From Flavobacteriales bacterium (GTDB taxonomy: Bacteria > Bacteroidota > Bacteroidia > Flavobacteriales_F > PHOS-HE28), in assembly GCA_019638115.1 (NCBI GenBank), contig JAHBUK010000001.1, positions 186,001 to 250,000 on the forward strand: DNA of 64,000 bases, in the 5' to 3' direction. The notes beneath the pieces are model-generated. The model was not told where the DNA came from and did no database searches. It saw only the letters and a program-made list of their open reading frames with translations. The position numbers and the translations under genes were made by a program. Shown in pieces: positions 1-64,000 of this stretch. Numbering within the stretch: the stretch's first letter is position 1; the number at the start of each line of letters is the position of its first letter.

Positions 1-112
1 CCGGGCATTCGGGACCGCACCCAAGTTGATCTTGAGAAATAGCGACTTCCCAATACCGATCACAACAAAATCGCGTTCACCTGCCTGGTGTATCCATCAT
101 CTTTGTTCAAGA

Positions 113-1597
113 ATGCGCTTGGTCATCCTGTTCTGCTCCATTCTATGCCTTTCCGCTATGCAGGGCCAGGATACTTGCGATGTATCCACCAGTATTACCC
201 CCGTTACGTGTCTGGGCGATAGCGATGGCTCCATTACCGTGAATACAGGCACTCCGAGCCTTTACTTCTTCACCTGGCTGCACGCCCCCACACTTATCAG
301 TGCCACTGCAAGTGGTTTGCTTGCTGACGAATACACGGTGATCGTTACTGACACAAATGACTGTTTGAGCGTTCTAACGGTGCTTGTGGAGACAAGCATT
401 CAACCTCCCTTGGGCACGATAACCACCACCAACATCAGTTGTGCCCCGAACAGTGATGGGTCCGTGAGCTTCACCCCGACCCCCGGTCCCTATACCTGGC
501 AATGGGTGGACGATCCCGGCTTGACCGACGCCACACGCACAGGGCTGGGCCCCGGCACTTACTCGGTGATCATCCAGGGCGGTGTATGTCCCTCATTCGT
601 ATCGGGTTTCTTGGACTACCCCAACATTGATATTCAGGGTGCGACCTCCTACTGCCCGGCCTCACCGCCCACGCTCTATGCAGCGCCGCTATGGGGCTTC
701 TCGCCACAAGTGCATGTGTGGAACACCGGCAACACCACCGCCGCCTTCAACGTGGTACCCGGCACTGCTGGGCTGGTGGAAGTGACCGCCACGGACACCA
801 CCATCGGATGCATAGTGGTTCAGAGCATCTTCCTCACCGTTCTGCCGAGCCCTACGGTCACCTTCACCGCACCGGATTCCGTTTGCGAGCGGGTGGATTT
901 CATCATGAACACACTAAGCTCCGATGCCGACTCGATCATTTGGCGCTGGGGCACTTCGGGCATCAGCAACGAGACCGACCCCGTTGCCAACCTGGCCGCA
1001 CCATTCTGGCAACCCGTTTCCCTGCAGGGCTTCGATGCCTTTGGATGCGGCAACCAACCAGTGACCGACAGCATTTATGTGCGCCCCAGACTGAAGGCCG
1101 ACTTCACCGCGGAGCAGATACCCTGCACCACCCTGGTGGCCCTCAACTTCCGCAGCATCGCCGATTCTTGTGCCTTCTTCATCGGCGACAGCCTGGTGCT
1201 GAGCGATTGTTCGCGCTACCTCGAATTCGACTTCAGAGAATACGAGGAGTACGAGCTCGTCTTCTACTCCACCCAGCCCAACCGTTGCGACGATACCCTG
1301 GCCGTCAACATCGAGGTGCGTTTCGAGCCCACCCTCTTCCTGCCCACCGCTTTCACACCAAATGGCGACGGCATCAACGATGAATGGCCCGGACCGGTGG
1401 ACATTCCCGACGACGGCTTCCTACTGAACGTGTTCGATCGCTGGGGAAGCCTGTTATGGAGCACTACCGACACGAACGCGAAATGGGACGGCTCATCGCT
1501 GCCGAACGACGTGTACGTCTATACCATGCAGATGCGCGACCCCTGCCAACCGCGGCGAGTTATCGCCAAGAACGGGACGCTGATGCTACTTCGGTAG
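113..1597 (+). CDS. Secreted protein with gliding-motility/T9SS C-terminal domain
   Basis: A 494-residue protein probably exported across both membranes and anchored or released by the type IX secretion system. ATG 113 is chosen because it puts a clean signal peptide (MRLVILFCSILCLSAMQGQ) at the N-terminus; the frame stays open to position 26 but that start would bury it. The middle is Thr/Pro/Gly-rich beta-type sequence with several Cys pairs, including SprB-like 'GxYxVxVTDxxxC' segments (about residues 70-95). The last 85 residues begin FLPTAFTPNGDGINDEW and continue with FDRWGSLLW and a WDG motif, the typical signature of the CHU_C/gliding-motility-associated C-terminal (type B) sorting domain. 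It stands alone, transcribed away from the next gene. Function beyond a cell-surface adhesin-like or structural role cannot be said. Confidence 0.85.
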   Translation: MRLVILFCSILCLSAMQGQDTCDVSTSITPVTCLGDSDGSITVNTGTPSLYFFTWLHAPTLISATASGLLADEYTVIVTDTNDCLSVLTVLVETSIQPPLGTITTTNISCAPNSDGSVSFTPTPGPYTWQWVDDPGLTDATRTGLGPGTYSVIIQGGVCPSFVSGFLDYPNIDIQGATSYCPASPPTLYAAPLWGFSPQVHVWNTGNTTAAFNVVPGTAGLVEVTATDTTIGCIVVQSIFLTVLPSPTVTFTAPDSVCERVDFIMNTLSSDADSIIWRWGTSGISNETDPVANLAAPFWQPVSLQGFDAFGCGNQPVTDSIYVRPRLKADFTAEQIPCTTLVALNFRSIADSCAFFIGDSLVLSDCSRYLEFDFREYEEYELVFYSTQPNRCDDTLAVNIEVRFEPTLFLPTAFTPNGDGINDEWPGPVDIPDDGFLLNVFDRWGSLLWSTTDTNAKWDGSSLPNDVYVYTMQMRDPCQPRRVIAKNGTLMLLR

Positions 1598-1795
1598 CTC
1601 GGGCCCTCGCAGTCCTTCGCCATGGGCACCTGGCATGTAAAAGGCCCCTGCTCGCACACATGCGTGGCACCTCATTTCCTGAACGTGAGCAGTGACGGTA
1701 ACACCAACCGCGCATGAATTGCTGTTGATGGCGACACTGCTGGGGGGGCAAGGAGCGACACTGCCGGTCATAAGCCGAAAGCCATCCCCGCCTGC

Positions 1796-2137
1796 TCAAG
1801 TCAATTCCTCCAACACCGAACTCCCGCTCGATCCATCGCCACTGGTCCAGCGCCACTCCTCGTGCAAGCGGATGCGCCCGTCTGGCAGCAGCTCAGGCGT
1901 TGAGCGGCACACGCCCGTCATCAGCTCGCCGCGCTCGTTCACCTGGTGGTAGCGCATATCCAAGCGGCCTTCGTCATCCACCAAGGCGATCAGCTGACCG
2001 CTGACGATGCGCCCTCCGGCATAGCTACACGTCACGATGCGGCCGGTCTGCTTGTAGTGGAACACCACTTCCGGGGAAACCTCGCCATTGGCACTGTTGC
2101 TCACAGGGACGAAGCGGCGGTCGTTGTAGTCGATCAT
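1796..2137 (-). CDS. Conserved small protein, sometimes labelled n-acetylglutamate synthase-like
   Basis: 113 residues, starting at ATG 2137. The sequence reads as a small all-beta protein: MIDYNDRRFVPV, then FHYKQTGRIVTCSYAGG and the conserved MRYHQVNERGELMTG and IRLHEEWRWTSGD blocks. I recognise this pattern from a widespread family of 110-120-residue proteins in Bacteroidota and Firmicutes that databases sometimes call n-acetylglutamate synthase; no acetyltransferase fold is visible here and I would not trust that name. It lies 111 bp downstream of the TonB-C-like gene on the same strand, so they may be co-transcribed, but nothing links their functions. Confidence 0.7.
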   Translation of the reverse strand: MIDYNDRRFVPVSNSANGEVSPEVVFHYKQTGRIVTCSYAGGRIVSGQLIALVDDEGRLDMRYHQVNERGELMTGVCRSTPELLPDGRIRLHEEWRWTSGDGSSGSSVLEELT

Positions 2138-2248
2138 GGGGTTTGGCCGATGGCGTGAAGGTCCGATATTCCAGCCAAATCAACGCTTGAGCGACACGGA
2201 ACAGCTTCACCGATGGGAGACCATCCGCGAGCAGGCTCCGACCAACGC

Positions 2249-3286
2249 TCAGCAGCCCACCCGCTCTATTGTCAACTGCCCGCCCAGTTGCCTGATCACG
2301 AACGGGATCTCCTCCAAAGTGCATCGCGGTTCGATCGTGAAGCGGTAAAACCCTGCCACCTCCAGGTCTTCCCGGGAGGTAACGGTCAAGCGCTGCTCGT
2401 ACCGCGTATCCACCCTCACCCAGTCCACCGGTCCGTGGACCAAGGGATGGTGATAGCCCCCTTCCATGGCAAGCGGGATCTCCTTCATCCCCTCCGCCAG
2501 AACGATATGCTCCTGGTCCTCGACCTCCACATGGAATTTCCCTTTGAGGTCACGGGTGCAGTTGGGCGATGCATAGTAGCTGCCGCCGTACAGATTCACA
2601 GTGGTGATGAGGGTGTAGGTGTTGTCACCGGCCTGCTCGAGGGTGAACGTCAGATCGTAGGGATGCTCCTGAGCGATCGTGGTGTCCGCCACCGGTAGTT
2701 GCCCCCTGCGTGCATCACGTGCCGGCACCTCCGGAGGTGGGGGACCGCAACCGGCTTGTACGACCCGGAACGCGAACTTCTGTTCCACCGCGCCACCATT
2801 TGCATCCTTCGCAGGGACCCAACGCGGTATCTCGGTGATCACCTGCACCAACCGCGCATCCAGCCCCGCATGGCCGGAGGTTCCCAACAAGGTCACATCG
2901 GTCGCCTCGCCGCCCTCGTTCAGCGTGAAATGCACCACCGGTGGTTTCAGCCATCCGATGCCGGGTTGGATCTGCGGGAGGATGCCGCCCTTGAGGTAGC
3001 TGACCAGGCTGTCACCTCCTCCAACGAACGCCGCATCCGTGGCAACGGCTTCGGTAAGCGAAGGAAGGGCCTCCACCACGTATGCCTTATCCGAGAAGAA
3101 CGCCACAGGATCCAGCCACGGTTCCTGTACGTAGGGAGCTCCTGGAAACTGGAATAGATCGAAGACCGGGACGCCCGCCTTCGCTTGTGCGCCACATCCT
3201 TGGTGAGCGTCCCTGAGGGAACCAATGGACACACCAGCTGCCACTACCAGGAGAGTCGCGCCGCCGAACATTGTCGTTGCTTTCAT
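2249..3286 (-). CDS. Exported protein with TonB C-terminal-like domain
   Basis: 345 residues. The N-terminus has a hydrophobic stretch (TLLVVAAGVSIGS) that can act as a signal peptide or anchor. Residues about 90-175 match the TonB_C pattern common in Bacteroidota: GGGDSLVSYLKGGILPQ, then VVHFTLNEGGEATDVTLLGTSGHAGLDARLVQVI, then IPRWVPAKDANGGAVEQKFAFRV in family terms. After a Pro-rich linker (CGPPPPEVPAR) a second domain of about 140 residues is unknown to me. It is divergent from a membrane-bound winged-helix regulator, with about 130 bp between the two starts and four phased repeats in that gap, which suggests it is regulated by that neighbour. A classical energy-transducer role is unlikely because the TonB-like domain is not at the C-terminus and no ExbB/ExbD genes are near. 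Confidence 0.65.
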   Translation of the reverse strand: MKATTMFGGATLLVVAAGVSIGSLRDAHQGCGAQAKAGVPVFDLFQFPGAPYVQEPWLDPVAFFSDKAYVVEALPSLTEAVATDAAFVGGGDSLVSYLKGGILPQIQPGIGWLKPPVVHFTLNEGGEATDVTLLGTSGHAGLDARLVQVITEIPRWVPAKDANGGAVEQKFAFRVVQAGCGPPPPEVPARDARRGQLPVADTTIAQEHPYDLTFTLEQAGDNTYTLITTVNLYGGSYYASPNCTRDLKGKFHVEVEDQEHIVLAEGMKEIPLAMEGGYHHPLVHGPVDWVRVDTRYEQRLTVTSREDLEVAGFYRFTIEPRCTLEEIPFVIRQLGGQLTIERVGC

Positions 3287-3349
3287 GACCTTGGGGTTGA
3301 GGGTTTCGCCAAAGGTGCAGCGCGTGTTCTCCGGCCTTGTTCAACGCCG

Positions 3350-3390
3350 TGTAAATTAGTGCAAACACAGTGTAATTCATTCAAATGCAA
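3350..3390. promoter_or_regulatory. Helically phased direct repeats, candidate operator
   Basis: In the gap between the divergent TonB-C-like and winged-helix genes, four related boxes follow each other every 10-11 bp: TGTAAATTA (3350), TGCAAACAC (3360), TGTAATTCA (3371) and TTCAAATGC (about 3380). OmpR/PhoB-type winged helices normally bind tandem direct repeats with that spacing, so this is a plausible autoregulatory site. Inference only. Confidence 0.4.
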
Positions 3391-3403
3391 GGGGTTGACA
3401 CGG

Positions 3404-3411
3404 TAGCTTTG
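3404..3411 (+). promoter_or_regulatory. Bacteroidota -7 element (TAGCTTTG), implies leaderless start
   Basis: TAGCTTTG fits TAnnTTTG and ends four bases before ATG 3416. Its TAG is itself an in-frame stop, so the coding start cannot lie upstream. No good TTG -33 element is visible at the usual distance. Confidence 0.35.
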
Positions 3412-3415
3412 CCGC

Positions 3416-4321
3416 ATGTACCGATGGTCCGCGCCCCTGCTTTTCGTCACCTTGCTTACCCCCAACCCGAGCTCCGCGGAGCTCGGAGATCGGTCGATCG
3501 ACCAGGAGCGACAGGAGCAAGTGGCCATGCGCTTGATCGGTCATCAGGTGCTGCTGGCCGCAGGTGACTCCTCCTCCCTGGTGCTCCCCGTGGAGCGCGC
3601 TGGCGATCGCTACCGGATCCGCTTCGCGCAGGACTTCGGCTTCGATCCGAGCCTGATGACCGCGACGGTGGACAGCGTGGTGCGCAGCACAGGGATCGCG
3701 TCGCGCTACTTGGTGGAATTCGTCTCCTGCGACTCGGACCTGGTGGTACACAGTTGGCAGGCAGCGCTGATCCCTGAGCAAGCCATGATGCCGTGCATCG
3801 GGCGGGAACAGCCGGTGGCCTGCTACGAGCTTTGGTTCACCATCCTGGAGCGCGACGCCGCAGCCTTCGCCGGAACCCAGCGCGTGGAAGAAACCGAGCT
3901 GACCGGCTCCGGCAAAGATCAGGGCCTCAGCTGGCTGCTCCTGATCACCGGTTTGCTCGTGCTGGTGGGTGTTGCACTGGTGCTGCGAAAGAAACAGCGC
4001 CCAACCGCCCCTACAGAAGACCCCAACCTCATCCGCATCGGCGAATTCCTGTTCAACCCGCGCAACATGGAGCTCGCCTTCAAGAACGAGCGGGTGCGCC
4101 TCACCAGCAAGGAGGCCGACCTGCTCCAGCTGCTTGCCGCATCCCTCAACGACACAGTAGGCCGGGAGACCATCCTGACCACCGTGTGGGGCGACGAGGG
4201 CGACTACGTGGGCCGCACGCTTGACGTGTTCGTTTCCAAGCTGCGCAAGAAGCTGGAGGCCGATGCCAACGTGCGCATCGTGAACATCCGTGGCGTGGGC
4301 TATCGACTAGTGGTGGAGTGA
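3416..4321 (+). CDS. Membrane-anchored winged-helix regulator with periplasmic sensor region
   Basis: 301 residues in the order signal peptide (about 1-20), periplasmic region of about 145 residues with a few Cys, one transmembrane helix (WLLLITGLLVLVGVALVL, about 171-188) followed by RKKQR, then a C-terminal OmpR/PhoB-type winged-helix DNA-binding domain (about 205-300). The DNA-binding part is clear: FNPRNMEL, RLTSKEADLLQLL, VWGDEGDYVGRTLDVFVSKLRKKL and NIRGVGYRLV. This is the reverse of ToxR/CadC, whose winged helix is N-terminal. The start is fixed by a TAG stop four codons upstream. No histidine kinase or receiver domain is present, so it is a one-component system that probably senses an envelope signal and acts on itself and the divergent gene. 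Confidence 0.85.
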   Translation: MYRWSAPLLFVTLLTPNPSSAELGDRSIDQERQEQVAMRLIGHQVLLAAGDSSSLVLPVERAGDRYRIRFAQDFGFDPSLMTATVDSVVRSTGIASRYLVEFVSCDSDLVVHSWQAALIPEQAMMPCIGREQPVACYELWFTILERDAAAFAGTQRVEETELTGSGKDQGLSWLLLITGLLVLVGVALVLRKKQRPTAPTEDPNLIRIGEFLFNPRNMELAFKNERVRLTSKEADLLQLLAASLNDTVGRETILTTVWGDEGDYVGRTLDVFVSKLRKKLEADANVRIVNIRGVGYRLVVE

Positions 4322-4375
4322 GGGTGCGGGGTGTTCGGCAAAGGCCTACGAATAACAGGGTCGCCAACTGAAGTG

Positions 4376-4425
4376 CAGTGGACAGACCCGGCTGAGGTTC
4401 GGGTGGACGCTCAGCGGTGGTTCAA
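4376..4425. repeat. Dispersed intergenic repeat, copy 1
   Basis: Contains GGACAGACCCGGCTGAGGTT and a GGGTGGAC...GCGGTGGT tail. It matches the copy at 7799-7858 over most of its length. Confidence 0.6.
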
Positions 4426-4508
4426 ACGCTTGCGGGGCGCAGGATCCCCGCCATCGCTTCGCCAAGCCTCGCGAGCCTGGGAGACCTGCGGGGGGCTATC
4501 GTGGGGGT

Positions 4509-4545
4509 GCACCCTGCATTGAGATAGGCTCCGAACACATGGGGG
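4509..4545. repeat. Dispersed intergenic repeat, variant form
   Basis: Reads GCACCCTGC, GAGATAGGCT and ACATGGGG in the same order and spacing as the copy at 8462-8505 (GCACCCTGC, GGGACAGGCT, AGATGGGG). Confidence 0.45.
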
Positions 4546-4576
4546 CTTATCCCACGGAACACCGACCTTCGTTCCC

Positions 4577-5461
4577 ATGCCACGGCTCCTGACCCGCGTT
4601 CTCGCAGCAACCTTGCTCAGCGTGCTCATGACGGGCTGCCGGAAGGAGACCGCGCAACCCGCGCCTCCTGCCGGGAACAACGGCACGGGGAATGGCGGCG
4701 CATACACCATCACGCGCACCATCGGCACCGACAGCGTAAGCGTGGAAGCCATCATCGACAAGCCTGCGAACGACACGCTCGATGTGCTGCTCCTCTTCCA
4801 CGGCACAGTGGCGTACGACAGCTTGATCCTCGGGGCCGCACAGAACACGCTGGACGGCTTCGCAGCCATTCTGGACCGCGAGGACATGTTGCTCGTGAGC
4901 GTGGCTTATCCGGAGGAAGGACTGCTGTTGGGCGACAACATCCGCCATGCGGAAGCCGCGCTGCTCTGGGTGCGCGATCATTCGGAACAGCAGCTGGGCA
5001 TTCGCGTGAACAAGATCTTCCTCGCGGGCCATTCGCAAGGCGGCTACCTGGTCACTCGGCTGAACACCATGCATGCGGTGGACGGCGTGATCGCCAATGC
5101 CCCCGGACCACTGAACCTGGTATTCCGCTGCGGACTGGAGGAGAACGGCCAATTGCCGCCCGGTATCGTGTGCGGTCTACTGCAACAGACCTACGGCACC
5201 ACCCAGGCCGACCCCGATGCGTACATGCAGCGCTCGCTGCTCCACTTCACCAGTGGGCATCGATCGGATATCCTCTTCGTGCAGGGCCTGGACGATTCGC
5301 CGATCCAGATGTACTCCTGGCCCACTTTCCGAGGGCAACTGGAAGCCTGCAGCGATTGCCAACAACGCAACTTTTTGGAGATCCAAGGCCTCGGGCATCA
5401 AGCGCTGTTCAACAGCCTTGCGGCGAAGCAGGCCTTCAACGATTTCATCGAGCAGCATTGA
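4577..5461 (+). CDS. Alpha/beta-hydrolase lipoprotein
   Basis: 294 residues. The N-terminus MPRLLTRVLAATLLSVLMTGC ends in a lipobox (LMTGC), so it should be a lipidated envelope protein. The alpha/beta-hydrolase core is visible: LLLFHGTV (oxyanion region), the nucleophile elbow GHSQG with Ser about 153, an acid candidate in VQGLDDSP and the catalytic His in GLGHQALF near the C-terminus. The length and the GHSQG elbow resemble prolyl-oligopeptidase or esterase-like dienelactone hydrolase relatives. Substrate unknown. It is a single gene flanked on both sides by copies of the dispersed repeat, which marks the edge of the accessory region. Confidence 0.75.
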   Translation: MPRLLTRVLAATLLSVLMTGCRKETAQPAPPAGNNGTGNGGAYTITRTIGTDSVSVEAIIDKPANDTLDVLLLFHGTVAYDSLILGAAQNTLDGFAAILDREDMLLVSVAYPEEGLLLGDNIRHAEAALLWVRDHSEQQLGIRVNKIFLAGHSQGGYLVTRLNTMHAVDGVIANAPGPLNLVFRCGLEENGQLPPGIVCGLLQQTYGTTQADPDAYMQRSLLHFTSGHRSDILFVQGLDDSPIQMYSWPTFRGQLEACSDCQQRNFLEIQGLGHQALFNSLAAKQAFNDFIEQH

Positions 5462-5466
5462 ACGGA

Positions 5467-5507
5467 AGACCCGCTTGGCTTGGGTGGGTACCCTGCGGCG
5501 GTTAAGG
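5467..5507. repeat. Dispersed intergenic repeat, partial copy
   Basis: GGGTGGGTACCCTGCGGCGG followed by TTAAGG matches the tail of the 7799-7887 element, immediately downstream of the lipoprotein hydrolase gene. Confidence 0.5.
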
Positions 5508-5558
5508 ACTCGCCGTAGGCCTTGGCGACAAGGCACGATGCGGCTAGCGCGCTGTTGT

Positions 5559-6659
5559 TCATTCGCTCAACTCCCGTTCGATGTCCTTCACGCTCGGCAG
5601 TGCGCCGCGCAAGTTCTTCGGCAACGTTGCCACCAAGCGTGTGCGCCATTCGGCCACTCCGATGGGCTTGGCCACGTCGCGCAACGCATATTCCACCACC
5701 AGCTTGTCGTTGTCCTTGCAGAGCAGCAGGCCGATGGAAGGTTTGTCGTCCGGATGGCGCATCTGTGCATCCACGGCGGTGAGGTAGAAGTTCATCTTAC
5801 CCGCATGCTCCGGCTCGAAGGCCTCCATCTTCAGGTCCACCACCACATAGCAGCGAAGCTTCAGGTGGTAGAAGAGCAGGTCTACTTTGTACTCCTTCCG
5901 ACCCACTTTAAGCACCACCTGCCTGCCTACGAAAGCGAAGCCAGTGCCCAATTCGAGCAGCACTTTCTGGATATGGTCCACCAGCGCCTGCTCCAGGTCG
6001 CGCTCGCGCATGTCGGCGGCGATCCCGAGGAACTCGAAGGTGTAGGGGTCCTTCAACGTTTGCTGCGCCAGGTCGGAGCGGTCGGCAGGGAGCGTGCGCT
6101 TGAAGTTGGTGATGGCCTTGCCCTGTCTGCGGTGCGCATGCGTGGCGATCTGTACGTCCAGCACCGCCCTACTCCAGCCGTTGGTGATGGTGGCCTGCGC
6201 GTACCACAGGCGGTGTTCAGGCTTCTTTACCCGTGACAAGAGCAACACGTTGTGGCCCCACGGAATTTGTCCAACAAGCTGTTGGACAATTAAGGAGTTC
6301 GGGTATGCCTCGGCGAACGCACGCATGTAGAGCATGTTAGAGCGGGAGAAACCGCCCATGTCCGGGAACTCCTTGTGCAGGTCTCTCGCCAGCCGTTCCA
6401 CCACCTTGCTGCCCCAGCCTTCCTTGTCCTGGCGTTCGATGATCTCCTTTCCGATGTGCCAGTAGAGCAGGACCAGTTCGTGATTGACGGCAAGAGCAGC
6501 GCGCAGCTGGGCTGCACTGATCCGCTCCTTCAACGCGGCAAGCAGCTCAGCGTAACCCTTCGGCATCACCACTATGGCTTTCGTGCGTGCCGTGGCTATA
6601 GGCTTTGGTCGCTTCACAACCTTCACGCTCGTGCGGGATGAAGACTTCTTCTTCGGCAT
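5559..6659 (-). CDS. DUF1016/YhcG-family PD-(D/E)XK nuclease
   Basis: 366 residues. The N-terminal half is the DUF1016 N domain (LLYWHIGKEIIERQ, RSNMLYMRAFAEAYP, QIPWGHNVLLLSRV) and the C-terminal half is a PD-(D/E)XK nuclease domain: FAFVGRQVVLKVG, YKVDLLFYHLKLRCYVVVDLK (the D...xDxK-type core), then MNFYLTAVD and PSIGLLLC. Family members are common in accessory regions and near defence genes, but their role is not settled. The Lys/Arg-rich first 30 residues are unusual; Met32 (6566) is an alternative start. A palindrome lies inside the gene at the codons for VQQLVGQI, and three near-copies form an array 97 bp upstream of the start. It is flanked by dispersed repeats. Confidence 0.9.
   Translation of the reverse strand: MPKKKSSSRTSVKVVKRPKPIATARTKAIVVMPKGYAELLAALKERISAAQLRAALAVNHELVLLYWHIGKEIIERQDKEGWGSKVVERLARDLHKEFPDMGGFSRSNMLYMRAFAEAYPNSLIVQQLVGQIPWGHNVLLLSRVKKPEHRLWYAQATITNGWSRAVLDVQIATHAHRRQGKAITNFKRTLPADRSDLAQQTLKDPYTFEFLGIAADMRERDLEQALVDHIQKVLLELGTGFAFVGRQVVLKVGRKEYKVDLLFYHLKLRCYVVVDLKMEAFEPEHAGKMNFYLTAVDAQMRHPDDKPSIGLLLCKDNDKLVVEYALRDVAKPIGVAEWRTRLVATLPKNLRGALPSVKDIERELSE
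6267..6289. repeat. Palindrome P1 inside the DUF1016 gene
   Basis: Perfect 10-bp arms TTGTCCAACA / TGTTGGACAA with spacer AGC. It encodes part of the conserved NSLIVQQLVGQIPW motif on the minus strand and matches the arms of the array unit at 6851-6879. Confidence 0.9.
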
Positions 6660-6756
6660 GATCCGAAGGTAACCATCGACCTTGTTCTGCGGCTTGCCCG
6701 AACCGCCGCGCCAGCTTTAGCCCTTTACCAGCAAGACTTACACGAGAACGGCCGAC

Positions 6757-6785
6757 CAATTTTGCAACAAGCTGTTGCAAAATTG
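6757..6785. repeat. Palindrome array unit P2
   Basis: Perfect 13-bp arms CAATTTTGCAACA / TGTTGCAAAATTG with spacer AGC. Centre 6771. First of three units spaced exactly 47 bp. Confidence 0.95.
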
Positions 6786-6803
6786 AAGCGACCGATCATG
6801 GCT

Positions 6804-6832
6804 CAATTGTGCAACAGCTTGTTGCACAATTG
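6804..6832. repeat. Palindrome array unit P3
   Basis: Perfect 13-bp arms CAATTGTGCAACA / TGTTGCACAATTG with spacer GCT, that is, the P2 spacer in the opposite orientation. Centre 6818. Confidence 0.95.
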
Positions 6833-6850
6833 CGACCACCGACCAAAGAC

Positions 6851-6879
6851 CAATTGTCCAACACGCTGTTGGACGATTG
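6851..6879. repeat. Palindrome array unit P4
   Basis: Arms CAATTGTCCAACA / TGTTGGACGATTG with one mismatch and spacer CGC. Centre 6865. The TCC/GGA arm change relative to P3 (TGC/GCA) is compensatory. Confidence 0.9.
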
Positions 6880-7073
6880 AGCATCATAGCACGGCAAGGT
6901 CTGGTGAAGATGGTGTGGTGATGACGGCACCCACCCGAGCGCGAGCCGAAGCTACACGCGGCAGGCAGGTCTGCCTACCGCAGGTAAACCCGCAAAGGCG
7001 GAACGAGGACGCTGCGTAAGGGGTTGATGGGAGTGTGCAAGCGAAAGCCCGAAGAAGAGGACGGGGCAGAGCC

Positions 7074-7096
7074 GCTCAAGAGCAGCGGACAGAGGC
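7074..7096. repeat. Dispersed intergenic repeat, head only
   Basis: GCTCAAGAGCAGCGGACAGA, identical to the first 20 bases of the copy starting at 7799. Confidence 0.7.
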
Positions 7097-7112
7097 TTGG
7101 TTCGAACAGCAG

Positions 7113-7143
7113 ATCTTGAGGTCACAGTTCGTGACATCAAGAT
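7113..7143. repeat. Palindrome Q1 upstream of ORF6N gene
   Basis: 13-bp arms ATCTTGAGGTCAC / GTGACATCAAGAT with one mismatch and spacer AGTTC. The core matches the palindrome inside the gene at 7396-7422. Confidence 0.85.
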
Positions 7144-7150
7144 CCTGCGG

Positions 7151-7181
7151 AATTGGAGGTGCACTTCTGGCACCTCCAATT
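7151..7181. repeat. Palindrome Q2 upstream of ORF6N gene
   Basis: Perfect 12-bp arms AATTGGAGGTGC / GCACCTCCAATT with a 7-nt spacer (ACTTCTG), ending 11 bp before ATG 7193. A TACTTTG promoter-like box follows at once. Confidence 0.9.
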
Positions 7182-7192
7182 ACTTTGGTGCC

Positions 7193-7771
7193 ATGAGCAA
7201 GGCATTGGTCACCATTCCGGATGAGGCGCTGGCTCGCAGGATCTTCCTCATCCGTGGCGAGAAAGTGATGCTCGACCGTGACCTGGCCGCGCTCTACGGA
7301 GTGGAGACCAAGGTCCTCAAGCAGCAAGTGAAGCGCAACATCCAGAGCTTCCCGGAGGACTTCATGTTCCAATTGACCGCCGAAGAGTTCGAGCACTTGA
7401 GGTCACAAATTGTGACCTCAAGACACGGTGGCGCCCGATACATGCCCATGGCCTTCACGGAGCATGGCGTGCTCATGCTGTCCAGTGTGCTGAAGAGCCC
7501 GCGTGCCAGAGCGGTCAATATCCAGATCATGCGGCTCTTCGTGAAGATGCGCGAACACCTGGTCACCCACAAGGACGTGCTCCTCCAACTGGAAAAGCTG
7601 CGCGGAACCTCCAAGGAGCACGCGGGCAAGATCGCGGTGATCTTCAAGTACCTGAAGCAAATGGAGCAACGTCAGCAGGAGACCGAACTGCTGGACGAGA
7701 TCCGGCGCGGCAAGGCCAAAAACCCGATCGGCTTCAAGGCTGCGAAAGAGCGGAGGGCGGGGAAGAAGTGA
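7193..7771 (+). CDS. ORF6N-domain DNA-binding protein
   Basis: 192 residues from ATG 7193 (MSKALVTIPDEALARRIF). The frame is open upstream to 7097, but that extension is made of the Q1/Q2 palindromes and does not resemble the family. ORF6N hallmarks are clear: IFLIRGEKVMLDRDLAALYGVETK, LKQQVKRNIQSFPEDFMFQL, then LRSQIVTSRHGGARYMPMAFTEHGVLMLSSVL in family terms, and a C-terminal helical Lys-rich tail. ORF6N/KilA-N-like domains bind DNA and are typical of phages and accessory islands. The codons for LRSQIVTS form a perfect palindrome that recurs upstream, suggesting the protein may recognise its own gene. Confidence 0.9.
   Translation: MSKALVTIPDEALARRIFLIRGEKVMLDRDLAALYGVETKVLKQQVKRNIQSFPEDFMFQLTAEEFEHLRSQIVTSRHGGARYMPMAFTEHGVLMLSSVLKSPRARAVNIQIMRLFVKMREHLVTHKDVLLQLEKLRGTSKEHAGKIAVIFKYLKQMEQRQQETELLDEIRRGKAKNPIGFKAAKERRAGKK
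7396..7422. repeat. Palindrome inside the ORF6N gene
   Basis: Perfect 13-bp arms CTTGAGGTCACAA / TTGTGACCTCAAG around a single central A. It spans the codons for the conserved HLRSQIVTSRH motif. Confidence 0.95.
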
Positions 7772-7798
7772 TCATGGCTACGCGCCGCAGGGTCGTCC

Positions 7799-7887
7799 GC
7801 TCAAGAGCAGCGGACAGACCCGGCGGAGGTTTGGGTGGACACCCTGCGGTGGTCTAAGGTTGGGGTGGACAGCCTGCGGTGGGCTAG
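7799..7887. repeat. Dispersed intergenic repeat, longest copy
   Basis: Head GCTCAAGAGCAGCGGACAGA, middle CCCGGCGGAGGTTTGGGTGG, tail ACACCCTGCGGTGGTCTAAG. The tail is then repeated at once (7861-7887: GGGGTGGACAGCCTGCGGTG). Immediately downstream of the ORF6N gene. Confidence 0.75.
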
Positions 7888-7894
7888 ATCTGAA

Positions 7895-8371
7895 CTACTG
7901 CATCCCTCTTCGAATGCGCTCAGCGGCAAAATCAAGGTCATACGCACACTTGATTCTGAGCTTTAGCAGCTTCAAACCCAAAACTTCATCTGGAGTGAGC
8001 CGTTCCGCTTCAATGAAATCCAGGTACAACGCCAGAACGTTGCCAACCTCACCGTCGGAAGCTTGCATAGCTCTTTCCGATGGCAAGGTCACCATGTGCT
8101 TCACGGCTATGTATAAAAGTGCGACGTCCCATAGCTCCTTTGGCGAGACATCCACAAAATCGCGAATCTGGTCCACGTCATAGTTCTTATCTCGAAACAT
8201 CGACACCGAAACATTGAAAACCAGTTTTCGAACCCTTCTCTTGATCAACTCATACTGAAGTTTTTCCAGGAAAGTCCGACCCGAAAGCACTGTAACCGCA
8301 CCTTCATATACGAACAGGTTGTTATAGCAGAAATTCATTAGGAACTTACCTCTCGGTTTCAGCTTCAGCAT
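7895..8371 (-). CDS. Hypothetical protein
   Basis: 158 residues, starting at ATG 8371. I do not recognise it. It is Lys/Arg-rich at the N-terminus (MLKLKPRGKFLMNF), has no signal peptide or clear membrane helix, and looks mainly alpha-helical (YLDFIEAERLTPDEVLGLKLLKLRIKCAYDLDFAAERI). Base composition is lower in GC than the flanking core genes, as for the next genes, which fits acquisition by transfer. It sits between two copies of the dispersed repeat. Confidence 0.6.
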   Translation of the reverse strand: MLKLKPRGKFLMNFCYNNLFVYEGAVTVLSGRTFLEKLQYELIKRRVRKLVFNVSVSMFRDKNYDVDQIRDFVDVSPKELWDVALLYIAVKHMVTLPSERAMQASDGEVGNVLALYLDFIEAERLTPDEVLGLKLLKLRIKCAYDLDFAAERIRRGMQ

Positions 8372-8461
8372 GGCGTGATATTTCCGTCAAAGATGATGAC
8401 ATACCTCTTGCTTCCACCCATACTTAACTGAGGCCCAAAATGCCGGAAGCGCATTGGCTGT

Positions 8462-8496
8462 GCTCAGATGCGCACCCTGCGGTGGGACAGGCTACG
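8462..8496. repeat. Dispersed intergenic repeat, variant form
   Basis: GCTCAGATGCGCACCCTGCG then GTGGGACAGGCTACG. It matches 9312-9346 with about four differences. Confidence 0.7.
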
Positions 8497-8553
8497 GACA
8501 GATGGGGGGGGGAGAGCCGCATGGGTGAACGGATGCGAGCTGAAGGCTTGCAC

Positions 8554-8610
8554 GCTCAAGAGCAGAGGGCAGTCTAGCGGAGGTTTGGCTAGACCCCAGC
8601 AGTAGCCTAA
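8554..8610. repeat. Dispersed intergenic repeat, diverged copy
   Basis: GCTCAAGAGCAGAGGGCAGT, then GCGGAGGTTTGG and an altered tail (CTAGACCCCAGCAGTAGCCTAA in family order). It lies just upstream of the 8638 gene. Confidence 0.65.
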
Positions 8611-8637
8611 ACTTGTTCCATAAGAAAATAACGACAG

Positions 8638-9102
8638 ATGGGGCCAGATCTCTTAATTGGAATTTGTACAACGCTCATTTGTGCGCTACTGGCTGCAACG
8701 TGGTCAAGGCTACTGCTGCCTTTTCTGATTGAGTACTTTGGGGAACGTATCAAGATTTACCGCTGGTGGTTAGGGAATCTCAACTTTAGCTCAGGTCAGC
8801 TGCATGGCATCAAGCTTGAGATAAAGAAGAGGGGCTATGACATCCGAGGTGACTTGGAGTTCACAACAGGCAGACACGCAGGAAAGAAGTACTATATCAA
8901 GGGAAGATTTCAGAGCAACATTCTGACCTTTCACTACTACCCGCATGATAAACACAGCACGAGCCAAGGGACAGCAACATTCAAGCGTCTTCTTGATGGG
9001 GAACAGCTATCAGGGCACTTCGCATACTTCAGTCAGGAGAACAATGAGGTAGCCACCGTAGCGTGCAACTTAAGCCCCGTAAAGCATAGCGGGGCGGCTT
9101 GA
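8638..9102 (+). CDS. Hypothetical protein, N-terminal membrane helix plus beta-rich domain
   Basis: 154 residues. One N-terminal transmembrane helix (LLIGICTTLICALLAATW, about 5-22), then WSRLLLPFLIEYF and a soluble domain of about 110 residues rich in beta-type sequence (GYDIRGDLEFTTGRHAGKKY, FKRLLDGEQLSGHFAYFS). No known family is recognised with confidence. The layout, a short membrane anchor plus a compact beta domain in an accessory island, resembles small membrane effectors of defence systems, but there is no partner sensor gene to support that. Low GC relative to core genes. Confidence 0.6.
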   Translation: MGPDLLIGICTTLICALLAATWSRLLLPFLIEYFGERIKIYRWWLGNLNFSSGQLHGIKLEIKKRGYDIRGDLEFTTGRHAGKKYYIKGRFQSNILTFHYYPHDKHSTSQGTATFKRLLDGEQLSGHFAYFSQENNEVATVACNLSPVKHSGAA

Positions 9103-9230
9103 GGAAACAGATTGGTTGGTGGCGGCTGACGTTACTGACTATGATGGCATTAAGTGCAGAACGATTGCAGCATTTCCGATTGCGGGAGCAGCGTCGCCTG
9201 CCCGTTCCGGCTTAAAAACTAGGACAAAAG

Positions 9231-9260
9231 GCGAGGGTGGACACTCTGCGGTAGTCTAAC
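9231..9260. repeat. Dispersed intergenic repeat, tail only
   Basis: GAGGGTGGACACTCTGCGGT then AGTCTAAC, matching the tail of the 7799 copy. Confidence 0.65.
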
Positions 9261-9311
9261 GAGCGTGGCCACAGCGCCTCTGCCGAAGCCTTAGCGAAGC
9301 CAAGAGGCTAC

Positions 9312-9346
9312 GCTCAGATGCGCACTCCGCGGTGGGAAAGGCTACG
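9312..9346. repeat. Dispersed intergenic repeat, variant form
   Basis: GCTCAGATGCGCACTCCGCG then GTGGGAAAGGCTACG. It pairs with 8462-8496. Confidence 0.7.
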
Positions 9347-9367
9347 AAAAGAGGAGGGCAAGAACAT

Positions 9368-9913
9368 TTATTTAATTGGCTCCTTGATAATGAGGACCTC
9401 AGCGCCTTGATCATCCTGCCCTTTGAAGGTAAACGTGTACTTAGTCGTTGAACTATTGTAGAATCCTTGTTCCGCAATCTGTAACGTGAATGTTTTACTA
9501 GCAACACGCAAAGTAATTCCGCGATAATTGGAATTATCGAGAGCCATCAGAAGGCCGGGCTCGCCTAACGGGACTGTTTGAGATTCCCTAAGAAAAACTG
9601 AAGCCCCTTCAACAGCCTCCAGTCGGGAACGAAGCAGACTCGCCTCCTTTTGGAGCCGCTCGAACTCCATCTTATGGTCTGACTCGAAGGCCTTAAGTCG
9701 TTCGTACTCCTTGTTCTCGACTAGTTGTTCATTGAGCGTACTGCTTATGCCTCCAAGATCCCTCAAGAGCTCAGGTAGATTCCACGCTTCAGCCTGCTTG
9801 TATTGTTCGAGCTCTGATCTGAGTCTATCACCCGTGAACACATAGGTTCCTGAGATGCACGCCGCAGCCACGCCTGCACACCAAGCGATGGTGGTTTTAA
9901 TGTCGACTGCCAT
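9368..9913 (-). CDS. Hypothetical membrane-anchored coiled-coil protein
   Basis: 181 residues, starting at ATG 9913. One N-terminal membrane helix (TIAWCAGVAAACISGTYVF, about 8-26), a coiled-coil segment (about 28-110, with LKAFESDHKMEFERLQKEAS and LLRSRLEAVEG), and a C-terminal beta-type domain of about 70 residues (YRGITLRVASKTFTLQIAEQ, KYTFTFKGQDDQGAEVLII). I do not recognise a family. It is in the lower-GC part of the accessory island and convergent with the 8638 gene. Confidence 0.6.
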   Translation of the reverse strand: MAVDIKTTIAWCAGVAAACISGTYVFTGDRLRSELEQYKQAEAWNLPELLRDLGGISSTLNEQLVENKEYERLKAFESDHKMEFERLQKEASLLRSRLEAVEGASVFLRESQTVPLGEPGLLMALDNSNYRGITLRVASKTFTLQIAEQGFYNSSTTKYTFTFKGQDDQGAEVLIIKEPIK

Positions 9914-10028
9914 GTCTTTGTATCGTTAAGCCTCGGCAATTTAGCCACAGTCGATGACCTAGAACGCTTCCCGCTAGACGCACAGGAGACAACTTAGTGG
10001 AAGTGGTCAAAACAAGTACATTTGATCA

Positions 10029-10919
10029 ATGATGAAGCGGGCTGGTATTCTGCCGATATATCGTGTAGAGGACGACGTTCTCCAACGCATCAAGCAGAGT
10101 ATTTTACTGTTTGATACAATTGGAATTCCTCATCTAAACAGCACCATTGAACATTGGGATTCAGCCCATGGGCATAACTGCCGACATCGCCCAACAATCG
10201 ATGCTCTTACCAGACTTGCTGAAAGCGACTTGGTCTTCGACCCAATGCCCATGTCATCTATGATAGTGCAGGGCAATGAACATACGCATGGCCTACAGAG
10301 GCTGGTCGATCGAATCTATGAGTTGCTGGAAGCAGATGCCGCCCCAGAACCGTTGATGGATACGCTGGTTCGATTAAATGCAATGGCCCTTAACAACGCC
10401 GATCCGCCAATGGACTTCGCCTCTGTTCCCATCCTTAGCAAAGAGCATACGAGTGTAATTGATGAGGACAGGGACTCTGAAGTTCTTCAACTTATTATTG
10501 AAAAATTGCCGGTTCCCAATAGCGACGTACCACTTGGACGTGTGTTGGACTTCAAGCGCGATGGCGTAAACGAAGTCCACCTTCGCGGTCTACGACTTTG
10601 GATGTACAAGGCGACTACTTCTAAAGAGCCCGTGACTATTCTCGCTGAAGAACTGGAGTACCTCTTGGCTCAGTACAGTAAGTGTATGAGTCTGCATGAG
10701 ATTAACCACTCTAGATCTCGGCTTCAAACCGTAGTTCTCACTGGAGCGGAATGGCTTGAGAACATTGCAAATCGGCAGTTCAGTAAGGCGGCGAAGGCGC
10801 TGTTCTCAATTAACGAATCGAAGATTGTTCTTGCCCAAGCCGAACTCAGCGCACCAGGCAAAGAGGTGGCATATCTATACTCGGCGAACAAAGTATTTGG
10901 TCGGGGGAACGTGCCTTAA
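10029..10919 (+). CDS. Hypothetical protein of an accessory island
   Basis: 296 residues; ATG 10029 or the adjacent ATG 10032 are both possible. No signal peptide or membrane helix. The start (RAGILPIYRVEDDVLQRIKQ followed by ILLFDTIGIPHL) and the helical remainder are loosely similar to DUF6236-type proteins, but the match is weak and I make no functional claim. It is AT-richer than core genes. Downstream is a non-coding stretch with a GC-rich repeat. Confidence 0.6.
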   Translation: MMKRAGILPIYRVEDDVLQRIKQSILLFDTIGIPHLNSTIEHWDSAHGHNCRHRPTIDALTRLAESDLVFDPMPMSSMIVQGNEHTHGLQRLVDRIYELLEADAAPEPLMDTLVRLNAMALNNADPPMDFASVPILSKEHTSVIDEDRDSEVLQLIIEKLPVPNSDVPLGRVLDFKRDGVNEVHLRGLRLWMYKATTSKEPVTILAEELEYLLAQYSKCMSLHEINHSRSRLQTVVLTGAEWLENIANRQFSKAAKALFSINESKIVLAQAELSAPGKEVAYLYSANKVFGRGNVP

Positions 10920-11227
10920 GCGATTGGAGCGGATACCCCGCAGCGAGGAACGAGCGAGGGGTACGAGCGGAAAGCGCGACGGCGAGTCTTCGAGCCGGCA
11001 CGCCCAAGCTTCGACTGCGCTTAGGGCGGCCTATCTGCTCAGATACATGCTCCGCTCCCTATACCCCTACCACTGTCACGGCCCGCAGAGCCGGGTCCTG
11101 CAGTTAACTGGTTCCATCAGGTCTTTGATGAAATTGATCTCATTCCTGTCGCAAGAGTTCACGCTCTTGCCTTGACTTGTCGAGCGCCGAAACGTGCGCG
11201 CATGGACGCTCACGAGAGATACGCTCC
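10920..11227. repeat. 308-bp non-coding region with GC-rich repeat element
   Basis: 10933-11005 is a GC-rich stretch (GCAGCGAGGAACGAGCGAGG, ACGAGCGGAAAGCGCGACGG) ending in GGCACGCCC (10997-11005). The same motif, in one orientation or the other, occurs in the gaps at 13963 and 25514. The first copy of a 48-bp repeat follows at 11035. No gene is visible. Confidence 0.55.
11035..11082. repeat. 48-bp repeat, copy 1 of a pair flanking the HEPN-like gene
   Basis: Shares TACATGCTCCGCTCCC and the following ATAC-CCT-CC...CACG pattern with 12271-12318, with about 10 differences over 48 bp. Confidence 0.65.
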
Positions 11228-12235
11228 TCAACACTCCTTCAAGTCCATGCAGAGCCGAGGTTCTACAAGAGCGAACCGGAGTAACGCACGTAAAAACTCT
11301 TCTAGGAAAAGCTGCACCGAGTAGGCATCCGTCAATATCTGGAAGGTTCCTCCAAAGTCCACTTTACCTCCATGGGCGAGCTTGCTTCTGAAGTCATAGA
11401 GCTTCTTCCAAAGCTTACCATCCTCGATGGAGCCAAAGTCATGCTCCACCCTGCGCTCAAAACGATTGGAAAGCAGCTTCACTTTAGCTGCAATCTGATG
11501 GCTTATCGAGTCGCTCTCACCCTTTGGACTGTGCGTGATAAGTGATTCAATGACTGCGAACAAACCAAGGCATAACAGTTCATTGTAGCCCCTAAGATTA
11601 GGCAGTGACCAGTAGAGGTTACAAGAGTGATACAACTCTGGATAGCCCGTTCTAATAGCCACGACGTCGTTGTAAGTCTTCTTCAGTGCTTCTAAGTCGC
11701 TAAGCTTCCAGACATCATTGTAATCTTGAAGGACACCATGACTCAGGAAATCAAAAAGCTCGGTGTCAGAGCCAAACTGAGCAGAGGACCATGCACCGTA
11801 GGTGTTGAAAATATTCAAGTGATGAGGTCCGATTCGTGAAGCAATCTCAAGATCAACTATCTCCTGTGGCTTGAAGTGCTCTCGCACCAACCCATCCGAC
11901 CGGTACTTCACGATGGCATACTTCCACTTCTGCTTTGGGAGTGGTTTCTCTTCGACGTAGACAAATTGTATCTCTTGTGTCTCACCAGTCTCAAGCTTGT
12001 ACAACGCTGGTTTCTCCGGCTTGCGTGTGAACACCGACTCGTAGGGTGTTCGGAAATCGTCAAAGCGATTCAAGTTGTGCAGGCGCTTGCGAATTCGATT
12101 GAGCTGAGTTACCGTGGGACGGCATATCGACAAATCTGGGCTTAGCTGAAACGGAAGAGCGCACTTGAACTCAATCGGGTTGCCGATATGAGCGAATCCA
12201 TACACACGTTTTCTCTTCGCTCTTGCTTCAGCCAT
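11228..12235 (-). CDS. HEPN-like domain protein (ApeA-type), putative RNase
   Basis: 335 residues, starting at ATG 12235. The N-terminal two thirds are unrecognised. The C-terminal part (about 215-330) looks like an ApeA-like HEPN domain: LCLGLFAVIESLITHS, a helix with LLSNRFERR, then LYDFRSKLAHGGKVDF, which contains the R-x4-H motif (RSKLAH) used as the catalytic signature in HEPN ribonucleases. HEPN proteins often serve as toxins or effectors in phage defence; that this one does is inference. It is a lone gene flanked by the two copies of a 48-bp repeat, in an AT-richer island. Confidence 0.65.
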   Translation of the reverse strand: MAEARAKRKRVYGFAHIGNPIEFKCALPFQLSPDLSICRPTVTQLNRIRKRLHNLNRFDDFRTPYESVFTRKPEKPALYKLETGETQEIQFVYVEEKPLPKQKWKYAIVKYRSDGLVREHFKPQEIVDLEIASRIGPHHLNIFNTYGAWSSAQFGSDTELFDFLSHGVLQDYNDVWKLSDLEALKKTYNDVVAIRTGYPELYHSCNLYWSLPNLRGYNELLCLGLFAVIESLITHSPKGESDSISHQIAAKVKLLSNRFERRVEHDFGSIEDGKLWKKLYDFRSKLAHGGKVDFGGTFQILTDAYSVQLFLEEFLRALLRFALVEPRLCMDLKEC

Positions 12236-12270
12236 GGTTGGTCAATGGACGGACATCAATCTACGATTAC

Positions 12271-12318
12271 CTACTCAAGTACATGCTCCGCTCCCCATAC
12301 ACCTGCCTCTGCCACGCC
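12271..12318. repeat. 48-bp repeat, copy 2
   Basis: Upstream of the HEPN-like gene, in direct orientation relative to 11035-11082. Shared core TACATGCTCCGCTCCC. Confidence 0.65.
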
Positions 12319-12367
12319 TGCTTCAAGAGCAAGCAGGATCGCAGTGACAGAACGGATCCGGGCTTCA

Positions 12368-13921
<1,554 letters not shown>

Positions 13922-14354
13922 GCTCGTCCACGCGAACGTCAAGGCTGTCATGATCATTTGTTGGGCGTGCCCCCGCCTTCGCCTCGTCCCGCACGTTGTT
14001 CCCGTTCGTGCAGGAACGGACCGCATCACCGGAGTCGCTGGAGGAGGGCGAAGGCGGGGTCGCGTGCTTCGCTGTGGCTGCCTTGGCTCAGCGAGTGTTG
14101 CTCCGGCTGCGGGGTCTGCTCGTTCCTCGCAGCCTCCTCGCTCGGGCAACACTTGCGCTTCGCCCTCGGCAGGCCGCCGCTACGCCCGCTCACGCGGAAC
14201 CCCGGCCTGCCGTACGGTCATCCAGATGTAGAATCGGCCCGCAAGAGAAGGCAGTCCTTCGGAAGGCCTGCATGGGTCGATCCAGCGCCGGTATGCGAGG
14301 AATTGGGTTCATGTCCTACAAAAACATAATTTAGCCCAGTCTAAAATTTGATTC
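13922..14354. repeat. 433-bp non-coding region with GC-rich inverted repeat
   Basis: Begins where carB homology ends. GGGCGTGCC at 13963 is followed by a 13-bp inverted repeat, CCCCGCCTTCGCC (13971-13983) and GGCGAAGGCGGGG (14047-14059). The remainder to 14250 is GC-rich with many CTCG/CGCT runs. The last 100 bp before ATG 14355 turn AT-rich (ACAAAAACATAATTTAG) and probably hold the promoter of the di-heme operon, although no exact TAnnTTTG is present. Confidence 0.6.
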
Positions 14355-15554
14355 ATGGTCAATCGAATAAACGGGGGCTGGGTTTTCATCCTTTCCATCG
14401 CAGCCATCGCTGGCTGCTCCAAGTTGGAACCTGCGGCTCCGGCCGACGAGGCCATCTTGGACGGCCCCATCGCCGGACTGTCGGGCGATGAACTTGCGCG
14501 CTTCCTGCGCGGCGATGTGGCCTTCAACGACGAGGTGTTCCATGCCGGGAACGGGTTGGGGCCCGTGTTCGTGGCCACGAGATGCGCGTCATGCCATGCG
14601 GGCGACGGCCCGGGCCATCCGTTCACCACGCTCACCCGCTTCGGGCAGTGGGATGCGAGCGGCAACCAGTACATCGGCCAGGGCGGCCCGCAACTACAGG
14701 ACCGCGCGTTGCCCGGCATCCAGCCGGAACAGCTTCCGCCGGGCGCGCCCTTCGCACGCTTCCTGCCACCGCTGAACACCGGCCTCGGTCTGCTCGATGC
14801 CGTGAGCGATGCCGACCTGCTCGCCTGGGCCGATGAGCACGATGCCGACGGCGACGGCATCAGCGGACGGCCCAACTGGGTCGAGCGCAGGCCGTACAGC
14901 CCGTTGCGGCCGGGGGCAGTGGAACAGGATGGCCGCGTGATCGGGCGCTTCGGGCGCAAGGCCAGTGCATACGACCTGTTGCAACAGACCGCCACGGCCT
15001 ACAACCAGGACATCGGCGTGGTGAGCCTCTTCGAGCCCATCGATCCCTGGACACGCGAGGAGCAGGACCCCGAAGTGCCCACCGCCACCATCCACGATGT
15101 GGTGTTCTACCTGCTCACGCTGAAGGCGCCGATACAGCGTGATGCGAACGATCCGAACGTGGTGGCCGGGGAACAGGTGTTCAACACCATCGGTTGCGCC
15201 AAATGCCACCGCCCCGAACTCACTACCGGCCCATCGCCCATCGCGGCGCTTGCCCACAAGACCTTCAGGCCCTACACCGACCTGCTGCTACACGACATGG
15301 GGCCGGGGCTCGATGATGGTTACACGGAAGGAACAGCCCTGACCAGCGAATGGCGCACGCCTGCGCTGTGGGGCCTGGGCCTTTTTCCCGATAGCCAGGG
15401 TGGACAGTACTTCCTGATGCACGATGGACGCGCCCACAGCATCGAAGAGGCGATCGGCCTCCATGGTGGTGAAGGACAGCAGGCGCGCGATGCCTTCAAC
15501 GCACTGGGCACCAACGAGCGCAGCGCCCTCATCGCCTTCCTCAATAGCCTCTGA
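14355..15554 (+). CDS. Di-heme oxidoreductase (DHOR family) lipoprotein
   Basis: 399 residues. Signal peptide with lipobox (SIAAIAGC), so a lipidated periplasmic or outer-membrane protein. Two c-type heme motifs, CASCH at residue 77 and CAKCH at residue 281, plus the conserved C-terminal LHDMGPGLDDG, EWRTPALWGLG and FLMHDGRAHSIEEAI blocks identify the putative thiol oxidoreductase / di-haem oxidoredictase family. Family members move electrons in the periplasm; the donor is uncertain. The Rieske gene starts one base after the stop codon and the outer-membrane gene overlaps the Rieske stop, so the three form one operon. In other Bacteroidota DHOR genes accompany imelysin-like iron-uptake proteins; none is present here. 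Confidence 0.85.
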   Translation: MVNRINGGWVFILSIAAIAGCSKLEPAAPADEAILDGPIAGLSGDELARFLRGDVAFNDEVFHAGNGLGPVFVATRCASCHAGDGPGHPFTTLTRFGQWDASGNQYIGQGGPQLQDRALPGIQPEQLPPGAPFARFLPPLNTGLGLLDAVSDADLLAWADEHDADGDGISGRPNWVERRPYSPLRPGAVEQDGRVIGRFGRKASAYDLLQQTATAYNQDIGVVSLFEPIDPWTREEQDPEVPTATIHDVVFYLLTLKAPIQRDANDPNVVAGEQVFNTIGCAKCHRPELTTGPSPIAALAHKTFRPYTDLLLHDMGPGLDDGYTEGTALTSEWRTPALWGLGLFPDSQGGQYFLMHDGRAHSIEEAIGLHGGEGQQARDAFNALGTNERSALIAFLNSL

Positions 15555-15555
15555 C

Positions 15556-15990
15556 ATGGACCGCCGCACATTCATCCGCCAAAGCTGCCTGGCCTGCTCC
15601 GCAGTGCTCGCGGCCCCCGCGCTGCTCACCTCGTGCAGCGGCATACGCCCGGTGGCGGGCATCATCGAAGGCGATACGCTCGCGCTGCCCTCCGGGGTCT
15701 TCACCGGCAAGGATGGAACGCCACTCCGGGTGGCGGTGGCCACCCACGCGCAGTTGAAGCAGCCCATCGCTGTGTTCCGCGATGGTCCTTCGGCCTACCA
15801 TGCCGTGCTGATGCGCTGCACGCACAAGGGCGTGGAGTTGAACGTGACCGGTACACGCCTGGAGTGCCCTGCGCATGGCAGCTCGTTCGACAGCCACGGC
15901 GCGGTGCTGGAGGGCCCGGCCGAAGCCCCGTTGCGCATATTCCCCGTGGAGGAGCGCGATGGACGGATCCTTATCTCCCTGAAGGCATGA
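15556..15990 (+). CDS. Rieske 2Fe-2S protein with Tat signal
   Basis: 144 residues from ATG 15556. MDRRTFIRQ gives a twin-arginine motif, followed by a hydrophobic stretch and a possible lipobox (ALLTSC), so it is probably exported folded and lipid-anchored. The Rieske ligands are CTH (Cys88, His90) and CPAHG (Cys104, His107). The 13 residues between His90 and Cys104 are fewer than the roughly 15-17 usual for Rieske ferredoxins. The gene lies between a di-heme cytochrome and an outer-membrane protein, one base after the former and overlapping the latter (ATGA at 15987), so an electron relay with the di-heme protein is likely. The partner and final acceptor are unknown. Confidence 0.85.
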   Translation: MDRRTFIRQSCLACSAVLAAPALLTSCSGIRPVAGIIEGDTLALPSGVFTGKDGTPLRVAVATHAQLKQPIAVFRDGPSAYHAVLMRCTHKGVELNVTGTRLECPAHGSSFDSHGAVLEGPAEAPLRIFPVEERDGRILISLKA

Positions 15991-17216
15991 GACAGGCGGT
16001 GATCATCGGTGCGTTGATCGCCGCGTGCGGCGCAACGGCCCAGGTGGACAGCACGCTCCTGCTCCTTCCTGCCACGGAGGACACCATGGCCCACCGCAGG
16101 ATGAACATGGACGCCGTGTACAACAGGCCCTTCCTCACCTTCGACAAGATGCCGGTGAGCGTGGGCGGCTATGTGGAGGCGAAGGTGGAACACCTCGGCA
16201 CCGATGGCGTGAGCGACGGTTTCTCGTTCGCATTGCAGCGCATGACGCTCTTCGTGGCCTCATCGATCCACCAGCGCATCAAGTTCCTCAGTGAACTCGA
16301 ACTGGAGGAGGGCGGCCGCGAACTGTCCATCGAGTTCGCCGCGCTGGACATGCAGTTCGATCCGCTGCTCAACCTGCGGGGCGGGATCGTGATGAACCCC
16401 ATCGGCGCCTTCAACCAGAACCACGATGGGCCGAACTGGGAGTTCAACGACCGGCCGCTGGAGGCCGTGCGGTTGCTGCCCGCCACATGGAGCAACGTGG
16501 GCTTCGGCCTGTACGGCAAACGCTCCACCGCGCAATGGACCTTCGCCTACGAGGCCTACCTCACCAACGGGTTCGATGCGTCCATCATCAGCAACAGCGA
16601 GGACCGCACCTTCCTGCCCGCCACGAAGGCGAACCCGGACCGTTTCACCGAGAGCTTCAACGGCGTGCCCCTGCTCACGGCGAAAGTGGCCGTGCGGCAT
16701 CAGGCCATCGGCGAGATCGGCCTCAGCACCATGGGCGGCGTGTACAACAGGTTCCAGCAGGATGGCCTGGTGCTGGACAAGCGGCGGCGCGTGGACGTGG
16801 TCGCGATCGACATGAACAGCCGGGTGCGGTCATGGGGCACGGCCTTCGTGGGCGAGTGGGCCTGGGTGCTGGTGGATGTGCCTGATACCTACACCCAGCA
16901 ATATGGTTCGCGCCAGCACGGCGGTTTCCTGGACATCGTGCAACCGCTGAGGCAGGCCCGCATGCTCGGTTTCGAGAACGTCGTGGTGAACGTGGCCGTG
17001 CGCCTGGAGTACGTGGACCATAACGTGGGCCGGTTCCGCGAGACGGGTGGCGACATCGGCGATGAGGTGTTCGCGATCGTTCCCGCGATCAGCTTCCGGC
17101 CCGCCAGCGGCACCGTGTTCCGCCTGAACTACCGGCACATGCGCGAGCGGGACCTCCTGGGCAACCCGCCATCGCTCACCGGCGGATTCCAGTTCGGGTT
17201 CGCGAGCTACTTCTGA
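15987..17216 (+). CDS. Outer-membrane beta-barrel protein (porin-like)
   Basis: 409 residues from ATG 15987, overlapping the Rieske stop by four bases. Signal peptide MRQAVIIGALIAACGATAQ. The body has alternating beta-strand pattern, with SVGGYVEAKVEHLG, FSFALQRMTLFVASSIHQRI, FLSELELEEGGRELSIEFA and INPIGAFNQNHD-like segments, and ends in an aromatic residue after FQFGFASYF, as expected for an assembled outer-membrane barrel. It resembles Bacteroidota porins of the phosphate-selective or OprP-like type. It presumably provides passage or anchoring for the substrate of the di-heme/Rieske pair. Convergent with the P-type ATPase, 11 bp apart. Confidence 0.75.
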   Translation: MRQAVIIGALIAACGATAQVDSTLLLLPATEDTMAHRRMNMDAVYNRPFLTFDKMPVSVGGYVEAKVEHLGTDGVSDGFSFALQRMTLFVASSIHQRIKFLSELELEEGGRELSIEFAALDMQFDPLLNLRGGIVMNPIGAFNQNHDGPNWEFNDRPLEAVRLLPATWSNVGFGLYGKRSTAQWTFAYEAYLTNGFDASIISNSEDRTFLPATKANPDRFTESFNGVPLLTAKVAVRHQAIGEIGLSTMGGVYNRFQQDGLVLDKRRRVDVVAIDMNSRVRSWGTAFVGEWAWVLVDVPDTYTQQYGSRQHGGFLDIVQPLRQARMLGFENVVVNVAVRLEYVDHNVGRFRETGGDIGDEVFAIVPAISFRPASGTVFRLNYRHMRERDLLGNPPSLTGGFQFGFASYF

Positions 17217-17227
17217 TGCCGTTGTCC

Positions 17228-19108
17228 TCACCGCATCCTGGCCGCGTTCAATATCGCCAGCAGCGCCACGCCCACGTCGGCAAACACCGCTTCCCACAAG
17301 GTGGCCAGGCCGCCCGCGCCGAGGATCAGCACGACCGCCTTCACGCTAAAGGCCAGCACGACGTTCTGCAACACCACACGCCTGGTGGCCTTGCCGTTGC
17401 GGATAGCCTCGGCGATGCTGCCTGGACTGTCGTTCTGCAACACCACGTCGGCCGTTTCGATGGCCGCATCGCTGCCCATGCCGCCCATGGCGATGCCTAC
17501 GTCGCTAAGGGCGAGTACCGGCGCATCGTTGATGCCATCGCCCACGAAGGCCACCACTGCGGTGGGATCCTTCTTCACCTCCTGCATGTGCGTCACCTTG
17601 TCCTGGGGCAGCAGGTCGCCGAAGGCCTTGGTGATGCCGAGCGTTGCCGCCACCCGCTGCGTGATGGAGGTCTTGTCGCCGCTGAGCATCATGATGCGGC
17701 GGATGCCCAGTGCGTGCAGGGCCCCGATCGCGCCTTCCGCGTCGCTCTTGATCCGGTCCGCCACGGTGAGGTGGCCCGCGTACGCGCCGTCGATGGCCGC
17801 CACCACGATGGTGTCCTCCACCGCATCCACCTGTGACGGATAGCTCACGTTGAACTTGCGCAGCAGCTTGGCGTTGCCCACGAGCACCTCCTTTCCCTGC
17901 ACGGTGCCGCGCATGCCATGCCCGCTGATCTCCTCCACGTTCATGGCCTCCCCTGCCGCCACATCGGGCTCGTGGCGCAGTACGGCCTGGGCGATCGGGT
18001 GCGTACTGTGCAGTTCCATCGCCTTGATCGCACCGAGCAGCTGTTCCGCGTCCATGCCCGGTGCGGGTTCCACGGCCTGCACGGCGAAGACGCCTTCGGT
18101 GAGCGTGCCGGTCTTGTCCATCACCACGGTGTTCACCTTGGTGAGCACGTCGAGGTAGTTGCCGCCCTTGAGCAGGATGCCCTTGCGGCTGGCCGCACCG
18201 ATGCCGCCGAAGTAACCGAGCGGAATGCTGATGACCAGCGCACAGGGGCACGAGATCACCAGGAAGATGAGCGCGCGATAAAGCCATGTATTGAAAACGT
18301 AAGGTTCCACGATGAGCATGGGCACCAGCACGATGCCCACGGCCAGCGCCACCACGATGGGCGTGTAGATGCGCGCGAAGCGGCGGATGAAGAGCTCCGT
18401 AGGCGACTTGCTTTTCGCCGCGTTCTGCACAAGGTCGAGGATGCGTGCGAGGCTGCTTTCGCCGAAGGGCTTGGTCACTTCCATATCCACCACCTTGTCC
18501 GTGGCGATCATGCCCGCGAGCACCGGTGCTTCCTTCACGATGGTACGCGGCACGCTTTCACCGGTAAGGGCCGCAGTATCGAAGGAGGCCTGGTCGCTGA
18601 GGAGCTTACCGTCCAACGGCACGCGATCGCCCACGCGGATGCGGAGGATGTCACCGACCTTCACCTCAGCAGCGGGCGTTTCCACCGGGATGCCGTCGCG
18701 CAGCACGTTCGCGGTATCCGGACGTACATCCAGCAAGGCCTGGATATTGCGCTTGGCCCGATCAACGGCGGCGTTCTGGAACAGTTCACCCACGGCATAG
18801 AACAGCATCACCGCCACGCCCTCGGGGTACTCGCCGATGTAGAACGCGCCGATGGTGGCCAAACTCATCAGGAAGAACTCGCTGAAGACCGCGCCCTTCG
18901 CGATGGTACGTACCGCATTCACCAGCACCGGCCAGCCTACCGGCAGGTACGCGGCCAAGTACCAGGCGAAACGCCACCATGCCTGTTGCCAGAGCTGCGG
19001 TGCCAGCTGGTCGATGGCGATGCCGCTGAGGAGCAGGATGAACGAAACAATAGCAGGCAGGTAGGTCCGCCAGGTGGAACGAGCAGCGAGGGAATGATGG
19101 GTGCTCAT
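17228..19108 (-). CDS. Heavy-metal P1B-type ATPase (Zn/Cd/Co export)
   Basis: 626 residues from ATG 19108, four bases after the adaptor stop; an in-frame GTG at 19132 would overlap the adaptor gene. It exports divalent metal from the cytoplasm at the expense of ATP. Motifs: TGES actuator loop, membrane CPC in SCPCALVISIPLGYFGGIG (typical of the Zn/Cd/Pb group), phosphorylation site DKTGTLTEG, HP-type region HSTHPIAQAVL, and GDGINDAP hinge. There is no N-terminal heavy-metal-associated domain, which shortens it compared with ZntA. Last gene of a four-gene efflux operon whose other members move metal from the periplasm out of the cell. Confidence 0.93.
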   Translation of the reverse strand: MSTHHSLAARSTWRTYLPAIVSFILLLSGIAIDQLAPQLWQQAWWRFAWYLAAYLPVGWPVLVNAVRTIAKGAVFSEFFLMSLATIGAFYIGEYPEGVAVMLFYAVGELFQNAAVDRAKRNIQALLDVRPDTANVLRDGIPVETPAAEVKVGDILRIRVGDRVPLDGKLLSDQASFDTAALTGESVPRTIVKEAPVLAGMIATDKVVDMEVTKPFGESSLARILDLVQNAAKSKSPTELFIRRFARIYTPIVVALAVGIVLVPMLIVEPYVFNTWLYRALIFLVISCPCALVISIPLGYFGGIGAASRKGILLKGGNYLDVLTKVNTVVMDKTGTLTEGVFAVQAVEPAPGMDAEQLLGAIKAMELHSTHPIAQAVLRHEPDVAAGEAMNVEEISGHGMRGTVQGKEVLVGNAKLLRKFNVSYPSQVDAVEDTIVVAAIDGAYAGHLTVADRIKSDAEGAIGALHALGIRRIMMLSGDKTSITQRVAATLGITKAFGDLLPQDKVTHMQEVKKDPTAVVAFVGDGINDAPVLALSDVGIAMGGMGSDAAIETADVVLQNDSPGSIAEAIRNGKATRRVVLQNVVLAFSVKAVVLILGAGGLATLWEAVFADVGVALLAILNAARMR

Positions 19109-19112
19109 GATC

Positions 19113-20492
19113 TTAATGCTCGTGTCCTTCACTCGTGTTCATCATCGCGATCAGGTAGTAGGCGCCACCGGTCACCACTTCGGCGTCCGGGTCCACCGGT
19201 TGCAGGAAGGTTACTGCTGTGTACGCGCCATCGGTCGTTCCACGCTTCACTTCGATGCGTTGGAAGCTCATGCTGCCGGTTGCGGCCTCGTGCGCATGTT
19301 CATCGCTATGGTCATGTTCGTGCACCTCACCTTGTGCATGGGTTGCCTTGTTCTCCTTCGCGTGATCGTGTGCTTCCCCTTCGGTGTGTTTGTGCGCCGG
19401 TTCCTCCTTGTGCGCGGGCTCTTCATCATGCCCGTGCCCATGCTCCTCTTCACCTTCGGTCCTGATGAACACGTAGTCCTTGCCTTCCATGTTCACGATG
19501 GCCTCGGTGAGCACGGCGGTGGTGGTGGCGTTGCCTACGCTGATGCGCCCGGTAACGCCCATGCCGTCGATCAGGCCCACTTTGTCGCCGGTGATCTCCG
19601 CGTGCACCGGGATCGTCTTCGTCTCGCGTTCGAAGGCACTGCCGATGGCGAAGACCACGGCCGTGTAGTTCTTGCCCGGCAGGTTGGTGAGGCTGAGGTC
19701 GATGGTCTGGCCCACCTTCACGGAGGCGATGTCCTGTTCGTAGAGGAAGAGGTCCACGTGGAGCTTGCTGTTGTTCACCACGCGGAACATTGTGGCATCG
19801 TTGCTCACCTTGCTTCCCACGTTCACCGCGATGTGCGCCACGGTGCCATCGATGGGGCTTACGATGCCCGCGGCTGAGCGCAGTGCATTGGCAGTGAGCT
19901 TCTCGGGGTCGATGTTGATCAGGCGCAACTGCTCGGCATGGGCGTTCACGCTGGCCCGCAAGGAGGCGTGTTCCGCCGTGACCTGTTGCAGGGTCTTCTG
20001 CGCGCTCACGTTGGCGCGGGCCAGTTCGGTCTGGCGTTCCAATTCCGTTTCGGCGTACACCAGTCGTGCTTTCGCATCGAGGTAGTCGCGTTGCAGTTGG
20101 ATGATCGAAGGGTCGGTGACCGTAGCGAGCACCTGCCCCTTGTTCACATGGTCGCCTTCCTGCACCAGCACTTCGCGCACGGTGCCTCCCATGGCCACGG
20201 TGATGTCGGCGACGTTCTGCGGCGGCACTTTCAAAAAGCCGACGGCCTTGAGGGCGGTGGTGAGGTCCTTCATCTCCACCTTGCCAAGCTTGCCCTCGAT
20301 GGCGGCGAATTGTTGCGGCGAAACGGTGACGGTGCTCCCACCGCCGTGGCCCTCCTCTTCGCCGTGGCCATGGCCTTCTTCTTCGCCGGAGGCCGCGCCA
20401 CCGCCACAGGCGGCCAGTGCGATGGTGAGCAGGAGCAGAAAGAGCGTATTCGGCATGCGCTGAAGAGCGCTGTTGATCGGTTGCGTTTTCAT
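19113..20492 (-). CDS. RND efflux periplasmic adaptor (CusB/CzcB family)
   Basis: 459 residues. Lipoprotein signal (LTIALAACGGG) followed by a His/Glu-rich metal-binding stretch (EEEGHGHGEEEGHGGG). Then the membrane-fusion-protein core: beta-barrel and lipoyl half motifs (VREVLVQEGDHVNKGQVLA), a helical hairpin (LQRDYLDAKARLVYAETELE), the second lipoyl half (GIVSPIDGTVAHIAVNVGS), and a C-terminal membrane-proximal domain interrupted by a very His-rich loop (about 350-400, with EEEHGHGHDEEPAHKEEPAH). The His loops fit periplasmic capture of divalent metal. It starts 12 bp after the CusA-like gene. Confidence 0.93.
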   Translation of the reverse strand: MKTQPINSALQRMPNTLFLLLLTIALAACGGGAASGEEEGHGHGEEEGHGGGSTVTVSPQQFAAIEGKLGKVEMKDLTTALKAVGFLKVPPQNVADITVAMGGTVREVLVQEGDHVNKGQVLATVTDPSIIQLQRDYLDAKARLVYAETELERQTELARANVSAQKTLQQVTAEHASLRASVNAHAEQLRLINIDPEKLTANALRSAAGIVSPIDGTVAHIAVNVGSKVSNDATMFRVVNNSKLHVDLFLYEQDIASVKVGQTIDLSLTNLPGKNYTAVVFAIGSAFERETKTIPVHAEITGDKVGLIDGMGVTGRISVGNATTTAVLTEAIVNMEGKDYVFIRTEGEEEHGHGHDEEPAHKEEPAHKHTEGEAHDHAKENKATHAQGEVHEHDHSDEHAHEAATGSMSFQRIEVKRGTTDGAYTAVTFLQPVDPDAEVVTGGAYYLIAMMNTSEGHEH

Positions 20493-20504
20493 GTCTATGC
20501 GGTC

Positions 20505-23500
20505 TTAGAGCCCATTGAGGGCACGGAGGTGGAGGACGGTAAGTGCGAGCTCGTAACGCACGCGCAAGTGCTCGGCGTTGAGTTGAAAGGCCTGCTCGAT
20601 GCCTTGAGTGAATTGGAAGTAGTCGGCTTCGCCCGCGCGATAGGCACGCAGGGCATCGTCGCGCAGGGTAGCACCCAGCGCGGCACCGGTGCTTTCATAG
20701 AAGGCGAGGCTCTCGCGCAATTGAGTGAGCTGCGCCTGCGTGGTGGCGCGCTCGCTGCTGCGCTGTCGGCGTGCGGCTTCCAGTTCCTGCGCGGCGATCT
20801 CGCTGCGCAAACGTGCCGCCGAGGTGCGACCGCCCTGGCCGCTGCCGGGCAGGGGGATCGAAGCACCGATGAGGAAGCCCGAAAAGGGCGACGTGCCATC
20901 GAAGGTCTGGTAGAAGCCGCCGCCCTGCAGGCTGGGTGCCCATTGGCTGCGTTGCAGTTTCCATTCGGCCTCGGCCACCTGCGTGCGCTGCTGCAAGGAG
21001 AGCAGGAGCGGGTCGTTGCCGCCGCCGGGATCCGGCGCTCGTGCGGTGTTGAGCAATTCCTCGGGCACCGGCACGGCACCACTGAGCGGGCCCGTCCAGC
21101 GTTCTACTTCCACCTGGTAGGCCACCAGATCAGCCTGTGCCTGGCGCAAGCGCACCTTCACCTGCTCGGCGCGGCTTTGCGCACTGGTGCTTTCCAAGCG
21201 GCCGGTCTCACCGAGCTCGAAGCGCTGCAGCGCGAAGGCCGCCATGGATGCGTACGCGCTGTCCAGCTGTTGCAGGATACGCACCTGTTCAAGGCCCATG
21301 GCCCATTGCAGGTAGGCCCCTCCCGCGCTCTCCTTCACGTAGGCCGCCGTGTTCAGCTTTTCGTTCTCCGCAAGGTGCAGGCTTTCCTTCAGGTAGGCCG
21401 CGCGTCGGGCAATGGTGGTGGGAAATGCGAACCCGGTATTGGCTTCCAGGATAATGTCCTTGGGATACGGCCCCTGGGTCTGGCCATGGGAGAATTGCGC
21501 GTTGAGCGGCTGCAGCCCGAAGGCCGTGCCACGCAGGGCATCCTGTTCCTGCACACGCAGTTCCGCAGCGGTCATGCTCGGATGGGTGCGCAAGGCGCGT
21601 GCGATCGCCGTGTCCATCGGCATCGGTTCCTGTGCGCTGCTGGTGCCGCCGATCATGATCAACAGCACGGTCGCGACGATCAGCGGTGCGTTCGCCTTGC
21701 CGCCATTGGCATCGTTGCGCCTCCTGCCTCCGCCCATGAAGAGCAGATAGAGCACCGGCAGCACCATGAGGGTGAGGGCCGTGGCGGTGATGAGGCCACC
21801 GATCACCACCGTGGCCAGGGGGCGTTGCACTTCCGCGCCCGCGTTGCCGCTCAAGGCCATGGGCAGGAAACCGAGCGAGGCCACCGCCGCCGTCATCAGC
21901 ACGGGACGCAGCCGTGTGCGGGTACCTTTCAACACGCGCTCCTTCAGGTCGCTGATGCCTTCCTTTTCCAGTTGGTCGAAGGTGGCGATGAGGACGATGC
22001 CGTTGAGCACCGCCACGCCGAAGAGCGCGATGAAGCCCACGCCCGCGCTGATGCTGAAGGGCATGCCGCGCGCCATGAGCGCAAGCACACCGCCGATGGC
22101 GCTCATGGGGATGGCGGTGTAGATCAGCAGGGCGCGCTTCACGCTGTTGAAGGTGAAGAAGAGCAGCAGGAAGATGAGGGCCAGCGCGATGGGCACCGCC
22201 AGCATCAGGCGTTTGCTAGCTGCCTGCAGGTTCTCGAAGGTGCCGCCGAAGGTGTAGTAGTAGGCCGCGGGCATTGGCACTTCGGCATCGATGCGGCCTT
22301 GGAGCTCTTCCACGAAGCTTTCCACGTCACGGCCACGGATGTTCACGCCCACGGCGATGCGGCGCTTGGCATCCTCCCGGCTGATCTGGGCCGGGCCGGG
22401 TGTCAAGGACACATCGGCCACCTGCTGCAACTGGATCTGTCCGCCACCGGGCAGCGCCACGAAGAGGGTGCGCACATCGTCGATGCTCTGCCGCTGTTGG
22501 TCACCGAGGCGCACCACCAGATCGAAGCGGCGCTCGTTCTCGTAGATGACGCCGGTGGCCTCGCCCGCGAAGGCCGTGCGCACGGTGCGGTTCAGTTCGC
22601 GGATGTTGAGGCCGTACTGCGCTACCCGTGCACGATCATAGGTGATGGTGATCTGTGGCAGGCCCACCACCTTTTCCACCTGCGGTTCACCCGCACCTTG
22701 CACTTCGCCGATGATCGCCGCCACCTTGTTCGCGATCACCGCGAGGGTGTCCATGTTCTCACCGTAGATCTTCACGGCCACGTCCTGCCGTATGCCGGTC
22801 ATCAATTCGTTGAAGCGCATCTGGATGGGTTGGGTGGCTTCGTAGAACACGCCGGGTACCTGCCTCAAGGCTTGCAGCATGGTGTCCTGCAAAGCCTCGC
22901 GGTCGTGCGCGGTGGTCCATTCGTCCTTGTCCTTCAAGATGATCATGAGGTCCGTGGCTTCGGGGGGCATGGGGTCCGTGGGGATCTCGGCGCTGCCGGT
23001 GCGTCCCACCACCTGCTTCACCTCCGGGAATTGCAGCAGGATCTTCTCCACCTTGGCGTTGTTGGCGATGCTCTGGCTGAGCGATGCGCCCTGCGGCAGG
23101 ATGCTGTGGAAGGCGAAGTCGCCCTCTTCCAAGGTGGGAATGAACTCGCCGCCCATGCGTGCGAACAGGAAGACCGAGCTGATGAAGAGCGCCACGGCCA
23201 CACCCACGGTCTTGATCCGGTTGCGCAAGGCGAAGCCGATGATGGGATCGTACCACTTCTGGAAACGGTCCATCATGCGGTCGCTGAAGTTGGGTTTGTG
23301 CGCCGTGTTGCGCGGCAGCACCAGCGCGCTCATCATGGGCACATAGGTGAGCGAGAGCAACAGGGCACCCAGGATGGCGAAGCTGACGGTGATGGCCATG
23401 GGGCGGAACATCTTGCCCTCGATGCCCACCAGTGTGAGGATGGGGATGTACACGATCAGGATGATGATCTCGCCGAAGGCCGCGCTCGTCCGGATCTTGC

Positions 23501-24827
23501 TGGCGCTCACGAAAACCTCGCGGTCCATCTCCTCGCGGGTAAGGATCCTTCCCTTGAAGCGCGCATGCAGGTGGTGCAGGGTGGCCTCCACGATGATCAC
23601 GGCGCCGTCCACGATCAATCCGAAATCGATGGCACCAAGCGACATCAAATTGCCGCTGACGCCGAAGGCGTTCATGAGGATGATGGCGAAGAGCATGCAC
23701 AGTGGGATCACCGAGGCCACGATGAGGCCCGCGCGCCAATTTCCTAGAAAGAGCACCAGCACGAAGATCACGATCAACGCGCCCTCGATCAGGTTCGTCT
23801 TCACCGTGCCGATGGCCCGCCCCACCAGTTCGCTGCGCACCAGATAGGGTTCGATCATCAGCCCTTCCGGCAGGGCCTTCTGCACGTTCGGTATGCGCGC
23901 TTCAATAGCCTTCACCACTTCGGCGCTGTTGCCACCCTTCAGCATCATCACCGTGCCGCCCACCGCTTCGCCTTCGCCATTGCGGGTGAGCGCACCGTAG
24001 CGCGGGGCCGCACCGAAGCCCACCTCGGCCACATCGCCCACCAGGAGCGGCACACCGCCGGGCGGGATCTTCACCACCACCTTGCGGATGTCGTCCAGCG
24101 TGCGCAGCAGTCCTTCGCCCCGGATGCTGTAGCTGTTGGGCCGTTTCTCGATGTAGGCGCCGCCGGTGTTCTCGTTGTTGCTCTCCAACGCGAGCAGTAG
24201 CTCACCGATGGTGACGCCCATGCTTTGCAAGCGCTTGGGGTCCACGCTCACCTCGTACTGCTTCACCTCGCCGCCGTAGCTGTTCACCTCGGCCACACCG
24301 GGTGTGCCCAACAGCTGCCGCACTACGATCCATTCCTGGATGGTGCGCAGCTCGCTGGGGCTGAAGGTGCCCTCGTACCCTTCCTTGGGGTGCAGCACGT
24401 ATTGGTACACCTCGCCCAACCCGGTGCTTACCGGGGCCATGGTCGGTGTGCCCACCCCGGGCGGTATCAGTGCGGCGGCCTCGCCCAGGCGCTGGTCCAC
24501 CAAGGTGCGGGCGAAGTACACGTCCACGTCCTCATCGAATACGATGGTCACAAGACTTAGCCCGAAGCGGCTGATGGAGCGGATCTCCACCAGATCGGGC
24601 AGGCTGGCCATGGCCCGCTCGATGGGCGCGGTAACGAACTGTTCCACCTCCTGCGCGGCCAGCGTAGGCGTGGTGGTGATCACCTGCACCTGGTTGTTGG
24701 TGATGTCGGGTACCGCATCGATCGGCAATTGCGTGAGCGAGTACGCCCCGTAAAGCACCAGCACGAGCGTGAAGAGCCCGATGATGGCCTTGTTGTGTAT
24801 GGAGAACCGGATGATCCTGTCGATCAT
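20505..24827 (-). CDS. CusA/CzcA-type RND metal pump fused to a TolC-like outer-membrane domain
   Basis: 1440 residues. Residues 1 to about 1035 form a heavy-metal RND transporter: 12 membrane helices, proton-relay helix LGAIDFGLIVDGAVIIVE with its two Asp and a Glu, and family blocks such as LPDLVEIRSISRFGLSLVTI and GGEFIPTLEEGDFA. A linker follows, then a hydrophobic segment (about 1047-1066, ending GGTSSAQ) that looks like an internal signal peptide, then about 374 residues of TolC/CusC-type helices (DTAIARALRTHPSMTAAELR, ETGRLESTSAQSRAEQVKVR). Such RND-OMF fusions are known in Bacteroidota. The pump moves metal from periplasm or cytoplasm to the outside with the adaptor encoded next. A non-fused pump would be about 1030-1050 residues. 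Confidence 0.92.
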   Translation of the reverse strand: MIDRIIRFSIHNKAIIGLFTLVLVLYGAYSLTQLPIDAVPDITNNQVQVITTTPTLAAQEVEQFVTAPIERAMASLPDLVEIRSISRFGLSLVTIVFDEDVDVYFARTLVDQRLGEAAALIPPGVGTPTMAPVSTGLGEVYQYVLHPKEGYEGTFSPSELRTIQEWIVVRQLLGTPGVAEVNSYGGEVKQYEVSVDPKRLQSMGVTIGELLLALESNNENTGGAYIEKRPNSYSIRGEGLLRTLDDIRKVVVKIPPGGVPLLVGDVAEVGFGAAPRYGALTRNGEGEAVGGTVMMLKGGNSAEVVKAIEARIPNVQKALPEGLMIEPYLVRSELVGRAIGTVKTNLIEGALIVIFVLVLFLGNWRAGLIVASVIPLCMLFAIILMNAFGVSGNLMSLGAIDFGLIVDGAVIIVEATLHHLHARFKGRILTREEMDREVFVSASKIRTSAAFGEIIILIVYIPILTLVGIEGKMFRPMAITVSFAILGALLLSLTYVPMMSALVLPRNTAHKPNFSDRMMDRFQKWYDPIIGFALRNRIKTVGVAVALFISSVFLFARMGGEFIPTLEEGDFAFHSILPQGASLSQSIANNAKVEKILLQFPEVKQVVGRTGSAEIPTDPMPPEATDLMIILKDKDEWTTAHDREALQDTMLQALRQVPGVFYEATQPIQMRFNELMTGIRQDVAVKIYGENMDTLAVIANKVAAIIGEVQGAGEPQVEKVVGLPQITITYDRARVAQYGLNIRELNRTVRTAFAGEATGVIYENERRFDLVVRLGDQQRQSIDDVRTLFVALPGGGQIQLQQVADVSLTPGPAQISREDAKRRIAVGVNIRGRDVESFVEELQGRIDAEVPMPAAYYYTFGGTFENLQAASKRLMLAVPIALALIFLLLFFTFNSVKRALLIYTAIPMSAIGGVLALMARGMPFSISAGVGFIALFGVAVLNGIVLIATFDQLEKEGISDLKERVLKGTRTRLRPVLMTAAVASLGFLPMALSGNAGAEVQRPLATVVIGGLITATALTLMVLPVLYLLFMGGGRRRNDANGGKANAPLIVATVLLIMIGGTSSAQEPMPMDTAIARALRTHPSMTAAELRVQEQDALRGTAFGLQPLNAQFSHGQTQGPYPKDIILEANTGFAFPTTIARRAAYLKESLHLAENEKLNTAAYVKESAGGAYLQWAMGLEQVRILQQLDSAYASMAAFALQRFELGETGRLESTSAQSRAEQVKVRLRQAQADLVAYQVEVERWTGPLSGAVPVPEELLNTARAPDPGGGNDPLLLSLQQRTQVAEAEWKLQRSQWAPSLQGGGFYQTFDGTSPFSGFLIGASIPLPGSGQGGRTSAARLRSEIAAQELEAARRQRSSERATTQAQLTQLRESLAFYESTGAALGATLRDDALRAYRAGEADYFQFTQGIEQAFQLNAEHLRVRYELALTVLHLRALNGL

Positions 24828-24940
24828 GGATGGAAAAACTTGGGAATGGAAGGAAGGACGAATGCGGAACGCGGGTACACAATGGCCCCGGACCGTGCCG
24901 AAGCACGGTGCGTTCCCGTTCCGCCGAAGGGCGGATCAAC

Positions 24941-25306
24941 TCAAGCCTTGGGAGGGATCCACACGTTGCCCGTGAAACCACTGGGCGCAACGTTGAGGAA
25001 TTGCGCACCCACCTTGGTGGTGAGCGGCTGTAGGGAGATCAGGAGAGACCTGTTCACCGGTGAAAGCGCGACCAGGCCACTGCACGCGCAGAACTCGCCG
25101 TGGCAATCCTCGCTGAACGGATCGTGGTCGTGCTCATCGTGTTGCTGATCGTCGGTGTGCTCGTTGTGGAAGAGGTCGTGGAAGTCCTCACTGGTATGCT
25201 GCTCCAGAAAGTGCATCACCACTTGCGGCACATGCAGCCACTCGTGCAGTTCCAGGGCACTGAAGCCATAGACCGTAAGGGTGAGCAGGAAAAGGAGGCG
25301 ACGCAT
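24941..25306 (-). CDS. Small His/Asp-rich exported protein of the efflux operon
   Basis: 121 residues. N-terminal hydrophobic helix (LLFLLTLTVYGFSALELHEW), then a His/Asp/Glu-rich middle (about 40-72: HEHxD-type runs such as DDQQHDEHDHDPFSEDCHGE) and two Cys (CHGEFCAC). I know no named family, although short His-rich proteins at the head of metal-efflux operons are common in Bacteroidota. It may bind periplasmic metal and pass it to the pump. First gene of the operon, 113 bp before the CusA-like start and just after a good promoter. Confidence 0.65.
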   Translation of the reverse strand: MRRLLFLLTLTVYGFSALELHEWLHVPQVVMHFLEQHTSEDFHDLFHNEHTDDQQHDEHDHDPFSEDCHGEFCACSGLVALSPVNRSLLISLQPLTTKVGAQFLNVAPSGFTGNVWIPPKA

Positions 25307-25315
25307 TTTCCGGGA

Positions 25316-25346
25316 CGAATGTAGGCTTCAACGGTTGAGATCGCAA
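25316..25346 (-). promoter_or_regulatory. Promoter of the metal-efflux operon
   Basis: On the minus strand, TTG (25346-25344), 20 bp spacer, then TACATTCG (25323-25316), close to the TTG-N19/20-TAnnTTTG consensus. It ends 9 bp before the ATG at 25306. Confidence 0.5.
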
Positions 25347-25588
25347 GCGTGTTCTCCGCGTGAGCGGGCGAAGCGGCAGCCCGGCGCAGGAAGGGCATTG
25401 CGGATGCGAGCAACGAGGCGGCACGACGCAGGCGTGACCCCGCAGTGCCGCAGCCGCTGGCCCTGACAAGACCGGCTAAAGCGCAGCACGCGACCCGGCT
25501 GCATTTGAGCCGGGGCACGCCCTCACTTCGCTACTCGGTCGCTTTGCGCCCTGCGTACCGCCGCTTCGCTTATGCTCGGAGTGACCGT
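25347..25588. repeat. Non-coding GC-rich repeat region between efflux operon and carB
   Basis: No gene is visible. GGGGCACGCCCTCACTTCGC (25512-25531) followed by CGGTCGCTTTGCG resembles the elements at 10933-11005 and 13963-14075. The position just downstream of the carB stop is typical of intergenic repeats in this genome. Confidence 0.45.
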
Positions 25589-28399
<2,811 letters not shown>

Positions 28400-28553
28400 G
28401 TCCGGTGGATAACCGGAGCGCGAAGGTACCGACGGAGCAGGTGCGGGCGGGCGGGCTGTGGAAAAGGTGGGGGGATCGTGGAGAAGAAGTGTACTTTCGA
28501 GCACGTGCCCATGTGGTTCTCCCGCTGCCTGGGAGCCCCGGCCAAGGCTTGGC

Positions 28554-28561
28554 TATCTTTG
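28554..28561 (+). promoter_or_regulatory. -7 promoter element of the toxin-antitoxin pair
   Basis: TATCTTTG (TAnnTTTG), 18 bp before ATG 28580. No clear TTG at the -33 distance. Confidence 0.4.
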
Positions 28562-28579
28562 GAGCGAACCTGCTCGAGC

Positions 28580-28792
28580 ATGAAAGGTATCAGCATACTC
28601 CACGACGAGACGAAAAAAAAGCGCTACGTGCAGATCGACATGGACTTGATCAGCAGCAAGCGCAGTGAGATCGACGATTACCTGGATCTTTTGTTGATCG
28701 AGGCGAGGAAGGATGAGCCGACCATTCCCTTCGAAGTGGTCGAAAAGCGGATCAAGCGACTGAGCAAACCAGGTATCCGCAGCAAACGGTGA
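28580..28792 (+). CDS. Antitoxin of a RelE/ParE-type pair
   Basis: 70 residues from ATG 28580 (MKGISILHDETKKKRYVQID). A short, charged, helical protein with a Lys-rich end (EKRIKRLSKPGIRSKR), in the place expected for the antitoxin: immediately upstream of a RelE/ParE-like toxin whose GTG start overlaps this gene's TGA (GTGA at 28789-28792). The family resembles small prevent-host-death-like or DUF2683-like antitoxins, but the assignment rests on position. It would bind the toxin and repress the shared promoter at 28554. Confidence 0.7.
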   Translation: MKGISILHDETKKKRYVQIDMDLISSKRSEIDDYLDLLLIEARKDEPTIPFEVVEKRIKRLSKPGIRSKR

Positions 28793-29046
28793 GCTATCAG
28801 GTCACCTTCAAACGATCCGCTGAACGAGAACTCGCCCGGCTCCGGGAGCCGCAACGTTCACGGGTGCTGGCAGCGATCGGTGGGTTAAGGACGAACCCAC
28901 GCCCCCATGGTTCGATCAAGTTGAAGGGTGCCACCAACGTGCATCGGATCCGGGTCGGTGATCATCGCGTGCTGTACGTCATCGAGGACGAGGTCCGTAT
29001 CGTTACCATCGAGCACGTAGGCGACCGCAAGGACGTTTATCGGTGA
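28789..29046 (+). CDS. RelE/ParE-family toxin
   Basis: 85 residues, GTG start overlapping the antitoxin stop. The pattern is typical: YQVTFKRSAERELARL, a helix IGGLRTNPRPHGSIKLKG, then HRIRVGDHRVLYVIEDEVRIVTIEHVGDRKDVYR in family terms. RelE-like members cleave mRNA in the ribosome and ParE-like members inhibit gyrase; the sequence here, with RVGDHRVLY and IEHVGDRKDVY, is closer to the RelE (mRNA interferase) type. Cotranscribed with the antitoxin. Confidence 0.88.
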   Translation: MSYQVTFKRSAERELARLREPQRSRVLAAIGGLRTNPRPHGSIKLKGATNVHRIRVGDHRVLYVIEDEVRIVTIEHVGDRKDVYR

Positions 29047-29056
29047 ATCAGTTGCT

Positions 29057-29905
29057 ATGGATCGACCGACCGATCTTATGGCTGTCGCTCGACCAATGAT
29101 CCAGCATTTCACCCACGGCCCCACCCTCGCCTACCGCACCTACGGCCACGGCCCCCTGGCCCTGCTGGCCTTCCACGGCTTCGGGCGCACCGGCGAGGAC
29201 TTCCACATCCTGGAGGGGCCGCTGGGCGAGCTGTGTACCATCTACGCCTTCGACCTGCACTACCACGGTAACAGCCCGGCGGAGCCGATCCGGGCTGAAA
29301 GACCCTTCACCCCCAAGGAGCTGGCGACGTTTTTCGCGGCCTTCATGGACAGCTTAGGAAAGCAGAAAGTACTGCTGCTGGGCTACAGCTTCGGGGGGCG
29401 CACGGTGCTGAACCTGTTGGAGCAGATCCCCCACCGGGTTGAACGGGCCTTCATGGCGGCACCCGATGGGCTGAAGACACGCCCTTGGTACCGCGGGCTG
29501 GCCACTTCGCGCATCGGGCGCTGGATGTACAAGCGCTTCATCTCCCACCCGCAGCGGATCCATGCCATCATCCATGCCCTGAAGGCCACCCGCCTGATGA
29601 ACGACCGCATGCACCGCTTCCTCATCGGCCAGAGCGACACCCGCGCCAAGCGCCAACTGGTGCACGATGTGTGGCTGAGCTACCGCAACATCGAACCCGA
29701 CCTGGCCACCGTGGCTGCAAATGCCCGGCAGCACGGCATCCCCGTCCACCTCGTCTTCGGCGAGTTCGACCGGGTGATCCCCGCCAAGCTGGGCCACAAG
29801 CTGCGGAAGCATGCCCCGGAGATCATCAGCCTGGAACTGTTACCCTTCGGCCATGTGCTGGTGACACGGGAGTTGGGGGAGGCGATGCGGGAGGTGTTGG
29901 GGTAG
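29057..29905 (+). CDS. Alpha/beta-hydrolase
   Basis: 282 residues from ATG 29057; ATGs at 29078 and 29096 are equally possible, and 29096 (MIQHFTHGPTLAYRTYG) is the most family-like. HGFGRTGEDF (oxyanion region), nucleophile elbow GYSFGG, acid in VFGEFDRVIP and His in FGHVLVTREL give a complete triad. It is a cytosolic hydrolase with unknown substrate, such as an ester or acyl thioester. The gene lies 10 bp after the toxin and may be read through from the same promoter, but is functionally unrelated. Confidence 0.8.
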   Translation: MDRPTDLMAVARPMIQHFTHGPTLAYRTYGHGPLALLAFHGFGRTGEDFHILEGPLGELCTIYAFDLHYHGNSPAEPIRAERPFTPKELATFFAAFMDSLGKQKVLLLGYSFGGRTVLNLLEQIPHRVERAFMAAPDGLKTRPWYRGLATSRIGRWMYKRFISHPQRIHAIIHALKATRLMNDRMHRFLIGQSDTRAKRQLVHDVWLSYRNIEPDLATVAANARQHGIPVHLVFGEFDRVIPAKLGHKLRKHAPEIISLELLPFGHVLVTRELGEAMREVLG

Positions 29906-29910
29906 GGAGA

Positions 29911-30042
29911 GTTGTAAGTTGTCAGGCCTCAGTTGTCCGGCTGCCGAACACGCATCAGCGACCTGGGGCCTCCCAGATGAGGTGGAGAGAACCGACAACG
30001 GACAACTGACAACGGACAACTGACAACTGACAACTGACAACC
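29911..30042. repeat. GACAACT heptamer tandem repeat with inverted partner
   Basis: Positions 29994-30042 are seven consecutive 7-bp units GACAAC(G/T/C). Positions 29911-29938 carry the inverted form (AGTTGTC, AGTTGTCC), so the two could pair across about 55 bp. Located after the hydrolase gene and before rpmH's terminator. No coding role seen. Confidence 0.75.
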
Positions 30043-30052
30043 ACCCCCAACG

Positions 30053-30081
30053 AAAAAGGGCCACCCTATAAGGATGACCCT
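30053..30081 (-). terminator. Intrinsic terminator of rpmH
   Basis: On the minus strand, stem AGGGTCATCC / GGGTGGCCCT (10 pairs, two G-T), loop TTATA, followed by a TTTTT run. Confidence 0.8.
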
Positions 30082-30109
30082 GGTTCGGAGTCCACTTGAA
30101 GTGGGAAGC

Positions 30110-30265
30110 TTACTTGTGCTTGGTCTCGTCGCTCACGGTGAGCTTGTGACGGCCTTGTGCACGGCGGCTGGCCAGAACGCTACGGCCAGCGGCAGTGCTC
30201 ATCCGCTGACGGAAACCGTGCTTGTTGGCGCGCTTGCGCTTGCTGGGCTGATAGGTACGTTTCAT
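30110..30265 (-). CDS. rpmH: 50S ribosomal protein L34
   Basis: 51 residues, ATG at 30265 and TAA at 30110. The start [20 protein letters not shown] and the following [19 protein letters not shown] are the L34 signature. It is a structural protein of the large ribosomal subunit, very basic. It has its own promoter (30299-30329) and terminator (30053-30081), so it is a single-gene unit. In many bacteria rpmH lies beside dnaA/rnpA; here neither is adjacent. Confidence 0.96.
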
Positions 30266-30298
30266 GGCCGCTGCTTGAGGTCTTTCTTAAACGGACGG

Positions 30299-30329
30299 CA
30301 AAAGTAGACCTTTTCCCGAAACGAACAAA
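30299..30329 (-). promoter_or_regulatory. Promoter of rpmH
   Basis: Minus strand TTTG (30329-30326), 19 bp spacer, TACTTTTG (30306-30299): an excellent match to the Bacteroidota -33/-7 consensus, 33 bp upstream of the rpmH start. Confidence 0.7.
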
Positions 30330-30336
30330 CGCTTGT

Positions 30337-31095
30337 TCATCGGGGTGCGAATCGGAGCCGATCCAGGCCATGGGCGGCCACCTTGCCGTCCTCGAACTCC
30401 ACCAGCAAGCGGCCGTGGGCATCAACATCCATAGGCCTGCCGCTCACCAACTGGCCATCCAGCAGCAGGTCCGCCCAGCGCCCCCGGGCCCAAAGCCACT
30501 GCCGGTAGGCCTCCGAGAGCTGCTCGCGCCCCGAGCGCAGCATGCCGTAATAGTGCTCGAAGCGTTCCAGCACGTGGTCCAGTACAAGTTCAAGGTCAAC
30601 CGGAGATCCGTGCTCCAGGCGAAGACTGGTGGCTGCAATGTCCTCATCGAACTCGCTGCTGTTTACATTGATGCCGATACCCACCACCACCGAACGCAGC
30701 CGCTCACCCTCCAACTCGCACTCGATGAGGATGCCGGCCACCTTACGGCGGTCCACCAACACATCGTTGGGCCACTTGATGCGGACCTCGCCAGCGCAAT
30801 ACTCCGCCACTGTGTCACGAACAGCAAGAGCAGCCACCTGCGAGAGCACGAATTGCTCTTCGGCACGCAGGTTACCCGGCATCAGCACTACACTGAAGGT
30901 GAGATCGAGCCCTGGATGCGATTGCCAGGTCCGCCCCCGCTGCCCGCGTCCTTCGGTCTGTTCATTGGCCACAATGACAGCACCATGCTGCACCTTCGAC
31001 AGGCGGATAAGGTCGGCAGCGCTTTTGTTGGTGCTGCCCACCGAACCAAGTACGATCTTTTGTGCTCCGATGGACCCGGCTGTGCGAGGGGGCAT
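30337..31095 (-). CDS. birA: Biotin--[acetyl-CoA-carboxylase] ligase
   Basis: 252 residues from ATG 31095 (MPPRTAGSIGAQKIVLGSVG); upstream in-frame starts to 31176 overlap rsfS. It attaches biotin to carboxylase carrier protein using ATP. Motifs: GSVGSTN, the biotinyl-AMP loop GRGQRGRTW, KWPNDVLV and VVGIGINVN, then a C-terminal SH3-like segment. There is no N-terminal winged-helix domain, so unlike E. coli BirA it is not a repressor. Divergent from rsfS, the usual neighbourhood in Flavobacteria. Confidence 0.94.
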   Translation of the reverse strand: MPPRTAGSIGAQKIVLGSVGSTNKSAADLIRLSKVQHGAVIVANEQTEGRGQRGRTWQSHPGLDLTFSVVLMPGNLRAEEQFVLSQVAALAVRDTVAEYCAGEVRIKWPNDVLVDRRKVAGILIECELEGERLRSVVVGIGINVNSSEFDEDIAATSLRLEHGSPVDLELVLDHVLERFEHYYGMLRSGREQLSEAYRQWLWARGRWADLLLDGQLVSGRPMDVDAHGRLLVEFEDGKVAAHGLDRLRFAPR

Positions 31096-31127
31096 GTGCT
31101 TGGACGACTTACCCCAAGCGGGGTGGG

Positions 31128-31135
31128 TAACTTTG
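31128..31135 (+). promoter_or_regulatory. -7 element of the rsfS-ftsH-cdsA-psd operon
   Basis: TAACTTTG (TAnnTTTG), 28 bp upstream of ATG 31164, in the gap with birA. The nearest TTG is 25 bp upstream, longer than usual. Confidence 0.45.
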
Positions 31136-31163
31136 TACCTTTGAACGGACCAAGATAGACCGG

Positions 31164-31538
31164 ATGAAGAAAGCACGGGGCGCCAATGCCGCCCGCCTGG
31201 TGGATGCCCTTGTAAAGGGTGTTCAAGAAGTGAAAGGCAAAGACATCGTTCATCTGGATCTCCGCGATGTGCCGAACAGCGTGAGCGACCATTTCGTTAT
31301 CTGCCATGGTGACTCGGTGACCCAGGTGGAGGCCATCACCCGCTCGGTGCTTGAAATGGCCCAGAAGGAAGCCGGGGAAAAACCCTTTCACACCGAGGGC
31401 GAACGCAATGGCGAATGGGTGTTGATGGATTTCTTCGACGTGGTGGTGCACATCTTCCACCGCGACAAACGGGCGCACTACGCGCTGGAGGACCTGTGGG
31501 GCGACGCCGCCCGCCGGTCGTATGAGAACGTGGCGTGA
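31164..31538 (+). CDS. rsfS: Ribosomal silencing factor
   Basis: 124 residues. It binds L14 and blocks subunit joining when nutrients are low. Typical blocks: LVDALVKGVQEVKGKDIVHLDLR, SVSDHFVICHGDSVTQVEAI, GEWVLMDFFDVVVHIFH and YALEDLWGDA. First gene of a plus-strand operon with ftsH, cdsA and psd; ftsH starts 23 bp after the stop. Confidence 0.95.
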   Translation: MKKARGANAARLVDALVKGVQEVKGKDIVHLDLRDVPNSVSDHFVICHGDSVTQVEAITRSVLEMAQKEAGEKPFHTEGERNGEWVLMDFFDVVVHIFHRDKRAHYALEDLWGDAARRSYENVA

Positions 31539-31561
31539 ACAAGTAGAACACATCCCCGAAC

Positions 31562-33580
<2,019 letters not shown>

Positions 33581-33652
33581 GTTAAGCCTTGCTCGCGGCT
33601 GGTGCTCGGATATGAGCGGCCGGGCATACCTTGCCCGCCGTATTCATCTCCC

Positions 33653-34456
33653 GTGAGCAACCTCCTTACTCGTGCCCTTACCGGCAGTGCCTATGTACTG
33701 CTGACCGTGCTCGCCGCATATACCGGCACGTTCACCACCATGCTGCTCTTCTTCCCGGTCTGCCTGGTGGCTGCTTGGGAATTGGAGCGCCTGCAGTGGG
33801 CCGACGGTTCCTACGGCACCAACTTTTGGCCGATCACCTTCGCTGGACTGGCGTACCTGGCATTGGTGCTCGGTGCCTTCGACAGCGATTGGTCCATTGT
33901 GTACATGGCCGCCACCCTGATGCTGATGCTCCTGATCGGCATCACCTGGATGTTGGTCCGCGCACCGGAGGACGCCTTCCGCCAGGTGGGCACGGATGCC
34001 TTGGTCCTGCTGCTGATCGCGCTCCCGCTCGCCTTGCTCACCCACATGCGCGCCATCGACACCTGGCTGTTGCTGGGCTTCATGATCATGCTCTGGAGCA
34101 ACGATACCGGCGCCTATGCCGTGGGGCGCCTGATCGGAAGGACCAAACTGTTGCCCAAGGTCTCGCCCGGTAAAACGATGGAAGGCTTTGTGGGCGGCGT
34201 GCTCCTGACCATGGGCATCGGATGGCTGATCGCGCAATACAACACGTTCATGAGCCCGGCGGAATGGATGGTGGCTGCGGTGATCGTGGCGCTTGCGTCC
34301 ACCTTGGGCGACCTGCTGGAATCGGCGTTCAAGCGCCAGGCCGGGGTAAAGGATTCGGGCACCCTGCTACCTGGGCACGGTGGAGTGCTTGACCGCTTCG
34401 ATGGGCTCTTCCTTGCATCACCAGCGCTGGTGGCCTACTACCACCTCATCCATTGA
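33653..34456 (+). CDS. cdsA: Phosphatidate cytidylyltransferase
   Basis: 267 residues from GTG 33653 (then SNLLTRALTGSAYVLLTV); an upstream GTG at 33602 is less likely. An integral membrane enzyme that makes CDP-diacylglycerol. About eight membrane helices and the CDP-alcohol signature SAFKRQAGVKDSGTLLPGHG then GVLDRFDG near the C-terminus. Followed at 55 bp by the decarboxylase gene that completes phosphatidylethanolamine synthesis; a separate phosphatidylserine synthase is not in this window. Confidence 0.94.
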   Translation: MSNLLTRALTGSAYVLLTVLAAYTGTFTTMLLFFPVCLVAAWELERLQWADGSYGTNFWPITFAGLAYLALVLGAFDSDWSIVYMAATLMLMLLIGITWMLVRAPEDAFRQVGTDALVLLLIALPLALLTHMRAIDTWLLLGFMIMLWSNDTGAYAVGRLIGRTKLLPKVSPGKTMEGFVGGVLLTMGIGWLIAQYNTFMSPAEWMVAAVIVALASTLGDLLESAFKRQAGVKDSGTLLPGHGGVLDRFDGLFLASPALVAYYHLIH

Positions 34457-34510
34457 GCATTCCGCCCCCCTGTTATATTTGATCGCTCACCATTTCCACA
34501 ACGTAGCTCC

Positions 34511-35179
34511 ATGCACCTTCACCGCGAAGGCACTCCTACCCTGCTTCTCGGCGCTGCCGTGCTCTGCTTCTCCCTGTTCCCCCTGTGGAAATGGGATCCG
34601 CTACCCCAGTGGCTCACCATCCTACTCACCATCGCACTGCTTGTGGTCTATGGCATCGTGGTCTATTTCTTCCGCGTGCCACACCGCAAAGAACAGCGCG
34701 AGGATGGATGGGTGATGGCACCTGCGGACGGCAAGGTGGTGGCCATTGAAGAGGTGCATGAAGGCGAGTACTTCAAGGACCGCCGCTTGCAGGTTAGCAT
34801 CTTCATGTCGCCCTTGAACGTGCACGTGAACTACTACCCGATCGGCGGCGTGACCTCCTACTACAAGTACCATCCCGGCAAGTACCTGGTGGCCTGGCAT
34901 CCCAAAAGCAGCACGGAGAACGAACGCAGCACCGTGGTGGTGAAGCACCCCAAGCATGGTGAAGTGCTCTTCCGCCAGATCGCCGGAGCATTGGCCAGGC
35001 GCATCTGCACCTACAGCGAGGAAGGCAAAGGGGCAGAGCAGGGCACGGAGTTCGGGTTCATCAAGTTCGGCTCACGCGTGGACCTGCTGCTGCCCTTGGA
35101 CGCGGTGGTGGAAGTGCAACTCGGCCAGAAGGTGACGGGGACGGCAACGCGTATCGCGCGCTTCTCCACCGGCGCGTAA
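34511..35179 (+). CDS. psd: Phosphatidylserine decarboxylase (short, archaeal-type)
   Basis: 222 residues. Two N-terminal membrane helices (about 8-25 and 33-54), then FFRVPHR, VMAPADGKVVAIEEV, IFMSPLNVHVNYYPIGG and the self-cleavage site GFIKFGSRVDLLLP, in which the Gly-Ser bond is cut to make the pyruvoyl cofactor. This is the short Psd type common in Bacteroidota. It acts in the inner membrane after CDP-diacylglycerol formation. Last gene of the operon, convergent with yjjG at 8 bp. Confidence 0.92.
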   Translation: MHLHREGTPTLLLGAAVLCFSLFPLWKWDPLPQWLTILLTIALLVVYGIVVYFFRVPHRKEQREDGWVMAPADGKVVAIEEVHEGEYFKDRRLQVSIFMSPLNVHVNYYPIGGVTSYYKYHPGKYLVAWHPKSSTENERSTVVVKHPKHGEVLFRQIAGALARRICTYSEEGKGAEQGTEFGFIKFGSRVDLLLPLDAVVEVQLGQKVTGTATRIARFSTGA

Positions 35180-35187
35180 GTGCCTTT

Positions 35188-35889
35188 TCAGAGCAAGATC
35201 TTCCGCAGTTCGGCCATGTGCGTGATGCGGTGCGTGGCCATGGGGTCCGGCTCCGTTTCCGCCGCGAAGTGCACATGGTCCCAGCCGGCCTGGCGCGCTC
35301 CGGCCATGTCCGCCAAGGCATTGTCACCCACCATGATGCTCTGCTCCGGGCTGGCCTTGGCATCGCGCAGGGCACGTGCGAAAATGCGCGGATCGGGCTT
35401 GCTCGCACCGGCTGCCTCGCTGGTGAGCACCACATCGAAATAGTGCCCGATGCCACTGGCGGTCAATTTGATCGCCTGCACTTCCTGGAACCCGTTGGTG
35501 ATGATGTGCATCCGCATGCGCCCATGCAGCTCCTGCAGCAGCTCGGAAGTACCGGGCATCAAGGCCGACTTTCGCGGACAGCGCTCCAGGTACTCGTGCC
35601 CCATGGTGTTGGCCAAGCCCTTGGCATGCACGCCGAAATGCATCAAGGTGTTGCGGAAACGGAGCACGCGCAGCACATCCTTGGGCAGGTGCCCGGCCTC
35701 ATAGCGTGCCCACAGCATCTCGTTCACTTCCTCGTAACAGGCGATCAATTCCGCTGCGGAAGGGACACCCGCTGCTTCCAGTTCAAGGTCGCTGTACAGT
35801 TCCGCCAAGGTCGCCCTGGAATTGGCCCTGAAATCCCAGAGCGTATGGTCCAGGTCGAAGAACACGTGGGCGTAGCGGGGCATGCTCAT
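35188..35889 (-). CDS. yjjG: HAD hydrolase, YjjG-family noncanonical pyrimidine nucleotidase
   Basis: 233 residues; ATG 35889 overlaps the upstream gene's TGA (ATGA), with ATG 35883 as alternative. HAD motif I FFDLDHTLWDF, motif II THIITNGF-like (MRMHIITNGF), Lys in GASKPDPRIF and motif IV MVGDNALADMAGA. The order and C-terminus fit the YjjG group, which removes phosphate from damaged or non-canonical pyrimidine nucleotides. Last gene of the minus-strand series that runs back to radC; it shares pyrimidine salvage with upp two genes upstream. Confidence 0.85.
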   Translation of the reverse strand: MSMPRYAHVFFDLDHTLWDFRANSRATLAELYSDLELEAAGVPSAAELIACYEEVNEMLWARYEAGHLPKDVLRVLRFRNTLMHFGVHAKGLANTMGHEYLERCPRKSALMPGTSELLQELHGRMRMHIITNGFQEVQAIKLTASGIGHYFDVVLTSEAAGASKPDPRIFARALRDAKASPEQSIMVGDNALADMAGARQAGWDHVHFAAETEPDPMATHRITHMAELRKILL

Positions 35890-36365
35890 GATCCGGTGAA
35901 CTGGCTGAAGAAACCGGTGAACAGACCGGTTACGATGAAGGCCTGAACGACAACGGACAGCAGCAAGGCCGGAAGCGTGCGTCGATCATTGCGGAAAAAG
36001 CGGGCAGCCAAAATTCCACCGAGCGGGATCGTAAGTACCAGCGGGGTGAGTGCCGCAATACCCAGGTAGCCGCTGGTATGCTTCACCCGGATGATGCGCC
36101 GGTTCAACTTGGTGAAAATGGGTGCCACGCGGGCCTTGCCACCGGCCAATGCCGCATTCCGCTTGCGCAACCACCGCTGGCGGTAGCGCTCGGACAGGCG
36201 TTCACTAAGAGCGTAGAAGAGCAGCACGCCGAGGCATCCTCCCACGGCGGTGCAGATGAAATTCTGAAGAAGCTCGAACCCGAAGCCGACACCCAGGCCG
36301 GCGGCGACCACCATTTTCAGCATGCCCCATGCCACCACTGACAGGATCTCGGCCAGCGGATGCAT
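35886..36365 (-). CDS. Hypothetical small membrane protein
   Basis: 159 residues. Two N-terminal hydrophobic helices (about 6-30 and 34-52), a basic stretch (YRQRWLRKRN), then two C-terminal helices (SGYLGIAALTPLVLTIPLGG, TLPALLLSVVVQAFIVTGLF). The GLAALTP-LxTIPLG motif is reminiscent of small putative exporters and of DedA-like proteins, but no family is certain. It lies tightly between upp and yjjG. Confidence 0.65.
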   Translation of the reverse strand: MHPLAEILSVVAWGMLKMVVAAGLGVGFGFELLQNFICTAVGGCLGVLLFYALSERLSERYRQRWLRKRNAALAGGKARVAPIFTKLNRRIIRVKHTSGYLGIAALTPLVLTIPLGGILAARFFRNDRRTLPALLLSVVVQAFIVTGLFTGFFSQFTGS

Positions 36366-36370
36366 GGTGC

Positions 36371-37021
36371 TCAGATCTTCTTGCCGTAGGCCAGGTCACC
36401 GGCATCGCCCAAGCCGGGCACAATGTAGGCTTGCGCGGTCATCTCCTCATCGATGGCACCGATCCAGAAGCGTGTGCCTGCGGGCAGGTGGCGCCGTGCG
36501 TATTCAAGTCCCTCCGCACTGGCAATGGCCGACACCACGTGCAGGGTCTTGGGTATCCCCAATCGAAGCAAGGCGCGGTACACCAGCACCATGCTCTGCC
36601 CGGTGGCCAGCATGGGATCGCAGAGCACCAGAACACGGTCGGCCAGAGAAGGGCTTGAGAGGTATTCCACCTCGATCTCGAAAGCATCCTCCCCTTTCCG
36701 GTGCTTGCGATAGGCGCTTACGAAAGCATTGTCCGCCCGATCGAAATAGTTGAGCATCCCTTGATGCAGCGGGAGACCAGCGCGCAGGATGGTGGCCAAC
36801 ACAGGCTGTTCGCTCAGGCTCTTCACCTGTGCTACTCCCAAGGGCGTGTTCACCTCGCGGTCTTCATAGCTGAGGGTGCGGCTCAGCTCCAGTGCGAGCA
36901 CCTCGCCGATACGCTCCAGATTGCGCCTGAAACGCATGGCATCACCCTGCACCTCCACATCCCGCAGCTCGGCCAGAAAGTGGCTGGCCACACTGTGCTG
37001 CTTCACCAGCTCATACACCAT
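36371..37021 (-). CDS. upp: Uracil phosphoribosyltransferase
   Basis: 216 residues. It makes UMP from uracil and PRPP. The PRPP-binding motif VLVLCDPMLATGQSM, the flexible loop region ATILRAGLPLHQGM and the C-terminal uracil-binding end (GLGDAGDLAYG) are present. Start ATG 37021 overlaps the stop of the upstream acetyltransferase-like gene by 11 bp. Grouped with yjjG in what looks like one transcript. Confidence 0.92.
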   Translation of the reverse strand: MVYELVKQHSVASHFLAELRDVEVQGDAMRFRRNLERIGEVLALELSRTLSYEDREVNTPLGVAQVKSLSEQPVLATILRAGLPLHQGMLNYFDRADNAFVSAYRKHRKGEDAFEIEVEYLSSPSLADRVLVLCDPMLATGQSMVLVYRALLRLGIPKTLHVVSAIASAEGLEYARRHLPAGTRFWIGAIDEEMTAQAYIVPGLGDAGDLAYGKKI

Positions 37022-37934
37022 CGTTCCGTTGTTTGTACCACCGCAGAGGCTGCGGAAGGCGGTTCACCCGAGTGCGTAAATATAGGTGTGGCAGTGCGCC
37101 GAAACCGGCGTAGAACCTGCGCATTTCGGCGTTCTCGCCACCGGCCAGATCGAACAGGCCACAAGTACCATGCATCCGGGCCATCATGCCATCGATCAGG
37201 CGGTGCATGGCGAAGGTCGAACGGCCCGCTGTTGTACCGAGCCCTTTCAGGAAGATCAGCGTTCCCTTCCAGTTGACGAAGAAGCCGCATGCTTCCCAGT
37301 CCTCGCTGCTTCCCGGAATACCCCAAGCCGATCCTTCACCACGCTCCACGGCACCATGTACCATGCGCTCGAAGGCACTCCATTGGCGTTGGTCCACGCC
37401 CCACGCTCCGAACTGCTCGGAGTTGCGCACCATGGCCAGAAAAGCCTGCACATCCATCTGCTCCGGCCCGCTTCCGGATGACCACTTGCGCAATCCGCGT
37501 TTGTGGCTTTGTCCGTAGGCCGCACGGATGGCGTCAAGGTCACGGTCCAAGGGGATCACCATGTTGGTGCGTTGCTGTACTACCAGTCCAGGTATCGGTG
37601 GCACATCATCACACCATTCAAGGTTGATGTCCCAGAACTTGAACCTGGACGGAACTGCTTGGAGCATGTGAGCGAACAGATCGGCTGATGGCTGTGGGGC
37701 GAACACGCCCAAACGCTGGAGCCCGAAGGGTTGATAGAGGTAATGGAAGCCCCATTTGCTGTTCCATACCAAGGGCATGATGGCTCCCTGCTGCTCATCC
37801 ACCAGCGCTTCCCAGCCGGGGGCCACCGCATCGAGCACGGCGCTTTGGGCATACCAGAGGGGTTGTGAAGCAGCGCGCAACCAAGCGTCCCAGCGCTCCT
37901 TGTCGATCCGGTGATGCGGCAGGTGCTGGATCAT
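37011..37934 (-). CDS. FemAB/GNAT-like acyltransferase, polysaccharide-locus type
   Basis: 307 residues from ATG 37934, overlapping the deacetylase stop (ATGA). The pattern WYAQSAVLDAVAPGWEALVD, MPLVWNSKWGFHYLYQPF, QRTNMVIPLD, then the GNAT-fold half with KRGLRKW, VNWKGTLIFLKGLGTTAGRS and DLAGGENAEMRRFYAGFGA matches the FemAB-related or BioF2-like acyltransferases common beside polysaccharide genes in Bacteroidota. The acceptor is unknown. The tight coupling with a deacetylase suggests N-deacetylation followed by acyl transfer on a surface sugar (inference). Confidence 0.7.
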   Translation of the reverse strand: MIQHLPHHRIDKERWDAWLRAASQPLWYAQSAVLDAVAPGWEALVDEQQGAIMPLVWNSKWGFHYLYQPFGLQRLGVFAPQPSADLFAHMLQAVPSRFKFWDINLEWCDDVPPIPGLVVQQRTNMVIPLDRDLDAIRAAYGQSHKRGLRKWSSGSGPEQMDVQAFLAMVRNSEQFGAWGVDQRQWSAFERMVHGAVERGEGSAWGIPGSSEDWEACGFFVNWKGTLIFLKGLGTTAGRSTFAMHRLIDGMMARMHGTCGLFDLAGGENAEMRRFYAGFGALPHLYLRTRVNRLPQPLRWYKQRNDGV

Positions 37935-39241
37935 GGCCGCGCTTGCTCGATGATGTTCAGGATGGCCTCCCGCCAACCTCCGTTCGCCCTGTCGTCGCCC
38001 AGGAAGCTCTCGTGCCAAAGCCCGGTGAAGGTGCCGTTCACAGCGCGCACCCTTCCCACCAATTCCGCTGCGTGGGCCATGGCATCCGCAGGGCTCAGTT
38101 GCAACTTGTGACGCAGGGTGTTGTCCATCACGGCAAAGGGATGCACCTCCAGATCCGTGGCCCGCTCTTCCAGCAGATCGTACCACTGATAGGGTGTACA
38201 GGTCCCTGCCCGGAAGCCGATGCGATCGTGCAGGCCCATGCTATGGTCCTCCGTAATGCCGGCCGCCTGCAGTTCGCGGTAGGTATCGGGTATCCGCATC
38301 CGCAGGAAATGCTGGCGGGAAACACGCACCTCCGTGCCCAACACCTTTGCAAGGGATCCCATCTCAGCAGCAGTCCTGCCGAGCGTGGTGGAACTTGTAT
38401 AGGAAGGATGGATGCCCACGGTGGCCCAGCGTTTTAGTCCGCGCAACCGATCGGCATAAGCTGTGTGTTGGATGGGCACGGCGTGGTCCCAAGTACCCCG
38501 GGCTGCATTGAGCACGAACACGACCGAACGATCCGCACATGTAGGGATCACTTCGGCCAAGTGGGCATACACGTCGTAGGGGTCCGGGCGAGCACCGACC
38601 AGCGTGCGATAACGCTCCAACAGCTCCTCACTACGACCGGAAAGAAGGTCACGAGCAGCCGATCCCAAGGTGCGCCACAGGGGCCTTCCCGCATACTTGA
38701 AGCCGTTGTCCAGATCGATGGTGAACACCTGCCGGTACCGGCGCAGCGGAGCAGGCACGCGTGGATCGATGAGCGCCCATTGCGCAGCGAGTTGCAATGC
38801 CCATTCATCCACCAGCGGCCTATGCAAGTATCCATGCCTGGCACCATGAAGTGCCGCAGTGCTTGGGCGACCGTGTTGATCCATGGGTAGGTCGCCGTAT
38901 TCCTCCATTCGACTGAGCAGGAAGAACGCTGCGGAAAAAAGATCGTATGGAAGTGCTCCCCCCGCGACCGGGAACAGGATGGGAACACCTTGGTGCTCCC
39001 CGACCGCCGGATCAGGGATGTTCGCCCCCTTGTCGGAAAGCAGGCCATCGGGCACAACATGAAATGCGCCTGCCGGGGCATGGGTGCCGTAATACAGCAG
39101 AGGTGCTTCGGAAGGCAATGCCCCAGCGCGTGGCCCAAGAATTCCCACGCGCCAACCGAGCATGCGCTCCAACACCTGCCGCACCGCGTAACCGGCACGG
39201 GGAGTGTGATCCTCAAGAACAACGTTCACGGTAGGGCGCAT
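37931..39241 (-). CDS. Polysaccharide deacetylase family protein
   Basis: 436 residues from ATG 39241 (MRPTVNVVLEDHTPRAGYAV); the frame is open further upstream into non-homologous sequence that overlaps wecB. The N-terminal 170 residues resemble the DUF7033-type module, and residues from about 175 show the NodB-like fold: VFTIDLDNGF (metal-binding Asp pair), VGIHPSYTSS (second motif with His) and a C-terminal HESFLGDD. It probably removes N-acetyl or O-acetyl groups from a polysaccharide. It is placed between wecB and the acyltransferase gene. Confidence 0.8.
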   Translation of the reverse strand: MRPTVNVVLEDHTPRAGYAVRQVLERMLGWRVGILGPRAGALPSEAPLLYYGTHAPAGAFHVVPDGLLSDKGANIPDPAVGEHQGVPILFPVAGGALPYDLFSAAFFLLSRMEEYGDLPMDQHGRPSTAALHGARHGYLHRPLVDEWALQLAAQWALIDPRVPAPLRRYRQVFTIDLDNGFKYAGRPLWRTLGSAARDLLSGRSEELLERYRTLVGARPDPYDVYAHLAEVIPTCADRSVVFVLNAARGTWDHAVPIQHTAYADRLRGLKRWATVGIHPSYTSSTTLGRTAAEMGSLAKVLGTEVRVSRQHFLRMRIPDTYRELQAAGITEDHSMGLHDRIGFRAGTCTPYQWYDLLEERATDLEVHPFAVMDNTLRHKLQLSPADAMAHAAELVGRVRAVNGTFTGLWHESFLGDDRANGGWREAILNIIEQARP

Positions 39242-39282
39242 GCAGCCAAGGCAACGCTGGAAAGGTAACGGAGTTGTCCGCC

Positions 39283-40428
39283 TCAGCCCGCGAGCGCTGC
39301 ACAAATGCGCTCGGCAGCATGACCATCGCCATACAAGGCAGGCGCAACACCCATCTCCTGCGCCAGGTAGTACTGCACGGCATTGGCGATCCGCCCAGGA
39401 TCCGCATCCACCAGCACGGCCCAGCCGTGGTCCAGCAGTTCCACCCATTCCGTGGTGGACCGCAACACGACCACCGGCTTGCCGAAGAAGAAAGCCTCCT
39501 TCTGCACACCTCCGGAATCCGTGAGCACCAAGCGGCTGTTGCGTTCCAAGGCGATCATGTCCAGGAAACCGGCCGGGGGGATCAACTTCAGGCCTTCGCC
39601 TTGCTCTATGCGCTGCATCAAGTCGGCAGGCAACAGCTCGTCCATCCGCTTGCGGGTGCGCGGGTGCAGGGGCCACACCACCGGCAGGCCATGGTCCGCG
39701 TGGATGCTGAGCAGGCTGCGGACCAGTCGCTCCAAGCGCTGGGCATCGTCGGTGTTGTTGTCTCGGTGTATCGTGGCCAGTACGAAACTGCCGGGCTGCA
39801 GCCCCAGTCCTTCAAGCACCTTGCTGCGTTGTGCTGCCAGTTGGGCGAAATGCAGGCTGTTGTCGTACATCACGTCGCCGGAAAGCACCACGGATGGCCG
39901 GTCGATCGTGGGCTGGGCATCCTCGTGGTCCGGGAAGCCCTCCTGCACCAAGTTGCGCACGGCGGTGCCTGTTGGGCAGAACAGCCAGGTGCTGCTGTGA
40001 TCGCACACGATACGGTTCAGTTCCTCGGGCATGGAACGGTCCCGCGAACGCAGGCCGGCCTCCACATGAGCCACTGGGATCCGCAGTTTCGCTGCGGCCA
40101 AGGCACCTGCCAGGGTGCTGTTGGTATCCCCATAAAGCAACACGATGTCGGGTGCCAGGTCGAGCAGGTGCTGCTCTATGCCCTCCAGCATGCGGGCGGT
40201 CTGCACCGCATGCGTCCCGGAACCCACATGGAGTTGGATCGCTGGCGCCGGTATGCCCAGTTCGGAGAAGAACACCTCGGACATGTTGGCATCGTAGTGC
40301 TGGCCGGTGTGCAGGATGATCTCCTCCAAACGCCCTTGGAAATGCGCGGCGATGGCTCTGCTGATGGCGGCCGCCTTGATGATCTGGGGCCTGGCCCCTA
40401 CCACGGTGAGTATGCGCTTCATCCGCAT
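39283..40428 (-). CDS. wecB: UDP-N-acetylglucosamine 2-epimerase (non-hydrolysing)
   Basis: 381 residues; ATG 40428 overlaps the radC stop (TGATG), and MKRILTVVGARPQ at 40422 is an alternative. It interconverts UDP-GlcNAc and UDP-ManNAc. Motifs: VGARPQIIKAAAI, TGQHYDANMSEVFF, LLYGDTNSTLAGALAA, HVEAGLRSRD and TDSGGVQKEAFFF. UDP-ManNAc is the expected donor for the TagA/WecG transferase at 42971. It is separated from the main polysaccharide locus by radC and rpsT but transcribed in the same direction. Confidence 0.95.
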   Translation of the reverse strand: MRMKRILTVVGARPQIIKAAAISRAIAAHFQGRLEEIILHTGQHYDANMSEVFFSELGIPAPAIQLHVGSGTHAVQTARMLEGIEQHLLDLAPDIVLLYGDTNSTLAGALAAAKLRIPVAHVEAGLRSRDRSMPEELNRIVCDHSSTWLFCPTGTAVRNLVQEGFPDHEDAQPTIDRPSVVLSGDVMYDNSLHFAQLAAQRSKVLEGLGLQPGSFVLATIHRDNNTDDAQRLERLVRSLLSIHADHGLPVVWPLHPRTRKRMDELLPADLMQRIEQGEGLKLIPPAGFLDMIALERNSRLVLTDSGGVQKEAFFFGKPVVVLRSTTEWVELLDHGWAVLVDADPGRIANAVQYYLAQEMGVAPALYGDGHAAERICAALAG

Positions 40429-41129
40429 CAACTAAGCATGCCGTTGTCGGCAAAGCTGAAATAGCCCGTTGCGGTGATAATGAGATGATCCTGCACGGTG
40501 ATGTCGAGTATACGGCCGCCTTCGGTGAGCTTCCGGGTAAGCCGGATATCCTCTTCACTGGGCCTTAACTGGCCACTGGGGTGGTTGTGGCACAACACCA
40601 CCGAGGAGGCCCGCTGCTCCAACGCCCGCTTGAAGATGACCTTGGGATCCGCCACGGTACCGTGCAGTCCGCCTTGGCTGATGCGGCAATGGCTCAGCAA
40701 GCGATTGCCCCTGTCCATCATCACGAGCCAGAACTCCTCGTGGGGGAGATCGGCCAGATCGGGTCTCACCACTTCATAGGCATGCACACTGCTTGCGATC
40801 AAGGGCCGTTGACGGGGTTCGGCATCACGCCGGCGACGACCCAGTTCCAAGGCGGCGGCGATGGTCACGGCCTTGGCATCACCCACGCCCTTGTACTTCT
40901 TCAGGTCGGCAACGCTCAGCCGGCCCAATGCATGCAGGTCATCGTGCACATCGGCCAGGATGCGCTTGCAGAGGTCCAATGCGCTTTCACGCACACTGCC
41001 GGACCCGATCAGGATGGCCAGCAGTTCCGCATTGGAGAGCGTACCTGGCCCTTGGTTGGCGAGCTTCTCCCGTGGACGATCATCTTCCGCCCAATTGCGG
41101 ATGCTGCGCTTGCCGATGGTATCCTGCAT
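40428..41129 (-). CDS. radC: RadC family protein (JAB/MPN domain)
   Basis: 233 residues. N-terminal helix-hairpin-helix region (LGRLSVADLKKYKGVGDAKA) and C-terminal JAMM-type metal site: EEFWLVMMDRGNRLL, then VVLCHNHPSGQLRPSEED (HxH...S..D) and DHLIITATGYFSF. The name comes from an old DNA-repair assignment that did not hold; the biochemical role is uncertain. First gene of the overlapping series to yjjG and 71 bp after rpsT. Confidence 0.93.
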   Translation of the reverse strand: MQDTIGKRSIRNWAEDDRPREKLANQGPGTLSNAELLAILIGSGSVRESALDLCKRILADVHDDLHALGRLSVADLKKYKGVGDAKAVTIAAALELGRRRRDAEPRQRPLIASSVHAYEVVRPDLADLPHEEFWLVMMDRGNRLLSHCRISQGGLHGTVADPKVIFKRALEQRASSVVLCHNHPSGQLRPSEEDIRLTRKLTEGGRILDITVQDHLIITATGYFSFADNGMLS

Positions 41130-41200
41130 GGAACGGGTGGGTGGTAATAAGAACAGGTCCCCGAGAGGACCTGTCCAAGATAACGGAATGTGGGATCGTC

Positions 41201-41455
41201 CTATTTCAGGGCGCTCACGTGGCGGACCACGGAAGACTTGAGGTTGGACGCCTTGTTCTTGTGGATGATGTTGTTCTTGGCCAACTTGTCCAGCATGGAA
41301 CTCACTTCGGGCAGGAGCTTCTCAGCTTCTTTCTTGTCGGTGAGTGCGCGCAGCTTGCGGACCGCATTGCGCGTGGTCTTGTGCTGGTAGCGGTTACGCT
41401 CGTTGCGGGTCTCGGTTTGGCGGATCCGCTTCAGGGCTGACTTGTGATTGGCCAT
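41201..41455 (-). CDS. rpsT: 30S ribosomal protein S20
   Basis: 84 residues: [20 protein letters not shown], then [12 protein letters not shown] and a C-terminal [14 protein letters not shown] segment, the classical basic helical-bundle protein of the small subunit. It has its own promoter (TATATTTG at 41491-41498). Confidence 0.96.
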
Positions 41456-41490
41456 GTCTTCGATGTTCCTATTTCCCCGGAAAGGGACGG

Positions 41491-41498
41491 CAAATATA
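41491..41498 (-). promoter_or_regulatory. -7 element of rpsT
   Basis: Minus strand TATATTTG (TAnnTTTG), 35 bp upstream of the rpsT start. The -33 region has no clear TTG. Confidence 0.5.
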
Positions 41499-41528
41499 GA
41501 TCCTTCTGTGGATCCATAGCACCCTCCA

Positions 41529-41559
41529 CAAAAAAGAAAGGCCCCGGGTGGGGCCTTTC
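41529..41559 (-). terminator. Terminator of the phosphoglycosyltransferase gene
   Basis: 10-bp perfect stem GAAAGGCCCC / GGGGCCTTTC with loop ACCC read on the minus strand, followed by a T-rich tract (TTCTTTTTT). It lies 18 bp after the gene at 41577. Confidence 0.85.
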
Positions 41560-41576
41560 GCGTGCTGAAATGCCGA

Positions 41577-42725
41577 TCAATAGGCGTTAGGGTCCTTCTG
41601 GAACATGTTGGTGACGGTCTTCACCACAATGCGCAGATCCAACCAGAACGACCAGTTCTCCAGGTACCACACGTCCAATTCCACACGGCGTTCCATCAGC
41701 TCGGGGGTGCGGGTCTCGCCGCGGAACCCGTTCACTTGGGCCCAGCCCGTGATGCCTGGCCGCACGAAATGGCGCACCATGTATTTGTCGATGATGTCCC
41801 GGTATTGGTCGTTGAGGCGCAGGGGGTGCGGACGGGGCCCCACGACGCTCATGTGCCCAAAGAGCACATTCAGGAACTGGGGCATCTCATCCAGGTTGCT
41901 CTTCCGCAGGAAGGCGCCCACCTTGGTAACACGCGGGTCGTTCTTGGTGGCCTGCTTCACATCGGCCTCTTTGTTCATGCGCATGCTCCGGAACTTCCAG
42001 CATACGAACTCTTGATTGTCCTTGCCCAAGCGGATCTGCTTGAAGAACACGGGGCCTCGGCCGGACAATTTCACCAGGATCGCCAGAATTGGGAACAACC
42101 AAGTGAAGATGAACAGAATGACCGCGATGGAGAACACGATGTCGAATGCGCGCTTCAATACACGCTCAAAGGGCTTGTCCAAAGGCTCGTGTCGCAACTT
42201 GCTTACGGGCACTGCACCATGGAACTCCAACCCGGAGGAGTTCACGACCGGGATGAAGCTCTCCGCACTGGGTATCACCCGAAAACGGATGGTGTTCCGT
42301 TCGCAGAACTCCATCAGATCGGTGATGTCTTGCTTACGCGTGCCGGGCAGGGCGCAATACACGATATCGATGCGGTTCTGAATGGCGAACGATCGCACCG
42401 CGGCGATGTCGCCCATGCGGCGCTCCTCCAAACCACCGTCCAATGGGGTATCATTGAAAATGCCCCGGAAACGGTAGCCACGTACGGTCTGGTCCTCGCA
42501 GTACTGGAATATCTCCTGTGCTGCCGGACCGTCACCAACGATCACCAAGTCCTTGACCGTGGTCAAGGGCTCGAGCGTGAGTACTTTGTTGATGCCGGTC
42601 TGCACGTTCTGCAAGCTTAATTTTCCCGAACGGAGCAAGGTACTGAGTTCAGCACTCAGTTCCCCGTTACCCGCGAGCCTACCTCCCGGGCCTTCATTCT
42701 CTTTCACGTGTATCGTCTTCTCCAT
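41577..42725 (-). CDS. Polyprenyl-phosphate sugar-1-phosphate transferase (WcaJ/Pgl-like), short form
   Basis: 382 residues. It starts surface-polysaccharide repeat synthesis by moving a sugar-phosphate to undecaprenyl phosphate. The catalytic C-terminal half is complete: [20 protein letters not shown] (re-entrant membrane helix), [49 protein letters not shown], and [20 protein letters not shown]. Residues 60-180 form a Rossmann-like region ([15 protein letters not shown]). The N-terminal four-helix membrane region of typical WcaJ-type proteins (about 460 residues) is absent; the first 55 residues are soluble. Own promoter and terminator. Confidence 0.9.
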
Positions 42726-42771
42726 GCTGTCTTTGTCCAGTAGGCTTTATGGAGCTTCCTTTAGAGTTTGC

Positions 42772-42802
42772 CAAAAGTACCCCGTCACCTCCCCCATGTC
42801 AA
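42772..42802 (-). promoter_or_regulatory. Promoter of the phosphoglycosyltransferase gene
   Basis: Minus strand TTG (42802-42800), 20 bp spacer, TACTTTTG (42779-42772): a full match to the Bacteroidota consensus, 46 bp upstream of ATG 42725. Confidence 0.7.
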
Positions 42803-42970
42803 TACTCGTCGATAAAAAATGGGCATTTGTCGAAAACATTCTTGACACACACCCACCAACGCAGTGCCAAAAAATCATCTATCCCACTGATGAACAGGCA
42901 CTTGGCCACCACACACTCCTTTCAACACGTCCAACCCGAACTTCAAGCTGGTGGGAACGCAGCTCCGTGC

Positions 42971-43738
42971 CTAAGCCGGGCGCCTAACAAGATGGCGCAG
43001 CACAAGCACTACGAACCGCGTATTCGTGACCAGGTATCGCTTCCACAAACGACGAGGCTCCAGACAAAGGCGGTACAACCACTCCAGGCTTAGGTCGCGC
43101 ATCCACTTTGGAGCCCGCGTGTCCACACCTGCATAAAGCAGGAAGGCACCTCCCAGGCCAAGCATCAACCCATCTACCCGGCCTTTCATGGCCGCCATCC
43201 ATCGCTCCTGCTTCGGGCAGCCCAGAGAGACCATTACGATGTTGGCCCCGGAAGCATTGATCCGGGCTGCTTCCGCAGCAAGGTCCATACGTTCCAGCGG
43301 CATGAAGGGTGGTGCGTGATTGCCTGCAAAGCGGATCCCTGGGTATTCCTGTCGCGCACGTTCCATCATGCGCTGCTGCACCTCATCAGTTCCGCCGTAC
43401 AGGTACACGGAAAGTCCATGAGCGCTTGCTTTCGCCAATAAGGCCGGTAACAGGTCGTTGCCCGCAACACGCTCCTGCTTCACGCCATGGAAAAGCTTCA
43501 GGCATTTGACAATGGGCATGCCATCGGCTGTTGCGTGATCGGCTTGGGCCACCACTTGGGCAAACTCCTTGTCGCCGTGGCACTCCATGGTCATATGCAC
43601 ATTTACGCAGCACACGTACGTAGACCTGCGCTCTGCCGCATAGTGCACAAAGGCGTCAAGTTGCTCGTCGAAGCCACCCAAGGTGATGTCCGCAGCAATG
43701 ACCCGCTTACGCGGAAAAGAAGCTTGCACTCCGCTCAT
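42971..43738 (-). CDS. WecG/TagA/CpsF-family glycosyltransferase
   Basis: 255 residues; start ATG 43738 overlaps the epimerase stop (ATGA). Family pattern: VCCVNVHMTMECHGDKEF, ATADGMPIVKCLKL, RVAGNDLLPALL, GVYLYGGTDEV-like segment and NIVMVSLGCPKQERWM. Family members transfer N-acetylmannosamine(uronic acid) from its UDP donor onto an undecaprenyl-linked sugar. With wecB in the same region, ManNAc is the likely sugar (inference). Last gene of a three-gene minus-strand unit. Confidence 0.9.
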   Translation of the reverse strand: MSGVQASFPRKRVIAADITLGGFDEQLDAFVHYAAERRSTYVCCVNVHMTMECHGDKEFAQVVAQADHATADGMPIVKCLKLFHGVKQERVAGNDLLPALLAKASAHGLSVYLYGGTDEVQQRMMERARQEYPGIRFAGNHAPPFMPLERMDLAAEAARINASGANIVMVSLGCPKQERWMAAMKGRVDGLMLGLGGAFLLYAGVDTRAPKWMRDLSLEWLYRLCLEPRRLWKRYLVTNTRFVVLVLRHLVRRPA

Positions 43739-44763
43739 GCCCTTGCCGTGGTCTTGTTCACACGTGCATCCCGGAATTCAGGAGCTTGCACGGAATGGCT
43801 GACCTCATCGTACCAGCGCACCATGATGGCGGCTCCCTGCGACATGCTGAATGGGGCTTCACCAAAAGCACCGACCGTGCGGTCCATTGGCGTTATGTAA
43901 TCGCTGGTCATACTGCGGAAGCGGGTGGATGTGATCGGAAAGCGCAGTCCGATGGTCTTCAACACATCGCCGAACAGGGCGGCCGCACGCACCACGAACG
44001 TGGGGATGTAACGCACCGGTTTGCCCACCAGTTCCTTGGAGATGGCTTCAACCCAGACCTTCAGATCCACCGGGGCATCACCTACATAGAACACCTTGCC
44101 GGCCACTTTGTCGGAAGATGCCTCCAACATCCGTGCGATCTGCCAGACCACATTCCCCACATAACCATAGGAGCGAACGACGGTGCCTTTGCCGGGATGG
44201 AAGTAAAGTCCCTTGCGCATCACCTTGAACATCACATCGCGGTAGCGCAGGCTCCAAGGCCCCCAGATGGTGGTAGGGCGAATGATGGTCCAGGGTATGC
44301 TCAGACCGGCTTCACGCGTGGCCATCTCGGTCATGCGCTTCGATTCCCCATAAACCGTGAACGGCTTGAAATCTAGGTCATGCGAAGGCTGGTGGCCGGC
44401 CTCGCAAACGAACTGTGTACTGGTGACGATGATGCGTTGAACGGAAGGACTCCCCTTCACCACTTCCAAAAGAATGCGGGTGCCTTCATGGTTCTGGATG
44501 TAGGCATCAACATCATGCAGCTCATCGGTATCGGTACGGGCGGCCAGGTGCACCACATGGGTGGGTTGGAATTCGGCGAATACTTGGGCCATAGCGGATC
44601 GGTCCATGATGTTCACCTCGCGCCAGAACTCCTTCTGCGCAATGTTCAAGGGTGGGCTCCAATCCACGTTCAAGAGCTGCACCCCTGGGTGATCATGGTA
44701 GTGCTCCACCAGATTGGTACCAATGAATCCGGATGCCCCGGTTATAAGCAGACGCATGCTCAT
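43735..44763 (-). CDS. NAD-dependent sugar epimerase/dehydratase
   Basis: 342 residues; ATG 44763 overlaps the GT4 stop (TGATG). Short-chain dehydrogenase of the extended type: LLITGASGFIGTNLVEHY (NAD site), VVHLAARTDTDE, catalytic YxxxK in TVYGESKRMTE and RPTTIWGPW. The substrate cannot be told; the family includes UDP-sugar epimerases and related reductases. Coupled with the glycosyltransferases on both sides. Confidence 0.88.
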   Translation of the reverse strand: MSMRLLITGASGFIGTNLVEHYHDHPGVQLLNVDWSPPLNIAQKEFWREVNIMDRSAMAQVFAEFQPTHVVHLAARTDTDELHDVDAYIQNHEGTRILLEVVKGSPSVQRIIVTSTQFVCEAGHQPSHDLDFKPFTVYGESKRMTEMATREAGLSIPWTIIRPTTIWGPWSLRYRDVMFKVMRKGLYFHPGKGTVVRSYGYVGNVVWQIARMLEASSDKVAGKVFYVGDAPVDLKVWVEAISKELVGKPVRYIPTFVVRAAALFGDVLKTIGLRFPITSTRFRSMTSDYITPMDRTVGAFGEAPFSMSQGAAIMVRWYDEVSHSVQAPEFRDARVNKTTARA

Positions 44764-45890
44764 CAAGCTTCGGAAACGGCAATGAGCTCACGCTCCATCG
44801 CCTTGTGAAATGCCTCCAACGTAAGCTCGGCGAGAAAGATGCGCCTTCCCTCCTGACCCATGCTTTCGCGCAGCAAAGGGTCCTGGGCCAAACGCAACAA
44901 GCCGGCAGCCACTGCCTGCGCATCTTTCACCGGAACCAGTATCCCGCTGCGCCCATCCGCCACGACCGATGGTATACCCCGCCAAAACGTACTGACCACC
45001 GGCTTTGCGAACTGCATCGCCTCTACGAGCACCAGTCCGAAACTTTCTGCTTCGAAGTAGCTTGGAAAACAGAAAACATCACAGGCTGCGAAGTGACCGA
45101 ACTTCTCGGCATCCCTGCGCACACCAAGGAACTGGACTTTATCGTCGAGCCCGCGCGAACGGACCCACTCCGAACACTCCTGCTCGTAGTTCGGGTCGCC
45201 CCACTTGCCCATCAACTCCAAACGGGCCTGAACACCTTGCTGCAACAGAAGCTCAAACGCTTGAAGCAGAACGGACACACCTTTTGAGGGAATGAGCACA
45301 CCGGTGAAGAGTATCACGAGCGGCTCACCGGGGCTTGCGGAACGCTCCGGCACACTGCCACGCATATCCGGAACACCGTTGGGGATGACCACGTCCCTTT
45401 TAGTGCGAAAGACCTTTCCGTCCTCCGGATTCTGGGCAGCGGTGCGGATGGAAAGAGCCGGTCTGCCATATGCATACCTGAACAGGGGCCTAAGAAGCGC
45501 CGGAAGCGCGGCACTGAACGACGAAACTCCACCAGCGTGAAAATGGAAGACCACTTTTCGGAACATCCAACGCGTGGCACACAGTAGAACGATATCCCGA
45601 AGAACAGGGACCATGTTCGGACCACTTGGGGGGTAATACAGCACACGTGTGCCGTATCGAATGCGGGCGACCCAAATGCGCATGATGGTCGCGAAGAGCA
45701 CCAGAACTTTGCGGTAAGCGAATTTGCCCACACTCTCCATATCCTCGGAGAACGCCATCCGCACGTGGTACAGGTCCAGCCTGGGTGACCTCAGCTTGAG
45801 CAACTCCTCGATCATGACCGCCTGACCACCAAATGGAGGAGGCGTTTGACCCACAATGAGTATGCGGTAGGGCTTGTTCGGCTTTGGCAC
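44763..45890 (-). CDS. Glycosyltransferase family 4
   Basis: 375 residues with a GTG start; no upstream in-frame start exists and the next Met would cut into the N-terminal Rossmann fold (YRILIVGQTPPPFGGQAVMI). GT-B type: ILFTGVLIPSKGVSVLLQAF, VQFLGVRRDAEKF and the donor-binding FPSYFEAESFGLVLVEAMQF motif with the EX7E pattern. Promoter box TACTTTTG lies four bases upstream of the GTG, so the transcript is probably leaderless. First gene of the unit GT4-epimerase-TagA. Confidence 0.9.
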   Translation of the reverse strand: MPKPNKPYRILIVGQTPPPFGGQAVMIEELLKLRSPRLDLYHVRMAFSEDMESVGKFAYRKVLVLFATIMRIWVARIRYGTRVLYYPPSGPNMVPVLRDIVLLCATRWMFRKVVFHFHAGGVSSFSAALPALLRPLFRYAYGRPALSIRTAAQNPEDGKVFRTKRDVVIPNGVPDMRGSVPERSASPGEPLVILFTGVLIPSKGVSVLLQAFELLLQQGVQARLELMGKWGDPNYEQECSEWVRSRGLDDKVQFLGVRRDAEKFGHFAACDVFCFPSYFEAESFGLVLVEAMQFAKPVVSTFWRGIPSVVADGRSGILVPVKDAQAVAAGLLRLAQDPLLRESMGQEGRRIFLAELTLEAFHKAMERELIAVSEA

Positions 45891-45894
45891 GGCA

Positions 45895-45902
45895 CAAAAG
45901 TA
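45895..45902 (-). promoter_or_regulatory. -7 element of the GT4-epimerase-TagA unit
   Basis: Minus strand TACTTTTG, four bases before the GTG start at 45890. No clear TTG at the -33 distance. Confidence 0.4.
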
Positions 45903-46076
45903 CCTGCGCCACGCACCCGCCCATTTGCAGTGACAGGGCAGGCATCAACGATCGGGCGTGTATCCCAAGCACACCCAGCTCAGCGGATCCGTCGACATCT
46001 TCGGCCATTTCGTCGGAAAGATGCAACCCAATGGGAGCTGTTGCGGTTGAACCGGGCCTATTGATCCACAGACACG

Positions 46077-48806
46077 ATGCTGAACATCCGACACATCCTG
46101 GTCCTACTCGCGTTCACTTCGACCATCGGAGCCCACGCGGTCACCTATTTCGTTTCACACAATGGGAACGATGCCAACAGTGGAACATCCCAAGGACAGG
46201 CATGGCGGACCATTGACCGGCTGATGCAGAGCATCTATTCCCTGCAACCTGGAGACGGGATCCGTTTTGAGCGCGGGGGCACCTACCGAGGAGAACTATC
46301 GCTGCCCGTATCCGGCACCAGTAGCCAAAAGATCACTGTTGGCGCCTATGGAACCGGCCCCAAACCGATCATCAGCGGCAGTGCCCAGGTTACCAACTGG
46401 ACCTTGCACAGCGGGAACATTTGGCGGGCCAGCGTAAGTGGCCAAGTGAAGTACGTATACGTGAACGGGCAACAAATGACCCTTGCGCGCTTCCCGAACA
46501 GTGGCTGGTTGAGGAACGACCAAGGGAGTGGCACGCATATCCAGGATAGTGAACTCAACCAGGCAAATGGCTACTGGACCGGTGCCACTGCCGTGATACG
46601 CAGTTCCAATTGGAGCTTCGACGCCGTGCCGGTCACGAGCCACTCGAACAGCACCATCAACTTCCCCAACATCTACTTCAACTTGTCGAACTACCATTGG
46701 GGTTATTTCCTCTGCAACAAGCTGAGCGAATTGGATATGCCGGGCGAGTGGTTCCATGATGCTGCAGCAGGGCAGCTATACCTCTGGGCACCCAACAACG
46801 CCAACCCGAACAGCATTACCATCGAAGCCAGTGTTCACGACCGGGGCATGAACGTTTTCTGGCAGCGCCAACACATCGTGATCAGCGACCTTCAATTCCA
46901 ACACCAGCGCGTGGCAGGCATCAGGGTGGACGGTGCAGCACATGTGGAGGTGAACAACTGCACCTTTCGCGAATTGTACCAAGGTGTAAGCAGTTACGGT
47001 AACAACGGGCGCTACATCAACAACCAGTTCGAGGACACCTACGCGAGCGGCGCATACCTTATCGACAATAACTCCCTGTTCCAAGGAAACACCATGCTGC
47101 GCGTGGCCATGCGACCGGGATTAGGCGAGAACAACTGGGGATATTTCGGTGTGCGGCTCGATGGTCAGAACAACATCATCAGAGACAACCGTCTTACGGA
47201 CATCGGATACATCGGCATCAGCATGGACAAGAACTGCCTGGTGGAGCGCAACGTGGTCCGCAATGCAACCGCGCTGCTCAATGATGGAGGCGGTATTGCT
47301 TTCGACCATGCGGACGGCATGATCATTCAGGACAACGTGGTGGTGGACATCATCGGCGACTTGGAGAGTAGTGCACCGAACTTCGAGAACTACCGTCTCA
47401 TCTCACATGGCATCTACTTCGGGAACACCTCCATCCGCAACACGATCGTGCGGCGCAACACGGTGGCACACTGCATGGGCAGTGGTGTGCATGTGGACCA
47501 CACCATGGTGAGTTCCGGCAACGAGATCCGGGATAACGTGCTCTTCAACAACGCCATCCAACTGAGCGTGTCCGATTACTCCAACTACAATGGCCCCGGG
47601 GCCACGCCTCCCTACCATGTAGGTTCCTTCAATGGCGTGTACACCGGCAACATCATGTACAGCTTGACGAAGGATCAGTTCTGCATGAAGCAGTACAACG
47701 TGTACTCATCCAACCCCGTGGATTTCGGAACGTTCAACAACAACCACTACTTCAACCCATACAACGAACTGAGCATTTGGGTACACAATACCCACAACGG
47801 TCTGCAACAGTTCCTTACCCTTGAACAATGGCGTGTGCTCCGCAACGAGGACGCCAATTCCAGCCGAAGCCCGCTCAGGCTCGATGCGTTCCTGGTAACG
47901 GAGGAACTGGGCGCCAACCTGGTGCCCAATGGGAACTTCAACTCCAACATCACCGGGTGGTCCGGATGGCCCACACAGGCGCAGCTTTCCAGAGACATGA
48001 CCTATCTGGACAATGGTGCACTTCGCGTTCACTTCAGCAACAATGCGTCCTATCCGACCTTCACACTTCGGCATGACGCCATGTTCAACATGGCCTCGGG
48101 CAACCACTACCGCTTGAGTTTCAGCACGCAGTCCAACCTTTCCGGAACCGTCAAGGTGGATGTGAAGGGAGCTTCACAGGTATCAGGTCCTCAGACCATA
48201 TTCGTCCGCGATGTACCCTTCAGCCCGGAGCGGCGTGACATGAGCATGGTGTTCCAAAGCAACCTCACCGACCAGGCACAAGTGCGTTTCACCAACAGCT
48301 ATTTGGAGAGCACATATTGGCTTGACAACGTGGAACTGAAGCGTGTGAACGTGGTGCCAGTGGACCCCTTTGAGATGCATGTGCTCTTGATCAACGAGAC
48401 CGCCTCTTCCACCAGCGTTCCATTGGTGGGCTGCTGGCGCGATGTGCAGGGTGCATTGCACAGTGGTGAGATCACCATCGGCGGGTTCTCATCCGTGGTT
48501 CTCATCAAAGAGGACGATCTGCTGTGCTCTCTGACCACCGGCTATGACGAACTTGGAGAGCTCTCCTCTTCCGTGTTCCCCAATCCTTCCGTTGCAGGTG
48601 GCATCGTGCGCATGACCCGGAATGTAGAGGGCCCTGTTTCACTGCGGATGCTGGACATGAACGGACGCACGGTCCTGGAGCGCCCTATGAGCTCTGCCGG
48701 CACCCTGGAACTGGAACTTCCTGCCACCCTGGCGCCCGGCGTTTACGTGATCTGTTGCGACCTGGCCAACGGCATTCGCACCAGCGAGCGGTTGGTGGTG
48801 CAGTAA
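46077..48806 (+). CDS. Secreted right-handed beta-helix protein with T9SS sorting domain
   Basis: 909 residues. Signal peptide (about 1-20, ending GAHA). N-terminal YFVSHNGNDANSGTSQGQAW is the usual start of secreted beta-helix proteins. Residues about 250-480 carry parallel beta-helix repeats (NNCTFRELYQGVSSYGNNG, NNIIRDNRLTDIGYIGISMD, NTIVRRNTVAHCMGSGVHVD). A carbohydrate-binding-like beta domain (about 620-760: NLVPNGNFNSNITGWSGW) and a C-terminal type A sorting domain (FPNPSVAGG, VYVICCDLANGIRTSERLVVQ) follow. It may be a polysaccharide lyase or a surface scaffold; catalytic residues cannot be assigned. It is the only plus-strand gene within the polysaccharide locus. Confidence 0.88.
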   Translation: MLNIRHILVLLAFTSTIGAHAVTYFVSHNGNDANSGTSQGQAWRTIDRLMQSIYSLQPGDGIRFERGGTYRGELSLPVSGTSSQKITVGAYGTGPKPIISGSAQVTNWTLHSGNIWRASVSGQVKYVYVNGQQMTLARFPNSGWLRNDQGSGTHIQDSELNQANGYWTGATAVIRSSNWSFDAVPVTSHSNSTINFPNIYFNLSNYHWGYFLCNKLSELDMPGEWFHDAAAGQLYLWAPNNANPNSITIEASVHDRGMNVFWQRQHIVISDLQFQHQRVAGIRVDGAAHVEVNNCTFRELYQGVSSYGNNGRYINNQFEDTYASGAYLIDNNSLFQGNTMLRVAMRPGLGENNWGYFGVRLDGQNNIIRDNRLTDIGYIGISMDKNCLVERNVVRNATALLNDGGGIAFDHADGMIIQDNVVVDIIGDLESSAPNFENYRLISHGIYFGNTSIRNTIVRRNTVAHCMGSGVHVDHTMVSSGNEIRDNVLFNNAIQLSVSDYSNYNGPGATPPYHVGSFNGVYTGNIMYSLTKDQFCMKQYNVYSSNPVDFGTFNNNHYFNPYNELSIWVHNTHNGLQQFLTLEQWRVLRNEDANSSRSPLRLDAFLVTEELGANLVPNGNFNSNITGWSGWPTQAQLSRDMTYLDNGALRVHFSNNASYPTFTLRHDAMFNMASGNHYRLSFSTQSNLSGTVKVDVKGASQVSGPQTIFVRDVPFSPERRDMSMVFQSNLTDQAQVRFTNSYLESTYWLDNVELKRVNVVPVDPFEMHVLLINETASSTSVPLVGCWRDVQGALHSGEITIGGFSSVVLIKEDDLLCSLTTGYDELGELSSSVFPNPSVAGGIVRMTRNVEGPVSLRMLDMNGRTVLERPMSSAGTLELELPATLAPGVYVICCDLANGIRTSERLVVQ

Positions 48807-48809
48807 CGC

Positions 48810-50108
48810 TCAAGCAAGTAGCTGTCCGTTAAGCATGCGTTGGCCGCGGGTGATGTAGCACGGGTGGATCGCCGCCAGACTCAGCATGGTGAAGAAAATG
48901 GGGTTTCCCAGATCGATACCATAGCAGAAGATGTCGATCTGCCAGATGAACATCAGATACACGATGCCAGCGAACAGCGGCCCTTCGAGCGTTCCGGCGC
49001 GGTAGTGCTTACGGTAGTAGCTGAAGCCGAACCACATGCACGCGTAGAACAGCACCAAGCCTATGAGCCCTTGGTCCATGGTGATCTCCAGGAACGTGCT
49101 GTGCAGATGGAAGTTGTAGGAATGTTCCTCCTGCCAGAGAATGGCCAGGAAGTCCAGCATCCTAAGTTCGTACTGACCGCGATATCCCAGCCCGAACAGC
49201 CAGCCTGTCCGGTCATACATGGCCCAGTCGGCCATGGAGTTCCAGATGTATGTGCGCCCATTGAACGTTGTAACGTCCTCTTTGTCCACACGCTGCAGTA
49301 TGGCAACAAAAAAGGGCAGGGAGAGCACTTCGTAGATGAGCAAGGCGAAGCTCATCAGCAAGGGCATCGTGAACAAAGACACGGTGAACAACCCGCGTAT
49401 CACCTTCATGAACTTGAACAGGAACAGGACCAGAAGCACAACGAAGATCATGAACGACAGGCGACTGTTGATGTTCATCATGATCGCCATGTTCACCATG
49501 AACAACGCACCCAAGGTGATGTAGCGGAACGGCTTGGCGATCAGGTCACGGAGGTAGAACAAGAGCATCAAGTTGACCACCGACATGACGTGGGAGGCAT
49601 CGTAGATACCCCGCATGAAGGGCAGGTTGATCCGCCCCTCGAAACCATGCACCAAATTCCGAAGTCCCGCACCGTAGCCAATGAGGTTGAGCAGGATGAA
49701 GAAAGCCAAGCCCTTCAGGACGAGCCAAGCAAAGTCGAAATTCTCGTTGCCCCTGTTGTAGACCTGGACCACCACGGCGGCATTGAACGGCACGATGAAC
49801 ATGACGCTGAGCGACGTGGTATTCAACATGTTCAAGCCTGGAAACCCCTTGGCGAAGGCCACCCACATGCTTGCCACCAACGAGAGGATGAACAGCATGG
49901 CAACGCCATACACGCGGTTCACCATCGGGGTGACGCGACCACGGTACAGCACGTCCAACCCATAGATGGACAGGATCAAAAGCGAAGGAAGTACCGATAG
50001 TATTACGCCAGCGCTGAAGTTCGTCTTGAACGTAACGTATGTACCCAACCCGTAAAAGGGGAAGGATAGCAGGAAGAGCGTATTTACGAGCTTGATCTTG
50101 GAGATCAC
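48810..50108 (-). CDS. O-antigen ligase/polymerase-like membrane protein (Wzy-type)
   Basis: 432 residues with a GTG start. About ten hydrophobic segments, with a large periplasmic loop near residues 285-345 (TFNGRTYIWNSMADWAMYDR, HLHSTFLEITMDQGLIGLV), the pattern of the Wzy_C/O-antigen ligase superfamily (HNxxLE-like HLHSTFLE). It would polymerise repeat units on the periplasmic side. Convergent with the beta-helix gene at 3 bp; last gene of the Wza-to-polymerase unit. Confidence 0.8.
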   Translation of the reverse strand: MISKIKLVNTLFLLSFPFYGLGTYVTFKTNFSAGVILSVLPSLLILSIYGLDVLYRGRVTPMVNRVYGVAMLFILSLVASMWVAFAKGFPGLNMLNTTSLSVMFIVPFNAAVVVQVYNRGNENFDFAWLVLKGLAFFILLNLIGYGAGLRNLVHGFEGRINLPFMRGIYDASHVMSVVNLMLLFYLRDLIAKPFRYITLGALFMVNMAIMMNINSRLSFMIFVVLLVLFLFKFMKVIRGLFTVSLFTMPLLMSFALLIYEVLSLPFFVAILQRVDKEDVTTFNGRTYIWNSMADWAMYDRTGWLFGLGYRGQYELRMLDFLAILWQEEHSYNFHLHSTFLEITMDQGLIGLVLFYACMWFGFSYYRKHYRAGTLEGPLFAGIVYLMFIWQIDIFCYGIDLGNPIFFTMLSLAAIHPCYITRGQRMLNGQLLA

Positions 50109-50151
50109 CGTGAGAGCCCAAAAACCAGGGGCTGCCGGCGAAGATACTCCC

Positions 50152-51147
50152 TCAATTGATGCCCAGCTGTTTCTGAAGCTTGGAGAAGAACGGTGTCACC
50201 GCTTCATCCACGGATGACGGCAACAGGTTCTTGATGGCGTTCTTGAACTTCCGGAACGACGTGGGTTCGATGTACCGTTCAAAGTAGGCCATGTCCCGTT
50301 CCGCGTCCACCATCATATGCCACGGGTGTACCAACGGGAATGCGGTCTCATACAGGTCGTCCTTGTTTCGGCGGTCCTTCTCGCTCACCGTGTGCGTGCC
50401 ATCAGCTCCGAATCCGATGTTCCTGATCATGTTGGTGTTCGGGATGCAGGTCACCCCCCTATTCATCAGGCGGGCCAGGTCCATTTGGTAATCCCAAGAC
50501 CTGATCACACCATCATATTGCGCTTGGAACAACTTGTACGCCTCCTTCATCTCCGCCTTGGACAGGAACTGCCCAGCCAAAAGGCCTGAGTCACGTACGG
50601 CGGGCCAGGACTTCATATCCACATCGTATTTCTTCCATACCCTACGCCATCCGGCCCAACCCCAATATGCTCCGTAACCATGAGCGGAGAAGTAATAGCT
50701 GTCCTCGCCTTGCACAGGCCATTCACCCATCAGGTTGTTGCCCATGATGCACCATACCCGGTCATCGTCCTTAAATCGCTCAAGCAGGTTCTCACAATAC
50801 CAGAAAAAGCTCTGTGATGGATAGGTATCATCCTCCAGTACGATTCCTTGTTCCTCGTTCTCCCAAAACCAATCCATGGCGGTGCTTTCACCCATCATCA
50901 CACCCAGGTTCACATCGCTGAACTTGGTATGCAACTCGCAATCCCAGTCCACCAGTTCGACCAAGGAGCGCACATGCTCACACTTCGCTTTTTCAGCCTC
51001 GTTACGCGGGCCATCACATGCGAAATAGAGGCGCGGTGGTTTAGCCTCGCGTATGGCCTCCATCACCTGGCGGGCACTATCGTACCTGTTGAATGCAATG
51101 AACAGGACCGGGGTCCGAAGCGGAGCGTCTGGCTTGAAGGTGCTCAT
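50152..51147 (-). CDS. Glycosyltransferase, GT-A type (HlpA/GNT-I-like)
   Basis: 331 residues. TPVLFIAFNRYDSARQVMEA, YFACDGPRNEAEK, and the metal-binding acidic motif GIVLEDDTYPS place it with GT-A glycosyltransferases of the type sometimes labelled hemolytic protein HlpA-like and related to N-acetylglucosaminyltransferase I. WGWAGWRRVWKKYD and FGADGTHTV are conserved in this group. Acceptor and sugar are unknown. Six bases separate it from the GT61-like gene upstream. Confidence 0.78.
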   Translation of the reverse strand: MSTFKPDAPLRTPVLFIAFNRYDSARQVMEAIREAKPPRLYFACDGPRNEAEKAKCEHVRSLVELVDWDCELHTKFSDVNLGVMMGESTAMDWFWENEEQGIVLEDDTYPSQSFFWYCENLLERFKDDDRVWCIMGNNLMGEWPVQGEDSYYFSAHGYGAYWGWAGWRRVWKKYDVDMKSWPAVRDSGLLAGQFLSKAEMKEAYKLFQAQYDGVIRSWDYQMDLARLMNRGVTCIPNTNMIRNIGFGADGTHTVSEKDRRNKDDLYETAFPLVHPWHMMVDAERDMAYFERYIEPTSFRKFKNAIKNLLPSSVDEAVTPFFSKLQKQLGIN

Positions 51148-51153
51148 GAGCGG

Positions 51154-52407
51154 TCAAAAGATGTTCTCACGGTTATCACGATGATAGACCGTGAAGTCCT
51201 TGAACATTGAAACGGCGTGACGAGCGATGGTGCGCGGCGACGCGAACTCATCGACGAATCTGTACAGGAACAATTGCATCCGATCGTGGTAGCGCACGGA
51301 AACATCCTGCACGATGTTCCCATACCGATCATAGGGCAGGATCTCTATGCATCCGGCCGCATGCGCGGTAGGCAAGAGCATATTGCTACCATGTACGCCA
51401 ACCACGATCTGGCTCTTGGCGTATGCGTTGCACCAGGCCAGCTCGGTGGCTTCGTTCATCTTCAGGGTGCGGAGGTCTTGCACCCGAGGGCCAAAGCCGC
51501 CAGGGTCTCCAAGCCCCACCACGGTGAACGAGACATCCGGATATACACGCAGGATCCTCTCCATGCTGCGCTTTATCAGTATGTCCTGCCAACGCACGAA
51601 CGAACGTCCCAGGGACTTGCGCAAGCCCAAGCGGTTCAATATCCGGTACAAGAGCTTAGCTCCGGCAGTGGCGAACCACAAGCGATCCTGGCGCGCAACG
51701 AAGGTGATGTGGCGGGGCGCGGTGTTGAATTCCTCCAGCTTGAAGGGCTCGACCTTGGTGAACCTGGAGATGTCCATCGAAGCGAACTCCGGATGTGCAT
51801 AGCCCTTGCCAAGGCCGACCTCCTTGTAACGCGGCAACTGTTCGTTCACGAAGCGATCGATGGCAGTATACCAACCATGCGCTTCCCCCAATCGTTGATC
51901 CACTATCCAGACCTCGGCTACGCCCGCGGGCACGAGCCACTTGAACATCCGCGGAAGTATGACTATCAGTCCGTGGTCCGGGTACTGGTCCAAGTAATGC
52001 TGGGCGTTGTATAGCTTGAGCAGTACATGGCCGTACAGAAAGTCGAGGGTGTTCAGAATGATGACGCGATCACGCTCGTGGTAAACCACGCGCTCGATAT
52101 TGACCTCCTTATCCTGCTTAGATGCGTACCCGTCCATCAAGGGACCGTGTATCCAGGCCTCGCCGTTCTTGGGGTTGTGCAATGCACCGTCCTCCATACC
52201 AATGGCCATGGGGTCATCCACCGCGAAACCGACGGGTAGGTCCTGCAAATAGGCATAGGTGCAACTGCGGCATCGGCGTTCTTGCATGACATGCACCCCT
52301 GGCCACACGGACCGCCCGAGCTCGAGTTCCGTGGAACCGCAACGCGGGCATGGGAAGCCTGAGAAAGGAGCCGGTACCAAGGGTACAAGATGGCGATCTT
52401 GGAGCAT
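51154..52407 (-). CDS. GT61-like glycosyltransferase with N-terminal zinc ribbon
   Basis: 417 residues from ATG 52407, two bases after the flippase stop; a TTG at 52413 is possible. Residues about 15-55 contain CPRC and CRSC, a CxxC...CxxC zinc ribbon. The remainder resembles DUF563/GT61 glycosyltransferases: YDRVIILNTLDFLYGHVLLKLYN-like entry, LPRMFKWLVPAGV, HITFVARQDR, and the late VVGVHGSNMLLPTAHAAGCI with IEILPYDRYGN (G-A/S-x-N and E-I-x-P pattern). The zinc ribbon fused to this fold is unusual to me. Confidence 0.7.
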   Translation of the reverse strand: MLQDRHLVPLVPAPFSGFPCPRCGSTELELGRSVWPGVHVMQERRCRSCTYAYLQDLPVGFAVDDPMAIGMEDGALHNPKNGEAWIHGPLMDGYASKQDKEVNIERVVYHERDRVIILNTLDFLYGHVLLKLYNAQHYLDQYPDHGLIVILPRMFKWLVPAGVAEVWIVDQRLGEAHGWYTAIDRFVNEQLPRYKEVGLGKGYAHPEFASMDISRFTKVEPFKLEEFNTAPRHITFVARQDRLWFATAGAKLLYRILNRLGLRKSLGRSFVRWQDILIKRSMERILRVYPDVSFTVVGLGDPGGFGPRVQDLRTLKMNEATELAWCNAYAKSQIVVGVHGSNMLLPTAHAAGCIEILPYDRYGNIVQDVSVRYHDRMQLFLYRFVDEFASPRTIARHAVSMFKDFTVYHRDNRENIF

Positions 52408-52409
52408 GC

Positions 52410-53729
52410 TCAATTAGCCTTGGTGATCCGCCAGAACGTCCCTATTCCCTTCAACATCAGGCGTAAATTCAAACGCGTCTCCTTCATCATCAGGTCCATC
52501 AGGAAAATGCTGATCGTGAACGACCCGATAGTGGCCCAGATCGCACCGACGGACTTGAACGGAGGGATCAGGAAATAGTTCATCGCGATGTTGGTCCCGG
52601 CTCCCACCACACCGGTTATCAGGGAGTACTTGAAGAGGCTTTCGTTGGTGATGAAACTGGACTTGCCCACACCCATGTTGGTGAAGAACAAGCGTATTGC
52701 GAAAAGGGAGAGCAACACCCCCGACGGTCTGAACTCTTCACCGAAGAGGGTCACCATGATCGGTTCCGCGAAGAAATAAAGAGGGATCGCGGTCACCAAG
52801 AACATCAGGAACATGAGGCGGTACTGGTTCAACAGACGATCGTGGTAGTGGCTTAGGTCCAATGCCTTCGCACGGGTAATGGCCGGTGCCAGGGATCGCT
52901 GAACGATGACCGGAAGAAAGCCCAGTGCTTCGATCATCTTCAAAGCATTGGAATACTGGCCTACCTCCGCGTTCGCAGCAGCATCACCGACCCGGGTCCT
53001 AAGCAGATCACCGAGCATCACCTGATCGATCTTGGCTTGCACGTACAAGGCCATTCCGAATATGACCAATGGCCACGACTCGCTCAAGAGATAGGACGCC
53101 TCTTTCCCGTTGAAGCGCCAATCACCCACCTTGCGTCCATCGGTACGGTAGGCGAAATAGTAGCCCACCGTAAGCGCTGCATTCTCCAACACGTAGACCC
53201 ACGCGAACCAGATGAGAGGTGCCTGAAAATAGACAAGCCCCACTTTAGCCAAGGCACTTACGAACACCTGCGCCATTTGCACCAATACAGTAGGTCGTGA
53301 TCGCACCTCCGACATGAAATGCCAGTCAACCACATTAAATGGCTTGAAAACCTCCGATGCAGCGATAACGAGCACCAACATTGCGGTCAAGGATTCCATC
53401 TCCTTCACCCACACCGAAACACTTACAATTGCGATCAAGAGCAGCGCTCCGAGCATTCGGATGACCACTGCAGTACCGAGCAAGGCGTTGCGTCGCTGGG
53501 GAGAACGCACCAACTCTCGCACCACGATCTCATCGAGGCCCATTGTTGTCAGGGCGAAGAAGATGCCTACGAAGCCGGTCGCGTAGTTGAGTTGTCCGAA
53601 AAGCGTAGGGCCCAAATAACGAGCAACCAAAATGCCCGTACCGAGCACCACCACCAAACGGACGATGCGCTCCAACAGAAGCCAGGACGTATTCGAGAAG
53701 TAACGGCGGAATCCTTCAGACCCGATCAT
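52410..53729 (-). CDS. Polysaccharide flippase (Wzx-like, MATE/MVF superfamily)
   Basis: 439 residues with about 12 membrane helices. N-terminal FSNTSWLLLERIVRLVVVLG, LGTGILVARYLGPTLFGQLNYA and the following GIFFALTTMGLDEIVVRELV are typical of oligosaccharide flippases. It would carry lipid-linked repeat units from the cytoplasmic to the periplasmic face. 14 bp after the Wzc-like gene. Confidence 0.9.
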   Translation of the reverse strand: MIGSEGFRRYFSNTSWLLLERIVRLVVVLGTGILVARYLGPTLFGQLNYATGFVGIFFALTTMGLDEIVVRELVRSPQRRNALLGTAVVIRMLGALLLIAIVSVSVWVKEMESLTAMLVLVIAASEVFKPFNVVDWHFMSEVRSRPTVLVQMAQVFVSALAKVGLVYFQAPLIWFAWVYVLENAALTVGYYFAYRTDGRKVGDWRFNGKEASYLLSESWPLVIFGMALYVQAKIDQVMLGDLLRTRVGDAAANAEVGQYSNALKMIEALGFLPVIVQRSLAPAITRAKALDLSHYHDRLLNQYRLMFLMFLVTAIPLYFFAEPIMVTLFGEEFRPSGVLLSLFAIRLFFTNMGVGKSSFITNESLFKYSLITGVVGAGTNIAMNYFLIPPFKSVGAIWATIGSFTISIFLMDLMMKETRLNLRLMLKGIGTFWRITKAN

Positions 53730-53743
53730 GGCAAACAGACCTA

Positions 53744-56095
53744 CTACTTGGTGTAGTATCCATAGCCTTCGCCGTAGCCCTGGCCGATCTTCACATCGTT
53801 GAGCAGCAAGTCCACGTTGTTCATCTGCTTCTCCGCGTACATCTCATTGATGAGGCGCAATGCCCCCCGTTTCGTGTACCCCTGACGAACGACGTAAAGG
53901 GTGAGGTCCACATGTCGCATCAAGACCACGTACTCGCTCACCAGTCCGAGCGGGGAACAGTCGAAGATGATCCTGTCGTATCGCTCGCGGAGTTTCTCCA
54001 CAAGGTCGGACAGCATTGGGCTTTCCATCAACTCCAGCGGGTTCGGAGGAATCGGACCGGATGTGATGATATCGAGCCCGGGGACATCGGTTTTTTTGAT
54101 CATGGCATCAACGGCACATTCGCCGATGAGCCAAGTGGAAAGCCCGACGCCTTCTTCACTCATCTCCATGGTCCGAGCCAGATTCGGTCGTCGAAGGTCC
54201 GCGTCGATCACGATCGTACGCCTTCCTGCATTGGCCATGATCGTAGCCATGTTCACAGCACAGAACGTCTTGCCTTCACCGCTGGAGGAGGATGTGAAAC
54301 CGATCACCTGACGCTTGGACCCGGGATTCAGATATTGAAGGTTTATCCGCGCAGTACGGAATGCCTCCGCGAGCACTGACCTCAGGTCGTCGCCAATGAT
54401 CCTCCGCTTCTTACTGGAAGGGATCAAGGCAAGGACAGGAATATTGGTCAAGCGTTTCAATTCGTCAGGATCGGCAATGCGGTCATTCACCATATCGCGA
54501 ATGAGGATCACCATGAGCGGAAGGAAGAGGCCCAACAAGAAGGCACCACCCAAGATGACCTTCTTGTCCGGCGCAATGGCCTTCTTACCCTCCATGCGTG
54601 CAGGATCGATGACCACCTTATCAACTTGGTTGGAGGCAATTGCGATACCTGCCTCCGCGCGCTTTTCCATCAGGTAGTTATAGAGATTGTCGCTGAGCTT
54701 GAACTTGCGCTCATAATTCACAAGCTGGCGCTCCTCCCTGGGCAACTGGCTGCTTTGGAGATTGATCCGGGATATTCGTCTGTCGATCTCCGACAAGCTG
54801 ATATCAGCCTGCTCCACAAGGCTTTCGGCCGTCTGCTCCAAGGTTGCGGTCAGGTTCTTCATCCTGCGCTCCATCGATATCAACGCAGGGTTGGAGCGCC
54901 CTCCGGTAGTGGCATTCGCCGCCGCCAGATCACCAGCGAGCTTGGTGATCTCCATCACCAGGTTGTTCAACACCGCATCATCAATACCCGAAAGGCCGGG
55001 TGTGGGCATATTGCGCAGATCGGATGTGGATCGGATCTTGGTCAACACGTTGGAGCAATAGCTCCGCTTGCGCAACACCAGCGAACGCTCATCGTTGAGC
55101 CTGCTCTTCTCTTGTGACAATGCTTCATTCGAGCGCGAAACGTCCATCACGCCCCCGCTCGAGAATCGGAACTGCTCGATGGAGCTTTCAACCCTTCTCA
55201 GCGAATCACTTACGGTGCCGATCTGGTCCTCAATGAAGTTGATCGTCTTCAACCCCTTTTGCTCCTGCTTGAATTTTTCTCCCTCGATATATGTCTCCAT
55301 CAACTTATTGAGGAAGGCTCGCTCCTTGGCAACAACTTCTCCTTTCACCTGAAGAACAACAATGTTGCTCTCCTTGCCCAACGGTTCGGCGGAAGTCTTG
55401 CCCCGATAACCCAGCACCAGATCATCCAGGCTGGTGAGCTGAAAGAAATATGTTGAACGATCGCTGTATACTCTATCCTCAGGAAACTCCACCGTGAAGC
55501 TGAGGTTCTGATCGACAAAGGGTTCACCGATGGGAACCACCTTGTCCACATTGTACTCAGCAACATACTCCTCCATCAGATCTTCCTTCCCCACGTTGTA
55601 GAGCATCACGTTCTTACCCTTGGCCTGCACCCGATATGTTGCGGCACCTCGGTCCACGGATATCTGGACGGGAATTCCGACAACCTGGACGGCAACCGTA
55701 TCCAACTTCACTATGAAGGGAGGATGCTCGTACTTCTCGGTGGTCAGGAAATTGGTGGTCTCGTAATAGCTCACGCCGAAGTCCAGTCTGCGCAAGGCGC
55801 GCTCCATGTTGGACCTGGAGGTCAACACAGCGACTTGATCCTCCAGATCGGCACTGCTGCGCAGAAACGAAGAGCCTTTGATGAACTCCTCTTGGTTTCC
55901 ACCGAAAGCAGTGCGGCTCTTATCGCCCATCATCATGACCGCCTGCACTTTGTATGCTTTGGGGGTGGTCTTTATGATAGCGACCCCTGCGGCCAAACTG
56001 AGGGAAATGGTGATGACGAACCACCACCACTTGGAGGCGATCTTCCGAAAGATCGATCGGATATCGATGGTATCCGCGTTGTGCTGTTCGCTCAT
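53744..56095 (-). CDS. Polysaccharide co-polymerase with tyrosine autokinase (Wzc-like)
   Basis: 783 residues; ATG 56095 overlaps the Wza stop (ATGA). Order: cytoplasmic N-terminus, first membrane helix (WWWFVITISLSLAAGVAII, about 19-37), large periplasmic Wzz part with coiled coils (about 240-500), second membrane helix (VILGGAFLLGLFLPLMVILI, about 517-537), cytoplasmic BY-kinase domain (about 570-783) with Walker A SSSGEGKTFCAVNMA, Walker A' TIVIDADLRRPN and Walker B IIFDCSPLG. The C-terminal tail has clustered Tyr (GYGEGYGYYTK), the autophosphorylation site. It controls polymerisation and export together with the Wza-like protein. Confidence 0.94.
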   Translation of the reverse strand: MSEQHNADTIDIRSIFRKIASKWWWFVITISLSLAAGVAIIKTTPKAYKVQAVMMMGDKSRTAFGGNQEEFIKGSSFLRSSADLEDQVAVLTSRSNMERALRRLDFGVSYYETTNFLTTEKYEHPPFIVKLDTVAVQVVGIPVQISVDRGAATYRVQAKGKNVMLYNVGKEDLMEEYVAEYNVDKVVPIGEPFVDQNLSFTVEFPEDRVYSDRSTYFFQLTSLDDLVLGYRGKTSAEPLGKESNIVVLQVKGEVVAKERAFLNKLMETYIEGEKFKQEQKGLKTINFIEDQIGTVSDSLRRVESSIEQFRFSSGGVMDVSRSNEALSQEKSRLNDERSLVLRKRSYCSNVLTKIRSTSDLRNMPTPGLSGIDDAVLNNLVMEITKLAGDLAAANATTGGRSNPALISMERRMKNLTATLEQTAESLVEQADISLSEIDRRISRINLQSSQLPREERQLVNYERKFKLSDNLYNYLMEKRAEAGIAIASNQVDKVVIDPARMEGKKAIAPDKKVILGGAFLLGLFLPLMVILIRDMVNDRIADPDELKRLTNIPVLALIPSSKKRRIIGDDLRSVLAEAFRTARINLQYLNPGSKRQVIGFTSSSSGEGKTFCAVNMATIMANAGRRTIVIDADLRRPNLARTMEMSEEGVGLSTWLIGECAVDAMIKKTDVPGLDIITSGPIPPNPLELMESPMLSDLVEKLRERYDRIIFDCSPLGLVSEYVVLMRHVDLTLYVVRQGYTKRGALRLINEMYAEKQMNNVDLLLNDVKIGQGYGEGYGYYTK

Positions 56096-56877
56096 CGTCC
56101 GGAGCTATTCTGAATGACCGTGTAAAGCACGACGCCCGTGCTCAAGGAAGCCACGATAATGCTCAACAGCTCAAGGTTCAAGCGACTGGACCTGGCCCGA
56201 AGCGTGGGAACATGGATCACATCGTTGGGAAGCAGGTAGTAATACTCCGAACTTAAAATGTCCGTAGAGGAAAGGTCCAAATAGATGGCCTGCACCCCCT
56301 TGTCGCTTTGTCGCATCAGGGTAACGTGCGTTTTATCGGCGAATTCATTGGGCCCTCCGGACATGGCCAACGCTTCCAATACTGTCACCTGATTGTTGTA
56401 GATGAAGTAGGTACCGGGCCGGGCCACATCACCCAAAACGCTTACCCTGAAGCTTACGAGCTTAAGGATCACGGTGGCATTCTTGAAGAATTCATCCACC
56501 TTACGCTGGACCAGCTCCAAAGCTTCACCCACGGTCAATCCCTGCACCTTGAGTTTACCCACTGTTGGCAGGTGGATATGGCCGTTCTTGTCAACGCTGA
56601 AACCGTTCAGGTAGAGCGCAGCATCGGTCGCCCCCTGAGCACTCCCTGTGGCATCCACGTTGAAGAAGCGGTTCTCGGATTCATCCAGACCCAGAACACG
56701 CATACTGAGCACGTCGTTCACCTGGATCCGGTACTCGAATTTCCGATTCTCAAAAAGCTTGCTTGAACCGGCGCTCAGGGACGGGTCCCGGAGGTAGTTC
56801 AACTGCTTCTTTCCGATACAGGAGGCGAGGAGCACGGCGATGCTCAATCCGAAAACCAACTTGCTTGAAGTGCGCAT
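56092..56877 (-). CDS. Polysaccharide export outer-membrane lipoprotein (Wza-like)
   Basis: 261 residues from ATG 56877 (MRTSSKLVFGLSIAVLLASC); the open frame to 56994 is unlikely. Lipobox LLASC, then NYLRDPSLS, EYRIQVNDVLSMRVLGLDES (polysaccharide export domain), HIHLPTVGKLKVQGLTVGEA, an SLBB-type FRVSVLGDVARPGTYFI and a C-terminal hydrophobic helix (LELLSIIVASLSTGVVLYTV), which anchors it. First gene of the Wza-Wzc-Wzx-GT-GT-Wzy unit. Confidence 0.92.
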   Translation of the reverse strand: MRTSSKLVFGLSIAVLLASCIGKKQLNYLRDPSLSAGSSKLFENRKFEYRIQVNDVLSMRVLGLDESENRFFNVDATGSAQGATDAALYLNGFSVDKNGHIHLPTVGKLKVQGLTVGEALELVQRKVDEFFKNATVILKLVSFRVSVLGDVARPGTYFIYNNQVTVLEALAMSGGPNEFADKTHVTLMRQSDKGVQAIYLDLSSTDILSSEYYYLLPNDVIHVPTLRARSSRLNLELLSIIVASLSTGVVLYTVIQNSSGR

Positions 56878-56969
56878 TTTATTCAGTTGCTCCGGTAATG
56901 TGCGATAGGAAAAGACGAACCATGCTGGCACCGCCGGCAGGACCGTGCTATGCGAGAACCCGCGGAAGA

Positions 56970-56977
56970 CAAAGATA
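56970..56977 (-). promoter_or_regulatory. -7 element of the polysaccharide export operon
   Basis: Minus strand TATCTTTG (TAnnTTTG), 92 bp upstream of ATG 56877. No good TTG at 19-20 bp spacing, so moderate support. Confidence 0.4.
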
Positions 56978-57031
56978 CGCGGCCCTCGGTTCAATGGTTA
57001 CCATCACCACAAGGCAGGCATAAAAGACAAA

Positions 57032-57055
57032 GCTCCCCCACACCATGTGGAGGAG
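57032..57055 (-). terminator. Terminator after tRNA-Glu
   Basis: Minus-strand hairpin GCTCCTCCAC / GTGGGGGAGC (one mismatch) followed by TTTGTCTTTTA, 11 bp after the tRNA. Confidence 0.65.
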
Positions 57056-57065
57056 CCTGCCAATG

Positions 57066-57137
57066 TAGCCCGTAGGGGAATCGAACCCCTGTTTCATCCG
57101 TGAAAGGGACGCGTCCTAACCCCTAGACGAACGGGCC
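57066..57137 (-). tRNA. tRNA-Glu (TTC)
   Basis: 72 nt; cloverleaf with acceptor stem GGCCCGT / ACGGGCT (one G-U), D arm with GTCTAGGGGTTAGGAC, anticodon loop CTTTCAC (anticodon TTC reading Glu GAA/GAG) and T arm GGGGTTCGATTCCCC. CCA is not encoded. Confidence 0.97.
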
Positions 57138-57167
57138 ATGAAACACCTCACCAGTGGTAAGGGTCGG

Positions 57168-57197
57168 CAAATGTAAAACTCTTCACTGAAATTCCAA
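57168..57197 (-). promoter_or_regulatory. Promoter of tRNA-Glu
   Basis: Minus strand TTG (57197-57195), 19 bp spacer, TACATTTG (57175-57168), about 30 bp upstream of the tRNA 5' end. Full match to the Bacteroidota consensus. Confidence 0.75.
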
Positions 57198-57208
57198 CAA
57201 GAGGAGCA

Positions 57209-57907
57209 TCACTGTACATCGTCCACATCCGCTTGGAAGCGAAAGCCCAAGCGCTTGCCTGTGCTTACTTGAGCCCTGGAACTCAAGGTCTTGATCTCAC
57301 TGACCGATACAACCTGCACCTGATCATAAGGCGGTACGAGGAGGTCGAATTCGATGACGTAGTTGGCTACGCTGTACAAGATCTTGCGCAAACCCTCCCG
57401 ATCGATGACGTTGTTGGCAAGGTCTCCGAACAAGAAACCCAACTGCCGCTTCCCTTGCATGAAGTAGTGCCCATCCTTGTTGATGAACAAGCGTGCTACC
57501 AGGTAACCAAGATCCTGTTCGCGATGGTAGCGCAAGGAGTCGCTCAGGAAGTTGTACATGTTGACGACACCGAAATATCCCCGCATGTCATCCTCCTGCA
57601 AGTAGCTGGTCTTCCATAGGCTGTTGCTCTGGTCCAGTCTGAACACGTTGGTGTGCATGTTGAGGAACACCACATCACCTGCAAGACCGAGTTCGCAAGC
57701 CGTGGCGGAAACCTCCTTGAAACTCACCAAGATCCGATCATCCTTCCTTCCCACTTCATCGGCCATATCAACGGCCAACTCGGCTGCCACTTCCTTGATC
57801 AGCGCAAAGACCTCCTGGGTCCGTCGATAGATGTCCTGCTTTACACAGGACTTATTGCAAAGGGCCTCGATAACGAGCGCGCGCGGATCTGTCGGAAGTT
57901 CTTCCAT
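57209..57907 (-). CDS. Hypothetical protein downstream of proS
   Basis: 232 residues from ATG 57907 (MEELPTDPRALVIEALCNKS); the frame stays open to 57970 but that extension overlaps proS. I do not recognise a family. No signal peptide or membrane helix; mixed alpha/beta. Distinct blocks are LCNKSCVKQDIYRRTQEVFA near the start, MADEVGRKDDRILVSFKEVS, MRGYFGVVNMYNFLSDSLRY, LGYLVARLFINKDGHYFMQG and a positively charged end. It is 5 bp from the proS stop on the same strand, so it is probably co-transcribed with the synthetase. Confidence 0.7.
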   Translation of the reverse strand: MEELPTDPRALVIEALCNKSCVKQDIYRRTQEVFALIKEVAAELAVDMADEVGRKDDRILVSFKEVSATACELGLAGDVVFLNMHTNVFRLDQSNSLWKTSYLQEDDMRGYFGVVNMYNFLSDSLRYHREQDLGYLVARLFINKDGHYFMQGKRQLGFLFGDLANNVIDREGLRKILYSVANYVIEFDLLVPPYDQVQVVSVSEIKTLSSRAQVSTGKRLGFRFQADVDDVQ

Positions 57908-57912
57908 GGGTT

Positions 57913-59382
57913 TCAGTATGCTCTGGCGAAGATCACCCGCCTGTTGCTGGGCGCGCCAGTGACCATGCACTGGCCGGGTGTTGTATCCCCATCGAGCGGT
58001 ATACAGCGGATGGTAGCCTTGGTCTCCTCTTTCACGCGTGCTTCAGTCTCTGCAGTGCCATCCCAGTGCGCAAGTATGAAGCCTCCTTCCTCAATGGCCA
58101 CCTTGAACTCGTCGTAAGTATCCACTGCGCGTGTCATACGCTCTCTCATATCCAGTGCCTTCTGGTAAAGACCGCTCTGAATGGCTTGAAGCAGGTGCTC
58201 CACCTTTTCAGCAAGGTCCACGATACTGAGCACCTCCTTCTCCATGGTATCACGGCGAGCAACTTCAACGGTACCATTCTCCATGTCGCGCGGTCCAATG
58301 GCTATCCGCACAGGGTATCCTTTGAACTCGTACTCGGCGAACTTCCATCCTGGCTTCTTCTTGTCGTCGTCATCGAACTTCACGGTGATCCCCTTTGCAC
58401 GCAGGGCCTCCAAAACGGGGCGAACGTACTCCCGTATCGCATCCAATTGTTCCCCGTTCTTGGCAATGGGAACCACGGCCACCTGCACAGGTGCCAAGCG
58501 TGGAGGCAGGACAAGGCCATGATCGTCGCTATGGGTCATTATCAACGCACCCATCAGGCGTGTACTTACCCCCCAACTGGTGGCCCAAACGTGCTCTTGC
58601 CTGTTTTCCTTGTTGGTGAACAGCACATCGAAGGCCTTGGCGAAATTCTGCCCCAGGAAATGTGAAGTGCCTGCTTGCAGCGCCTTGCCATCCTGCATCA
58701 AAGCTTCGATGCAGTAAGTATCCTCCGCTCCTGCAAAGCGTTCACTGGCGGTCTTCACTCCCTTAATTACCGGCATGGCAAGCCACTGTTCAGCGAACTC
58801 GGCGTACACGTCGAGCATACGGCGTGTTTCTTCAACAGCTTCCTCTTGAGTGGCATGTGCGGTATGCCCTTCCTGCCAGAGAAATTCCGCCGTTCGAAGG
58901 AATAGGCGGGTCCGCATCTCCCAGCGCACCACGTTGGCCCATTGGTTGATCAACAGCGGCAGGTCTCGATAGCTCTTGATCCACCCCCTGTAAGTGTTCC
59001 AGATGATCGTCTCACTGGTGGGCCTAACGATCAACTCCTCCTCCAGCTTAGCGTCCGGGTCCACCACCACGCCATGTTCGGGATCGCTCTTCAGGCGGTA
59101 ATGGGTAACTACTGCGCATTCCTTGGCAAATCCCTCCACGTGGCTGGCTTCCTTAGCCAAGTAGCTCTTGGGGATGAACAAGGGGAAATACGCGTTCACA
59201 TGACCGGTGGCTTTGAACATGCCATCCAACGCACCTTGCATCTTCTCCCAAATGGCATATCCATGGGGCTTTATCACCATACAGCCTCTTACATCACTGT
59301 GCTCCGCCAAGTCCGCTTTGAGAACCAGGTCGTTGTACCATTGTGCGTAGTCTTCGTTCCGGGTTCTCAACTGATCGGCCAT
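57913..59382 (-). CDS. proS: Prolyl-tRNA synthetase (archaeal/eukaryote-like type)
   Basis: 489 residues. Class II synthetase charging tRNA-Pro. Motif 2 region [20 protein letters not shown], motif 1 area [16 protein letters not shown], motif 3 [20 protein letters not shown], and an anticodon-binding domain; the C-terminal zinc-binding-like region contains [20 protein letters not shown]. Length near 490 and absence of the bacterial editing insert identify the type 3 ProS used by Bacteroidota. Promoter box TACTTTTG at 59426-59433 lies 44 bp upstream. Confidence 0.96.
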
Positions 59383-59425
59383 GGCCTTGGAAGTGGTATT
59401 ATTTTTGTTCTCGTAGGGTGGTGGT

Positions 59426-59433
59426 CAAAAGTA
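59426..59433 (-). promoter_or_regulatory. -7 element of proS
   Basis: Minus strand TACTTTTG (TAnnTTTG), 44 bp before the proS ATG. No TTG at the exact -33 distance. Confidence 0.45.
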
Positions 59434-59482
59434 CACAACCCCATGAGGGTGTCAGGCGTTCATCAATAGAAACAAGTCAGCC

Positions 59483-60520
59483 ATGAAACAGCACGAGATC
59501 AAGTTCCCGATACTGACCCTTGCGGTCCTTTTCCTGGCTTCGTGCGGTAACCTGCAGCAAGTTGCTCATGTTCAGGATGACGTGTACGACCCGCCCAGAA
59601 GGGGGGGCAGCACCACTCCGCCCCCGAATGTTGACCCGTCCACCATGGAGGTCGTAGAGGACGACTACTTCGACCAGGGCTATGCCTCCAGTAATGATGC
59701 TGGACGTAGCTACTACGACATGGCCTACAACGACCCCTACTACTACAACTATGGGCGCTTTGGCTGGGGCTCTGGAATGGGCATGGGTATGGGCATGGGC
59801 ATGGGCATGTCACCGCACTGGGGCATGGGTACCATGCATGGCATGAACATGACCATGGGCTGGCAAAGCGGATGGGGAGCTCCTGGTTGGGGAATGGGCA
59901 TGGGTTGGGGTTCTCCTTGGGGAAGCCCTTGGGGATATGGAGGGATGGGGTGGAACGACCCTTGGATGATGCGCCCTTGGGGTTGGGGATATCCCGGTCA
60001 AATGTCTCCTTGGGGCTGGGGATCACCATGCATGAGCTGCAGCGGGTTCGGGAATTATTGGGGGCCATGGGGTGCTTATTATGGCTGTTACGCACCCACC
60101 ATTATCGGAGGCAGCAGCAATGCTGCGGTAATAGGTCGCCGACCCAGTTTGAGTAGTGGCGGAACGAGTGCTGGAGGCGGTACCAATGGCGGTACCAACC
60201 GGATGGTCGTTCGTGACCCTGTGGGCCTTACCCCGGCCAGCAGACCAGCTCGAAGCGTACCAGCTTCTCCGCAGTCGCGACCATCCACAAACGACCGCAC
60301 CTTGGCCCCACAGACCCCGGCTACACGTCCTGGGGTGTCGCAGCCCCCGGCACGTACGAGGGAACCACAACGGATCGAACGAACAGCGCCACGCCAGAAT
60401 ACCATGGATAGAAGAGACATCAACCCTTCGCCATCTCGTCCGGGAGGCATGGACCGGGGCGGTGGAGGCAGCTCCCCTGGCGGCGGGTCACGCTCACCAG
60501 GTACCACAAGGCCGCGCTGA
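59483..60520 (+). CDS. Lipoprotein with Gly/Met/Trp-rich low-complexity region
   Basis: 345 residues. Lipobox in LTLAVLFLASCGN. After an acidic stretch (MEVVEDDYFDQGY) comes a very unusual region, about residues 95-200: a (MG)n run at 98-108 (59778-59811), then repeated GW, WGSPWG, PWGWG and MGWN motifs with almost no charge. The C-terminal 120 residues are Ser/Pro/Arg/Gly-rich and probably disordered (PGGMDRGGGGSSPGGGSRSP). Similar proteins occur in Flavobacteriales but I know no function. It is followed by an OmpP1 gene 7 bp downstream and is divergent from proS, so an envelope role together with the porin is plausible. Confidence 0.75.
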   Translation: MKQHEIKFPILTLAVLFLASCGNLQQVAHVQDDVYDPPRRGGSTTPPPNVDPSTMEVVEDDYFDQGYASSNDAGRSYYDMAYNDPYYYNYGRFGWGSGMGMGMGMGMGMSPHWGMGTMHGMNMTMGWQSGWGAPGWGMGMGWGSPWGSPWGYGGMGWNDPWMMRPWGWGYPGQMSPWGWGSPCMSCSGFGNYWGPWGAYYGCYAPTIIGGSSNAAVIGRRPSLSSGGTSAGGGTNGGTNRMVVRDPVGLTPASRPARSVPASPQSRPSTNDRTLAPQTPATRPGVSQPPARTREPQRIERTAPRQNTMDRRDINPSPSRPGGMDRGGGGSSPGGGSRSPGTTRPR

Positions 60521-60527
60521 GTTGATC

Positions 60528-62042
60528 ATGCACAACCTGATGGAACGTGGCCTGCTACTGTTGCTTTTGAGCGTCTTTGCCATGCCCTTGGCACACGGGC
60601 AGAACGAAGAAGATGCACTTCGTGTTAGTTCGATCTTTCCGGGTGGCACAGCTCGGTCCGCAGGAATGGCCAATGCTTTCGGTGCCTTGGGTGCCGATCC
60701 GGCCTCCATCGGGATAAATCCTGCCGGCATGGGGCTCTACAGAAGAAGTGAGCTCTCTTTCACGCCAAGCTTCGAGGTGAACAGTTCTCGGACCATGCAC
60801 TATGGAAGTGATGGCCGCGATGCTCAACCACGACTGTTCTTCAACAATTTGGCATTGGTGATAAGCAATCCCAACGAACGCGGGGATGGTAGACACCGAA
60901 CCACCTATGGCATCGTATACGACCGACAGGCCACACATCATTGGCGTACATCCGTACGTGGCAATGCCATACCCACCACCATCCTTGGCTCTTTCGCCAA
61001 CGAAGCGAATGGCACACCAGACGCCCAGTTGTTCTCAGCCTTCCCCTTCACAGCAGGGCTTGCATGGGACACCTATGCCATTGACCCGGCAATAATTGTT
61101 GGGCCTGGTGGGGATACGCTTCCCAACCTGTACATGAGTGTGGTACCGGATGGCGCTTTGATCAGTATGGACCGCAGCATTGAAACGAGGGGGGCAGCAA
61201 CCAACACGTCCTTTTTCTATGCCGGAAGTGTGGATGACCTGTTCTACTGGGGGGCTTCCGTTGGAATTGCAGGGCACCGATTCAAGCGTACGCTGATACA
61301 CACGGAACGGACGGACGATGCGACCATTGACCTGGCAGAGAGTGTTTACCGAGAGGACCTGAACATAACCGGGAGCGGGCTCGACATAAAGCTGGGTGTC
61401 ATCAGTCGGATATCGGACCACTTCAGGGCCGGTGTAAACTATCACAGCCCTCAATGGATGCGACTCAATGACACGTACATCACGTCCATGTCAACCGCGT
61501 TCAGAACTCCGGATGCAGAAGGCAGGACCAGTTACTCCGCAGCTTCGCCCGACGGGTTGTACAGTTACAACCTGAACACCCCCTGGCGCTTGGGGGTGAA
61601 TGCCGCCTACATCATGGGTACTGCGGGGCTTATTAGTGTGGACTACACCTACACGGACTTCACCAAAGCCCGGTTCAGGCCAAGCAGCCTGATAGCGGAC
61701 CAGTACGATTTTGCTCCAGAGAATCTGACCATTGCCACTGTGCTCCGTTCCACCCATACGTTGCGGGTCGGCACCGAATGGCGCAATGGCAACTGGCACT
61801 ATCGCTTAGGCTGGGCCTATGCTCCTGATGCATATGTAAAGGAGGATGCTCGGAGAGGACTTGCATTGAAGACCTATGCCGGTGGACTGGGTTATAGAAC
61901 CGACCACATCGGTATTGACCTCGGCCTGAATTATTTCCAGGGGAGTACCAACTATTTCCTTTACGACCCTAGCCTGGTGGCTCCTACGAGAGAAGACCGG
62001 GGCACATTCCGAGCATTATTGACAATAAGTTTCAGGGCGTAG
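60528..62042 (+). CDS. OmpP1/FadL-family outer-membrane protein
   Basis: 504 residues from ATG 60528. Signal peptide MERGLLLLLLSVFAMPLAHG region at residues 5-24. Immediately after it, IFPGGTARSAGMANAFGALG, ADPASIGINPAGMGLYRRSE is the conserved N-terminal hatch sequence of FadL/TodX/OmpP1 proteins. The rest is beta-barrel strand pattern and ends in FRALLTISFRA. Family members let hydrophobic compounds such as fatty acids or aromatic molecules diffuse in. Co-transcribed with the Gly/Met/Trp-rich lipoprotein. Confidence 0.88.
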   Translation: MHNLMERGLLLLLLSVFAMPLAHGQNEEDALRVSSIFPGGTARSAGMANAFGALGADPASIGINPAGMGLYRRSELSFTPSFEVNSSRTMHYGSDGRDAQPRLFFNNLALVISNPNERGDGRHRTTYGIVYDRQATHHWRTSVRGNAIPTTILGSFANEANGTPDAQLFSAFPFTAGLAWDTYAIDPAIIVGPGGDTLPNLYMSVVPDGALISMDRSIETRGAATNTSFFYAGSVDDLFYWGASVGIAGHRFKRTLIHTERTDDATIDLAESVYREDLNITGSGLDIKLGVISRISDHFRAGVNYHSPQWMRLNDTYITSMSTAFRTPDAEGRTSYSAASPDGLYSYNLNTPWRLGVNAAYIMGTAGLISVDYTYTDFTKARFRPSSLIADQYDFAPENLTIATVLRSTHTLRVGTEWRNGNWHYRLGWAYAPDAYVKEDARRGLALKTYAGGLGYRTDHIGIDLGLNYFQGSTNYFLYDPSLVAPTREDRGTFRALLTISFRA

Positions 62043-62376
62043 GAACCGCGTGCGCAACAGCCTACACGGTCGCGATGTGGTCGGCGCTGGCAGCGTATGG
62101 GCGACATCCTTGATAACAGACGTTGACCACCTCGGTCAGCAAGTCTGAAGGCTGTTGTCCGGCCATTCGCCACGAACCCGGACCTCCTGTCAACATGCGT
62201 TGAAACCATCAGCGGCATTTTGCTCGTGCTCATAGTCGGCTTGGCCAATCACCGCCGATCAAAGTGTCAGACTTGGATCCGTCCCAGGATATCGACCGCT
62301 ACATAGCTGGCCATCAGCAGCAAACAAAAAGCCCCGAGGCGGAACACCTCGGGGCTTGGGTAGTTGTCGTGTGTGA
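62043..62376. other. 334-bp non-coding region
   Basis: No gene or repeat recognised; short open frames have no protein character. The only feature is the terminator at 62326-62356 for the minus-strand zinc-ribbon gene. Confidence 0.7.
62326..62356 (-). terminator. Terminator of the zinc-ribbon/Nif3 unit
   Basis: Minus strand stem AGCCCCGAGG / CCTCGGGGCT (10 bp perfect), loop TGTTCCG, then TTTTT. Confidence 0.9.
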
Positions 62377-63207
62377 TCACTTTTCGCCGGACACGCGCTC
62401 CACTACGTAGTCATCGACCAGAATGCGGCCGCAATGCTCGCATACGATGATCTTCTTGTGGCTGCTGATGTCCAATTGCCGCTGTGGGGGAATGCTGTTG
62501 AAGCAACCACCGCAGCTACCGCGCTCAACAGGAACAACAGCCAGACCGTTGCGCGCATTGGAACGAATGCGGTTGTAGGCGCTCAGCAAACGCTCTTCAA
62601 TGTGCTTTGCGGCGGAGTCGCTCTTTTTCTGAAGGTCCTTCTCTTCCTTCTCGGTTTCCGCTACGATGTCATCCAACTCTTTCTTCTTCAGGTCCAGGTC
62701 CTTCTTGCGCTCATCGTGCCGGCCCTTGCTTTCATCCACCACGGCCTTCTTGGCCTCGATCTGTGCCTTGGCCTCTTTGATCCGCTTCTCTGCAAGTTGG
62801 ATCTCCAGGTTCTGGAACTCGATCTCTTTGGTGAGCGAGTCGTACTCCCTGTTGTTGCGCACTTTGGCCTGTTGCCCTTCGTACTTCTTGATCTGGGCTT
62901 TGGCGTCCTTGATCAAGTTCTGCTTATCGCTCACCTGCGTTTCCATCTCCGCAAGTTCATCCTGCAGTTTGGTCATGCGGGTCTCAAGACCAGCCACCTC
63001 ATCCTCCAAGTCTTGCACCTCCAGTGGAAGTTCGCCGCGCTGCACGCGGATCTTGTCCACTTGAGAATCAATGTGCTGGAGCCGGTAGAGTTCCACGAGC
63101 TTCTCGGCGATGGTAACCTCGGACTTGGAAGCTGAACCAACAGCCTTGTTGTTGTCCACAGTGACCTTGGCCTCTTTCGTCGGGGCCTTCACGTCGCTTT
63201 TCGCCAT
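62377..63207 (-). CDS. C4-type zinc-ribbon coiled-coil protein
   Basis: 276 residues. Residues about 30-205 form a long antiparallel coiled coil (LQHIDSQVDKIRVQRGELPL, RMTKLQDELAEMETQVSDKQ, KAQIEAKKAVVDESKGRHDE), and the last 60 residues hold the zinc ribbon CGGC...CEHCGRILVDD. The pattern matches the CT398/zf-RING_7-type family, found beside nif3 in many Bacteroidota, where it may assist flagellar or RNA-related functions in other phyla; its role here is unknown. It starts 4 bp after the Nif3 stop. Confidence 0.9.
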   Translation of the reverse strand: MAKSDVKAPTKEAKVTVDNNKAVGSASKSEVTIAEKLVELYRLQHIDSQVDKIRVQRGELPLEVQDLEDEVAGLETRMTKLQDELAEMETQVSDKQNLIKDAKAQIKKYEGQQAKVRNNREYDSLTKEIEFQNLEIQLAEKRIKEAKAQIEAKKAVVDESKGRHDERKKDLDLKKKELDDIVAETEKEEKDLQKKSDSAAKHIEERLLSAYNRIRSNARNGLAVVPVERGSCGGCFNSIPPQRQLDISSHKKIIVCEHCGRILVDDYVVERVSGEK

Positions 63208-63211
63208 GGGA

Positions 63212-64000
63212 TCAGAAATGATGTATAGGGTCCGTGACGGTCTTCGTCAAACGGACGGCAAAAGTAGGGAAAAGTTCGCTTAACCGGCGCTGGATCAGGT
63301 GCATGGTGAACTGCTCGCTGCCGTAGTGCCCGATATCGGCCAACAACATGCGGCCGTCCGCCTCAAAGAACTCATGGTATTTCACATCACCCGTCAGATA
63401 GGCATCAGCACCCGCCGCCTTGGCCTTGCTAATAAGGAAAGCTCCTGATCCTCCGCACATTGCCACCCTCTTCACCGGTTTGCCGACCAGTCGGGTATGC
63501 CGAACCACGGCCAAGCCGAAGACCTCCTTCAAGCGCTCCAGGAAAGCACGCTCATCCATCGGCTCTGTCCACTCACCGATGAGGCCGCTCCCTGTACGCT
63601 GGTAAGTGTTGGCCAACGGCAGCAGGTCGTAGGCCACCTCTTCATAGGGGTGTGCTGCGAACATGGCCTCCAATACGTTCCGCTCTTGGGGCTGGTGATA
63701 GATGAACTCCATCCGGAACTCGGATACCGCCTCACGTTGACCTTGCTCACCTATGAACGGATCCGTGCCCGGACCGGGAAGGAACGTGCCCATGCCTCCC
63801 ACCGTGAAGCTGCACTCGGCGTAGTTACCCACCTGCCCAGCCCCAGCACTGAATACGGCGTTACGGACCGCGTCGGAATGCTCCATGGGCACATAGACCA
63901 CAAGCTTCCTTAGTTGGGCGGGCTTGGGATCCAGCACGCGAAGCCCGCTCAGACCAAGGCGCGCTGCGATCTCACCGTTCACTCCATCGATCACGTTGTC
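63212..64000 (-). CDS. Nif3-like dinuclear metal centre protein (5' end outside the window)
   Basis: The visible 262 codons run to the window edge with the frame still open; family length is about 365 residues in Bacteroidota, so roughly the first 100 residues are missing. Clear blocks: VVYVPMEHSDAVRNAVFSAG (inserted PII-like domain), YHQPQERNVLEAMFAAHPYEEVAYDLLPL, GLIGEW, VAMCGGSGAFLISKAKAAGA, DAYLTGDVKYHEFF and the metal-ligand region DIGHYGSEQFT. It is probably a hydrolase-fold metal protein of uncertain function, often called GTP cyclohydrolase I type 2 in error. Same transcript as the zinc-ribbon gene. Confidence 0.9.
   Translation of the reverse strand, partial: DNVIDGVNGEIAARLGLSGLRVLDPKPAQLRKLVVYVPMEHSDAVRNAVFSAGAGQVGNYAECSFTVGGMGTFLPGPGTDPFIGEQGQREAVSEFRMEFIYHQPQERNVLEAMFAAHPYEEVAYDLLPLANTYQRTGSGLIGEWTEPMDERAFLERLKEVFGLAVVRHTRLVGKPVKRVAMCGGSGAFLISKAKAAGADAYLTGDVKYHEFFEADGRMLLADIGHYGSEQFTMHLIQRRLSELFPTFAVRLTKTVTDPIHHF

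Follow-up and report, generated by a model that had tools for sequence, protein, structure and literature searches.

Palindromes at a DUF1016 gene are probable binding sites for its own product, and coding-sequence palindromes co-vary with recognition residues in three protein families

The window, by which we mean the whole 64-kb stretch of DNA analysed, carries a gene of the DUF1016/YhcG family accompanied by the palindromes P1 to P4 and, divergent from it, an ORF6N gene (Table 1). The product of the former matched PF17761 (3.5e-45) and PF06250 (3.5e-65) and belongs to the DUF1016/YhcG family. In its AF2 model (pLDDT 76), residues 106-118 form a helix that is predicted to be the recognition helix, in which S107 and Y111 correspond to profile columns 76 and 80, respectively. 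The family, COG4804, has been described as combining a predicted PD-(D/E)XK domain with an unknown helical N-terminal domain (PMC1189080); the window gene is a member, and this literature reports neither a site nor a function.

Table 1 Features of the DUF1016-ORF6N locus in the window.
Feature	Position	Strand	Remarks
DUF1016/YhcG gene, 366 aa	5559..6659	-	DUF1016_N helical domain and PD-(D/E)XK nuclease domain
R164 codon (NGWSR, profile column 133)	6168..6170	-	Co-varies with half-site base k2
P1, in-gene palindrome TTGTCCAACA-AGC-TGTTGGACAA	6267..6289 (core)	.	Fourth copy, inside the DUF1016 coding sequence
Codons of predicted recognition helix, residues 106-118	6306..6344	-	From AF2 helix and co-variation
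P2, upstream palindrome CAATTTTGCAACA-AGC-TGTTGCAAAATTG	6757..6785	.	k6=C, sister-specificity half-site
P3, upstream palindrome CAATTGTGCAACA-GCT-TGTTGCACAATTG	6804..6832	.	k6=C, sister-specificity half-site
P4, upstream palindrome CAATTGTCCAACA-CGC-TGTTGGACGATTG	6851..6879	.	k6=G, own-type half-site, one mismatch
Upstream near-copy of ORF6N site	7114..7142	.	Own type, GGTCAC..GTGACA
Second upstream ORF6N-like palindrome AATTGGAGGTGC-N7-GCACCTCCAATT	7151..7181	.	GGTGC type
Divergent ORF6N gene	7193..7771	+	PF10543 9.8e-36; organised like the DUF1016 gene
Codons of ORF6N recognition helix, residues 39-48	7307..7336	+	Q44 = profile column 45
In-gene ORF6N palindrome CTTGAGGTCACAA-A-TTGTGACCTCAAG	7396..7422	.	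Encodes LRSQIVTSR

Re-measurement bore out what an earlier note had described as an array of three 29-bp palindromes with an exact 47-bp period: the centres lie at 6771, 6818 and 6865 with 18-bp gaps, and each unit consists of 13-bp arms around a 3-bp spacer (AGC, GCT and CGC in P2, P3 and P4, respectively), with one mismatched pair in P4. The minus-strand orientation of the DUF1016 gene puts the array upstream of it, as the note had placed it. Perfect 13-bp arms with a spacer of at most 3 bp occurred three times in the window against 0.07 expected under a Markov-1 model, the third case being located within the neighbouring ORF6N gene. When read in the minus-strand frame, P2, P3 and P4 gave ILQQLVAKL, IVQQLVAQL and IVQQRVGQL, respectively; that is, the array is the DUF1016 gene's own coding motif, of the IVQQLVAQ type. 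P1 encodes VQQLVGQ (motif IVQQLVGQ) at about residues 124-132. The spacing itself, for which a test of conservation had been proposed, was 47-48 bp in close relatives only and 32-108 bp at other loci. The half-site of P4 is of the gene's own type and those of P2 and P3 are of the sister type, which goes with Arg; close relatives having Arg also carry both types upstream. These mixed half-site types may be left over from specificity switches or may reflect regulation across paralogues.

The pattern of the DUF1016 site was found at four places in the whole 4.06-Mb genome, all at the window locus, and a reversed-pattern control gave none. The RhuM site was found once in the genome. Sites were searched for three proteins, and almost every match in the 4-Mb genome fell at the gene of the protein concerned. 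A genome-wide regulon was rejected on account of these near-private sites, and a dispersed or mobile palindromic repeat (REP/RPE) was rejected for want of many dispersed genomic copies.

The ORF6N gene likewise has one own-type and one paralogue-type site upstream, the GGTGC type being that of an ORF6N paralogue whose code residue is Arg. Its AF2 model places the helix at residues 39-48 with a pLDDT of 86. The ORF6N domain model weakly resembled the SKI/Dachshund DNA-binding domain (Foldseek probability 0.96, E about 0.1); no confident structural match was obtained when the DNA-binding domains were compared with solved structures, and a sequence search of the PDB gave no relatives. Two repeats unrelated to the palindromes were also observed, namely an exact 22-bp direct repeat, CCGCTCAAGAGCAGCGGACAGA, flanking the ORF6N gene at 7072-7093 and 7797-7818, and a 30-bp tandem pair near it at 7827-7886. 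Elsewhere in the same genome (contig C6, about 68511-69912, L299), three tandem ORF6N genes each have a different in-gene palindrome and the matching code residue.

In-gene palindromes were scored across families as the best palindrome in the stretch preceding a fixed motif. There were two controls: synonymous-codon shuffles that kept the codon usage of the gene, and windows taken elsewhere in these coding sequences. Mean scores exceeded those of the shuffles in DUF1016 (157 genes from many phyla; 9.6 vs 4.9), ORF6N (65 genes; 10.8 vs 4.7), RhuM (122 genes; 10.2 vs 5.1) and KilA-N (14 genes; 9.9 vs 5.1). A score of at least 9 was reached by 59%, 78%, 75% and 57% of the genes, respectively, compared with 1.8% of 1130, 3.1%, 0.4% and none of 44 control windows. 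The synonymous shuffles rule out protein constraint alone as the cause. The earlier impression from the array, that the arms vary while symmetry is kept, held in all four families: arm sequences differ widely between genes and are still symmetric. When 400 kb of the window's genome were sampled without bias, strong in-gene palindromes occurred almost only in these families (one KilA-N gene, one DUF1016 gene and several ORF6N genes). Two more groups with such palindromes surfaced in Bro-N searches (L442-L471), a DinD-like one (for example L463, TGACCATTTTGTTGACGTCAACAAAATGGTCA) and a Bro-N-related one (for example L458, AACTGTCGACAATTTGTCGACAGTT); the four strongest matches to true Bro-N showed no clear in-gene palindrome (three at score 6, one at 9). 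Two or three in-frame palindromes in a length-variable loop, with repeats of the VQTVSAQ type, were observed in some DUF1016 genes, namely L002, L101, L162, L095, L113 and E. coli yhcG (L434).

Upstream palindromes related to the in-gene one (similarity of at least 0.6) were found in 20 cases in DUF1016 and 14 in ORF6N, several of the latter within about 80 bp of the aligned start, and in none of 107 RhuM genes. The in-gene site is therefore the constant element. The refuting condition of the earlier note was directed at upstream regions; an upstream array was dropped as the defining feature, the upstream copies being optional.

Similar sites were observed in Escherichia coli. K-12 yhcG has three in-frame palindromes 39 bp apart and one just past the stop codon; their summed score is 38, and none of 1000 synonymous shuffles went above 26. 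A single palindrome is left in the allele of strain CDC#03-98, which carries a 78-bp in-frame deletion, and the number of in-gene palindromes varies between strains; in some strains yhcG is broken by IS elements or deletions. When the gltD-nanQ interval was compared (loci L473, L434 and L440), strain ATCC 25922, which lacks yhcG, was seen to keep a palindrome 27/27 identical to the first in-gene yhcG palindrome of EH41/BL21, and the gltF-yhcG island of K-12 was bracketed by two such palindromes. E. coli dinD carries the in-gene palindrome TGACCATTTCGAGGAGATCCTCGATATGGTCA and has a LexA-like box, AACTGTATATAAATACAGTT, upstream.

The relation between half-site bases and protein columns was analysed in DUF1016, ORF6N and RhuM by mutual information corrected for column averages. 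Outside the residues encoded by the palindrome, the peaks were on the predicted recognition helix in ORF6N (columns 45, 42, 46 and 49, which form one helix face) and in RhuM (columns 58, 53, 55, 52 and 51, the helix being inferred from sequence); in DUF1016 they were at columns 80 and 76, within the predicted helix, and at 129-134. At ORF6N column 45, Gln went with T in 32/32, Glu with C in 17/17 and Arg or Lys with G in 8/8 genes, which accounts for 57/57 informative genes. At RhuM column 58, Glu went with C (28/28) and Lys or Arg with G (32/32); at DUF1016 column 133, Arg or Lys went with G (75/79), and at column 76 Arg with C (26/27). The pairing of residue and base is nearly deterministic and its chemistry canonical. 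Since the code codons lie outside the palindrome, codon overlap cannot cause the pairing.

Switches were counted on trees made without the DNA-binding domain. In ORF6N there were no fewer than 19 changes of the base and 20 of the joint residue-base state, giving about 19 independent switches. With two states, the changes of base, residue and joint state numbered 14/14/14 for Glu/C and 7/7/7 for Arg-Lys/G in ORF6N, 19/19/19 for Arg-Lys/G in RhuM, and 23/22/27 for Arg76/C6 in DUF1016. When columns outside the palindrome were simply ranked, the helix was strongly enriched in RhuM (7 of the top 8, p=3e-10) and moderately in ORF6N (3 of the top 5, p=0.004), and it was not enriched in DUF1016 (1 of the top 5), for which phylogenetic confounding is likely; despite this, the targeted and prospective tests of DUF1016 hold. 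Leave-one-out prediction was correct for 56/56 ORF6N and 97/99 RhuM genes. For the prospective tests the rules were fixed beforehand. The genes were own-genome paralogues or came from new viral loci and from plasmids found in several genera and phyla, and they shared no more than 85% protein identity with any training gene or with one another. The ORF6N rule was correct in 29/29 cases and the DUF1016 rules in 18/18 (column 76) and 16/16 (column 133). Natural experiments were also found: Ser at column 76 goes with a GTCC in-gene site in the window protein and in L033, and Arg goes with GTGC in their close relatives L005-L008. Similarly, in E. coli, K-12-type YhcG has Lys with G and that of strain E21 has Arg with C at column 76, as the code predicts, this column having been placed by eye from the alignment in K-12 and by profile in E21.

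Taken together, these findings suggest that the adjacent DUF1016 protein probably binds P2-P4 as a dimer through its N-terminal DNA-binding domain and would autoregulate in this way. P2-P4 would be extra copies of the in-gene site, in a design common to ORF6N, RhuM and KilA-N. We regard it as highly probable that the bacterial and phage families DUF1016, ORF6N, RhuM and KilA-N, and probably DinD and the Bro-N-like group, are self-addressing: a private palindrome just after the recognition-helix codons would be read by the gene's product, so that specificity and an amino-acid-to-base code are readable from single genes. The computed support comprises the palindromes, selection on them and, for DUF1016, ORF6N and RhuM alone, their co-evolution with recognition residues; in one genome, three of the sites were moreover near-private. 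As protein and site change together by the code, each protein most likely recognises its own gene. Judging from the sequences, physical binding to the own site is very likely, and the site symmetry points to dimerisation. The dimer-binding operator put forward in the earlier note is accordingly a strongly supported candidate, with a two-fold symmetric site near the gene and a half-site co-varying with recognition residues.

Mechanistically, an HTH-like domain would be followed, a few tens of bases past its helix codons, by the coding palindrome which that domain reads. The protein would autoregulate at promoter-proximal copies where these are present, and the in-gene copy might serve as a roadblock or loop anchor. 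Because RhuM lacks related upstream copies (0/107), promoter occlusion cannot be the general mode. Autorepression would be the likeliest use of a private in-gene site and, taken alone, is slightly favoured. The site and the recognition helix are no more than about 100 bp apart, so that a mutation or a recombination event could change the two jointly and the gene would retain a private address after transfer. It counts against this explanation that P2 and P3 bear the sister half-site (k6=C) instead of the one that S107 would call for, and that a regulator with no target but itself must have some other reason for existing. The DUF1016 column ranking and the lack of a confident structural match likewise weigh against it.

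Another explanation is a self-addressed cassette or homing-like element, whose protein binds the site to move, protect or exclude copies of the gene, the upstream and downstream copies marking insertion points. The nuclease domain of DUF1016 and the near-private sites agree with this, as does one suggestive observation, the palindromes kept in yhcG-less E. coli and bracketing the K-12 island; however, EH41 lacks the left-hand palindrome, a nuclease would cut its own gene, and no nuclease or recombinase domain is recognised in ORF6N, RhuM or KilA-N. We consider the cassette unlikely. In the search for an empty site within the window's genus, synteny was found to be weak. The narrower proposal of the earlier note, that the palindromes are targets of the neighbouring nuclease, does not generalise, since ORF6N, RhuM and KilA-N share the feature and, to our knowledge, have no nuclease domain.

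The bound site could instead mainly seed a larger nucleoprotein complex or a sensor, for example a guard released at damaged or modified DNA, with autoregulation being secondary. DinD is SOS-linked, and this link, the LexA-like box upstream of dinD and the near-private target would fit such a role; this reading also appears improbable. Hairpins in mRNA, acting in translation control or as an RNA antitoxin as in type III toxin-antitoxin systems, are very improbable, although the arms vary with compensation and tandem repeats upstream of a possible toxin superficially resemble type III arrays: departures from pairing inside the arms of the four families comprised 37 G-T and 75 A-C on the coding strand, so that G-U wobble is not favoured, contrary to what a hairpin in sense RNA should show, and the hairpin proposal of the earlier note was rejected on this mismatch spectrum; the single-base centre in ORF6N and one DUF1016 subfamily leaves no proper hairpin loop, the bases track recognition-helix residues, and the upstream copies are optional. 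A-C departures were thus twice as frequent as G-T departures over the four families.

If self-addressing is true, the DNA target could be predicted from sequence alone for thousands of uncharacterised proteins that are common in defence regions, phages and mobile elements. For protein-DNA recognition the families would amount to a natural experiment in which residue and base have switched together many times independently, and yhcG and dinD make self-recognition directly testable in the laboratory strain E. coli K-12. A new question is why a protein's main address sits inside its own gene. A literature search, from which most subscription papers were absent, found nothing on palindromes or self-binding in these families, and we know of no precedent for an obligatory, diversifying, near-private site in a regulator's own DNA-binding-domain codons that is common to several families.

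Several known systems show partial likeness. REP/RAYT and Rickettsia palindromic elements are also gene-associated palindromes, some of them coding, but the window sites have no genome spread, with four places in 4.06 Mb at one locus. Intragenic operators such as lac O2 in lacZ and gal OI in galE likewise place a repressor site in a coding sequence, for roadblock or for looping with an upstream site; they lie, however, in the target gene rather than in the regulator's DNA-binding-domain codons and are not conserved family-wide. In Bacillus subtilis, parS within spo0J (parB) is a palindromic site of a DNA-binding protein inside the binder's own coding sequence, as in self-addressing genes. Whereas parS is a single conserved sequence that is present about ten times on the chromosome and serves segregation, the DUF1016-type sites are near-private, lie just after the recognition-helix codons and diversify with the helix.
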